Of a DNA stretch of 64,000 nt, positions 1 through 64,000 are shown piece by piece. Each line of letters begins with the position of its first letter. Position 1 is the first letter of the stretch. The notes under the pieces were generated by a model. That model saw nothing but the letters and a program-made list of their open reading frames with translations. It had not been told where the DNA came from and did no database searches. This stretch comes from Apostichopus japonicus (taxonomy: Eukaryota > Echinodermata > Holothuroidea > Aspidochirotida > Stichopodidae), in the NCBI RefSeq assembly GCF_037975245.1, contig NC_092571.1:15743917-15807916 (forward strand), given 5' to 3'. A program made the translations under genes and the position numbers.

Positions 1-901
1 TGGGGGGAGGGGGGTTGGGGGTTCAAGGAATATTTTTTTTTAATGTTTCCATCTACTTTCTACCTTAAAACTGAAATGCATCACAATATGAATATTGCCT
101 TACCAATATTCTTTGGTATATATCATTAATTTCACTTCCCTTTTTGATTTCCCTTTCCAAAGGTAAATTAGGAACCCTACCCGATCCATGATGAAAGCAA
201 TAAGAGTGAAAAGTTAGGTTAAATTATAAAAAAATTAAATTAAAAAAAAATGGTTATTATGCAACTATGACATCACACTTGTTTGCTTCAAGTTCAGATG
301 TGGCACAAATTTAACTGGGACAACTTGATATGTAAGGATAAAATGTTAACTTCATCCATCCATGCTACGAATATATGTTCTTCTTTCTTCATTAAAAAAA
401 AAACAAATTCATACCTCCAGAGCGGTAATATGACATAGATCACGTAGTATACAGAATTCCCACAACCCCCCCCCCACCCCTCCCAGTAGTGAGCCTGAAA
501 TTTCAAAGATCTAGAGGGGCAACATTTAAAATTTGCCCGACTGCTTAAGGTAGGGAGTCTAAACTTTTGTGTAATGACCAGATGCGAATGAAGAATTTTA
601 TGAACTATTTTCCCTTGACCGATGGTATGGTCAGAGGTGGGGGGGGCCCAAAGGCTTCCCCCTCCCCCTTGCATACACCACTGACTTCACCATCCCACCC
701 ACTTTCCTTTCCAAGAATAACTGTTTGATCATGTTTCTGGACGGTTCTACCTACGCAGACTGAGCAATAGCTCGATGAACACAATGCACGACAAAATGCA
801 ATTTAATGAGGAAATGAAGACAATGGAACAATAATAAGGAAACAAGACCCTCGATATTGATTTGAAGAATGACCTATCTAAATTATTGATATGAGAGTAA
901 G

Positions 902-1915
902 AAAGGGACTACACATAGTATTCGATAACAGTGATTGTAGGTTTAAAGGGTGAGTCTATGTGTAGTATTCGATAACAGTGATTGTAGGTTTAAAGGGTCC
1001 ATGTGTAGTATTTGATGACAGTGATTGTAGGCTTACAGGGACTATGTAAAGTATTCAATAACAGTGATTGTATGTTTAAAGTGTGAGTCTATTTATAGTA
1101 TTCAATAACAGTGACTGTAGGTTTAAAGTGTGAGTTTATGTATAGTATTCAATAACAGTGATTGTAGGTTTAAAGGGTCTAGGTATAGTATTCAATAACA
1201 GTGATTGTAGGTTTAAAGGGACCATGTATAGTATTTGATAACAGTGATTGTATGTTTAAAGGGTACATGTATATTATTCAATAACAGTGATTGTATGTTT
1301 AAAGGGTCCATGTGTAGTATTCGATAACAGTGATTGTAGGTTTAAAGGGACCATGTATAGTATTCGATAACAGTGATTGTAGGTTAAAAGGGTCTATGTA
1401 TATTCTTCGAAAACAGTGATTGTATGTTTAAAGGGTCCATGTATAGTATTCAGTAACAGTGATTGTAGGTTTAAAAGGCCTATGTATATTCTTCGAAAAC
1501 AGTGATTGTATGTTTAAAGGGTCCATGTGGAGTATTTGATAACAGTGATTGTAGATTTAAAGAGACCATGTCTAGTATTTGATAACAGTGATTGTAGGTT
1601 TAAAGGGTTTATGTATAGTATTTGATAACAGTGATTGTAGGTTTAAAGGGACTATGTATAGTATTCAATAACAGTGATTGTAGGTTTAAAGGGTTTATGT
1701 GCAGTTTTTAATAACAGTGATTGTAGACTAAAAAGGGACCATGTCTAGTATTCGATAACAGTGCTTGTAGGTTTAAAGGGTCTATGTATCGTATTTGATA
1801 ACAGTGATTGTAGGTTTAAAGGGACTATGTATAGTATTCAATAACAGTGATTGTAGGTTTAAAGGGACTATGTATAGTATTCGATACCAGTGATTGTAGG
1901 TTTAGAGGGACTGTG
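902..1915. repeat. Minisatellite, about 23 copies of a 43-47 bp unit
   Basis: A degenerate tandem array whose unit contains ATAACAGTGATTGTAGGTTT followed by AAAGGG and an ATGTATAGTATT-like spacer. Most units are about 43 bp; a few near the left end are about 47 bp because of an extra GAGT. I count about 23 ACAGTG cores. It lies in the REV1 intron downstream of the 2293-2513 exon. A spurious short reading frame runs through its right end. Confidence 0.9.
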
Positions 1916-2067
1916 TACTTACAACATTCCATAACAAAAGTATTTGCTTTACAAAAAGGGGGTTATTCCTACGGTTACGAAGTATCTCTTTATGTTTCAT
2001 GTGAATGTACATTCGAAAGAGAGATGGATTAAGCAGTGATGATAGGTATAAGTTTGTACATGTCTTT

Positions 2068-2146
2068 AATGTTTAGGGTTAGGGTTAATGCATAACAAGG
2101 TCAGGGTTAATGCATAACAAGGTTAGGGTTAATGAATAACGAGGTT
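2068..2146. repeat. Short tandem repeat with TTAGGG-like words
   Basis: Roughly three copies of a GTTAGGGTTAATGCATAACAAG-type unit of about 26 bp, slightly diverged. TTAGGG appears a few times but the unit is not a telomere repeat. It lies in the REV1 intron. Confidence 0.6.
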
Positions 2147-2292
2147 TTAAATATAGCAGTTAAAATAGACAGAGCAAAAGATGAACACAGTTAACTGTTC
2201 ACTTTTTAGCACTTGACAGGAAGATATAAAAATCACTATAAATAGTACCATAGAATGTTTTTACGCAAGCACCCAAGAAAATAAAAACTTAC

Positions 2293-5200
2293 ATTGTCAA
2301 AGCGAATCCCATAATTGACCTCAACAGAGACATACTTTCGTTCTCTCTCGGACCTCATAGGCCTCGTGTCCTGACCTCTGCAATTTTCGTAGAGTACCTG
2401 TCCTATCTTCGGACCGAAATGCTTCTGCAGTGTCTTCAACGAAACGTTCTGAAGATCGGAACAGGTGTAGATTCCGAGACTTTGCAATTTTTGGTTGAAA
2501 GCTCTCCCAATGCCTGCAACGAGTATGAAGGAAAGGTCACAGAGCTGGGGTGCGATGACCATATGGATGATAGCGGGAGTGATTTGGTCTTGTTTCTTTT
2601 GGAGGATCGGGATTGGGGGGGGTGGGAGGTGCAGGGTTTTCCCCGTATTGTTCTCAAAGTCCGAACAAGCAAACACTGCTGATGCATACGTGTACTTAAC
2701 AAGACATGAAAGTAGTCATATTTGTTTTGGGTTCTTTTAAGAAATTTAACTTTCTAATTTTTTGCATGGTGAATTCATACGATGGCTGTTGATTTCCCAT
2801 TAAACTTGATGAGCCAAATTTGTAGTTGTTTAATTGGATCCTTCGCTACATTTGGTCACATTTATGATGACCACAACCTTCAAGAATACAGTAATTTGCC
2901 ATTTTCCTCTTTTTTTTTGTAAATATGAATGTCAAAGTTCAACATCTAATACCTGGTAAATCCCCTACTGGTGCTTGCTTCAAGAATTCTGGGATATCCT
3001 CCCTCCTGAGGGTGCAAACACCGTCTGGTTTGGCTCTCTTTGTACAAAGCTTTGCTAAGATGACATTTGGCGCTGTATTAAAGTAGAGAAATTGAAGCCC
3101 AACAATCATTTATTATTCAAAAAACACATAGTTATCTTTCATATCAAGAAGTCAACTTATTCTTCAAAATAACTTCAAATTATTAGTGGATAATTATTAA
3201 AGTAATTACTCAAAGTTAGGATAGACTTAACTCTTATTTGATAAAAGTTGTCATTATTGGCCCTCAAATTAAGATTGATCAAACTGCTAAGAGCTTTTCA
3301 ATGACTTCACTGGAGATTATTTTGAAATCCGATCTAAACTTACAAGTTGAGATTAGTGCCCATCTAGACAACTATTAAATCACCTGACACCAGGAGAGGG
3401 GTGCAGGGTGATATAACCCCACTCCCCACCCTAGGTGATTGTCAGTAATGAGTTTTATATTGGCATGGTGCTATCACAGGCAGCAATTTCAGCATCAGTG
3501 CACATTGGTTTGACCTCTGCCCCCTCCTGCCTAGTCTCAAACCTGTGTCTGAGGTCCCTAGATGGAAGGATGCTATGGACCTGGTCATCAGTATAATGAG
3601 TGTAGGAAGTTTAAGCATGATAGATTATAAATGTGGATTACTCTAGATGTATGTGAGGTCAATGCTCTTGACCTTAAATGTACTGACAGTACATCAAATC
3701 CAAAATGCCATTTACAGGATAAAAGTTAATGAGAAAAAAAGAAGAAAAAAAACACCTCCCCACGTGGATGGCCTTTCCAGCTTTCCTCTTGCTATCTGCA
3801 GTGTGCGATTATCTGCCTATGGGTGCTATGGTACAGTAACATATGTTTGGCACCCCCCCCCCCCTCCTGTTCTCTTTTCTAAGTTTTGCCCAAAGATAGG
3901 AAGTTGGATTGTCTTACCTCATGGGCTCCCAGAGACCCAGTGACTTAGAGGGGTCCCTAGGTAATTACCTCATCTGTCTTTTGGATATCCCAGCACTGGC
4001 TGTATGTAATATTTGCCATCTACTGATCAATACACTGGAACCTGCTGAAGACATGTATTTTCACCTCTCATCATCTACACAATCTTCAACTCTCCCCCAC
4101 CCCTCCCAAACCCATAAAATAGCAAACGTTTACCCAGCTATAACCCCATCTTACCAAGACCTGCCGAAGCAGTGCATTGCGTCTTTTTGTATATTTCCTC
4201 CCTCATAGCTTCCGCAATCTCTGCCCCGGTAGCTCCGGTCTCCTCCATTAGATTGGTCACATCTAGAATGACTTCGTCACAACTGGCCGCCTGAATGTCA
4301 TGAGTGTAACTACCAAAAATGAAAAAATTAAACTGAAAATAACTTTATTTTTCTAAAAAAGTTCATATTTCATTTACCCAATTTCGGGGGCTCACAATTT
4401 CATTCAGGTGCTACAAGAAGATTAAAGTGCCAAAACAATCAATTCACTTTTATTCTCACCATCAAATCCTACCTTTCTGCTCTGGTCTACTTGATGTATA
4501 TTTGTTTTGGAAATGTGAACATGCATTTTAAAACTCAAATTTCAAAACAAAAAAAAACATTAATTTATATAAATTTAAATAATTTAATTTTTTTTTTAAA
4601 CTTTGCAAACTTAAACACAGTTCAAAAAAAACTCCAAAACATTACTCAAGTACAATTGTATAAAATATACACATTCTGATATTCAAGAACAACATACAAA
4701 TAATTTTCCTTGTTTGAATAATGCTAGCCCCAATGACAGCATTACTGAATAAACATGATTCTTATATTAAAGTTGAAACTCTACTTTTATAGGACTTCAA
4801 ACAACATGCCAATAACAACAAAATTTGAACATTTCCAATCATGCATTTCCCCACCGGTTTTTGTCTTGTATCTATAATCGCTTGAAAGTTTGCCAAATTG
4901 TGTGGTTTGTTTACAATTTGTATATAATGTTTTTCTTTTCCATTCATATTCAAATTAGGCTTTAACTGCATGAAGGTTAAAAAAAAAATTGTGTCACATG
5001 TTTCATGTCCTTTTAAACTGGAAATGTTGAACAGAAAATAAGACAACAATTTAATGGATATAGGAGGGGGGAAAAAATTTACTTAAATGATTTGGTTCCA
5101 CCATGAAATAGATTACTATTGACCAAAATAAACTACTTCTTAAAAGTATCAGTATGAGACATGCAGTGAGTCTGACTGAGGAAGGCCCACCCCCCTGCAC

Positions 5201-8200
5201 CTTGTTCTTCAGTTCCTCACAATGAAAAAGAGTAAGAATTTAGCCTCCTACATCAACAAGAGGGAACCTAAAATCATTCAACGGGCACTGAGTTTTCATC
5301 ATACCATTTGCTGATCTGAATATGCATTAAAATGGCCATAACGAGACTGATTTACTCTTTCCATGTTTCTGCCCTCCCCACCACCTCCTACTCTCCCTCC
5401 ATCTCAATCCAACACCCCACCCCCACTTCCGATCAATTTTTTCTTTTTTTGGGGGGGGGAGGGACACTTGAAAAAAGTGAATTAAAAGATAGAAATATTA
5501 AACAAAACCAAAAATCTCTTACCCTGCCACTATCTCATAGAGCTGCCTAGAGACACGATAGTAGCCTTCAAAGTTATACGGGATCGTCCGCAACTCTGGG
5601 CACAGCTCTTTAGCCGTCTTCATGATCATTCCATTCCTGACTCCAGCTAGCCTAGCTTCGTAGCTGCAGGAAGCAATGGCCGCCAAGGAAGAGAAGTTCT
5701 CGCTCTCCGACGCTACGAGCGTCTGTGGAGACGGCTCAGTTTTATGGACTTGAGGCAGACTGTCGGATCGGTCCACTCCGTCACCGATCTCGCCGCCGCC
5801 TTTAATGCCATTCCGCAAAATTTCAGGCTTATCCTTCCCGGCCCAAAACTCCATGCAGTGAGTCTTCTGGTTTGAATATTTCTGTGAGAGACTCTTTTCA
5901 TTCCAGTTCTTCAACGATTTGTTCACAGGCTTCCCGGCGTAGTGAGCCACGGCGACCGGTTTTCCGGCTAATTCCGGATAATTCAGGAGACTGACCTTGA
6001 CGAAGAAGGCGTCCATGTCTATATGCATCATGACACGGTCATCGTCATCGTCTTCCACTCTCCATTCGCCGGAAGCTTCCGGGGCGGCGCCGTCCGAGTC
6101 CCGCTTTTCCAGTTTGTTATCCCTCAGCTTTTTCTGGTCAGAGTTGACTCTGTTTTTACCGTACATAGCGATGAGCTTCTGCTTACTGGGGAAAGTCCCG
6201 TCGCTGTTCCTGTGCAGTTCTTTCACGAACAGTCTATGCTCGGCTCTCCAAGTGGTCAGGTGGTAGAAACTGGAGTGCCGGTAGAACGACGGCAAAAAGT
6301 TTGGATCTGTGGACTTTGGAAAGTACAATTTACCAAACTCAGGAGGGTCCGTAATATCTTCGCTATTATCATCAATCTTACATTCTTCTGTCTTAAGCTT
6401 TGGTGACTTCTCGTTAGAAGAAGGAGAAGAAGCAGTGGCGTTGACTGGACCGGTGTGGCTTACTATGGTTTTAGTTCCTTCCTGAGAGACTCTCTTTTTA
6501 GAACTACGGTCACTTTCAATTTCTCTGGTGGTTTTTATGCAATTTAAGTCGTCTCTGTTAGCAGACTTTTTCTGTCTGCTATAACAAGTCATACCTTTCT
6601 CTCCCAGCTTTTCAGACCATGACCGATCGACCCTCTTGAGTTCATGGGTTGCGAATTTCTCTGATGGTATGTCGCCCTCGTGAATGACAGGGGCAGGAAA
6701 CGTGTCACCTTTCCTGACTGTATCCGTGACATCATCACATCTGTCCGGCTTTGAGTCAGTAGTCCGGGCAATATCGGTTTCTTCCTCCGTGGGAGATTTT
6801 GATACTTTTTCTCTCTTGTGATCAGAGGAAGGGTAGTAGCCCTCTGAAGTAACATTTCTCGAAACAGATTCCGGATTGGTGATGAGTGAACTAGCTTCAC
6901 CCTTGCTCTCTGTCGCATGCTGGACTCGGTCCAATCTGGAAAGTTTCTTGTCAGCGAACCTGTGCAGTGTCTGATTTGATGCCTTTGGTCTGTACAGTAT
7001 ATATGGTGCATGGGGTAGTAGCTTACCAGCTTTTAAACTGTAAAAACAGAAGAAAAAAACTTCATGGATAAGCAAATAATGGTTGCATTTCAACACCATG
7101 GAAAACTGGGTCTGCTTCCCTTCCTCCCCTCCCCTCCACACCCCCCCCCCTTCCAAATCTCAATCATATTTTGCATTCCCTAGTAATGATGTAAGCTTTC
7201 AAGTTAGTGTGACAAGAAATTCATCAGAAAAACCAAGAATTTTTTATCCTCTCCAAAACAAAACACATAGCACCTCTATATGCAGATAATAATATTTTCT
7301 TACCTATCAGTGATCCAGGCTGGTCTTACCACCTTTTCATTCTTCAATTCTTTGATTTTAGTATAGGCAAGATTGGAGGCTATGATGTGAGTAGTGTTAG
7401 CCTTGGTTGGATAGTAAATAAACCTCCCACCATGCATCATCATTAACCTTTTAAGCTTCTCTGCTGGGGGATCTAGAATAGAACAAAACAAACCATCTTG
7501 TAAATTTAATGCAAAACCAAGAATGTGGAAAAGAAGTAAGCTTTGTATAGTTTGTACAAAATATTGTACTAGTTGTGAATATGATGAGAACTAGAGCAAG
7601 GATTTTATAACACGGTCAGCAGCTGCTTTAATTTTGGGATGATATATTGTATTTGCACACCTCCCTATATCCATGTACTTTTGCACACTTTACTATTTAG
7701 TAATTGCACACATTACTATTTGTTTGTCTTTTTGCACACATTGGCATGTATTTTGCACACATTACTATTGGTAACATTTGGTCTCTTATTAAACAATGTC
7801 AGTGTTTTGGGCAATAGCCAAACATCAATGGATAAAAAAGTAAGTTTCATCCACTACGTACTCTTTCTAAACACTACCCATTGTCATGAAATCCAGAAAT
7901 GATGGCCAGCTTACCTGTGTAACCATTCACATATATTGAAACACCTTTAAAAATACTAGAGGTGCCATTCTTGTCACACTTGCCGGCATCTAGCTGGAAT
8001 TGGCTGGCAAGTTTAGCAGCTTTCTTCTTCATGTAGGCTTCCTATAAAAATATAGATGTTGGAAAAATAATCAACATACTGTTTATATGCATAATGCACA
8101 GGATACAAGCTGCCATAACATGCTTTCAATTACATTGGGAATGAAAGTGTTAGATTTGCATCTGAACATTTTTCAAAGGCATGAGGCATTTGTGTATTTT

Positions 8201-9009
8201 TCGTTATCTATTATTCATTTTATATTCTAGTAAGCATCTGCCAGGATTTCATTGTTATATATTGTAATTTAGTATACTGATAAAGTTGCCAAGTTATGGC
8301 AGATTAGAAATGGCACTTTGGCAAAGCATTATAGTGATGGACCTAGCCTCCTGCGGGACTAGGTCCTAGGCTCAGTGGTGGCACCAGGAATTCCAAAGTG
8401 AAAAAGTCAAGCGAGGGCGTGGGGGCAAACGTTTTGGAAGTGCAAAAGCACAGCTGTATGAAGTGCACATCACAGGAAAATTTAGGTGCTAGGAAACATT
8501 TTCCTATCCTCTCCCATCCGGCCCATGCTTTATTGGTAAACCAAATTTTAATTAATTATGAATATTTTAATTTTTACTTGAAATTTTAAGTTACAACATA
8601 ACTTTATAGTTTAATGTGATATGACTCGGGTCCTACAGTCAACGACATTCATGAGGGATGCTCTACAACATTTCGAAATATAGGCGCCACAAGTAACTTA
8701 CTTTATAATTTCAACTGTACACTGTTATTGGCTAGGAGTGCAGGTCTCCCAGAAGCTGCAGTACTTTAGTTCTTAAATCGCCTAAATTCCTCTTAATTCA
8801 AAGCTTCGACCTCATTATTAACAATAACACACAGACCCTATAGCAACCAAGCCTAACGTTACGTGAGTGTAACTTAAAATTAGGACAAGAGACACCCCTT
8901 TCCTTGAAACGTAGGCCTAACTTTACTCAGCTTAATTTATAATGTTACTTACGAAGCCACCCCATCCATCCTGCGGAATTTCTCCGTTCGCGTATCTAAC
9001 GTGATCCAT
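2293..9009 (-). CDS. REV1: DNA repair protein REV1 (deoxycytidyl transferase), N-terminal 788 residues, continues past left edge
   Basis: REV1 is a nuclear Y-family polymerase that inserts dCMP opposite lesions and abasic sites and scaffolds other translesion polymerases. Seven exons are visible: 8953-9009, 7915-8041, 7304-7472, 5523-7037, 4155-4309, 2953-3072 and 2293-2513. Their phases join without a frame break. Exon 1 starts MDHVRYANGEIPQDGWGGF, like the REV1 'DGWxxWGGY' start. Exons 2-4 encode the BRCT domain (about residues 45-130; HIIASNLAYTKIKELKNEKV). The large exon 4 carries a low-complexity linker, the REV1 N-digit (SFYRHSSFYHLTTWRAE) and the first palm motif IDMDAFF with Asp458 and Asp460. 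Exon 5 has the second catalytic motif SCDE (Asp634, Glu635). Exons 6-7 hold AKPDGVCTLRRED, the LPGIGR helix-hairpin-helix and YGIRF. The little-finger remainder, UBM and C-terminal domains must lie left of base 1; none was recognised in 1-2292. Boundaries are my own splice calls. Confidence 0.93.
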
Positions 9010-9554
9010 TTTGCTGTGATCCGTACGGTATATGACAGTATACACATATGAATAAATTGTCCGCAATCTTAAACAATTTTGGAAATCGTAGTCGAAAGAC
9101 GCTTAAGTCATTTTGGCATATTATCAAGAATAATGTTTTGCTTTTGCTCTGATCATGTGACCGAGTAAACATTGTTTCCTGGCGAAAAGTAATTGGCTCA
9201 AAGTATATCACTTAGTCCTTGTTCTGTCGAACGCGAAACGAGCCAAAATTAGTTCATGCTGTCGCCAGTATCTCTGCAAATGCCAGTTTAGTTATCCGTC
9301 ACATTGCATAATTATGTTCATATGACTGATCTCAAAATAGTCAGATGAAGACAGTTAATCACATGACGCTAAACAGTCGAGGACAAAACGATTCACCTCT
9401 CAAATTTATTTCAAACATAGGGTATACATTGCCCTTAGACCAAAAAATGTTGGTTTGCCGCTGGGCTAATGATAACCGAAATTCGGATTGATATTGTCCA
9501 CATTTCGTCTTGTTCAAGTATTCAGTGTTGTGTACTAAGTAACATTCTTCACAT

Positions 9555-9910
9555 ACAGGGCTAGAGACTTGATCAAGTCTAAATATGACATCACTGAGCC
9601 ACATGTGGTGGAATTTTTAAGGGCTTTTAGGTTGTGCAAATGTTGAATCTAGTATATTGTAGTTCTTAAGAATGATCTCATACTGGTATCAATATCAGTG
9701 AATCACACTGCTTACGTTCATCTTCAAAATATGGAAAGAAAAACAAAGAAAAAGTAAAAGGTTTCTGATCCTCGATAAACGGTGGCTCTATGACATCATA
9801 GACGAAAGCTGCCAGACACGAGTTTTGAACTAAGATATCTACCCCAAAGTATCAAGATATTTCATAGCTGTTTGGGCGGATTGTTCTTCACAAAGTTTTC
9901 TGTCAAAAAT
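9555..9910. repeat. Unclassified interspersed repeat, copy 1
   Basis: Shares several blocks in the same order with 60765-61150: GAGACTTGATCAAGTCTAAA, a TGAATCTA word, a purine-rich stretch before TTTC(T/A)GATCCT, a TATGACAT block, then (C)CAGAC, ATATCT and AGCTGTTTGG. It lies just upstream of the REV1 start. No coding potential or clear termini were found, so the class is unknown. Confidence 0.45.
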
Positions 9911-10487
9911 AAACCAATATTAACGATATGTTTGTGTCTCCTTTAACAGTATAAGGGAATTCGTTAATAGCAGGTTTCTCTATCACAGAGATTATTGGTC
10001 AGGGACGGCAGACCCGGGGACCTGCGAATGCCGGTGGGGAGGGGGGGGGGTTACGTGCCCACCCTTTGTGAAAATCTGCCCCTTTCTCTTATCATTCAGT
10101 TCCTGTGGTTGAAAATTTTAAAACAAAAACAACAGGCATAATTTAAAGGTACCTTTTTAAAAACATCCAAATACTGGAATTTGTGGTAGCTATATGCGTC
10201 AGTTAACCAGATCGCACAGATGGTTCATTTTATCGGGACGTTTTGAGGTCGTTTGCGGTTGCTTCCTCAAATCAAATTCACATGTCCCACTGCTCTTCGA
10301 AGTCTTCGGGATCGAGATCCGGCTTTAGGAATCACAAATGATTTTCGAGTTGGTTAGCATCATGTTTGATCTCTAGAGTAAGGCAAAATATGTCACCAGA
10401 AACTGGTATTGTTCGATACAGGTGTCAAATGACTACAGTGAAATTACGACCTTCCTTACCGGTTTCGAACCTCTGGACATACAATCA

Positions 10488-10626
10488 GCGTCCATGGCCT
10501 AGTTGGTTAGGGTGTCCGCGTACAAAGCGTGAGGCCCGGGTTCGAATCCCGGTGGAGGCTGGAAGTTTTTTCACTGTTCTGGATTTTCCTTCTCATTACG
10601 TTTCCAATTACATATATATATATATT

Positions 10627-10658
<32 letters not shown>

Positions 10659-10660
10659 CC
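10488..10660 (+). mobile_element. tRNA-derived SINE ending in a TA-rich tail
   Basis: Bases 10488-10560 fold as a tRNA-like head. The acceptor arm GCGTCCA pairs with TGGAGGC except for one mismatch. The polymerase III A box TGGCCTAGTTGG and B box GGTTCGAATCC are perfect, and the T arm CCGGG/CCCGG is perfect. The anticodon stem has a mismatch and a wobble, and the loop would read ACA, which does not fit a normal tRNA. A short unrelated body (about 10561-10611) and a (TA)n tail follow. This layout fits a SINE better than a functional tRNA gene. Confidence 0.65.
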
Positions 10661-11086
10661 GGCACTCAGAGTAAATCAGCATCCTACCGACCGCCACTCA
10701 AGCTTCCTACCGACCGTCACAAAAATCAGTGAATCTTGTATTAAATGAAATCAAAATACACTGAAAATTACCTGTGTCACACTCGAAATAATTTACCCAA
10801 AATATTACTATTCTGAATCATAATTTAGAATACTGTAGTCCGATTCTCTAGCCTGAACAAAACCAAATAAATATAGGGGTAGAATAGAGCCACCTAAAGC
10901 CATTGAAATCATCTAAAACCCTGAAGCTTTGGGGGCTTCGCCCCTCGAACCCTACCAAGGGCACCTGGACCTCACGCAGAGGAGGGCTCGCTATGCTCAC
11001 GGGCTGGCTTCGCTCGCCATCGTCAAACAATTAGCCGCCACTCTCTTCAAATTAGCCAGCACTCACTTTCTCCTGGCTACAACAAT

Positions 11087-11150
11087 GTATATATATATAT
11101 ATAAACATATATATATATATAAACATATGTATATATATAAACATATATTT
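11087..11150. repeat. TATA/AAACATA microsatellite
   Basis: Imperfect (TA)n runs separated by AAACATA words, in the gap between REV1 and the IgGFc-like gene. The rest of the 9010-11720 gap shows the SINE, the unclassified repeat and a GGGGGCTTCGCCCC hairpin near 10930, but no gene. Confidence 0.7.
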
Positions 11151-11720
11151 AAACACAAAGCCTGCATTGTTCCCGTATGAAATAAATATCGACAAAATGT
11201 TCTCTCTTTTAAATCATGTTATCAACTCTGTAGCTGCTAAAATGTAAACTCGTAAATAGAACGACGGCATTGAAATATTACAAAAGTTAATAAATGTATA
11301 TTATTGTGAATATTGTCTGCAAATTAAGAGACTTTGCTTGATCAATAACGTCGCGAAAATAATTGCATGTTCTTTTGAGGAGTCTTTATTATTCATATTC
11401 GATTTATCTTCTTCTTTTTTTTTCTTGTTTGATGGTGGACATTAACATAGATATTCATTGCACAAACTCGTTTAATAATTTCAAGGATAACTTTAACATT
11501 CAGCAGAATGGATCCAATTTCAGTAAAACAGGAATGTATCAAAGAGACAAACTCAAATCGTCAAAGGTTCGTGTTGAAAGGAGATATGCATTACTTTACT
11601 ATATAGCTATGCTGATTATAATTTATTATAACTGCATGTTTTTACAAAACTGATCAGGAAGTGATTGACCTTTCGGCGAGTTGAATTAACGTAATTGAAT
11701 ATTGGATAATAAAGTAGAAA

Positions 11721-14700
11721 ATGTGGTCCCTTTATTGCATTTTCGCTTTGCTTCATATGCTGTTTTGCAGTGCCTTTGTTGCTGGTAAGTAGTATAGTAA
11801 GGACAAGATAACAAAGTTTCCGTAACAGAAGCCTTTGTGGTAAATGACATGTACAAATTACGTATTCCAATTGATATATACCTTTTCACTACAAATATGT
11901 GATGCATAATCTGTTTCTGTTCCATAACGTTGCATTAAAATAGTCCTTTCGGTGCTCTTATACTCATACACTTCAGGTTTACAGAGAGGGGATACTCAGA
12001 GGCTATACAACCCTAGTGCCCTGGTCTAGTAGGGGCACGGGATATATGAGGGGCTTTGAAAGCATACTTTCATTTTCATGATATTAGTTATACGTGGTAT
12101 AATTGTCCCCGACCCAAAGTGATCTTTTACGCCGTATTATGCATCCACTCAACTTGAGTAATATAGGGCAGTAAATCAGCGGAGAGATTCAGTACAGCGA
12201 GGTTTAAATGAAAGTAACTGTTAATAGAAAATTAGCTGTAAATCACGCATTTGGCGCGGGTGGGGTGGGGTTACATACCATAATGCAACTATAACGACAT
12301 AAATGGAATATGTTGCCTTTACTTCGAAAGTTTTTAATATTTCAATTCCTTGTAGATTTTCATTATTATTATTATTATTGTTATTGTTGTTATTATTGTT
12401 ATTATTATCAGCATCATCAGCATCGTCGTTGTCGTTGTTAATTGTTGTTATTATTATTATTATCTGACATTTGTTTTCTTTCTTCTGTTTTTTTACTCAC
12501 GTCTATCTTACATATTTATATTCGATAGGAGATATGCTTACTTCGACGGTAATCTGTTACCAAAGATCCGATGTGGATCGGAACACACGAACGATCAAAA
12601 TGATAAATTGCGACGAGACCTCTACCAATCACAATCGTTCTAACCAAACTGTAACCATCGAAAGAGTAGACATAACTATTTCACGTAAGCTAACACTTTG
12701 ATTCATAGGGCGATTTTTTTTTTGTATTGATGCCCTATTTAATAACTATTTATTATTTTATATATATATATATATCATTATTTATATAATTATGAAGGTC
12801 GCGAGACACTATTTCAAAGACTGGTTGACAAATAAATGTGATAACAAAATTAAACCCCAGGTAGCTAAGAAAAATCTTATTCCATTCAGAAGATAACCTG
12901 GATTTAGATATTTGACAAACCTGAATATGAAATGTACGTAATCGAGGTTTTGTACAAGTCAAGAATAGAATTAGAACTATTGATTATTGAATATTGAACT
13001 AGTTTGATTTCATGTATACCGTTAGTAGCAATCAGTTTGAAACGTGTGAATGTATTTCCGCGTTCTATGCTATGGAACGCGGAAAGGGTAACACAACTTC
13101 TCACTGCATATGAAGTTTTTGTCACAGTTTACAACTTCTCGTCACATAACATTATCTCGTTGCATATGAAGTTCTTGCTCGTGATTTTGTACTGCATCAA
13201 AAAATTTGTAGTCTTCACAGAATGTTTTCACCACAGTAATTTATCTGATCACATTAAATGTTGACATCGTGACCACCGTATTTCACATCATTACAACTCA
13301 AATTTGCATAAAATATAGTCACTACTTTTTCTCGTCGTCACATAGCGGTTCCCTTTCCGCGTTCCATGAAAAAAAAACAGTTAGTTCCATGCATTCTTTG
13401 GTAACAATTGATGCGACAGTTTTTTTCTTGTGGTTTACCGGTTAGTAAAATTCCCATCTTAAAGAAATAAGGTGGAAGAGACACTTGGTTGCGTTTCTCA
13501 TTCAGTGGTTAATGAAAGAATCTCTCTTTAAAGAAAAAAAAATCGGAAAAAACATCGTATATATGAGAACTTTCTGATATATTTATTGTTTATAAACCTT
13601 ATCTTTATACGTATCCTATTCACTGACTTTTGTAGATCTGTTAAGCGTTATCGACCCACATGAACGAAGCGAAGAGAAATATGAGGCTTCGAACGAGGAT
13701 GACCTAATTGTTATCTCACCATATCCAAGAAACAATCAATCATATAATGCTACTGACCAAAGTGAGTACATAAATTATGTTCTATACTGTTAATGTACAG
13801 CCATCGCCATAGAAATCCCCCATTTGACGTACACACTGATTCATCAAAGCAAATGTGGTCTCTCTGTATTTGTCCCGTTATATAGAAGGTCTCACTATAG
13901 CCTAAACTGAGCCCTCACTGGATAGCTGACACGATGGCCTTTCATGGCACCCTCAATCTTCCGTATCATGACCATGTAGATTTTTAGTTATGAGAAATCA
14001 AATTTTTCGTCATTTGTAAATAAACCTTATAGTTATAATCACAAGTAATACTATTATCGTGCGCTGGTTTTGGAAAGCTTTGTCTGTAATTGCCCCAGTT
14101 CCCCCCCCCCCCCCCCCCCTAATTGCCACACATGTGATTTCGTTCATGCTCGTCAAGCATCCAAGCCACAGTGTATAAGAGTAATACAGAACAATTTTTT
14201 TTCCAATCTGGCTTCCACGGACCATTAAGCGTCCGTAAAATTCTATGATGGTCCCTGAGCACAAAGGGGTTCGAATCGGGTCCGTAACAGCCAGCGGGAT
14301 AAATTAGTCTGAATTATATTCGCTGACAAGACTGAGGAATCCGACATTTCTCTGACTCCAGCCTGCCCCCGATCATCACGGGGGGGGGGTGGGCGAGGTT
14401 ATTGGTACCTGGTGTTCTCTGTATCTGGAGGTCCTTGCAAGTGCCTGCGTTGTCTCTATATGGTCCACGAATGGAACAAAGTTGAAAACTTTGGGTTTGG
14501 AGTACAACATAAACCAATATTTACTTTACTTATCAGTAAAGAAGGCATATATATGAATCATTATCATTATCGTCGTCGTTTTTATTATTATTATTATTAT
14601 TTATATTATTTATATATTTATAATTTTATTATTATTTTTATTATTATCATTATTATTATCACTTATCAGTAAAGAAGGCATATATATGAATCACGACGGT

Positions 14701-15944
14701 TACTTTGTATCTCTCTCTCCTCAGAATCAGTTTACCCTCAGTTTGCCTTTGCTATCCCTTCCGCAATTTGTGCATCCCCAACGGTTCAGTTGTTCATCGG
14801 TTCAACTTCAACGGTGACCAACGCAACCGGAAGAATTTTCTTCCCTTTGGACGATACCATTCCAGATATTCCCTTTGAATTGGGTCCCAACGAAGGAGAT
14901 TTCTTTCATTTTTCATTGAATGCTGTCTTGCACGATGACGATTTTAATAGTAAAGTATACACCGCCGCTGCCATCGAAGCCGATGTACCGATTCACGCGT
15001 ACGGTCATCACCATTGCACACCGTCGACACACCGTAGTGATGCGTTTCGATTATTGCCAATTGAGCAACTCGGTGTTGATTATTGGGTTCTGACGTTTCA
15101 AAATGCTGGTGTTTCACAGGTGGCCATCACGGCAATCGACAATGACACAGTTGTGAAAATTGCTTTAGATAGCCGCATGGTGTCAACTATGTTGAACCAA
15201 TTTGAGACCTATTATCTAGGTGGCTTGTATGATCCGTCGGGTATGCGCGTGCAAGCCAATAAACCGGTTTGCGTTTTGGCGGGAAATTCGTTCGACAAGT
15301 CGGATGACGTCGATACGAACGGTGGGGACCCATTCTACGAATGTTTGATTCCAGTTTCAAAATGGAGTAATAGTTATTCAATCGTCAGATATCCAAGTCT
15401 GGAAGAATTATCGGTCCTGAGAATTATTACGCCTTTCACCGATGCCTTTATTAATTACCCAGACGTAGGAGTCAATATTATAAGCACAACTGGAGGAGAG
15501 GTCTTGACAGATCTAGAACTAAATCACGTGACTAATTCTTCAATGTATTTTACATCTGCGAAACCTTTTCTCTTGGCTCACTTTACAACTCCACGTCCTT
15601 TACCTACAAGCGGTGGGATTTTGTCTATGTTTTATGTTCCCTCTGCCAAACAAGCGACTTCAAGCAAGTTTACCTTTCCAATATTTTCATTACCAGTTGA
15701 CATTCTGACAGCATACCTTCACGTCTGGATCCCACATGGCTTCTCCTTCAGTGATCTCTTTGTGAATAGCGCCATCACTTATGATTGGGAAATGATCGCA
15801 ACAGATATTGAGGGGTTTCAGATCGCTCAATTATCAAATCTAAATAATGGATCTTACTACGTCATTGATAGTAAGGGCGCTTTTAACTTCTGTGGTGTCG
15901 TTTATGTATCGGCTTATAAACAGTATTACGCATTTCCATTGTAA
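11721..15944 (+). CDS. Secreted IgGFc-binding-protein N-terminal-domain protein, 521 aa
   Basis: Four exons join in frame: 11721-11784, 12529-12684, 13636-13761 and 14725-15944 (stop TAA). All three introns are phase 1. Residues 1-21 (MWSLYCIFALLHMLFCSAFV plus A) form a clear signal peptide. Residues about 22-115 are an acidic, Asn-rich, probably glycosylated lead. Residues about 120-521 match the IgGFc-binding N-terminal domain, as found in FCGBP and expanded in marine invertebrates. Recognisable parts are GRIFFPLDD, HHHCTPSTHRSDAFRLLP, YWVLTF, PVCVLAGNSFDKSDD and ECLIPVSKWSNSY. There is no von Willebrand D domain, trypsin-inhibitor-like domain or membrane segment, so the protein is a single-domain secreted product. 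Mucosal or coelomic-fluid recognition is a family-based inference; antibody binding is not implied in an invertebrate. The exon 1 choice rests on the signal peptide and the phase match. Confidence 0.85.
14566..14660. repeat. (TTA)n-rich microsatellite in the last intron of the IgGFc-like gene
   Basis: ATT/TTA-rich degenerate tract about 70 bp before the exon 4 acceptor. A copy of AGTAAAGAAGGCATATATAT occurs on each side (about 14536 and 14669), so the tract sits between two direct repeats. Confidence 0.65.
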
Positions 15945-15957
15945 GGAAGACCGCATT

Positions 15958-16331
15958 CATGAAAAACCATTTTAACATTTAATCAGGAATATTAGATATC
16001 TCGAAATAATTTCAGATATCTTAAATTAAATTTCAGGTATCTCAAATTTATTTAAGATATCTACAAATAATTAAAATCTTAAAAGTCAATTTTAGATATC
16101 TCGAAATACCAGAGAATTTGAGATATCTGAAATTCTAATTCAGATATAGGAAATTCTAATTCAGATATTTCGAATTCAATTTCAGACATCTGAAATAGAA
16201 TTTCAGATATCTGAAATAGAATTTGAGATATCTGAATTAAAATTCAGATATCTGAATTAGAATTTCAGATATCTGAAATAGAATTTGAGATATCTAAGAT
16301 TCCCGATTAAATGTAAAAATGGATTTCCATA
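15958..16331. mobile_element. Foldback (palindromic) element with about 45-bp terminal inverted repeats
   Basis: The left end (about 15958-16002) and the right end (about 16287-16331) are inverted copies with few mismatches; the shared core reads ACATTTAATC then GGAAT, TTAGATATCTC. The interior is a run of about 30-bp units built on the self-complementary word TTTCAGATATCTGAAAT. The whole piece can fold on itself. It begins 14 bp after the stop codon of the IgGFc-like gene and so probably lies in its 3' UTR. No transposase is encoded. Confidence 0.7.
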
Positions 16332-17329
16332 CGCACTCTATAGATTGCTTTTGATTGACTGGAAATCGATGTGAACAATTTTCGTCATGCACCGCTTGGC
16401 AGAGACGTAACAAATCGCTCCATTTTTAAGGTCAATTTGAGTAACTCTAGTCAATGTTATCTTTGTGGTTGGCGAACTTCTTCGAGTTTTTTTTTTACTT
16501 TTGAAATTAAGTTACGTGAATCATTACTCTAAATCAACACTGTCGCTTGGCAAGCGACGAATAATTTTATTTTCTTATCATGATTCCTACTGCAGAAAAA
16601 CCTCTGGATTATGAAAACAATATGTGACAATTATGAGCCGTATTCACCGTATGTTATTACTTCTTGTTATGTCAAACACTTATAGTGTCGTGAACCCTCA
16701 TGTATATTTAATATATGCAGATGTATGTAAATACTCTGTTAGCTAATCCCTTAAATGATTTCCAGGAATTAAACATATATAGAGCTGTGATTGGCTGCTG
16801 CTGTCTTGTGACAGAAACTTTAAGTTATGATTGTATAAAAGTGACATGTCTTTTACCTCGCTTATAGCAGTTTTGTAAGCCAATTCAGTCTTACTGTATA
16901 TCGTGTAAGATCTCCGTGTGTGAAAGGCACGTTAAAAATTATATTTCCGCTGATCATATAGGCCTATATAGGGTTCAACGTATTAAGTCTAATCAATCCT
17001 GCAAATTAAATAGAACGAAATCATTATATATCTCTGTTGGACTGGTAATTTACGTAATTCTTGTCGTCCCTGCCATGCACGCGACCATCGAAATCTGCCT
17101 TACCATGACGGACGCGACACTTCTATATAATTAGATTGATACTTAAAAGTTTATATAGGCACTGATGTCGTTTATGGCTTCCCAACGCTGCATGAGCATG
17201 TAGAAGATTTTCAATCTTTCAGAAATAAATTTGGTAAAAACTTGCCTAAACTTTAAATTATCTTCAATCCTTGTGACTCTTTTATAGTTAAATTCACTTC
17301 GATAGTTTTTAACATACCAGGCACTTTCT

Positions 17330-17720
17330 CTTAAAGAAGACCTGAACCATATGATTGGTCAATATGGTGACAGAAATAAATGTCATTGAGAACTTATCAG
17401 CCAAACAGTGACTAAAACATCTTTTCCCGTTTTTGGGGTGATAATCCAGCTTTAATGTTTTCAGACAGAATGCTTTAGTTTCAGTGTCAACACTGTTAAC
17501 ATTCTACCTTAAAACTATGACAAAAAGGCAAAGAGAAAGGAAAGGTCTAATATCCTATGATATCACAGATTAACTAAATGACAGCTCCCAGACATTGCAT
17601 TAAAAGTAACCAGAGCGAGATATTTCTTAAATGTAGGGGGCGTGGGGGGGGGGTTCATTCACAAAGATGACTGTCTTGTAGAATAAAGATACTGGTTGGG
17701 TTTATATCTCAAGATACAGT
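17330..17720. repeat. Unclassified interspersed repeat, possible diverged copy
   Basis: Contains GTCAACACTGTTAACATTCT, a purine-rich stretch, a 'CTATGATATCACAGATT' block and CCAGACATT, in the same order as the repeat near 60937-61060. The rest of 16332-19840 shows no gene I can defend. Confidence 0.35.
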
Positions 17721-19840
17721 TATACCTTTTCTTAAATGAGACTTCGCCCCTGGACCTCACACCCCGATGAAGGCTTTGCGCCAAGGCGTTCGTGGTGTAC
17801 GCGTGCACTCCTTCAGTTTTATCCTTTCAGTCATTTATGACCCCCCCCCCCCTCACTTATCAATTAGGATTGACGCCCCCTCAATAGGCTAAAAGTTGTA
17901 AAAAAATCGGCTAGACAGCTTCTGACAAGGGAAAGTAGTAAACAAATGACGTCACTGTTTGTTTACTGAGTCTGCATTAGGCGCTGTACATAGGTGTAGG
18001 CCTATGTAACTGCCTTGTGATCTATTTAGCGACAAGCAAATAGCTATAGCAGCCTTGCTTCAGAGTTTAGACTCCAACTGTGAAGAACATCAACTCATTC
18101 AGTGTTGGAGCTAGGCTATGGTCGGACAACTCGCTCAACAACTCCTTCCTCAGATACAAGTGAAGATGATGATGATGTGTCTGATTTGGTTAATAACGAG
18201 GAAGAAAGAACACTCCTCGAAGGAAAAAACTGGCAAGTGAGCCGTAAGTAATTAGCCTAGCCTTAGTTAGCCTAGAAGTTAACCTAGGCCTCAGCTATAG
18301 GCCGAGTAGGCAAGATTATGTACTCAATGCCAATCGGAACTGTTATTGTTAAAGGATCCTCGGTCCGAGTATCGTGCATGAAGAGATGCAAACTGCATGT
18401 TGTACAGTTTTCACGTACGACGTATTCGTAAGAGATGACACTTGGTAATTTAAGGACATAACATTTGTTTACGTCTCGTAAAAATGTTAGCAAATTAGGC
18501 CTAGGCCCTAGGTTCGGTATATAGCAATAAGCACTCCCATGACGTCCCGAGACGAAGGAAGAGATCAGAATATAGTGGCTCATAAATACACAAAGAAATA
18601 TATAATCAAGTAAACTTGAGTTTGTGACATGTATAGTTATGTATGCTGCATTAACAGGAATAACAGTGATGAGATTTGAATAACTGCACAAGTTTTAGAA
18701 CAATGTCAAATTGAGCCCCTCGACCCCCTCTCCCCACCTTTTTTTCCCTCTTCCAGATGTACCTTTTGCCAAAGCTTTGGCCCATAAACAGAGAACAAGC
18801 AAATTAATTGTCTCATGTTTATCAACACACAGCCCCTGGAGAATTGTATACGGAGAGCAATTTCGACAACCCCCCCCTACATCCTCCCACATCCCACCTT
18901 ATACTGCAGTTATCTTTACTTAACTTACCACACTGCCACATACACGTTAGTAACATGTAGGAAGTTGTGACAATGAAAGGTGACCTGAGACATTACTAAC
19001 TACAATGGAACTCAAACAAATGACTTCTTGAGCTACCCTTCTTGAGCTTAGTACGCGCTGCCGTTTTCCCGGGTTAGATAGGGAAATAGGATAAAAAATG
19101 TAACCTCATAATATACAGAAGGAAAAAAAAAAAATTTAAAAGGTAGGCCATAATTGAATTTGTACCTGAAGCACGACCTGGCACCCCATGCCTTTCCAAA
19201 AGTGACAGTCAAGCTGTGTCCCCAGTACATACTACTGTACTATGCCCCTCCCCTCCCCCTCACGTCTGTGCCACCATTGTGCATACAAAAACTTCACAGC
19301 TTACAGGTCATGAGCATTTTACCTCTTCTTTAATTGTTGGTGCCCCTCCTTAAATGGTTGATGCCTCTCCTTAAAGTTTTGGTGCCCCTCCAACTCAGAA
19401 TTGCACTCAGTGTAACATGTAATCAGAGAGCTGCCTTTGTGTAGCCATGGGTCGGTCACACACATTACATACAACCAGGGTAAAGCTTGAAAAGACCTTT
19501 AATAATTCACCTTCCAACACCACCATAATTAAATAATCAAACAAAAAATGTGTTTGTTACTTTCCAGTCCTTTCATCGAATGACAAAGGATATTAATATA
19601 GAAATATGATATGTACTTTAAAGTCGTTAACATTTCATTGGTAAGACTAGTATCTTAAAACTATATATCTGTCTAAACTAATGTTGCAAAAAAATCATAA
19701 AAATAAACTTCAGATCAGAAATGTATTTGTTGAAACAAATGAAGACTGGCGCAGACACTTTTTTTTTACGGAATCGGAGTTGTCAAGCGTCGGTTAACAA
19801 AGCTGCACTTTCTTTTTCACTTTAATTTATTCTTCACCAC

Positions 19841-22800
19841 CTAAGTGTTAAAAAACAGAGGTATCTGGCAGGTGTCTCCGGTGTAGCCTCTGTCACAGCC
19901 GTTTTCACAAACTCCGGTCACCGGGTCACAGAGTTCATCAACACAGTTACATGTCAGACTACAGTCAGCTCCAAAGTGTCCTTTCTTACAAGCTGTGGAA
20001 AAATCATGTATCAAAAACTTATCACATAGAGCTATATTACTCTTTTGTGATGCTCTGATGATGTCATAACTTAATTATTACTTCAATCCGACCATTTTTT
20101 TTGTAATTTGCTGTGCATAGTTGCAATAGGATTGGCTAAAATTGGACTTGCCAGTGTAGATCAACACACCGATTTAAGCTATGTCTCAAATCTCTAGATC
20201 AGGGGTGGGCAACCTTTTTGAATGAATGGGCCAGATATAAGGAGTGAAAAATTGACTAGGCTGCACCTAACCAACGACCTGCTATTGATTTCAAACCTTT
20301 GATTCCAAGGACTTTCAAGCAATAGGTGTGTGTACTTAATCTGTAATCACAAAAACATAATGTCAATACAGTACAGTTGATAATTAATAGGGATAATAGG
20401 CCTACCTGATAGCTTCATTAGTGCCGATAAATTCTAAGCAGCTACAGTAGCTCATTTTTTTGTGATGATGTAAAATAGATTGATTTTTTTTTCTTTTTCA
20501 TGAGACATCTCACAGGCCGCAAAATAATCACTGGTGGGCCACATGTGGCCCGCGGGCCGTAGGTTGCCCACCCTAGCTCTAGATCAAATTTTATTTGTTC
20601 ATAGTAGTAACATAACCAAATTACATGCTCCATAGATGAGGTGAAAGTGGAAAGGGGGTAAGAAGGAGAGAAGGAAGAGGAACGAGTGGGGTGGGGCAAA
20701 ACTGTATAGACATAACTAGAAGGATACCGTTTCTCCCACTTGACAGATAACCCCCCCCCACCCAATTTTTGTTGTTGCAGACTATATGATTTCTCAGAAG
20801 TAAAATTTAGTCTCTTTAAGTATTCATTTAAATTTGACCACCAGCAAACTGCATCATTGGTCATGGCTTCTACATCATCTTAATTTTCTTTTTGAATAAT
20901 GTATCATTATCATAAGCCATTTTGACAGGTGATAAATATTTTAGCATGTTTGCCAAAATATTCTAAAATTAATTGAAACCACAAGCTTGCATACATCATT
21001 TACGATGATCCATTCTCAATGACGATGTTATATAAACAAGTATCTCGGAGTCCCTTTGTAGTGTGTGGACTACTATGAATATTCATTGTAACATAATAAT
21101 CAATGGATTATTGGACGTACTTTTCTCGCAGTTCAGACCCGAAAACCCGCAGCCGCAAGAGCAGCCGTACAATCCTCCGTAACAGAATTGGACACCCTGA
21201 CACTTTTTCCTCTGAAGTTGACCTCGGCCATACTCAGGAAGGTCCTTGCACAAAATAGGAACACTTTGTCCAAATGAATAAATATCACATTGAACTGAAA
21301 AATGATAAAATAATAAAATAATAAAAATTATAAAAAAATTAACCCATCATGCAAGTTATAGAACATACAGAATGTTTGATTCATCGTTAACAAATATCAA
21401 CAACAGACAGACAGACAGACAGACATGCTAAAATTCTTCTTCTTCCCCCCCCCCCCCCCGCCCTCTTTGAAGACTTAACGTTTTCCTTAGATATTTTGAG
21501 AACAGGAAAATACTCTATTTTTTAGTCCACATTTTCCATGTCCCTAACTGACCCCGGGGCTGTAGTCCCAAGAACCCCATGATCAGGCTTGAGCACGAAT
21601 GGATACCAAGAACCAAAGCTTGTATAAGCCATGCATGCGTTTTTAAGTTGTACTGTCACTTTTTCTAACAGACCTTTGTTGTATTTACAAAAAACAAAAT
21701 GATGATTCTACTGCAATGTTTACATCCATAATCTTAATTTTCTCGTTCTGAGAAAAGTATACCCGTACTAGCATCATGATTGCAGAGAACTAATTGTTAG
21801 CACTGAAATGTATTAATTAGACAGTCGAGGTAGCTATCGGTTTGTGAGTGTTTATAATATAATGCATAAAGCACCCTTAATTAAAGAAAAAAATGTTACT
21901 GAAGACTGTTTTCTTTATAAGAATGTGTTTAAAATAGGATGCGGTATATTTAATGATTGACTATTTATAAAAGAAAAACTAGAAAAAGTAATCTGATGCT
22001 TTCCCAAATAAACATTTTTGCTATATGAGTAAAATAAAATTCCTTCTAGCATATGTGCAGTTTTAACTTTCACGATATTTTCCTTTCTTCGTTTTCTTCC
22101 GCCTTTTATGTAAGCATATTGCTACCACACGAAGAAAAAAATATTAAAATCTTTAGGAGATTACGAAAAGTTTTTGAAGTTTCGAAAAGTGTTTCGTAAT
22201 TTCATAATTTCGCATTTTTTTTTTTTTTTTCGTATTTGTAATTTCCAATTTGTTTTCTCCCTCGTAATTTCGAATAAGCTCCCATATCTTTTTCAATATC
22301 GTTATTTCAAGTAAATTGTTACCATATATAAATTAGCCTTACCTAATTCACAATTTGTACCCATGTAACACGGTGGGCAGGTACACATCCCCGTCTCGAC
22401 TTCACATACACCGCCATTATAGCAGTCAGGACATGGGTTAGTACAGTCCCCTACTGCATCCTTATACAAGCCACGTGGACAGTCTGTAATTAAAAATCAA
22501 AACAAATCATGATGATTGCATTACGTTTAGTTTATGTTTCAATTGAATATATTCTTTTCGTACCTTTAATAGCTTGCTCATATACTTTGTGTTGAAGACT
22601 ATGCTCATAAAATTTATATTAAAAAGCATGATTTTAATGTAGAAAAATAACGACATTCAGTCATTTAAGAAAATATGCGATTTTGTTCATAAAAGTTCTG
22701 AGTGGTTTTGTTTTTACATATCTGTAAAAAATAATGTCAATCCGATGTCGGGAAATGCTGTAAAATACAGCCTAAACTTGTCGATTTAAAAAATATATTT

Positions 22801-25800
22801 TTTTAGCATTTTGCGAGAAGCGTTCTCTTGATGACATGATCCACATCGACCTGTGACGTCATTATGCTAATAACGTGCACCGAGCTCCGTTTACCTCCAT
22901 GGTCCAATGGTTTACTGTACTGCAAGATTGATCTTAAAGTCGAAACCACGAGGCTAGCTTGTAAACAACGTGATAGGGCTACATTGTAGTGAGAAATATG
23001 TCAGAGTTAGACTGACCACTCGTATGTGTTCAAATGCTGGATTTCTCTCACGCTCAGTGTGACCTTTCTCTTGGATTTATTGTTATACGAACCAAGGAAT
23101 GTTTATTTCTGACTCATCTAGTGAATAAAAAGGTTTCTACTTTGTTTAATGTGATTTTGGGATTTTTAAACTAGCATATGTTTTGGATTATTATAACTGT
23201 TATTATAACGTGAACACGTTCATACTGCATACTGTATCATGCCCGCCAACTATGTGATCTTGTGAATTACCGTGACCGTTGGTTTTTTGGTCAGGTTGCG
23301 AAACAGTTATTCCGACATTGGGAAACATTGGACAGAAAATAGCTTTCATAGCCCATATAGCCCATAATTGATGGAATCAGTTCCTTATAATTACTGTTAT
23401 AGAAGTTAATTTTATCGTTGGGTATACCATTAGGATTTTGCTTGCTTGCTGGATGATCAAAACAACACTTGTGGAGGAGAAATCGTTGCAAATTTCCATC
23501 CAACTTTTAAGTACAACATGGCGAGAATATCAAGAAACAATGACATTAATTATCTATTTAGGTCATGAACATTGCGTCTTAAATTAAACTAAAGTAACAG
23601 TTATGCGGACATGAAAATCACGTACAGCTTCATATTGAACAGTGCACCCTCAAACTAAAGAGCATCGTAGTGACGTCATTCACTGACCTGAGTGCTGTGT
23701 AAGGTCGTTACAGTGTTTCCAAATACCTAATTTCGTATCAATGACGGAGACGAAAAAGCGATGTTTTAATTCCCTTTTTTTAATAACTTCTCGGTGTGTT
23801 ATTTGAGAAATTAAAAACGTTTGTTGTTTAGTAAATGTAAACCAAACTCTTTGCAAGAATTGGAGTATATTTTATCTCTCATTATTTTTTATTTTAAAAA
23901 CCATATGCTGCAACGTGATTTCATTGTATTGTACAAGCGAAAATAGTTTAACTTTTATCATTGTGTTGTGCACCCTAGTAGAGGGGGTATGACGACAATT
24001 TGATCAGTGGCTTATATCAGCAGAGATAAAGGTGTATCAATTCAGGGAGTTGTTATGGATCCGACATTCATTTTAACAAACACCGGGCGCTGATCCACCG
24101 GGGGGGGGGGGGTAGGTGATGTTGGATGGAGAGCGGTGAAGCTCCCCTTTTCAACTTCACTAAAAATTTAAAATTAAGTTTAAGCACAACCTTGCGTTTA
24201 GGTCTAATTATATACACACTGATTAATTTGCCTCAGAATGTTGACGTCTAAATTTATGTTTATTCAGGGGTTTTTTTTTGGGGGGGGGGTGAGGGAGAAA
24301 CCCCAAATCCCTCAGACATAGGAATCGGATTGTACGACCCCAGGTTACACCCCTCCTTTATAAAGTCCTTTATCCATGCACTCTCAATGCCATTAAACAT
24401 TGATTGATCATAATAATATAAAACAAATTATTGCTGTGAAATTTTAAAGAGATTAACAAAGGAAAACATAAACACTTCAATTATTCGAAAGGCAAAATTA
24501 ATTAAATAATAATGAAACTTATTCGCGAACCTGACAATATTATTTCGATGATGATTTCCCAGCCAATTTTTCGTCTCAATTTGCCTCAGAATGTTGACGT
24601 CTAAATTTATGTTTATTCAGGTTTTTTTTTTTTGGGGGGGGGGGTGAGGGAGAAACCCCAAATCCCTCAGGCATAGGAATCGGATTGAACGACCCCAGGG
24701 TTACACCCCTCCTTTATAAAGTCCCATATCTATGCACTCTCAATGCCATTAAACATTAATGGATCATAATAATATAAAACAAATTATTGCTGTAAAATGT
24801 TAAAGAGATAAATAAAAAAAAAACATAAACACTTAAATTATTCGAAGGGCAAAAATAATTAAATAATAATAAAAACTTATGCGCGAACCTGACAATATTA
24901 TTTCGATTATGATTTCCCAGCCAATGCTTCGTCTCAATCGCCGAGATATTTCATAAATAGCTGGTAGATTGTCAGTTCTCCTCAACTTCAAGAAAGCCCG
25001 ACCACGATTTGAAAACGTCTTTCCATTTCTCTTCCATCTAATTACCTGTCCGAGTGTACCATCGTAAGAAACACCGAAGATCAATTCTTGGTCGAGAAGT
25101 TTTGAACCAACTGTCCTAGGATAGACTGTGATCGTATTCGCACCGGTGTAGCTTAATATATCTGAGAAAACACACACACACACACAAACAAGAAGGTTTA
25201 AAATCGATTTAATTTATAGGGACCATGTCGATTGTAAATTGAGGTTAGAAGTACTCACAGTAGTTTCATACCTGCATAACGTACTTTTGTCTTGATTTTC
25301 CTGCTGGGGTATACGTCATGGATATTAATGTAAAAGATCTGTCTATCTTAATTGTATGATGTAACCGAATATAACTGGACTGTACATCTTATGTGATATT
25401 ATATAATAGAATGACACGTCCAAAATGATAAAAGTTACAGCAAGATCCCTTTGGATAATTAATGATTATGTCAAACTAACTAAACTGTACATCGTGTAGC
25501 TAAAATGACTTGCTTCAACCAAATAAACCGTATATGTCCTATATATGTGATATCCTTTAATATAGGAATGATTTATCCATGAAATAAGCTGTATATCCCA
25601 TATTATATGATATACTATATCATGACTTCTGGAAGAACATTTTATCAATATATATGTATCGCATTTAATATCCCTTAATTTGAGTGCTACCGTTAAAAAT
25701 TCATGCATATAATTAAATGATAAATAGCCCGGTGGGACAATTTCATGTCCCGCTTCAATACTTCCGTAATTATAGTGACATGCAGTATATGACCAGTATG

Positions 25801-28800
25801 AATTTCATATTTTTCTATCAGATAAAGGTTAGGAACTGTTTGTATTGTTCCAGTGATTTAAAGCATGATATGGAAGGACATGTATATAGTGGTATTATAG
25901 CATTGGGCGTTGTCCCACCTGGTTGTATAAATCCACCCATATTACCTGATTTGGGATTAACATGCGCGTTGACAGTCCTGACGCGAGTTCCGGAGTCATA
26001 TGTGAATTTATAAGTACCGAACCGTCTGGCTGGAAGCCGCCTCGGTCGGTCGATGCTTAAATGATAACCGTACGGACTACCGTCTATTGTTAACGGATTC
26101 ACACTGACCGGTAGTTGCAGTCGTCGGTCGTTTTTACTTAGCTGTAACTGCCAAGAGGGTTCGGTGTTCACTGCGTAAAACTGTAAGGTCTGATAACCCT
26201 TCTTACGCAATCTTGGCTGATTGATCACTGTCACAAAATCCACAAAATCTGGAAATTAAATTAAATATATTAATAAATCAACAAATTCACAAACAAGTAA
26301 ACAAAGCTAACGCATTTTAATAATTTTATTTATTTAAAACCCAGTTTGAAATTTATGTTTTAATTTTCATTATTTCTGTAGCGATTGTGGGTAGAATATA
26401 GTAACAGATTCTTTTGTCTCATTCATTTCCTAATGTAAAAGGTCGAGATTGTGAGAAAATAACGCGAAATGCAGCTTAATAAAAGATACTGCATGAGAAG
26501 TTGAAAGAGTACTATTTGGCTGACAGGAGAGGGGGTGGGTGTAGGGGAGTGGGAGCGGGGAGGGGAGGGGGAGGGAGGGGAGGGGAGGGAGGACTGAGGG
26601 CACTAACGTTTATGGACATGGAATATTTGGCGTTGAAGAGGTACCTCACAATGTTAGCTCAGTTCTTCGTGATAAAATGGATCTCAGTGAATTCTTGACC
26701 ACAAATTCTAGTTTTGCAATGTTTTCAACAAATGAGTAATTTTTTATGTACACGTTTTCTTAATTTTCAAGAACATGGCACTTTTTTTATTTTTTTATGG
26801 ATAAAAGTTTAAAAATGGGGTGGGGGTGGGGTGGACGTGCTGTGCCTCCCTTTACCTACCATCATCATAAATTAACACCGTCGATGAGGCCTGGACTGAG
26901 CTAACCTCTGTCCTGACGGCTCCAGTAAAATCATTCATATTGACACGAAAACTTTCAACGGATTCTTCAACTTGCATTCCGGTCCCATCGGTGTTTGCCA
27001 AAATGGTGATGGTTTGCACCACGGTGGTTGTAGCTATACCGCTAACACTGGCTGTGACACTTATCGTGTTAATTTGCGTATAATCACCCAAATGAATAGC
27101 TGTGTCCAGAGTCGATTCTTGAGGATAAATGAGATCTAATTGAAGGAAAAAGTAGATCACAAAATATATACATATTTATAATAAGGGAAATATGAGTGGC
27201 TTTCAGACAATCTTTTCAAGAAGAACGAAATAAAAATAGGATTTTACTCTGAATAACTTAAGAATTGGGATGGAAAATTTGGACTTTTGAGGGTTTTCTG
27301 GGGATAACCAATCGCAGTTTACAAGTTTAAACTATGAACGATTTACGGCGGCGAATATTTGAAATGTAGATCGCACCTACACCCCTCCCCTTTCCCTACC
27401 CAATCGCATCCTCTCTTTCCCTTTCCCTTCCATCCTCTTACGTGCTTCCCCTCCTCTTCATCTTATGTGCTCTTCCTCTTATGTACCCCCCCCCCCCCCT
27501 TGTATCCAACGAGGAATAGCAAGACTCTTTTGATTCGAACTGTTGATAGATCGAAATATTCTCAAATGTAAATAAGTACACCTTTATGAGGAATTGAAAC
27601 ATAGCATGTATAACTTACTGATTGTGCCTGTATCTTCGATGGGTGTTGGCATTCCATCGCCGTCAATGAATGCTACCGTTAGAGAAACCGTAGTAGCTAC
27701 GTCTCCTTCGTTTACTTTGTAAATACTTCTGTCAAAGACAGCTTGTACTAATCCCGCATCTGAAAAAAATTGAATGGATTTATTAAACATGGCGAACGTG
27801 GTGATAATATAATCATAGCTGACTGGTGACCAGTATAAAAGGCCCAAATTTTAGCGCGCTAAAATTGCTAAAACCTTTCGCAGGCTTTTATACCAGAGAG
27901 TAATATCCATATGTTGAGAAGTACAGTGATATATCTCCATGAGGAAAATGCGTTTATAAAGTTGGCAGATTGAGAATTAGTGACCATTACTTAGCTATCT
28001 AGCATATTTAGGATCAAGACTGCATGATAACCTTTAAAGCGTTACATGTGTTTCTGCGAAAGAAATGTAAAGTCACGTGATTTAACGCACGTCACGTCTT
28101 GTCAAGTGACGTCATGACATGCTGATGATACATATGTCATGTAATGCATGTCTCATACATACATATATGTCGGACAAGTTGCTGCTAAGACTACAAGGAC
28201 CTACTGTATGACGTCATTCCATTCAGTATGACAAAACCTAACAACTGAATATTCAATTTACTCCACATCATCTGAAGGAAACAAAAGTAAGACAGGCCTG
28301 TGTGGGGGGGGGGGGGCGGGGGGAGGGTTGGGAGAGGCAACAGTCAAGACAAGTTTCAGTGGTGTTGAAATTACCAGCTGAAACGGTATCATGACTGCGT
28401 GAAAATCATCAATCAGAAGAATGTTGTCGGCGGTGATCCCCCTCCCCCACCCTGTCCCGTGTCGAGGGCCTGAAGAAGACATGTTGGGTAATAAATAGGC
28501 AGACAGGTCCTCCTTTGTATAAGGTGGCAAGGTTACTTAACTTACCGGCAGGTTCGTCAATTATTTGAACAGTAGCGCTAACTCCAGGTGTTATGGCAGG
28601 TTGACCAATCACGGACGCCACAGAAACGACTACCAGTTCGGGACCACCGGGTTCAGTGAGGGCGTCATTAATAATTGGGATATCCACCGTGCACGTGTCT
28701 GTATTAAATGTTATAGTACAGCTGAAGGTTCCCAACGAGGCAAAGTCAAACCCATCCACGGCGGTTGTAGATGGCTCAAGCTGAAAGGCTGTAGTTAAGT

Positions 28801-31800
28801 AAAATGTGCGAAGGGAAATGATCTCTCTTTTTTTCTTTTTCTTTTTTAAAAAGGGAGTGATTGATAACAAAAACGGTTGTCAGAGCGTTCCCAGCTCCTG
28901 CTACCAAGTATGATTATAGATGAAGGTGATTACATTAGGCTACTCAACATAGATTTAAAATTTTCAATGTACGAAAGATTTAAAGTAATACAGTTAGGAA
29001 CGTACTGTAGTAACTCATGAAATACTGCTATGACATTTTGAATATATTACGCATATTTTTAGTATAGTGATATACTTAAATAGTAGAAACTTTTCGTATG
29101 ACATTGATAACATAGCGTACCCAAATAAACTCTAAACTTAATTCAAATTGTAAAGATGCTTGTGGCAAAAAAAAAACCTCTAAGAAAGATCACAAGTATA
29201 TTAATCCAGATTGGGAGATAAATTGACTTAGAACATGAAAGAAGATTGTATTATCAATGTTATCAAAATGGCAGTTTTACCGTAAGTAGTCAATATATTT
29301 TAATGAGCTATTTCCTTACTGATAATGGCGGACTCCAGAACTGGAACGTCGGTCATAGCTTGTAGAGTGAACACTGTATTAACACCTTCCGTGACGGTAC
29401 CTGTAATCACCTGGACTTCAACATTTACGGCTGAGGGGGGAATTAGATAAGAATGAACAAAATGGATCATTTACCCAAATCGATTTGAGATATACGCTGC
29501 TCCACTTGATATTTTCTGAAAAGATGGCAGAGGCACTAGTAGCAATGAAAGGCCATTGTCAATGTGATCACCTCCCTCCCCACCCCTCTCCTCCCTCTCG
29601 GTGTTCAGGGTTTATTCGAAACCAGATTCAGCAACTATAACTGTTGAATGTACGTTCATTCATACTTAATAAAGATTCCTAAATCCTATTGGTCCATTCA
29701 GGTCAGCTGACCGTGGTTAATCCTGTGAGTAACGCACGGTAAAATTACGGGGCATCACTTTAATAAATCTTTGGTTATATGTAACCAAAAATGTTTTGTT
29801 TGATGATTTTTTCCCCCACACAAATGGTAGTGTATGAATGAACGGGGTTAATCAACGGTCTAGCGTGCGCTACTCACATGATTAATGCACTCCGGGTGTT
29901 AATGCTATCGCTGGATGCACTCGGGCTCCGCCCTCGTGCATCGCTTGCATTATCCCCCGATCGTGCATTAATCCTGTGAGTAACGCACGCTAGACCGTTG
30001 ATTAACCCCTTATTTATATCAATATATAAAAATGATATCGTTGCGACAGGAAATAGAGGAGGCTCCAGTCGTGACACATACGTCACCGTGTGACTCCTGC
30101 AACGTTGTTTGGTCTTCAAAATATGTAACCTATATATTCGTTCCGGGTCTTTATTGCAGATATCAAAGAGAGAAGAGTAAATATTGACAATCCTGTTCCT
30201 CCTCGCCCCCTCCCTCCCTCCCTCCCTCCCTCCCTCCCTCCCTCCCTCCCTCCCTCCCTCCCTCCCTCCCTCCCTCCCTCCCTCCCTCCCTCCCTCCCTC
30301 CCTCCCTCCCTCCCTCCCTCCCTCCCTCCCTCCCTCCCTCCCTCCCTCCCTCCCTCCCTCCCTCCCTCCCTCCCTCCCTCCCTCCCTCCCTCCCTCCCTC
30401 CCTCCCTCCCTCCCTCCCTCCCTCCCTCCCTCCCTCCCTCCCTCCCTCCCTCCCTCCCTCCCTCCCTCCCTCCCTCCCTCCCTCCCTCCCTCCCTCCCTC
30501 CCTCCCTCCCTCCCTCCCTCCCTCCCTCCCTCCCTCCCTCCCTCCCTCCCTCCCTCCCTCCCTCCCTCCCTCCCTCCCTCCCTCCCTCCCTCCCTCCCTC
30601 CCTCCCTCCCTCCCTCCCTCCCTCCCTCCCTCCCTCCCTCCCTCCCTCCCTCCCTCCCTCCCTCCCTCCCTCCCTCCCTCCCTCCCTCCCTCCCTCCCTC
30701 CCTCCCTCCCTCCCTCCCTCCCTCCCTCCCTCCCTCCCTCCCTCCCTCCCTCCCTCCCTCCCTCCCTCCCTCCCTCCCTCCCTCCCTCCCTCCCTCCCTC
30801 CCTCCCTCCCTCCCTCCCTCCCTCCCTCCCTCCCTCCCTCCCTCCCTCCCTCCCTCCCTCCCTCCCTCCCTCCCTCCCTCCCTCCCTCCCTCCCTCCCTC
30901 CCACTCACTGCCTCTCGTAGTGCCCTGTAAGTGATGGAAGCTATAATTATTGCTCTAATGACGTCACATACCTTCGTCACATTCTGCTCCTTGGTAACCT
31001 TGGTTACAGACACATGTCTTCACACAAACTCCACCATTCACACAGGGAGTTGGACAGGCTGAAAATGGCATGAAAGAAATTGTGCTTATTAACGTCTGTA
31101 TAAGATTATATATAGAGAACGACTCGCAATGTGAACAAAATGATTTCAAATATCACTTAAATTGCTCAAATATAAAACTATATATATAGGCATGACAAAT
31201 GATAATTAATGTGCTTCTTACCGGGATCAATCACTCTAACTTCAAACAAAACTCCTCTGCCAACAGTACCGTCGGTTGTCATGGGAACGAACTCCACCTT
31301 CATTCGATCATCGGCTCCTAATATCAGTGCATTGATTACATCAAAATTCATCATCGCTCCGCCTGAACTGTATGGTATATTCGTAGCCGATTCGTCCCCG
31401 GTAAATCGAAAGATTCTACCGTTAGATCCCCTTTGAAGAAACTGAAACCGATCTCGGTCACCGTCGACATCGAAATCGCGGATAATTAGGTATAATTCAC
31501 TACCGGTTGGAGCTGTGAACAACCAGTGGCATTCTGCATTGTCGTCGTAAACACCAGGTGCATAGTAACCACCGGTGGCAGCCAGCTGATACGAACCTGC
31601 TTCGGTGTAAGAGAGGAATAGTTCGTGCGCGTTTGCGTTGTCAGGGTTACACGTCGTATCGGCCGTTAAAGCGTTGATATCTACAAATCCATCCGCGGTT
31701 GCTATGGATAAAGTATAAGAATATACTTAAAAAATTGTTATCGTTTAGGCTTGCTTCCATATCATTGGCTCATGTCGACGTATTAATCATTGAAACCTCC

Positions 31801-34800
31801 AACACCTTGAGCTCATTCAAAATAAATGAGATTGTACTTACAGGCAAACAATCACAATTTATAAGGTTCGAGTTAAAGATAAGCATGACTTTCAGCTATT
31901 CTAATATACGAGCTTTTTTCAACTTGAAAGTGAGTCAAAGTGATAAGGCTGAGTGACGCCACCACCCACCCACCTTGGTCGAGAAGCTTCTTTCACCGAG
32001 TGCGTAAGCATTGTAGATTTTTTTTAACCTCACTCTTTTCTAAAACTCAACTCACCCACTCTAACAATTAAAACGACTTTAATCACGACATTAACCGCCA
32101 TAAACAATGAAAACTGGAATCTGCCAAATAGGTCTATACTGAAATACAAGCTATGCAGACGACACAGCTGTGTCGGCATGCTATGGTAATCTTACCCACA
32201 GCACAGGACGCAGTCGGATTGACCAAAGTAGTGGGACAGTCACATGTAGCACTGATGACGCCGTTGTCATTACAAACTACTGTGTCAACTGCAACTGGGA
32301 GTTCATAAAATGTATATATTATAATTGCAATTCAAGATGGCTGTAATTCTATATTGCAAATATGAAGAAATAAACCTTGTTTGTATAATATTTGTGCATA
32401 CCGATAGATTTGATAACTTATTCCTCGTTTTCGGTTAAAAATTTACTTGAATCTTACCGTCAATGATATAAATTACTTTCAAAATGATTGATTTTCATAT
32501 TCCGTGAAGAAGGTTGGATTTACCAAATATAATAATGATGATGAAAATGTAGGCGAACTCTTCGCTTGTCTCAGTAAAGATGTCAACACGCGCACGCGCA
32601 GTAGAAAAATGAAACCGCTCATATTTCACTATGTTCGTTCGGAAGCAATCTTGAGTGAATCTGTTGGGACGTGCAATATAAGGTTGTATGGTTCTGATAT
32701 GAATGGATTGATACTTAAAAACGAAGGCAGGGATCAAAGACAAGAGAAAAACACCTACATTGGTCTACTCTTACGTTTTCCTTGCCTGTAATTCACCTGC
32801 TGTGAATATCGGATAAAAATCATAAGGCTGCGGCCCTGCCATTAGATAGTTTTGAAGTTACTGAATAATATAAATTGTCTTTGATTCATGCTTTCGTTAT
32901 TCCTTTAACTACAGCATTTAACCAACCGAATATATGATAACGTAATGTATATAATTTCACCGAAATAGAACATAAACACCTCTCGCCAATCGCGAAATTG
33001 TTATACTCTGTATCAGTACATCATAAATACCTGTGTATGAGAATTTGATCATGACGCCCTTTTGATGCACAGTCGGGTTATTTGCCCACACTACTTGGAT
33101 GGACGTAGTCCGTGAGTCGAAATCAGCGGGCGAAGATGTCTTCCTACGAGGAGACAAGAGTCGCAGCAGCTTTATTGCCGCAGGATCCGAGGTATCGTAG
33201 ATGTACAAGAAATCCTCGAGGCTCTGTTGTTCTACATCAGCGTAATGAACGTAAACGGCAGAATCGGCAGGACTGGTGACGTCACTGACACATTCTTCAT
33301 TGCTCGTATCGACGTTTGGGAAATTTCTCGTTGCATAAACTGCGATCGGATAAGCGGCCGACAGCACGAAAGATGAAGGGCCGGTAAAATCGTTGCAAAT
33401 ATCTGCGATATGAATAATAAATTACCTCATGAATATACATCTATTAATTCGTTGCACCCTTTGATCACATTGAGACATCATGTTAAATCCATTGGTGAGT
33501 GCCTTACCATGAACAAAGAACAGTTTCTCTCATAAATCCTTCACATGAATAATATCAAGCGAAAGTATGGATAATTGGATGATTTGGCTTTAAACTAATC
33601 AAAAACCTATCAAGCAGTCCCGTAGACAGGCCGTTCACCGAGGAACCGTAGTCTCCCCTGCAAAGACTACTGTCCCTCTCCCCCCCCCCCCCCACCTTCC
33701 CTCCGCCTTTTTTTTAACCATAATAACGTGTAAAACAACTTTACAAGGTACAGGATCAAGCAATGTTAATATGTTGGTGCCCCTCTTAAATTACCCCTGC
33801 CTACCCAGTCCCAACCCCCTCCCATCCCTCTTCAAAATGCGGATGCAGATGATATTAATGAGGGGATGTGTACAGTATATAAAATAAAATTAAAAAGAAA
33901 GTACCTCTTTCTGATCTATACATGAATCTATGTCTTTTACATCTTTATTTTTAACCAGTATTGGTTATTGAAGGAAAAACACTGTCCTTGTCGCACTATC
34001 AGTTCACGCCTCTACCAGAATTTGAACCGCGGCCTTCTCAATCACATTACCACATGAAAGAGAGAGGACCATGCCTCCAATGTTTGATCCACTCTCCGCC
34101 TCCTTCCAGTCCTGATAAGAGGGCATGTGTGTGTGTGGCGGTGGTAGGGGGGGGGGGTGATCGGGGTCAACCATAGGGGACCCGGGGAAATATGCGATAC
34201 AAAATAATGTATTCTAATTTCCGAGGCAACCTTAGAAAGTTGGCCCGGTGGCATGATTGTCCCCCGGGGCTCGACAGGGATCTCGGCGTCGCGGTCCCCA
34301 CCCCTCCCCTCGTCACGTGACATGTACAAGTGACAAGCAACCTCTTAGAATAAATCAAAGTCATTTTCATACTCACCACTTCTCGCAATTAACACCTCCA
34401 GATGAAATCCAGTGGCGGTTGTTGAACCCGCCGCAGAAGTAAACCGGATCACTACTGAAGCTGCTTCCGCTGCAATTAATTTAGTTCTCGGATCAGGGTA
34501 CGACGTCATAAAGTCTGCAGAATTTCCTATGAAGGCTTGAGTTGGGACTCCACCTGTCACAAATTCTACCTCCAAGGAGTCGGCGGTCTCAGATTCAAAA
34601 TCGATAAAGTCGACACCGAGTGTATACATTCCACCGGGGTTGGTAACCGTTATAGTCCATTCGCAATTGGATGGTAGTGTTGAACCGTAAATACCGGGAT
34701 AGTTCGGTGACTTAATGTCAACTTCTTGGCAGGCCATGTTAGAAGCATAGTTAGTTAAATCCATCGTTATGACAGGATCTGTACCGGAATTACAAGGGTC

Positions 34801-36319
34801 TGCGGACATGTCCACTGGACCTAAAGGAATATATATATATATATATATATATCATAAAACATGACACAAAAATAGCGCGCAAAACGTTTCAAACTCCACA
34901 CTGAAAACAAGATATTTATAACGGTGCGATGTAGCCGTAGTTTAGCATAACTAACACATTTTGAAAACCTATGCGCACTTTGCCGTCTGTTTCATAAACT
35001 CTCGACAACACAGTTTAACCCCAATGTTACAAAAGCCAAGTAGCAACAATGACGTGCCAAGAACTTCAAAGGTGGATGATGGCGCCGGTGGGTCGGGAGG
35101 GGGGAGGGGGCAATTTCAAATTCCCGGACTGATTCTCGATATGGGGATGAACCGTATGGTCGGGCTGTAGGCGGATCAAAAATGTTAAGAACGCGGGATA
35201 TGGCAATTTGGTCTTTTAATGGGACTCCACGAAGGAGGAAGATTTCCCACCGACAGATACTTTCAAAATGTAGACGTCAAATGGTACATACTAGTGGTAT
35301 ATGTATAGATTATATTTTGTGCGAATAAATATTTTTTTAAATTTGAAAAAAAGTGCCCCGACTGAACGATTAGCTCCGGCTGATGAAGGTGGGGGGGGGG
35401 GGCATTGTTGCTCCAAGTCGACGCCATAGACGCGGTACAGTAACACCATGTATAATGTTCAGATTATCATGTAGGCTATAATTAATTTAAGCTATGAATA
35501 TACATAACATGTCAACGTGTCTTCATGACGTTGCACAAAGTATCCGGTTATACATCGTAAAATTGAAAGAAATATAACTAAAACCAAAACTATATGTGTA
35601 TTTTTAAAATATAATTTTTCGATGGTTATACTGATGCACAGGTAAAAAGAAAGAAGGAATTTTCAATCTATAAATTTACAAGAAGCAACATATAACATAA
35701 ACCGTACGTATCATACAATTATCATTGCAGTGACGGTTAACTCGGGGCCCGGGCCAAGGGTTAGATGCGGGCCCCCATATGAAATGAGCAACAATTTGCT
35801 GGAAGCCAGGGTTATGGAGATGTATACAGTTTAATTAATCCAATGATAGCCAATTATTTACCTCTTCAACGTTAGAACAATTCATACGGCAAGAAGTTTT
35901 CTCACCATTATTTAGAAAGAAAAACGGGGAGATATTAGAACAGGTCGAAGTTTGATTATTTTTTAATGGTATAGATATATTTTTATACATACATAACACA
36001 AGTATTATTTTAACATAACTGGCTGCACTAGCGCAATGCGATCTTCTTAATGGAATTCAGACTGTCACTTTTAACCGTATAGTAGTGTTCTGTGTGCACC
36101 GTTTTTCTCCCTAAGACTCAGAGCCTCTATGGCTCCGGTGGCCCAGGGATTCACCCCTCTTAAAATTATCTCTTATGCCTGTGTCGTAATTTACTCTCAA
36201 CATCAGATATATATGGTATAAACTAGCAAAGCAAAATAAAACAATATAAAAACGGTAAAATTTAGATATGCCCACCTTCAAATAATTTGCCAACGGTTAT
36301 TGTACAACTATCAATGTAA

Positions 36320-36352
<33 letters not shown>

Positions 36353-36597
36353 AATAACTACAAAGTTTATTTAAAGTAAAAAGTATGGAAAAATATATAT
36401 CAAGGAAACTGACACACGTGATTGCCTCATTTTATCTGAATTAAATTCAAAAGGATAAATTTTTACTTCATCCAAATTCTACCGATTTGCGATGGTTGCC
36501 TTCAACAAACGATGAAATATTTGTACTTACATTGAGATTTGACCAAGATAACACGAAAGAAGAGAATTAATATAACTCTATGGTTCAAAATACCCAT
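19841..36597 (-). CDS. Secreted CUB-EGF-Calx-beta-EGF mosaic protein, about 1118 aa
   Basis: Fifteen exons join in frame: 36531-36597, 34377-34820, 33031-33402, 32196-32288, 31222-31701, 30972-31058, 29320-29430, 28546-28788, 27619-27759, 26860-27135, 25946-26248, 24889-25161, 22343-22483, 21121-21294 and 19841-19992. Residues 1-22 are a signal peptide (MGILNHRVILILFFRVILVK then SQ). Domains in order: CUB (23-170; SPNYPGIYGSTLPSNCEW), CUB-like (171-294), a Cys-rich linker (295-325), CUB (326-485), EGF (486-514, six Cys; PCVNGGVC), two Calx-beta repeats each split over two exons (515-632 and 633-771), two Cys-free modules that may be Ig-like (772-963; IRWKRNGK, GTYKFTY), and three EGF-like Cys-rich modules (964-1118). 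The protein ends CQIPLFFNT, with no membrane helix or kinase. All internal exons are multiples of three and phase 1-1, the signature of exon shuffling. A role as an extracellular or matrix protein is inferred. The donor of exon 24889-25161 (GTTCGC) is weak. A candidate AATAAA lies about 10 bp after the stop (19826-19831). Confidence 0.85.
20200..20576. mobile_element. hAT-type non-autonomous element (377 bp) with 8-bp target duplication
   Basis: The ends read CAGGGGTGGGCAACC and GGTTGCCCACCCTAG, inverted copies of each other. They are flanked by CTCTAGAT at 20192-20199 and again at 20577-20584. The 'CAGGGGTGGGCAACC' end and an 8-bp duplication are hallmarks of the hAT superfamily. No transposase frame is present. 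It lies in the last intron of the CUB/Calx-beta gene. Confidence 0.88.
24229..24936. repeat. Tandem segmental duplication of about 354 bp that copies the 3' end of an exon
   Basis: The sequence from TTGCCTCAGAATGTTGACGT (about 24230) recurs at about 24584, with the following G-tract, the ATCCCTCAG(A/G)CATAGGAATC block and the AT-rich tail. The right copy runs into exon 24889-25161 of the CUB gene. The left copy ends with about 55 bp of the same exon 3' end and its donor (about 24525-24577). Only the right copy joins a full exon. Confidence 0.8.
25728..25923. mobile_element. Small MITE-like element, copy 1
   Basis: About 195 bp with inverted ends CCCGGTGGGACAATTT and TTGTCCCACCTGG. The interior shares CAGTATGAAT, TTTCTATCAGAT, GAACTGTTTGTA and the GCATTGGGC-type end with 50064-50266. 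It lies in the intron directly beside exon 25946-26248 of the CUB gene. Confidence 0.6.
29844..30009. mobile_element. Foldback element (166 bp) with near-perfect inverted arms of about 47 bp
   Basis: The left arm starts GGGGTTAATCAACGGTCTAG and the right arm ends with its complement at 30009. A GGGCTCCGCCC-type loop lies between the arms. A partial arm (GTTAATCCTGTGAGTAACGC) also occurs near 29714. No target duplication was seen. It is in the CUB-gene intron, about 200 bp from the (CCCT)n tract. Confidence 0.75.
30206..30902. repeat. Pure (CCCT)n / (AGGG)n microsatellite, about 174 units
   Basis: An apparently uninterrupted TCCC tetranucleotide run of nearly 700 bp, polypyrimidine on the + strand. 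In the sense direction of the CUB gene it reads (GGGA)n inside the intron between exons 30972-31058 and 29320-29430. Several long translated frames (Ser-Leu-Pro-Pro or Gly-Gly-Arg-Glu repeats) come only from this tract and are not genes. The true length may differ from the assembly. Confidence 0.97.
34829..34851. repeat. (TA)n microsatellite
   Basis: A pure TA run of about 22 bp just upstream (in gene sense) of the first CUB exon acceptor. Confidence 0.85.
36320..36350. repeat. (TA)n microsatellite
   Basis: A pure TA run of about 30 bp in the first intron of the CUB gene. Confidence 0.9.
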
Positions 36598-36782
36598 AAT
36601 GCAGCTGTTCCAACTTAATAAACCTCTCAATTTAAGAAATGAAATTGAAAATAAAGCAAATTCTTCAACATTTGCTTTTAGTAGTTGTCCCATAAAGTGT
36701 TGGGCGATTCTGTAACCCCTGTTCAATGAAAGCATGCATAGCAATACCTTTATTGTTACTTTCTTCTATCCTTATATGTACA

Positions 36783-36786
<4 letters not shown>

Positions 36787-36846
<60 letters not shown>
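36787..36846. repeat. (TA)n microsatellite upstream of the CUB/Calx-beta gene
   Basis: A pure TA run of about 60 bp, roughly 190 bp upstream of the start codon at 36597, in the likely 5' region. Confidence 0.95.
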
Positions 36847-36849
<3 letters not shown>

Positions 36850-38000
36850 GAGGAGAAAACTGAATAGCGCACTACACCGTGACACCCAAATCGAAGCAAT
36901 CTCATTAGCGACCAAGGTTATATAAACATAAAATCAAAGTTGTCTTTAACTTTATTCTTCGGTAACAAATAGTGACGAGTAGCCTTTGGGCGAACAAAAC
37001 TTCACACTTCTTACGACGACAGTTTTCCTAAGTGAAACAAAACCATTCTGACCTTTTCTATTAGCCACGGTGTGGAGCAGCCACAAAGCAAAACGATATG
37101 GATTTGACACTGACTTACTTCATTAGATATATAATTTATAAGGGGTATATATAGGACATCTTTATCTTATACCCCACCCATACACCTGCATGTACAATGA
37201 GTTCAAGTATAGAGCGAAAATAATATATTCGTGCATGCTAATAAATAATTATATGCGTTATTGTATATTCATCGTTCCGGTCGTTTGAGCTTTTTCGTGA
37301 CCCGAGGTCAATTCGCAGCGAATGGTGTAGAATGAAATAATCGACTTGTACACACATATCTCAACGTTCAACTATACATATGAACCTAGATATTAGTCGA
37401 ATCAGTATGATTTTCCAACTATAACGATAAACCTACGCTCTTAGAACGCATAAGAAAGTGAGAAAACATACGCATAAGCTGCTAGGCCTATAAAATCCAT
37501 GAATTAACGGGACACAATGACCGGTAGGCTACAGTATATTGCAGCGTGAACGAGTTACGCTTAGGATACGACGATTTCGCGAGAGTTGATCAGTTTGTAT
37601 TGTAATGGAAGCCCATGGGAGCACATTATGCACACGGCATAAAGGAAAGCGATAACTTGCTGAGCGAAGTTTTCATGTATATATACACACGTGCAATTTC
37701 ACTTCACAATATACACATTCATGTAGTTAGTGTTTCCACTCCAGCCACATGACGTAATGCAAATTTTACAGGAAGTGACGTACGTGCGACGGATCAAATA
37801 GGGAATCCTACCGTGTATCTTATATACTTAGGACAGTGAAATGCGTCGCTTAGTATATTGTTTATGCAAATCAATGTCATTCACTAAAGTCATGTCTTGT
37901 ACTGCAAGGGGTATCATCTGATTTGTGCGAGAAACACATAATGGACTCTTTTTATCAAAGGTTACAATATTCATATTAGCCACATCACTATCCTACCGCT

Positions 38001-38001
38001 G

Positions 38002-38060
<59 letters not shown>
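38001..38060. repeat. (TA)n microsatellite
   Basis: A pure TA run of about 60 bp in the intergenic region. The wider stretch 36600-40100 shows no gene I can support. Confidence 0.95.
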
Positions 38061-38062
<2 letters not shown>

Positions 38063-40119
38063 GTCACACGGTCGTATATAAAATATTTTGCCTACATAAG
38101 CAAAACAATGGGAAAGCAAAATGAGTGGCTCTATTATAAAGTAAGATATCATGCTTAAGCTTGTATAAAAGGGATTTTAAGGGTCAGAGAAAGTTTTGAA
38201 TCATTTATCCGCTCTTCTGTTGGGTTGTTTCATTTTAAACAGTTAGGCCTATAACAACTTTTAAGACTGTGGTTAACAATAGGTACAACTAAGACACATA
38301 TATTCACTGGCATGGTGTGTCTCAAAATGATTCCCAGAAGACATCGAAAGAGTGCTAAAATAGACAGTTATTTATGTCTCAGTATATATGGTTAACTACA
38401 CAATTTTAGAATGGCAGTAAAATATTTGAGCATGAGTGACATATTATGTGATTTCATAGCATATTTTTGGGGCAATATACTGATGACGTTTAAGATAGTG
38501 AAATTATATCATGCACATAATTGCGCGGTTAGCTGTATTATTTTGACGTACGTATAAACATACCTGTCATGAGGCTAGGTGTTAAGAAAAGTGCTTTGCT
38601 TGATCGACCACCATTTTGGCGTGAGAAAATACAGACATTTAAGCGAAAACCGATGTCTCAAGCTCAGCATGAGTCAGAAAAAAATGAGAATGTGTTTTTT
38701 TGTTACTTAGCACAGCGGAATATGTTCTCCTCAATAGCCTATAAGTTTTACAATTTTAACCCGGCACGCATATACATACGATATGTACCAATGAGATACC
38801 GTACAAAATTGTGGTTCCCCTTCCCTTCCCCAATAATACTGCCCCCCTCGATATTACTGTGCTTACATGTACCACGCTGTATATTGCAACACATGTTTAG
38901 GCCAATCAAAGATGACGCAAGGACAAACAAGAGTATGGACGTCGAAGTACATTTTATACTGTTGTAACCCAGAACGTACACTGCATTGCAACAGCAAGCA
39001 CACCATGTGCCTATAAAGAAAAACAGGTTCAATTTTTCCCGTAGTTTTCTTAACAATCTGCGGATGCTCTTGAGTTCACATGTTGCACGGAAAACCTTGG
39101 TTTAAAGATTGTACAAGACTCTCAGTTGCTTCCCTCTTTCTCCAACACCACCCCTCCCTCCTTCCCACCCCCCCCCCCACACACACACTTTCTCCAACCC
39201 ACTCAGTCAATATGTACTTCAAGTTATAAAATATATTTCTTTATCAATAACAATGTTTACTTGCTGTAATGGAGAAAGGTTTTGCAGAAACTGAATCTAA
39301 AATATTGAATATAACATGACCAAATTTCTGTGTCCACACTGGTAACATTCGACGTTGAAAATTTGAGGGAAAAAAAGGTAAAAAAGTAATTTCCTTGAGG
39401 TCTTAACTCGCCAAAACGTTTTCATACATTTTTAAGGGACACACAAGATGTACTGAATGTCCCAGTGAGGAAAACTTCCTCGAAGGTTGTAATAAAAACA
39501 GTTTAAGAATTTTGACCAAAGGTGACCATATTTGAATATCTAGCATATTTAGGGCCAATACAAAGTACCTTTAAGAAGTCCATACAAAGAACACACATAG
39601 ATAACTATTTGTAATGTTTTGTAGGTCTTGAAAGTAAGGTAAATAGTACACGTAACTTTTGATATTAATTGATGATGTCATTGTTCACGTAGTTATGGGT
39701 AAACAATTGAAAGCCAAGCTTATACTTATTGTATTGCTAAATTCAAGGTTATCATATCTGTTCAACCTGTAGGTAGTGTCTTATTGACTATTCAAGCTAG
39801 TGATGACAGAGAGCTCCATTCTAACTCACGTGTGATACGTAGGTCTTTATTTCTGGTTTCTTCTCACGACATCCCTGAGTTGCTACACATAAAACTAAGC
39901 AGTGTCGAAAAAGAAAAGCACAGGGGAAAAAATGAAATAGAAATAAGCTCGATTCGAGATAGAATTGCCTGATTTCAAAACGTTATTTGTTGTTTAGCCT
40001 AATTATAATCTTTTGAGATTAGACAGTGTCCGCATTGAACTGTATTAATTGTAGGCAAATGTACTTAATACTTTATATACAAATTAACTTCATATACTTG
40101 TAGCTATAGTATTATAGTA

Positions 40120-40135
40120 GTATATATATATATAG

Positions 40136-40197
<62 letters not shown>
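40120..40197. repeat. (TA)n microsatellite abutting a transposon end
   Basis: A TA run interrupted once by GTATTA. Its right edge meets CAGGTGCGTATCAAGGGGG, a hAT-like terminus. Confidence 0.9.
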
Positions 40198-40200
<3 letters not shown>

Positions 40201-40757
40201 GTGCGTATCAAGGGGGGGCGTTGGGGGCGCGCCCCCCCCCCCGGGTAAGGAAAAGAGGAGTGAAAAAAAGAAAAGAAGAAAGGGAAAAGGAGGGGGAAAA
40301 AAGAAAATGAGGAGGGGAAGGAAGGGAAAAGAAAAAGAAAAAAGAGAGAAAAAGGAGAAAAGGAGGGAGTAGAAGATAGCCAAGACCTCGGGAAGAGAAA
40401 GAGGAACAGTCGTAGTTGAAGCGCTGATCCCTATAGTATACACAGAGTAGCCAGTGACAGATCAAGGATTACGAAGGGGGTGTGCGCCTCACCCTACCCC
40501 TTAAACCGACAACTCCAACTCTAATGTATCTATATAAATACTATATATGGTCTATCATAACGCGTGTGTGTGTATGGACGCCTTAAACAATTGTAAAATT
40601 GTGCTATATGGAACCAACTGTGGCTGGTCTTGAACTCGACCGAGTCGTCGGGGAACATGACGCATGTGGGGGGGGGGCGACCGCCCCCCCGAGCAAATTT
40701 TCTTTATGACATCGCTAGTAATTTCAAAATAGACAATGCTTAGATGCAACTTACAAG

Positions 40758-40860
40758 GCCTGGGAAGTGTCATTTCCAGCGATCTGGGAGGCATTTTCGG
40801 CCAAAATTTTTCTTTACGCTTCGCGCCAACTCATGGTGGCGCTACGCTGAGATAGTTTGC
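40758..40860. repeat. Core repeat of the hAT-like family, copy A
   Basis: Contains GTCATTTCCAGCGATCTGGG, then a TTTACGCTTCGCGCCAAC block, TGGTGGCGCTACGCT and GAGATAGT. It matches copies B (41962-42080) and C (60006-60110). Confidence 0.75.
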
Positions 40861-41006
40861 CTACAGGACTCGCCCCTCCCTTGGCAATTACTCGCTACAC
40901 GCCTGTTCGAATTTGTAAAGCAAAGAGCAGACATCACATAATATCAGTGAGCATTGAAATGCATGTTCCACGATGAACAGCCTCAAAAACTGTCTATGTG
41001 TGTAGT

Positions 41007-41427
41007 CAAAGGCGTAGGAGCCCAATTGGATTTGGGGCTGTAATGACTTGCCCGAAAAAAAAAGCGCGTACAACATATCGATGCCAATATCATATAAGCA
41101 AGCATCGGTCATTACATTGCATGGCATCGTGTACCTTACGGTCCGTGAAAGTTGCACAGTATACCGGCGGATGCTAATGTAAACAACGAAATGTCTTATG
41201 TAGATGGAGAAAAAGCATACAGATCCATTTATGTCAAAACTCTCTTTTACAGTAGTAATGTCGGCCAAGCTTAGAACTTTATTTGTATTACCAAGGAGAT
41301 CATGTTTAAGCTATTCATTGCTATTTATTTTTCTTTCAGTAGGTGCCCGAAAAAATGGGGAAAAAATTGGTTGCGGGGGGGGGGGGGGTGGCTGCAGCCC
41401 CCGCGTCCTACGGGACCTACGCCTATG
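41007..41427. mobile_element. hAT-type non-autonomous element (421 bp) with 8-bp target duplication
   Basis: The ends CAAAGGCGTAGG and CCTACGCCTATG are inverted copies with one mismatch. They are flanked by TGTGTAGT at 40999-41006 and 41428-41435. The interior holds G-rich runs but no transposase frame. It sits between two hAT-like core repeats. Confidence 0.8.
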
Positions 41428-41961
41428 TGTGTAGTGTTCGGTTTCGATATACCTGATATCGGAAATATCTGGTATTTATCATTTTCTTCAACCAAGTTTT
41501 ATAATAGCCATTATAAGAGGTTTTAATATTTGTACACCAATAAATTAACTGTGTCTGAATTTTCGAAAATTTCCTGACCAACATTCTTCATCATACTTTC
41601 CTCTACTCGTGCAATTTTGACCTGTCTGTTTGGGGTTCAAGGAGGTTTTTCTATATTGGTTGTCCATAGTTTGAATTTTTTGCAACATTATGGGTATGTT
41701 TTGAAGTGATTTTATTCACGAGAAATGTGAATTTTCAAATTCTCAACAAATAATGGGCTTAAAACCTTGAAAAGTGGGGCTTTCGGATATTGTGGGCCGT
41801 GACGTAGAATCACCTACAAAAGCAATGATCCATAGGACATGCAATGAGGTCGAACATGATGTGTGACTGGTGACAATCTTCAAAAAGGTTATGGATGGAA
41901 GAAAACTGTTGGGAAATACTTGGTTCTCAGGCAAAAGTGTACATCTGGTTGGTCATTTTCA

Positions 41962-42080
41962 AGCCCGAGAAGTGCCATTTCCGGTGATCTGGGGGGGGGG
42001 GGGGGGGGGTATCAAAACCAGAAATTTTCTTGTACGCTCCGCGCCAACCGATGGAGGCGCTCCGCTTAGATAGTAATTCG
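41962..42080. repeat. Core repeat of the hAT-like family, copy B
   Basis: Matches copy A in order (GCCATTTCCGGTGATCTGGG, GTACGCTCCGCGCCAACCG, GGAGGCGCTCCGCTTAGATA), with a long G tract inserted after the first block. Confidence 0.75.
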
Positions 42081-42120
42081 CGCCCCCCCCCCCGGGTTAG
42101 AAAATCCTGGATACGCGCCT

Positions 42121-42252
<132 letters not shown>

Positions 42253-42844
42253 TTGAGTTTTGATATTTGTTCTCACAAATCAAAGTCATATGCCCCATTG
42301 CTCATGAAGTTTGAGTCCCCTCCCCTCCCTACACTGATCCCCCTTTGCATCCCTTGCGGAAAACTGAAAGTATTAATTGTTATTATAAACAGATGACCTC
42401 ACCAGTAGTCCCATACTCATACCGGTACGAACGCACCGGCGTCAGTAGCTTTTCCTACACTAGTCTATATGATTCAATGTGTCACATGTCTGGATCGCGG
42501 CTGGAAGATCTGACCTATTTATCGCTGACAATTGTCTCAAAATATCAGCTATACAGCAAGTTTAATATCTCCCGCACCAAATGTGCACTCCACATCAAGA
42601 TTGACTTGTCCACATATGCCCCCCCCCCCGCCCCAATCCGGTCTGAATAATTTTCAGCATTACCTGGGGAATCATTCGTCATTCTCTATTAGCTGTTATA
42701 CATTTTCCTATCTTCACTGGTTTTGAGTTCAGGAAGAACGAGGGATACACTTTAACTTTGCGAAGGCCTATAACCATGGTACGGTGTAAGATAGGAATTT
42801 AAACAAGCGCAGATTTGACTTGAAGACGCCTACCTACCCAAGAC

Positions 42845-43472
42845 CAGGGGCGTAGCGAGCGGGGGGGTGTGGGGGGGTGTCACACCCCCCAATAATTTGG
42901 TCGCTGTCGGCAAATTTTGGGTCTGTCGGCAAAAGGAGAAAAGGTGAAGAGAGCGGAAGGGGAAGAAAGAAGGAAAGCTGAATAGAGAAAAGGAGAACGG
43001 GAGCTTCTTCCATGCCAAATTTGACTTAAAATATGCACCAGATTGCATCTAAGGACGTTTCAAAACTAAAAATTACTCAAAGGGGAGGGAGACACCCCCT
43101 CCCCTTAGACCCCTCCCCCATTTCAGTCACCACTTCCAGATCCGTCGGCAAATCAAATTTGACTTAAAATATGCACCAGATTGCATCTAAGGACGTTTCA
43201 AAACTAAAAAATTTCAAAAGGGAGGGGGACACCCCCTCCCCTTAGACCCCTCCCCCATTTCAGTCACCATTTCCAGATCCGTCGGCAAATCAAATTTGAC
43301 TTAAAATATGCACCAGATTGCATCTAAGGACGTTTCAAAACTAAAAAATTTCCAAAGGGAGGGGACACCCCCTCCCCTTAGACCCCTCCCCCATTTCAGT
43401 CACCACTTCCAGATCCGTCGGCAAATCAGATTCTCCACACCCCCCAACAAAAACCCCTTCGCTACGCCCCTG
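42845..43472. mobile_element. hAT-type non-autonomous element (628 bp) with internal tandem repeat and 8-bp target duplication
   Basis: The ends CAGGGGCGTAGCGA and TCGCTACGCCCCTG are perfect inverted copies. They are flanked by CCCAAGAC at 42837-42844 and 43473-43480. About three direct copies of a 137-138 bp unit, starting at about 43017, 43155 and 43292, fill the interior. Each unit has TTTGACTTAAAATATGCACC, a CCCCTCCCCTTAGACCCC block and AGATCCGTCGGCAAATC. No transposase is present. Confidence 0.92.
43017..43428. repeat. Three tandem 137-138 bp units inside the hAT element
   Basis: Direct repeats with periods of 138 and 137 bp and very few differences between copies, so the expansion looks recent. 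They are described with the host element at 42845-43472. Confidence 0.9.
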
Positions 43473-44202
43473 CCCAAGACAAAACATAATTAATTTTCCT
43501 ACAGAGATAAGAGACTTCATCTCATCTCTCTTTCAAGTTCATGTGTAATGTGGCGTGCGCTGCTATAAGAGGTGCGGGGGGGGGGGGGCAGGTGCCTTGT
43601 TCCTATCCCTCGTCATTCCGGGGTATTGATTCAGAGGCGGGATAGTTTACATTCAGCCGGGAAAACTTAGACCACCTGTATCAGTCGGTGGCCCCACCAC
43701 CGTTTAAAACAATGTACAAGCCTGTGCATGTATTATTTAGTGTATATAAACACGCATGCCCTCTCATTCGAATGGGGAAATTGGGGAAACTATTCCCGTC
43801 ACCTTTCTCGCGCAAGGTTCTAGATTTACCAACAATGTTTCCCTTTCCATTAGGTGCATTAACTTATCATATATTCACATTCGATATTCTCGTTCATATT
43901 ATAATATTTTTAATTTTATCTTTCAAAGATGTTATATAATTTAAACCATCGAAGCTGTCATGCCATTCATATGTAAATTTACTACGCCATGCCAAAATCG
44001 ACTATTTTTCATTACAATTTTGGCCCAGGCTCTCATTAAGACATTGACCAAGAACCTGACGTACAAAACCATTTATGTGAATATAATGATTTTAGATGGT
44101 CAGTGCATACAGCTAGAAACATGTAATCATGTTGGATTGTAAAATAGCAGACGACAAAACACAACAGGCAGACAACATCGTTTGTCATGCATGGCGCCAT
44201 TA

Positions 44203-44216
44203 GTTGCTATGGTAAT
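44203..44216 (+). promoter_or_regulatory. X-box-like RFX binding site
   Basis: GTTGCTATGGTAAT matches the ciliary X-box pattern GTHNYYATRRNAAC at 13 of 14 positions. It lies about 2.05 kb upstream of the ODAD1-type start codon. RFX factors control motile-cilium genes in animals, so the site fits the neighbour's role. The transcription start is not known, and a 5' non-coding exon (possible acceptor near 46191) could place the promoter here. Confidence 0.45.
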
Positions 44217-44489
44217 ATCAATTACAACACAACGCGCTGATCGTTTAGCAAACAGGTACTGTACTGAAGTATTGTATGTGAAGCAGTGAGGAAAATCCTC
44301 GGATTGGTTGGAAGGCTGTGGTCTGCTTCGCATGACATTGTCAACAGTTTACTGTATCATCTTATTCTATCTAAATTAAACGCAACTTGCAACTGAAAAT
44401 CTGCAGACATCTACTGTTGCCGCAAAATCAGGTCGCATTTCAGCTGAGGCAAGTACAATTACTTTGTACGCTTACGAGTTACGATTAGC

Positions 44490-45240
44490 TTGGGGTAGGC
44501 TAGGCTACAGTAGCAATTTCAAGATTACCGGAACGATGAACATTAACGTTAGACATAACGATAGGCCTACACCGGTGTAGGCCAGACTACTCAAACATAA
44601 GTAACAATTTCACGATAGGCTAGTGACAGTGAGTTCATTTTACACCATAGAAATTGAACTAGTACTAGCCTAGGTATGTTTTACACAAACTTTTTTTGTG
44701 TTTACACAAACTATGTTTTACACAAACTATGTTTGTGTTTACACAAACTATGTTTTACACAAACTTTTTACACAAACTTTTACACAAAAGTTTACACAAA
44801 CTATGTTTTACACAAACTTTACACAAAAGTTACAATTTTACACTTCAGTGACATAAAAAGTACTAGTCTATAGACAGTAACATTTAGGCCTAAGTAACAT
44901 TTGCGATTAGAACCTAAGTTAGGCCTAGGCCTAAACTTGGTCTAGGCTTTGTCATGGTATCAGTTTGTTTGATAAATTGCATAATAATTTTTAACAAGAT
45001 GTCAGGCAGTAACTAGGCCTAATTGGTTTAGTCTAATGTTAATCTTAAACTAGTTAGCCTAACATAAGTGAACTTCACATAAGTAGGCCTAGGCTATGCG
45101 TGCCAAACAATCTATGAATATTTAAAAACATTTTTTTGTAGAGATATTACCATTATATTTCATAGCCTAAATTTGGTATCCTCAAGTCTAACTGGCTCTA
45201 AAGTTAGCTTATGTATGCCTAGGCTAGGCCTAAGTAAAAT
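44490..45240. promoter_or_regulatory. TAGGCCTA-rich upstream region
   Basis: At least eight TAGGCC/AGGCCTA words occur within about 750 bp, in places back to back (TAGGCCTAGGCCTA). Inside the same stretch (44676-44840) is a degenerate repeat of TTTTACACAAACTATG. No coding sequence was seen. The region is upstream of the ODAD1-type gene and may be promoter-proximal; function is unproven. Confidence 0.35.
44676..44840. repeat. Degenerate TTTTACACAAACTATG tandem repeat
   Basis: About ten related words of TTTACACAAAC with variable spacers (TATG, TTTT, AAAG). It gives a short repetitive frame that is not a gene. Confidence 0.8.
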
Positions 45241-45444
45241 TGAAGTTTGTTTTTAGTTGTGGTCTCATTGAATAATGGAAGAAGTTTCAGGATATATCAG
45301 CATTTTGTATTGTAGATCATTGCAGAGATATGAAGGCTATATTCATGATTCAATGACGTGATAAATAGCATCCTACAAATTAGGACACAGTCCAAATGTG
45401 TGTAGTTACCTTCACCTGAAATTTTCTGGTTGGTTTGAAAAGCC

Positions 45445-45987
45445 CTTCCAATACAACTCACCTTAGGACACTTGGTGTATCTTGCACCTTCAAGCAGGGG
45501 TGCAAAATTGCAAAATTGGCTGCGTATAAAGGTCTCCTCATGCCAGTATTGGAATATGCCAGTTCTGTCTGGGATCCCCACAAAGCTTTCTTGCAGCACA
45601 ACCTCGAAAACATTCAGAGGCGTGCAGCCCGTTTTCATCGCTTCAGATTATTCAAGAGAGCCAGGCTCTGTCTCATCTCTTTTACGGGACCTAAACCTGG
45701 TGCCCTTGGCAGAAAGGCGCAGGCAAAGTAGAATCATCTTATTTGCTAAGGGCATCCATGGTCAGGCTCAGATTCCTATTGACTTCCTAAGGAAGCCTCT
45801 GCGTAGGAGTCGGAACATGCACGATATGCATTTCTGCCAATTGTATGCCAGTACCAATTGCTATAAGTATAGTTTTCTTCCAAATACAATTAGGGATTGG
45901 AATAGTCTGCCTTCAGACCTCATTAGTAGTTCTAGTGGTTCTGTGAATCCTGTCACTCATATCAGTACTCGTGTCAGATTTAACTAA
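45445..45987 (+). pseudogene. Decayed non-LTR retrotransposon, C-terminal reverse-transcriptase tail
   Basis: Translation gives the typical thumb and tail of CR1/Jockey-like LINE polymerases. LAAYKGLLMPVLEYASSVWD and LENIQRRAARF are in one frame (to about 45645). They are followed, after a +1 shift, by LLRDLNLVPLAERRRQSR, LFAKGIHGQ and WNSLPSDLI in the next frame, ending at a stop at 45985-45987. The catalytic FADD region and the rest of ORF2 are missing, so this is a 5'-truncated, frameshifted relic. It lies about 270 bp upstream of the ODAD1-type start codon. Clade assignment within the LINEs is uncertain. Confidence 0.82.
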
Positions 45988-46253
45988 TTACTCTCTTGAC
46001 GTGTGTGTGGTGAGATCTTGTCCCTTTTTGCGGATGTGTCACCGTAACGAAGACGAAGAGGGTGAATGAAATTCAGGACTGAACAAACTTTTTATTTGGA
46101 ATCTGTATGCCAACTGCAGTCTATAGGCTACTAGGCCCATACAATAATTTTCACAGCTTTGTGATGATCATTTCATGTTTTTCTTTGGCAGGTTAGTGAC
46201 ATTGGCGTGTAACATTCATTCTAATCAAACTGTAGAGAGAAGGAGGGATAACC

Positions 46254-49200
46254 ATGCCACGAGGAGCACAGCGGTCAGCCAGTAGGCGATCAGACATCAG
46301 TGATGTTGATGCAGATCAGCAATTGGGTAAGCTATTTGGATTTACACTGTAGGATAGGGTAAATTGTAAATTCAGGTCTTGGATCTGAGTTAAGTACAAG
46401 CCGAATTCTTGAAGCTGGTAATTAAATTCTACTGTATATGATTAAAGGGAAGTAAAGTAGATTGTGTTGTCTGACTTTTCTCACAGAAATATCAGAAATT
46501 TTACAGGGATTGCTGTATTTCAAATGCAGCACACTGTGTACTTTCATTTAAACATTTTAACAGAAAAGGCTTTCATCGTGATTATAGAAGCTGCTTCTGA
46601 TGTTGATAAATGTCTGGTACTATTGCATAATAAAGTACCATAGCAATGCAAGTAACGTGACCATTGAGCTAAAGCTTTTGATCAGATAATAAAAAAAAGT
46701 CCAAAGTGTCACATTCTAAGGAAAAATTTCTTTGTTCGACGTGTTGAACGCAGAGGCAAATTTACCTTAGTTATATGTTTTTCTTTACATTTTATCAGCT
46801 GAAAATGAACTGGCAAAGCTTCAAAGACAATACAGAATCATGGAAGGGGACAGAAACGCATACAACATCGAATCTCAGGATCTTATCAGACGACAGTTGT
46901 AAGTTGTTTTGAAATTTATCTTTCACATTGTTTTGGAGCCATGATTTAGTTTATTGAATGCTTATTGTCTTGAATTAGCTTATTGTCACAGAACAGTTAT
47001 GTTGAATGGTAACATGGCCATTAAGAAAGAAGATAAGTTCATGTTTTCTGTGTATATGTAGCACTGATATTTACTGTTGATGTCATCTGGACACAGAACA
47101 TATATTGTAACAAACTGTCATGTGTAGTTTCATTCCCCTTTAAAATGTTTTATCATCATGATCATATTGTCACAGTGTTGATGAAAGGTATTGGGTTGAG
47201 AATGGAATTGTTGAGTTGTTTGATTTTTGTGCCCAGGTTTGTTCTTTCGTGACTTTTCTTGAAATGTATATATGGATGAGTTGTCTGTGTCTACATAGTT
47301 CAATCGAGGCATTTCTTGATAATTTTAGTATCTTTTGTATGTGATCCCTCCTCATTTGCCTTTGAACATAGAGCTGAAATCAAGACCTTGGAAGCTGAAA
47401 AAGTTGAACTTTTGAAGGATCTAAGATTGTCAGACAGTCAGACTAATCTCAGCAAAGATGATGGAAACGTTGACAAACTGAACCAGTTAATCGATGAAAG
47501 AGGTAAAATTGAACTTCAAGATTCAGTAATATAAAATTTAAAAAATGTTCAAATGAGTTCTTTGTTGAAGGAGATTTATTTAGGCAACATGTAGTACATT
47601 GCTTGTTGAAGATGTCTAGATAGAAACAGGAAAGGATATAAGTTTGGACATTTCTCTTCAGAGTAAATACAGTATGTGACTTTGACTACAACCATTGTTT
47701 ATTGCTTTCTCCTCACAGACAAATACAAGCAAATTATACAAGAAGAACATGATCGTCAAAAAGAGCTGGATGCAAAGATCCGAGCCAAGGAGAAGGAGAT
47801 AAGAGAACAACATAAGAGGATGGGAGGAGTTCATGCTAGTACACAACACACTTCCAAGACCCAAAAGGCTATCAGAGTCAAGGAAAACAGACTTCATCAG
47901 GTAAAATAAACAGTAATTGCCAGAGAATGCTTTTAGATGTCAGCACTCTTTTATTGTTAACATGGTGCTTTGTGATGAATTTGATTTTTTTCTGTGGGGG
48001 ATTTCTTTGAATTTAGTGATTCAAAAAATATACAAATTAATGAATGACACAAAAATCATGTGACCTGTGGATGCTTTGTATTCTTTTGTTTTTATTTGCT
48101 TGCAAAGATTGATGAAGTTCCATAGCTTATAGCATGGCATAGAGCTGAAAGAGTTGTGTGTGAAGTACATAATGTGATAACAACTTACAACCCAACCTTA
48201 CATGTAGCATTAACATATTGTTATTCCCATATGATCCATGGATCTCTGTTCTATCCAACAGGCCAATTCCAAGTTCAATGACATGCTGACAATGAATTCA
48301 AAACTGAGAGAAGAGATTGACAGTCTCAGAGTGGAAAGGACTCGCTTCGAAAACATTCGAAAGAAGCTCGATAAGGTATTTAATTTTTTTTTCTTTTTCT
48401 AGTGCTTCTTTCTGAACCAACTTAAGGTGACTGGAAAGATACATTAAAATTGAAGGAGTATCTTAGTGTCAGATATTGCTTAGCAATTCTGGAGCTTATG
48501 ATTTCACATTGTATTGTTGTGAAATATATATAACTCTGTGTACAAAACTTGTATAGATGTTAACTTTATTCTCAAGATGATTGTAATTAGTCATTTAGTT
48601 GAAATATTTACTAGCTATTTCTTTTTGATTTCTTAAAATTTTGAGTTGTGAATTTTTCAAAATATGGATGATTGAGATGTTTGCAGCTTCTTTGCATAGT
48701 AACTGTTTTCAGTACAACAGCAGTAGCAGACAAATAAACATTGTCACTTTTGCTCTAAACTCTGTACACAGGAATATTCAGATGTGAGAGCCCAGATGGG
48801 TGAGGTCATAGATCAGTCCACCCAAGCTTATGATGCTCGAGATGAGGCCCAGGCCAAGATGATCCTCTTAAAGGAGAAAGCAGACAAGGATATGGCCCAG
48901 CACCAGCAAGAGATGAAGGAGTTGCAGAGGATCATCGATCACGAGAAAAAACTTCGCGAATTTATGACCATCAAATCAAAGGAAAGAGAGGAAGATGAAT
49001 TACTAGTGGCTTTGCGGAACAAGAGAGGTCAGTAGATTTAAAAGCCAAAATACAGAGACTTTATTTTTGTTATGATTCTGTACATTGAGTGCTGGTTTTA
49101 AGGGCTCAAGAAGTCAACATGTTCCTTTTAAGCCTGTCTGCGTATGTGTGTGCGTACATGACAAGGCTTTCTTTTTATGACCACTATGGTAAGAAACTTG

Positions 49201-52200
49201 ACGTCTCAGATCTCATACTTGATATGTGGCTTCCCTGTAATGCGTGCAAGAACCTTATTGTTTTGGTAAAGGTCAAAGGTAAGTCAAGTTTGAGAGGTCA
49301 AAGGGTGAAAAGTAAGGAGTGAATATAAGGGCTGAGAATCAGTCAAATTCATTCTTTGTATACTTTACACATGAAACAGCTGAGTTTTACTTGAAATCCC
49401 TTCCTGGATTACATCAAATGAAAATGAGATCCCACTCCCTTCCCAACGGAAATGGCTAAGTAGGGGTCACCACCAAAGAAGGGTTGGTTGGTCAGTTGGT
49501 AGAATGCAAAACTTGTAATTATGAGGTGTTTTCAATTGCCTGTTACCTTCGGACTTGTTTTCTCACACAACAGAGGCAGATGAAGATGAGAAACGTCGTC
49601 GTGAGAGACAGGAAGATTCTATCGAGGCCTATGAGGATGCCTTCCATAGAATCATTGAAGTTACTGGTGAAGATAACCTCAACAAGCTTGTCGACAAATT
49701 TGTTGAAGTTGAAGATCGTAACTTTGCTCTGTTCAACTATGTCAATGAAAAGAACAACCAGATTGAAGCACTCCAAGAACAGATTTGGGAGGTAAAGTAT
49801 GCTGCTGTTACATCATCTGGTCTTGAACTCTTTCTTTAACATTTCAAATTTTGGAGAAAAAATGTGTTAAGATGTTGCATGTGTGTCCCACAAAAGAGGT
49901 TTAGTAACTTGCAGTCAATTACTTTCTTAAACCCAAATATCTTCAGATAGCCAAGCCTGGACTACATCACATCACATTGTTAGCAAATGTTCCAATAGGT
50001 TTTGCCCTTAACATCACTTGGTTGAAAAGGTGATTATCATCAATGGATTAGGTTATCCAACCACCCGGTTGGGCCATTTGTTTCTATACTGTAGTGTTGT
50101 GTCCCACTTCAGAGCACTCGTATTGTCAGTATGAGCAGTATGAATATCATGTTTCTATCAGATCAAGGTAACGAACTGTTTGTACTGACAATACCAGTGC
50201 TTTGAGAGTGTGATATTGCAGAACAGTTTAGAGAGGTATTAGCATTAGGAAATTGTCCCAACTGGCTGATCCAAGAGCCAACTGCAGAAGTTTGTGACGA
50301 GGATAGTTTGTTACAGTCATATGAAACAGTGCACGAAAACAATACATAATTTGATTGCAAAATAATTAATTCTAGGGATAAAAAAAAGCAACCAGCTGCT
50401 GGATCATGTAAATCCCTTAGCTTTAATTGAAATTAATATATTATCATATTTTATGCAATGATTATTCAACAGACCCAAAATGAGATCAAGAAATTTGAGA
50501 GTCAAGGTCTGGAGATGGAGGAAGAAAGGAAAAAAATCCTGAAGAGTTTGGAGGAGAAACAGACAAATGCCAGCAAAGAGGCAGATGATTTTGAAGCTAA
50601 GATGAAAAGTGTCAATAAAATCCTTGACCAACTTAAAGCTGGTGAGTTGTGTACTTAAACCAGCCACACAATTTCCAACTTAACTCTACCATCATAACCT
50701 AGTTTTTGTGTAGCCGTCAAGACCCACAGTGCTACAACTGATCTGTGCATATTGAATGACAGATGAGCACACACCAAACAAAGAAAACAGCTTTCTGTCA
50801 AACACCAATGCTCGTTTAGGTTACACACAAAATTGCCTGTGTATAGCATACATGTTTTCAAATGGGCAGTTGTAGTACTCCTGACATCAAGTCAGAAAAT
50901 TGTTGGTTTACTGACTGAAGTTGACATGACTTTAAACAAAATCTTTTACCATAATCTTCATCAGTCATAAACGCAGACACATTTGAACGACTTTATCCAC
51001 AATTTTCAAACTTAAGGACGGTCAAGTTGAGTCTGGTCGCATTCAGACTGGCGGTGCATATTCATCACGTAAAGCAATATTATTAATGACTAATATACCT
51101 GTCTCCACACAACATTTGACTGTAATGTCAATGTTATGTTTGTCTTCCTCCAGGGGTCGATTCACTCTTCACAAAGATCAACTGTGACAGATCAACCATT
51201 GATGAGATGTTGGGCAGTACCACCGGTGTCTCAGATGAAACCATTATGCAATACCTTGGTCTTGTGGAACAGAGGACTAACGAACTGTTGTCTGTCAGTG
51301 TTTATGTAGATGTCAAGGTCAGTTAAAAGATGCTTTTTGTGATTAAGTTTTGTCAAGTTTGATACCATTGAATACTAAAATTCTATGTAGTTCATTAGCT
51401 TGACTTTAGTCATGTTGAATTTGAAATATTTTATATAACAGTTCCAACATTTTGAGAAACTTTTTGTAAGCTTTCTGTACATGAATATTACTACTATGAA
51501 GAAGTGTCCATGAACCATGTTTTGCTGATTAAAATTTTTTATCATACAAATATCAGAAAGCATCTTAATTTGATAGTCAGTCTGTTTGGTAAATTCGCTC
51601 GAAATTGGTGTATTAATGCAAACAGCTGCATAAAACTGCAGCTAGCTTCTTCCAATTCCCATGTCACATTTATATGACATTGGTGTCAGTCTTGTTTCTT
51701 TCAAATTCAATCTGGGAAATATTCGCTGAATTGAGTCTCTGCCCCAAAAACTTTAACACTGTTCATATAATCATCTATATATTTTGAGTATTTCTCTTAC
51801 AAATTTCACATATCACTTATCATGTTTAACCTCTTTGGTCTCTTTCTTATTCTTCTTAAAACTTAAAAAAAAAAGTTTATCTAAACTCCTTATTTTTTTT
51901 TTTTTTAACAGAATGCAGAAGATGTTGAGAACAAGGTTCCAAGTCTGCTTGGTAAAGGCCCCATTCCAGCCCCCCAACAGCTTCTGATCATGGCACCATC
52001 AACCGGTGATGAGTATGACAGTGACCAAGGGTCAGATATCAGTGATGAAGATAACAGACCTTTGACACAAGGAGAATTGAAGCAGAGGATCATGAAAGGA
52101 GTAAGTCAAAGTTTCTCAGTTGTAGGTGATACTTTCAATGTTAAGCAGTCAAGCAAATGTAGAGTATTAAGGTGAAACCCAGGTAAAGAGCATTGTGTAG

Positions 52201-53089
52201 GAAAGATGGACACTTTTCCATCAAATGACACATTTGCTGTTAAACTCGATGTTATCGACACAATAGCACTACCAATCTGTTTGACTCATCATGCACAAGA
52301 AAAATTTAAACTTTAAGCAAAAAAACGATTTCCATGACAAAACATATTTGGTTGAATTGTTGAGACTTCTTGAAATGTTTCAGTATTACCTCAAAATAAG
52401 CTAGAAAGTAGATATCATGGTCAGTCGTGGTCAAACCTCAGGCAGCATATTGCTACCATCCTGAAAGTGCCAAATTGTCTGATTGAACAATACATGAACC
52501 TTAAAAAAATAACTATCCTCCAGGAAAGAATATTTATGAAACGTGTATGCTTAACTTTGGAGTCAACACTGATGACCTTCAAACAATAAAATTTCCTTCT
52601 TATGTTTCTTTTGCTGAAATTGAGGTAAACATCCAACCCTTCTGAAATCCCAACTTGCCTTGGGGCAGTTGACAAACTGAATATCAGCTAAGCCATATTT
52701 GTCCTTCAGTTTTCCCATATTTGTCCTTCAGTTTTATGACCCTTTCTTAGATCTGTTGCATGCAGTCATGTGATTGGTTCAAGATTTCCCACAAATCTCC
52801 CACAAAGTTCTTTCAACCTTTAATAGTGATTCTGGCAAATCAATGCTATTCCAAGTATGTCTTAAAGTTTCTTACAATTAATTCACTTTTGTCATGAAAA
52901 TGGTGAAACCTTGTTGATTTTCTGCATGTATATATATTTAATTTATCTTTTTTTTTTTAAATTTTGAAGGTTCTGAAGAAAGAGGCAGCAGCAGCTAAGA
53001 AAGGTTTTCAGTATGATCTCTCTGGTGCAAAAGACCTGAAACAGCAGAAACAAACCATGCCAGAGAAAAAGAGAGCTGGCAAGAGGTGA
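46254..53089 (+). CDS. ODAD1: Outer dynein arm docking complex subunit (ODAD1/CCDC114-CCDC63 family), 571 aa
   Basis: Eleven exons join in frame: 46254-46326, 46799-46898, 47372-47502, 47719-47900, 48262-48375, 48772-49027, 49574-49791, 50473-50641, 51154-51317, 51912-52100 and 52970-53089 (stop TGA). The protein is almost all coiled coil, from AENELAKLQRQYRIMEGDRN through KEREEDELLVALRNKREADE. The family block FTKINCDRSTIDEMLG then IMQYLGLVEQRTNELL lies near residues 410-465, and a basic C-terminus (PEKKRAGKR) follows an acidic patch (SDISDEDNRPLT). Length is close to human CCDC63 and shorter than CCDC114. Family members (Chlamydomonas DC2/ODA1) anchor outer dynein arms on axonemal doublets of motile cilia. 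The start MPRGAQRSASRRSD is the first Met after an upstream stop. ODAD1 and CCDC63 are vertebrate paralogues, so this gene may be orthologous to both. Confidence 0.9.
50064..50266. mobile_element. Small MITE-like element, copy 2
   Basis: About 200 bp with ends CCCGGTTGGG and CCCAACTGG, in an intron of the ODAD1-type gene. It shares internal blocks with 25728-25923. ATCCAA occurs on both sides and could be a 6-bp target duplication. Confidence 0.6.
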
Positions 53090-55674
53090 AAAATGATCCA
53101 CAGGGGTCAAAGGTCAATTTGATGTGGTGTACATAGTCCATTTGCATTTCTATCAACCATCAAAGTAAGGCTTCTTTAATTCTACAATGGTCAGATATAA
53201 AACTTAGTCATTGCAACATCAACTGGAGGACAAAGGGGGAGAATCAGAAATCTGTTCACTTCTGTAACTCAGTAATCATAAGCATTGATGTGGTTTTGAC
53301 AAGCACTTCATAAGGCAGGGTTAACCTCTCCGGATTAAGACACCAAAGGTGTTACTACTCAAACATTTAGTTCAATATAGTGAAAAGGTCACAATATAAC
53401 GCATGATATGTGTAGGAAATGGTGTCCAACCACCACAGACTGTACTCTTTTGAAGATTTGAAAGGTCAAAATATGCTAGAAATGGCTAAAATTGTTATCC
53501 ACAATTTGGTAAACTGTGTTTATTTCCATGTTTAATATGTTCTCAATCAGTGGGATACTAACTGCCACATATGTATCATATGAGAATCATTTGTATTTCC
53601 AGTAAAGCACCTGTTACAAACTTTAAGCAAGTGCTGACATTTGTGGTTAACATTAATTAAACAAGCTTGTAAAACACTTTAACCATTAGCAGACTTTTAA
53701 TCTAATTTGAGGATTAACTCTACTTTGATGATTTAATATGTTAAAGCTTAAAAGGTTAAATTGCTTAGATAAGAAGGTTAATACCTAAGTTGTCTGGTTG
53801 CTAAACATTTCGACTAGGCATAACCATTTGTTTTGATATATAGATCTCACAGATCTAATCACTGTTACAAAATCTTAGTTACTTTTTCTTTCAAATGATT
53901 TGTTTTTTTATTTCTGAAAGTAACATGTTGGCAACATTGTCCACATGTTTTTATTAGCCTTTATTAATTACACAATGACAGTTTCTAGTGAAAAGAAAAC
54001 TAAATGAATACATCTGCTAAACTGTTACATACTTTAAATTTTAGGAACCTGGGATATACTTGTAGTGGTTCAAATGGCCAGAAACTTTTCATCATTGTTC
54101 CATGGTAGTATCTCAACATTGTAACCAAATGTAGTCATACACAACATACAATCAGCAGCAAACACACAGTTCCCACGAAGTCCTGAAAAAGGAAAACTTC
54201 TTTTGTAGGTCTTAAATTTTGAAGTTTGATCAAGAAAGGCAAGGAGAAAAACCTGTTTTGAACACTGCTTATATGATAGAAGGTGTAGTCAGGGTATAAT
54301 AAGTTGACCATATAGAAATTACCACTTACTGTGGTGGAACTACATGGCTACAGCATGTCATGTCTGGAATTCATGGCTCTTTGAACATCCCACTCACCAC
54401 AAACTACTAACATAGTTTGCATATATTTTGCTAGAGTTACAACTGTCACGTTTACTTTATAGGTTGCCTAACATTTGGTGTGTTTTGATATGTTTTGACC
54501 TTGAAAATGTTTTCAAATTTATTTGTTCAAAAGCTTGGGAACCATGTAAATGCTACTCTTTCAAGATGTTAACATCTTTTGGTCTTTCCGATCTTATTAA
54601 CAAGCATGTAAATTTGACTTTATTATTGTAATAACCACATATTTGTCCATGTTATATAGGTTGTTAAAATTATACCTGTGAACGACACGTACATACTGCT
54701 TACAAGGTATGTACCCCAAAAAGATGTATAATAGAACATATAACCTTTGAAGACAACCAGATAAAACCTGTTCCTTTTCATTTGTCTTATGTATTTCTTT
54801 TCCTTTATTGCTGACTTCTCCAGCTGAAAATCAGCTCTTTTGGAGATGTTGGCAAAGTATCCCTTCTCTGGGGTATTAGACTCCAAATTACCCGACTTGA
54901 TAGAGACGAAAAAGAAGTGCAATTCTACCATCAGCTCGGTTTACAAGAGATCTGAGTTTAAATTGTCAGATTGCAGAGTTGCAATATTTACCATATGTGT
55001 GATGTCATAGTGACTCCACAGATAAAATCTTTTAATTTAACCTTTGCTCTACTCTTCATCATCTCTACATGGAATGGGTAGGGGGGGGGGGCTGCTACTG
55101 GAAACAAATGGCTGTGGGTAACTTCAATTTGCAGAGCAACAGTTTCATCTATCAAAGCAAAATTTTAACATAAAAAAAAAGATGAAAGCACCATTTAACT
55201 CTCTGATGTCATTTGAAACTTGTGGCAGTCTGCAGTTTAACTCATCAAGTTCATTAAAGTTGCAACAGTTACTTCATACAAATGCAGAGTCGAGTCATTC
55301 AGGGAATTTTTGAATGTTGTGAACTGTCCCATACAATGCTACATGGTTCCTGTGTGCAATAGATGCAATACAAATTTGCACTTGTATAGCAATTTGCCAC
55401 ATTGCATAGTATTTTGCGATGCATTACCGGATAAATTATTCTAAAGTTCCTCACAACCGACTCTAAGCCTCTCCAAGTCACTCGACTTGAAATTTAGTGA
55501 CTAGAGTTGTGACTTTACAACACCGATTAAAACCGGCATGTTATTCTCGACCATAGAAAAAAAACCTGTCCCAAAGCTGTTTTTTAGGAATCGTTATAAA
55601 GAATCTCCATCTCAAAATGAATACTGCTTTTGTTTTGTCTTCTCCTTTCACAATGAGTCCACTTATAACGATCG
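53090..55674. other. Intergenic gap between convergent ODAD1-type and UreG genes
   Basis: Holds the 3' flanks of both genes. I see AT-rich unique sequence and a short G tract near 55081, but no gene, RNA or named repeat. Confidence 0.6.
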
Positions 55675-55744
55675 TCATGGTTTTGACTTGCAGGATGTTA
55701 GTATGAGGTCTGCTATCTCTGGTACTCCAACCATATGCTTTACT

Positions 55745-55972
55745 TGAGCAAAGATGGTTGGACCATTCTGCCTCATCAAATCTGCATCTCTCTTCATCAC
55801 CTGACAGGATGAAATGGAGAAAATATCATGATAGTTTGTACCAGCAACTGTTTGTACCTTGAGCAAAGATGGTTGGACCATTCTGCCTCATCAAATCTGC
55901 ATCTCTCTTCATCACCTGACAGGATGAAATGGAGAAAATATCATGATAGTTTGTACCAGCAACCAACAACTG
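55745..55972. repeat. Tandem duplication (114 bp) covering the start of the last UreG exon
   Basis: The stretch beginning TTGAGCAAAGATGGTTGGAC at 55745 recurs at 55859, essentially identical over 114 bp. It includes the exon's first 56 bp, its acceptor (CTGACAGG on +) and intron sequence. In gene sense the upstream copy offers a second acceptor and part of a second last exon. Confidence 0.93.
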
Positions 55973-57599
55973 TATCCAAGTTTGAATACAATCTGATTTA
56001 AGGTTGTGGAGTTATTGCAAGTTTTAAAATTGGGCCCAATAAAATTCTGCATATTAATGGTCCCAAAAATTTTGGGCCCCACAAATCCTGGCCCCAAAGA
56101 ATGTGTCCCAAAATGCATTTGAGGTGGAAATAAAATTTTGGCCCACACAGCCTAATATTGGACCCGGAATTTTTGTGGGCCAGATGGTCCCAAAATAATT
56201 AAGCCTGCATGTACCAGATATTAACCAACAACTATATACCAAGTTTGGCTACAATCTGACTCCACGAACCCAAGCAAGTGTCACAGACGCACACACACAC
56301 ACACAAGCCAACCTGTCTATAGGTTCCAGCAAGGAACGAAAAATGGCAAAACATGTCATGATTCACTTATAGTAATCTGGTAATGTTACTTCTCATACCA
56401 TGTGAATTTAATTTAATACAATACATATTAATAATTGTAGCATTAGAAGAAAACAGGAACAACAATTTATGGCAATATTTCAAAGGGAAATAATTATTGT
56501 AATGTTAAGCCCACATTACAACATTTCATTAGCAATTGTATCTGAATCCAAAATAGATTTAGATGCAAATGGAAGCAGAATTTGACAGTTTTAAGCCTAC
56601 TTCACCAATATCAAACACTTGGTTGATGGAGTTAAAGAATGTCATCAAGCTGTTTAGGTAAGGTATAAATTAAGTGCATCCTCTTGGAGACAAGAATATC
56701 TAATTATATACTTGTATATATATTGAAGTCTTGCTCCACAATCGGAGAACATTCCAACCATGAGGGTCATGTGACCTGCTCCCAGGTGCTTCTGACATAT
56801 TCTTTAACCCTTACTTTGTGCAAGAGTTTAGTAGACAAAAGAATGCCACAAGGGAGCATGTGACATGACCCTCCATGGTTGGTACAATTTCTGTGCATCT
56901 CCTGATTGACATAGTTGGTCCATGTTCATATATTTATGCTGATGGGCAAGAATATTGCTTCAAAGCAATGAAATTTACTGCTTAAGCTACTGGATGTCAT
57001 CCAGACTGCATTACAGCTTGATAGTTGTAACCAATTGTAGAAACTCCTTGAAGACCAGAGACACAAAAACATTGAACACATAGACAAACCTCTAAGCTGG
57101 CTTCTACAGCATCAGCAATATCTGTCTTATTCACAACCAGTAAATCGCTTTGGGTGATTCCTGGTCCTCCCTTACGCGGAATTTTATCCCCACCTAAAAT
57201 TGGAAGGTTAAAAGATCGACAATGTAAAAATAGTACAAAGAAAAATGTCTGTCTGCCCTTCTAAGAAATAGCCCGAAGGATATTTCAACATCAAGGGTTA
57301 TAGTTGTAACAAAGATTTTGCAAAAAGACTCCAGTGCCAAACAGAGATATCCTAAAGGTGGAAGTTTGACTATATACAAGACCTTGATTGAAGCAGGTTG
57401 TACTTGAGAAATGTCACTTCTTTCATGAAACAGCACTAAACCTTTACAGTGATTTTTTTGTGGTTTAGGCAGTTTTGGTTCAAAAATCGTATCCTGGTGA
57501 AGAGTGGGAACACCAAATATTGCCTAGAAGAGCTGCTCTAATTACATTGTTGCAAGCTTTACACCTGGAAGTAAAGCAATGTCTCCCCACCTTCCTTCC

Positions 57600-57856
57600 T
57601 CAGGTGGGGGACCTGGTTCATTTCGGGAAAAACTGGACCTCTGCTACAGGTGTACACCCACTTTTTTCAACCCCACACAAATCATAGTAGTTATTAGCAC
57701 AACCTTGTGTGTATAACTAATTATTGACCTAATTTATAGTCTTAATATGCCTCAGAATGCAGGGGGACCCCCAGATCCCTCTTTACAGGATTTTGATCCA
57801 ACTACCCCAGGGCTAAAGCCCTCCCTTTTAACATCCTGGGTCCACCCCTGCTTAGG
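57600..57856. repeat. Interspersed repeat related to the 24.2-24.7 kb duplication
   Basis: Shares AGCACAACCTTG, GCCTCAGAATG, a CCCC(A/C)(A/G)ATCCCTC block and a CCCCAGG/ACCCCTCC end with 24180-24360. The edges resemble CAGGTGGGGGACC and GGTCCACCCCTG, hAT-like, but I found no target duplication. It lies in a UreG intron. Confidence 0.4.
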
Positions 57857-59777
57857 AGAATCATGCCTCACCCTAAATCAGTGGGGCATAATTTAGAATT
57901 TTCCCCCCCACCCCCAACCAATAAAATAACACAATGTTGATGGCTTGTCAATCAGTATGAAAGTGTGGATTGCAACTACTTTGCAATCATGAAATTAAGT
58001 TATCTTTGGCCATTAAGCAAGCATTAACAAGTACTGAGTCTGTTGAAGAACCAAGACCGGGTTGTTCCTTCAGTCAAAATGAATGCCACATGTACTATTG
58101 CTTACCTGCGACGTCTATAACATAGATAATGTAATCTGCTTATTCCCTGCTGAAGTTAGCAGCCAGATTATCACCTCCTGATTCCACAAGAATAATCTCT
58201 GGCTTAAATTCCTTTGTAAGGTCTCTTATAGTCTCCATGTTGATTGAATAGTCCTGCAATTTGAAATAAACATCGTCGTGGCAAAAGTGTCTTCAAAATT
58301 CTTAATAATTTTTCATGGCTTAAGCCAGCATAATTCAAACAAGATCCTCAAAACGTTTCTGGTATTGATGAGAGATATTTAAGGAAGTGTTGAAGACACT
58401 TCTTAAGGAATGTGTCCAGATTTTAAGATAGTGTCGCTATGGCAATTTCAAGATTGTCTTGGAGTACCTCTCTTATGGCTGCATGAGGGCAGCCTCCGGT
58501 TTCCACAGCTCTCATCCTCTCTTCTGGTAAAGCTTTATTTTGTACTAAGAATTCCCAGTCTTCCCTGTAATGGAAGTGAAAGAAACCTTTTTTTTTCATT
58601 AGTTACTTATTTATTAAGAAACAGTGTAAAACAAATTTAGGTTCAAAGTTCACACCTAGCTTATATGGCGATATATTAGGCTGCCTATAAGTCTATAGAA
58701 AGAACTGTTGGAAAGTAATGATGAGATATGTATGACAAAGATAGCATTTTAATCCATATAATCAGTTCAATATGACTGAACAAATATTCAGGTCCATCTG
58801 TGTGAGGACCATTCAATCCTCTAATTAAGCCAAAATGATGGACAAAACCCCAAAATTAACTGGTTTGCATATTTTACGAATCACAATACTCACCTGTCCT
58901 ACACATAAATCACTCCAATCTACCCTAGCCTATGAAGAACTGGTAACATTCTTGCACTGTGACCCTAAAGACCCTCATAAAATATCACTGCCCCTCTTCC
59001 TACCAGATCTACCATCCAGAAGACTAAAATGTGCATTTCTATATCCACAGATAATGTAGTACCAGATGTGAAAGATGAAATATCCTGCTCAAAAACATGC
59101 AGATATAAAGGGATGGGGGTATTAGTGCCATACCAAATGAGGAAATGACTTGCAAAAAATGCAGTAAACTGTATTTTTTCAACAAGTTTAAAAGGTCCAC
59201 TGATCTTTACCTTGTAAATATATCATTGGTAACCACACAAACTCCAATCTTTTCCCTTAGGTGTTTGCACAGCGATAGCACGAGGGCGGTCTTCCCCGAA
59301 CCGACTGGTCCTCCGATACCTACAGTGAAAGCTCTCTGAAAGAATGGATGGAAAATAACTGAAAAAGATTGACTTTAAAAAGTCACAATCTCTTGATTAA
59401 TTTGGATTGGCGTAGATCATTACGAAAAAAAGAAAAAATACCTGCTATCAGTCTAAGTAGTATTTCTATAATACTTTCCATTTTTTGACAAATGACCATT
59501 TCAGATGATCTGAAGCTCAGTGATTAATTAAGGTGATCAAACTACTTAGTTGTACACTCTCTGGGTGATGGAAACTTAAAAACTAAAAAACTGAATGAAT
59601 TGATTGCAATGGAGATCTTCAGCAGAGCTTGGGAAGCATCTAGATCAAGATTACAGTCACAACTTTTGCCTCATTTTGGCAGCTTTCATGTAAAATTAGA
59701 CTAGACCCATAGGTAAATCTGTTACGAGAATGGGAGCCTACTTTTATACTCCATCCTACTTTTTCATGGTTGAACAT

Positions 59778-60168
59778 CAGTGGCGGAGCGTCCATACAGT
59801 CAGAGGGGGCGGATGCCCCCCTGACGGACTCAAATGGACTGCTGGCGCCCTTTTCAGCTTGTTACCACTTTTTACTTATTCGCGATTATTGACTTTTTTA
59901 TTGCGCTCTCAAATACCTATTGACATTTGTCACACTTTGTTGGTGTAATTTTCTGACAAAATGGCGATGACACCTATTTATTCTTTGTTTATCTGCAAAT
60001 AAGCAAGGCCCGGAAAGGGTCATTTCCGGCAATCTAGGGAGTATCTTTACTCAAAATATTTCTGTACGCTCCGCGCCAACCTGTGGTGGTGCTCCGCTTA
60101 GATAGTGTCGAAAGCGCCCTACAGACCATTTTCGCCCCCTCTGACCAATACCCCTAGCTCCGCCACTG
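59778..60168. mobile_element. hAT-type non-autonomous element (391 bp) with 8-bp target duplication
   Basis: The ends CAGTGGCGGAGC and GCTCCGCCACTG are perfect inverted copies. They are flanked by TTGAACAT at 59770-59777 and 60169-60176. The interior carries core repeat copy C (60006-60110), which links it to the 40-42 kb cluster. No transposase frame is present. It lies in a UreG intron. Confidence 0.93.
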
Positions 60169-60764
60169 TTGAACATCACGCTGTGGTGAGACCAATTCAA
60201 CATCCTGACAGTGTAGTTTTCTGGGGTTTTTTTCCATTAAATTGTAAAACCTCACTGAGACAGTTTAATTAACTCAGGGAATGATTATGTGGGTCCCCTT
60301 AAGAACTAGAAGGAAAGTAAAACCTGAGGATTGCCAGAGTTTAGCCTGTTAACATATTTATGAATAGTATCACAGTAACATTTTATGACCTTCATGTGTC
60401 AAATTATAATTTAATACATGGCAATTCTTTTCTTTAATGATCATTTTTATTGCAGATACAGTGCAATCCCCCCCCCCCCACACCCACCACCCTTTCCATC
60501 CCACCCCAAATGTAGGGTCAAAAACGAAAATGAAAAAGTCTCAGAGATGTGAGTAATATGAGAGCTATAAATGTTTAAACTTGAAAAAAAACATGACAGT
60601 GATGACATCATAACTGTAACCGAGTTTACTCGCGAGAAGAGCTATGCGATTAATCGACTACAAAAGAAAGAGTCCACTATCAGCACTAGGAGATACCGCA
60701 GATTAAATGTTCTTTTACAAGCAACGGTAGATCGAGAGTGCTAAGGTTTGTGGGGAGACAAGGC

Positions 60765-61150
60765 TGGAGACTTGATCAAGTCTAAAATATAACATCAGTG
60801 CTTTATAAATTACTCTAACCTTTTCCTTTATTTATTAACATCTGCCATGGAGGGTGCGTGTTTGCAAATTATGCTGAATCTAAAATATTAGAGCTCTTAA
60901 GTTAATGACCTAATGAGGGCAGGGGTTTCTAGTGTCAACAACATTGTTAACATTTTACACTGGAAATATGAAAAGGAAAAAAAAAAGGGGGAATGTAAAA
61001 GGATTTCAGATCCTAGTTTTGTAACTATGACATTACAGATTCACACTACCTCCCAGACTCAACTTTTTAACTAGGATATCTCCCCAAAAACAGAGCAAGA
61101 TTTTCTCTTGGCTGTTTGGCAAAGTTAAATGCTTTGCAAAGATCTCTGTG
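60765..61150. repeat. Unclassified interspersed repeat, copy 2
   Basis: Shares ordered blocks with 9555-9910 (GAGACTTGATCAAGTCTAAA, GATCCTAGTTTTG, TATGACAT, CCCAGAC, GATATCTCCCCA, GGCTGTTTGG). It lies in a UreG intron. The remainder of 59340-62940 gave no convincing coding exon. Confidence 0.45.
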
Positions 61151-64000
61151 ACATACGCAAAAAGATGATGGATTGGTTTGTGTCTTCTTATACAGTTCAA
61201 AACAACATGCAAATTGAATATTTCCGGACTTCCTAGCAGAACAATATAACCAAAATTGCTTAAATCGGGTGTAAATAAATTAGCAATTTTTATATGACCC
61301 ATGTGTGATGCTGTATTACAATATATGACATATATACAATTACTGAGGTCTGTGAGTTGCACGCAATGGTGTTCACCAGCCTTGCACGAAATAAAAAGAG
61401 GGCGCTGTCACACATCGGTCATATCCAGTTGCGTGTGAAACTTGACGAGCTGAAGTCAGATCTGATACAAGTTTTTGAGACATATTTTCAAGTTCAACGT
61501 TTCAAGTCAAAACTGACTGAACATTTTCAGCATCTGTTTTCTTAACATTTTTTGCCCCGTTCGTCCAAACTGCACTGTAGGTAAAATAGCTATAAAGTCA
61601 ATCACCCAGTGCATCTTTATCATGCAAGTTGGTGTCCAGTGCGTTTGCATGCTAAGTGAGTGCTTTCACACGTTTGTGTTTGGCATTGTTATGAACGCAG
61701 GATCTTTTAGCCAGGGACGCAAAACATTCAAATTGCTTGCGTCCTGCGGAGGCAAACTTGTTTTTTTCAGGGTACAAACCCCAAAGACATGCACACACTC
61801 ACAATAAGGCCTATCCAAAGCATAACAAACACTTTTTCGAATGAATATCTTTCTTTCTTTCTGAAGTTTCAAAAAACCACAACTTTTCAAAAGAACCAAA
61901 ATTTCTTCCGATCCTAATACACAGATGATTGAATTTGTTTGGAAATAAATAAATCATAATGTTGAATCAACTGCAGAGTACAATACTCCCATTAAAAAGA
62001 TTTTCAAGCTGAAAGTAGCCAATGATACTTTTCCATATTTCCTGTGATTTGATTGGCTTATAGTCCCTTGCCATTGTCTGCAAACATTCTTGCAATCTAT
62101 AGTCAGTGCTCAACGAACACTAAAAGTATGTTGTTTAAATACAACTACAACGTTACTGTCCTCTGTGTAGAGATAGCGAAGTTTGTACTATAGGTTATCA
62201 TAATTATGTGTGCACTCAAATATAATACAGTTAAGTGTTGTTGACACATATATGACAAGAGACACTCATATGGTAGGAAGTTGAATTTGTTTCTAAGAAT
62301 ATCACGTATATTTCAATCATTCTTTTGATCACAAAATGTTATGAGTTATGACAATTTATGAATTTTGTGGGAAGCTAACATCTCTGATACTGAAAAGGAT
62401 TTTTCATCTCACAGTATGTTTGTTCTCTCCACATGGAGAGTTGCAGAATGTGGATTCACACCAACAGTAAATTTCTTCATCGCAAACTTGCATAAATTTT
62501 TCCAGTCCTTTTGACAACATGCTTCAGTTAAAATTTGTTGTGAGTGTAAACTATATAAACTTCGTCAAGAGTAGCCATTTGCGCTTGAGGTTTTCATCAA
62601 AATTGCGTAAAAAGCTATTTATATACTGTAGTAGGAAAGAGGTCAAAACTGGCTGGGGTTGGGCCGACTTGCTTACAGTGGTTGGGGAAGAAAGGAAAAG
62701 TTTGTTCAACTTTGAATAAAAACTTAAGAATAAAATTGCATTGGGTAACTGTTAATGATTAACTTATGACAGGGGCTTATACACGTTGTGAGCAAGTACT
62801 AGGCCCTATAGGGGCATGTTCTTGTGAGATCTATACGTAACATTTTCTATGCACATCATTTACGGGCCTCAATTAAATCAGTTAAAAGTGTGGTACATAT
62901 ATTCTTGCACTTTCTCTCTATGCACTCATTCCACTTTACATTGTCCCAGGATTCTCCATGGCTTCATGACTTTGACCGTGTTCATGATGGTGATCATGGG
63001 AGTGTGCATGACCATGGTTCCCTTTCGATTCAGCGAAGTTTCCCTCTGTTAACAAAAGCCAAGAACAGGGATGAGCCTGGGGTTGACAAAAAATCACGGA
63101 ACTTTGCAAAAATTGTGGTATAGGCTCCAGTTTGCGTATGCTACAGTGTGTTAGGATAAGTTTTTGTCCCTGAGGTAGAAAAGAAATCACGGATATTCCG
63201 GGAATACGTGGAAAAAGCTCATGCCTGCAAGAATCTCAAGTTACCTTTCTTTTCTTTCTTTCTTTGTTCATGTGTGTATTGCCTGTCACAAGTACAGCTT
63301 TTTTTTTTACCTGTTTGGCCTCCCATAGTATGATAGAGTTTGTTCTCCCTTACTGTTGAGTATGTAGATGGTATCTCACCACAATTAGAGTTATGCATGT
63401 CCACCTGCAAGGTTAACCATCCGAGAAAAACACAAGAGTAACCTACCGTCTTGACTTTTTTGACATTTTTCTAAGTCATCATCATTCTTTTTGATGCTTG
63501 GACGCTGAACTTTGAGCTCTTCTAGCTCAAAATCTAAACAGTCATGATGGCAAAAGTTGAATGTGCTGTGAAAGCTCATGCCGTTAGCTACGATATGGTG
63601 GGTACGACAGGAACAGTTAAAAAACTTCTATCTATGCTCTAGCAGCCTTGGAAAGCGACCAATTTAGTGTGTAAAGTCAATGGAGCAATTAATTGTGTTG
63701 ATACACCGGTACAGTAGCTGTGGTCCCTGTACTGACTGTTGTGTGAAAATGTGGTGCTATGTTTTGGATTGGTCATCTTGAAAGCATTACTGACTACCTC
63801 TGCTTTTTGAGTGGACTTATATGCTCAACAGCAGTGGACCATAGTGGTTTTTGCTGCAAGTACAATTTTGCCTAGAGCTAGTAGTTTGAGTAGTTTAGTC
63901 CAGCTGTCAGTGTGTGATATTAACAGAGAAAACTTTGAAGTATTTGGCATAAATAGAAATGTGTACTTCCTGCCCCTCTTGCATGCAAATGACTGCTAAG

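Follow-up and report, generated by a model that had tools for sequence, protein, structure and literature searches.

The stretch analysed here, hereafter the window, covers 64,000 nucleotides of contig C11 of the sea cucumber Apostichopus japonicus (C11:15743917-15807916), within an assembly of 671,581,487 bases and 35 contigs that was searched as a whole; positions given without a contig name are those of the window or, where they run to eight digits, of C11. A gene for the nickel chaperone UreG lies on the minus strand, and its five core exons, when joined, amount to 600 nt including the final stop and give a single UreG frame, broken only by a TAA at codon 112 (Table 1). A likely first exon lies further upstream and would encode a His-rich N terminus, which we take to be typical of eukaryotic UreG. 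An exon linking it to E1 is expected in 59336-62939 and is missing, diverged or too short, the best score in this interval being 21 against 17-27 for the best of 20 shuffles. Elsewhere the window contains a simple repeat of about 0.8 kb (30116-30904), read in several frames as units of GGRE or LPPS, and a 546-aa open frame (5519-7159, minus strand) that matches Y-family DNA polymerase models and probably belongs to a translesion polymerase gene.

Table 1. Exons and lesions of the UreG gene (window positions) and exons of the neighbouring urease gene (C11 positions).
Feature	Position	Strand	Evidence and remarks
Likely first, His-rich UreG exon	62940..63019	-	Open frame NHGHAHSHDHHHEHGQSHEAMENPGT, then GTAAAG; 5' limit and start codon unsettled
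UreG E1	59211..59335	-	P-loop GGPVGSGKT; profile match, tblastn, joined reading
UreG E2	58468..58564	-	ETGGCPH motif; profile match, tblastn, joined reading
UreG E3	58106..58253	-	ESGGDN motif; contains the in-frame TAA; genome profile match, tblastn, joined-exon reading
In-frame TAA, codon 112 of the UreG core	58140..58142	-	Leu in 13/13 compared relatives
UreG E4	57090..57193	-	NKTD motif; profile match, tblastn, joined reading
UreG last exon, E5	55675..55800	-	VMKRDADLMRQNGPTIFAQVKHMVGVPEIADLILTSCKSKP, then stop; read from sequence
115-bp tandem duplication	55743..55963	-	1.9 copies, 100% match; E5 acceptor and first 19 codons copied
Urease gamma exon 1	C11:15814988-15815113		tblastn
Urease gamma exon 2, IQEFIRDGKKDLSEIMNLG	from C11:15817700		Good acceptor before the exon; lax search and DNA reading
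Six C-terminal urease alpha exons	C11:15820176 to stop at 15825792		tblastn and DNA reading

Assignment to UreG relies on the TIGR00101 model, against which the joined frame scored 254.7 bits with X placed at the stop (cut-off 204.2), while the two halves as encoded scored 143.2 and 97.3 bits, neither attaining the cut-off. The P-loop and the NKTD guanine motif are present in E1 and E4, together with a Cys-Pro-His motif in E2, presumably the UreG metal site. The last exon falls within the 254.7-bit match and was also recovered by tblastn with Paracoccus UreG (E 0.052). The gene is thus like UreG as defined by TIGR00101 and by the solved structures 4hi0 and 5xkt in its P-loop, conserved core motif and NKTD, and differs from the family in the stop at a leucine position, in the partial duplication of its last exon and in the sub-cut-off score of each half. 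Searching the whole genome with the UreG model returned four matches, every one an exon of this gene, E5 being absent from them because it is too short; neither a second UreG nor an alternative E3 was found by this profile search in the 671.6-Mb assembly. A bacterial contaminant is excluded by introns with good splice sites and by the 28.4-Mb length of the contig.

The interruption in E3 had been described in the sequence-only reading as an in-frame TAA in an exon with good splice sites, replacing a family leucine, one base from a TTA-type codon and placed ahead of NKTD, and each of these statements holds. Translation gives the TAA in frame, the exon is bordered by the acceptor TTGCAG and the donor GTAAGC in phases consistent with the neighbouring exons, and NKTD is encoded in the exon after E3. 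Leucine occupies the site in 13 of 13 aligned UreGs (all 10 returned genome-contig loci, chosen by likeness to the query and hence near relatives, two plasmid records and one solved structure) and in both solved relatives (4hi0, 5xkt), and TTA is the sole Leu codon one base from TAA. The frame differs from the alignment at 4 of its 61 invariant columns, the TAA being one of the four, so that sense codons are kept at 57 of 61. An in-frame TAA in so conserved a UreG frame is far beyond chance. The further claim that all other sense codons are well kept stands for the reading frame and fails for the gene as a whole, whose last exon contains a tandem duplication of 115 bp that had gone unreported. 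The extra copy of E5 begins at 55915, and a donor-like site, CAAG/GTACAA, comes after it. As read from the sequence, use of the upstream acceptor would take the frame into the intron, where it stops, splicing of both copies as exons would shift the frame, and the normal UreG end would be reached only if copy 1 were skipped; the partial duplication makes UreG splicing ambiguous.

The urease gene is the divergent, head-to-head neighbour of UreG, about 8 kb away (C11:15806935-15814988 lies between them) and outside the window. Searching the window and the next 48 kb (112 kb in all) by tblastn with the Deinococcus and Paracoccus urease proteins yielded gamma exon 1 at 15814988 and alpha exons to about residue 502. 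Reading the DNA added the two final alpha exons, which start at 15824980 and 15825683 and lead to the stop codon at 15825792; joined, they matched Deinococcus UreC 519-559 at 1.4e-9, and the two gamma exons, joined, scored 72.7 bits against PF00547. Pieces of gamma and alpha are found here within one gene. Eukaryotic urease is a fused gene in which gamma and alpha occur together. The urease alpha model matched the genome only at C11:15820152-15824126, covering positions 356 to 518 of the 568 in the profile. The earliest of the alpha exons found starts at 15820176 with the Ala after SDSQ, which is residue 367 of Deinococcus UreC.

Domain, tblastn and motif searches gave no convincing match to the end of gamma, to beta or to alpha 1-366. 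The alpha N-terminal domain (PF00449) and beta (PF00699) each gave 0 matches and 0 candidates genome-wide, urease domains were absent by Pfam from the six frames of L010:1-4202 (a locus on C11), and the active-site patterns HxH, GGxGPA, EGAGGG and GGGHxPD had 0 hits in six frames of the 112 kb, while two control patterns hit as expected, finding UreG E1 and the first alpha exon. The residues that we take to be the nickel ligands (His134, His136, Lys217, His246, His272 and Asp360, K. aerogenes numbering) all belong to the missing part: the first alpha exon begins beyond SDSQ, and neither PF00449 in the genome nor the motif patterns in the 112 kb were found. A bacterial-versus-bacterial control, in which 19 of 19 were found (18 at E < 2e-6 and one at 0.008), overstates the power of such searches, because gamma exon 2 and the two final alpha exons, all truly there, escaped the real local search even with E allowed up to 1. 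Single short or decayed urease exons may go undetected, whereas a stretch of about 450 residues in the best-conserved region of the protein should not. A short stretch directly before the first of these alpha exons, C11:15820034-15820111 (L010:4035-4112), weakly resembles alpha 151-178 (E 0.48 and 1.4 when 5 kb were searched, with no Pfam match) and could be a remnant or a chance match.

What is left of urease is itself apparently damaged at two points. Gamma exon 2 is followed by GRTTC and a stop, then GTATGA, which looks like GRTMLG, presumably the expected end of gamma in this exon, with a 2-bp insertion. In alpha, the exon end at 15822424 and the next exon start at 15823954 are one base out of phase, giving an early stop, and this break would be a frameshift if canonical splice sites are used. 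The interval from gamma exon 1 to the start of the alpha exons contains dispersed repeats that also occur elsewhere in the region and on contig C6, and that do not show the mechanism of the loss; the gap could be a haplotype-specific or an assembly deletion. A 49-bp unit is repeated 17 times at C11:15820485-15821316 (L010:4486-5317), over the donor of the alpha exon that ends at 15820526. This array is built from the 3' end and the donor of that exon, and consists of tandem splice donors; it is the second splice-site duplication in the UreG and urease gene pair.

Among the remaining accessory proteins, UreD and UreF belong to weakly conserved families. One UreD exon was found, on a different contig (C6:7170704-7170811, minus strand), with 30.4 bits and E 1.8e-4, and with 25.8 bits in a second scan (cut-off 27). 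It reads NYGGGLVA, a TGA stop and then DCVDLDITIDEDCCVMLTSQSSTK, the TGA falling at a Gly of the Deinococcus and Paracoccus UreDs in alignments of poor significance (E 0.78 and 3.0). No GT stands right behind the SSTK codons of this exon, where the expectation of a donor is a guess. Further UreD exons were absent by Pfam from 20 kb of C6, minus strand, around the exon, and comparison with two bacterial UreDs over 30 kb gave weak matches only. UreF had 0 matches to PF01730, which is a weak test for a poorly conserved protein whose gene would be split by introns.

The sequence-only reading had proposed looking for these partners in the genome, and had divided the possible causes of the UreG stop among a recent lesion, a null allele, a base error and bypass. 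Urease is present as a gene adjoining UreG, but its active-site half was found neither there nor by domain search genome-wide; UreD is represented by an exon, but one that carries its own stop; UreF was not recovered by its Pfam model. Damage to urease and UreD as well supports a lesion or null and speaks against base error, readthrough or editing. The assembly contains the TAA, the duplication and the UreD stop, and the genome no match to urease beta or to the alpha N terminus. Three genes, spread over two contigs, bear lesions and essential domains are missing, a pattern best fitted by loss of the urease system. The only UreG copy is disabled (by the TAA and the E5 duplication, with no other UreG match), and so are its partners (urease without PF00449 and PF00699, UreD by its TGA). 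We consider it very probable that UreG is a young unitary pseudogene within a decaying urease system of the sea cucumber, and the best reading is a recent loss of that system in the A. japonicus lineage.

Under that reading, UreG, which would normally load nickel into urease, would be cut at codon 112, ahead of the NKTD guanine-specificity motif, leaving either a useless half-protein or a transcript removed by nonsense-mediated decay. Since 138 nt separate the TAA from the last exon junction, decay would be expected, by a rule taken from other animals. The only urease gene found, seemingly frameshifted twice and without everything between gamma exon 2 and alpha residue 367, would offer no working client, and enzyme and nickel chaperones would be breaking together in one lineage, apparently recently. 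From these lesions we infer the order of events, relaxed selection on the genes and a loss that extends beyond this individual.

The assembly represents one haplotype, and the few lesions in UreG and the 100% match between the copies of the duplication indicate that the UreG damage is young. A segregating null haplotype, with a working urease cluster kept by other individuals in a species that still has urease, would account for this and overlaps with the loss of the system; the UreG core is clean apart from the TAA, so the one haplotype at hand could be unusual. We regard such a haplotype as unlikely, since the UreD exon on C6 is broken too and the searches did not recover the greater part of the urease gene; lesions in unlinked genes argue for pathway loss rather than one bad haplotype. 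A base-calling or assembly error in a working gene is far less credible, even though the TAA is a single base from the family leucine. The published A. japonicus assembly comprises 671.6 Mb in 34 scaffolds, with chromosomes of 18.2-46.0 Mb, built from 64x HiFi and 84x Illumina data (PMC10344927), and if the present assembly is that one a random substitution error would be rare at 64x HiFi. An error at the TAA would also leave the urease gene, the UreD stop and the last-exon duplication unexplained. Bypass of the TAA by readthrough, editing or splicing, with UreG still made and perhaps serving a role other than urease, is likewise very improbable and was set aside, as the searches gave no urease with an active site and it would yield a chaperone without a client: the well-kept sense codons (57 of 61 invariant columns) are in its favour, but a recent lesion also predicts a clean frame, skipping of E3 (148 nt) would break the frame, and the genome search gave no further copy of E3. 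A-to-I editing could at most turn UAA into a Trp codon, which would require a change at both As.

Returning to the loss of the urease system, its age can be roughly gauged from UreG itself. Of all neutral substitutions in this frame, 2.6% would create a stop, and one stop without a small indel in 600 nt would fit a neutral divergence of a few per cent, with wide limits and an assumed indel rate. The lesions in urease, UreG and UreD may be recent enough for working copies to persist in sister species or in other individuals, a suggestion that we offer tentatively and with somewhat less than even confidence.

Unitary pseudogenes also mark the loss of other pathways, for example GULO or uricase in primates. 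The present case is like these in having a broken gene with no intact paralogue found, broken partners and a relative reported to have the enzyme gene, and differs from them in that the client enzyme is seen decaying along with its chaperones, long open frames still being left, and in concerning nickel and urease. Urease genes have been reported from the sea urchin, the lancelet, the sea anemone and Aplysia (PMC2667541, PMC3073912); they represent the same enzyme system, whereas in A. japonicus the catalytic half was not found. Urease is patchily present among animals and a urease gene is reported from the sea urchin, and a lineage-specific loss therefore fits. No description of this loss appeared among the titles and opening lines of abstracts listed from the open-licence literature on urease in invertebrates, echinoderms and sea cucumbers, on gene loss and on pseudogenes, and the word "urease" is used 0 times in a sea cucumber genome paper (PMC13228809).

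The pieces of UreG and urease found in A. japonicus show how the patchy presence of urease among animals can arise. Urease is described as the only known nickel-dependent enzyme of eukaryotes (PMC2667541). If the urease system has indeed been lost, urease would no longer give the animal a need for nickel, and whatever urease activity its tissues show would have to be microbial. Should the lesions prove young and the relatives intact, A. japonicus and these relatives would offer a natural comparison, within the echinoderms, between animals with and without nickel-dependent urea breakdown.
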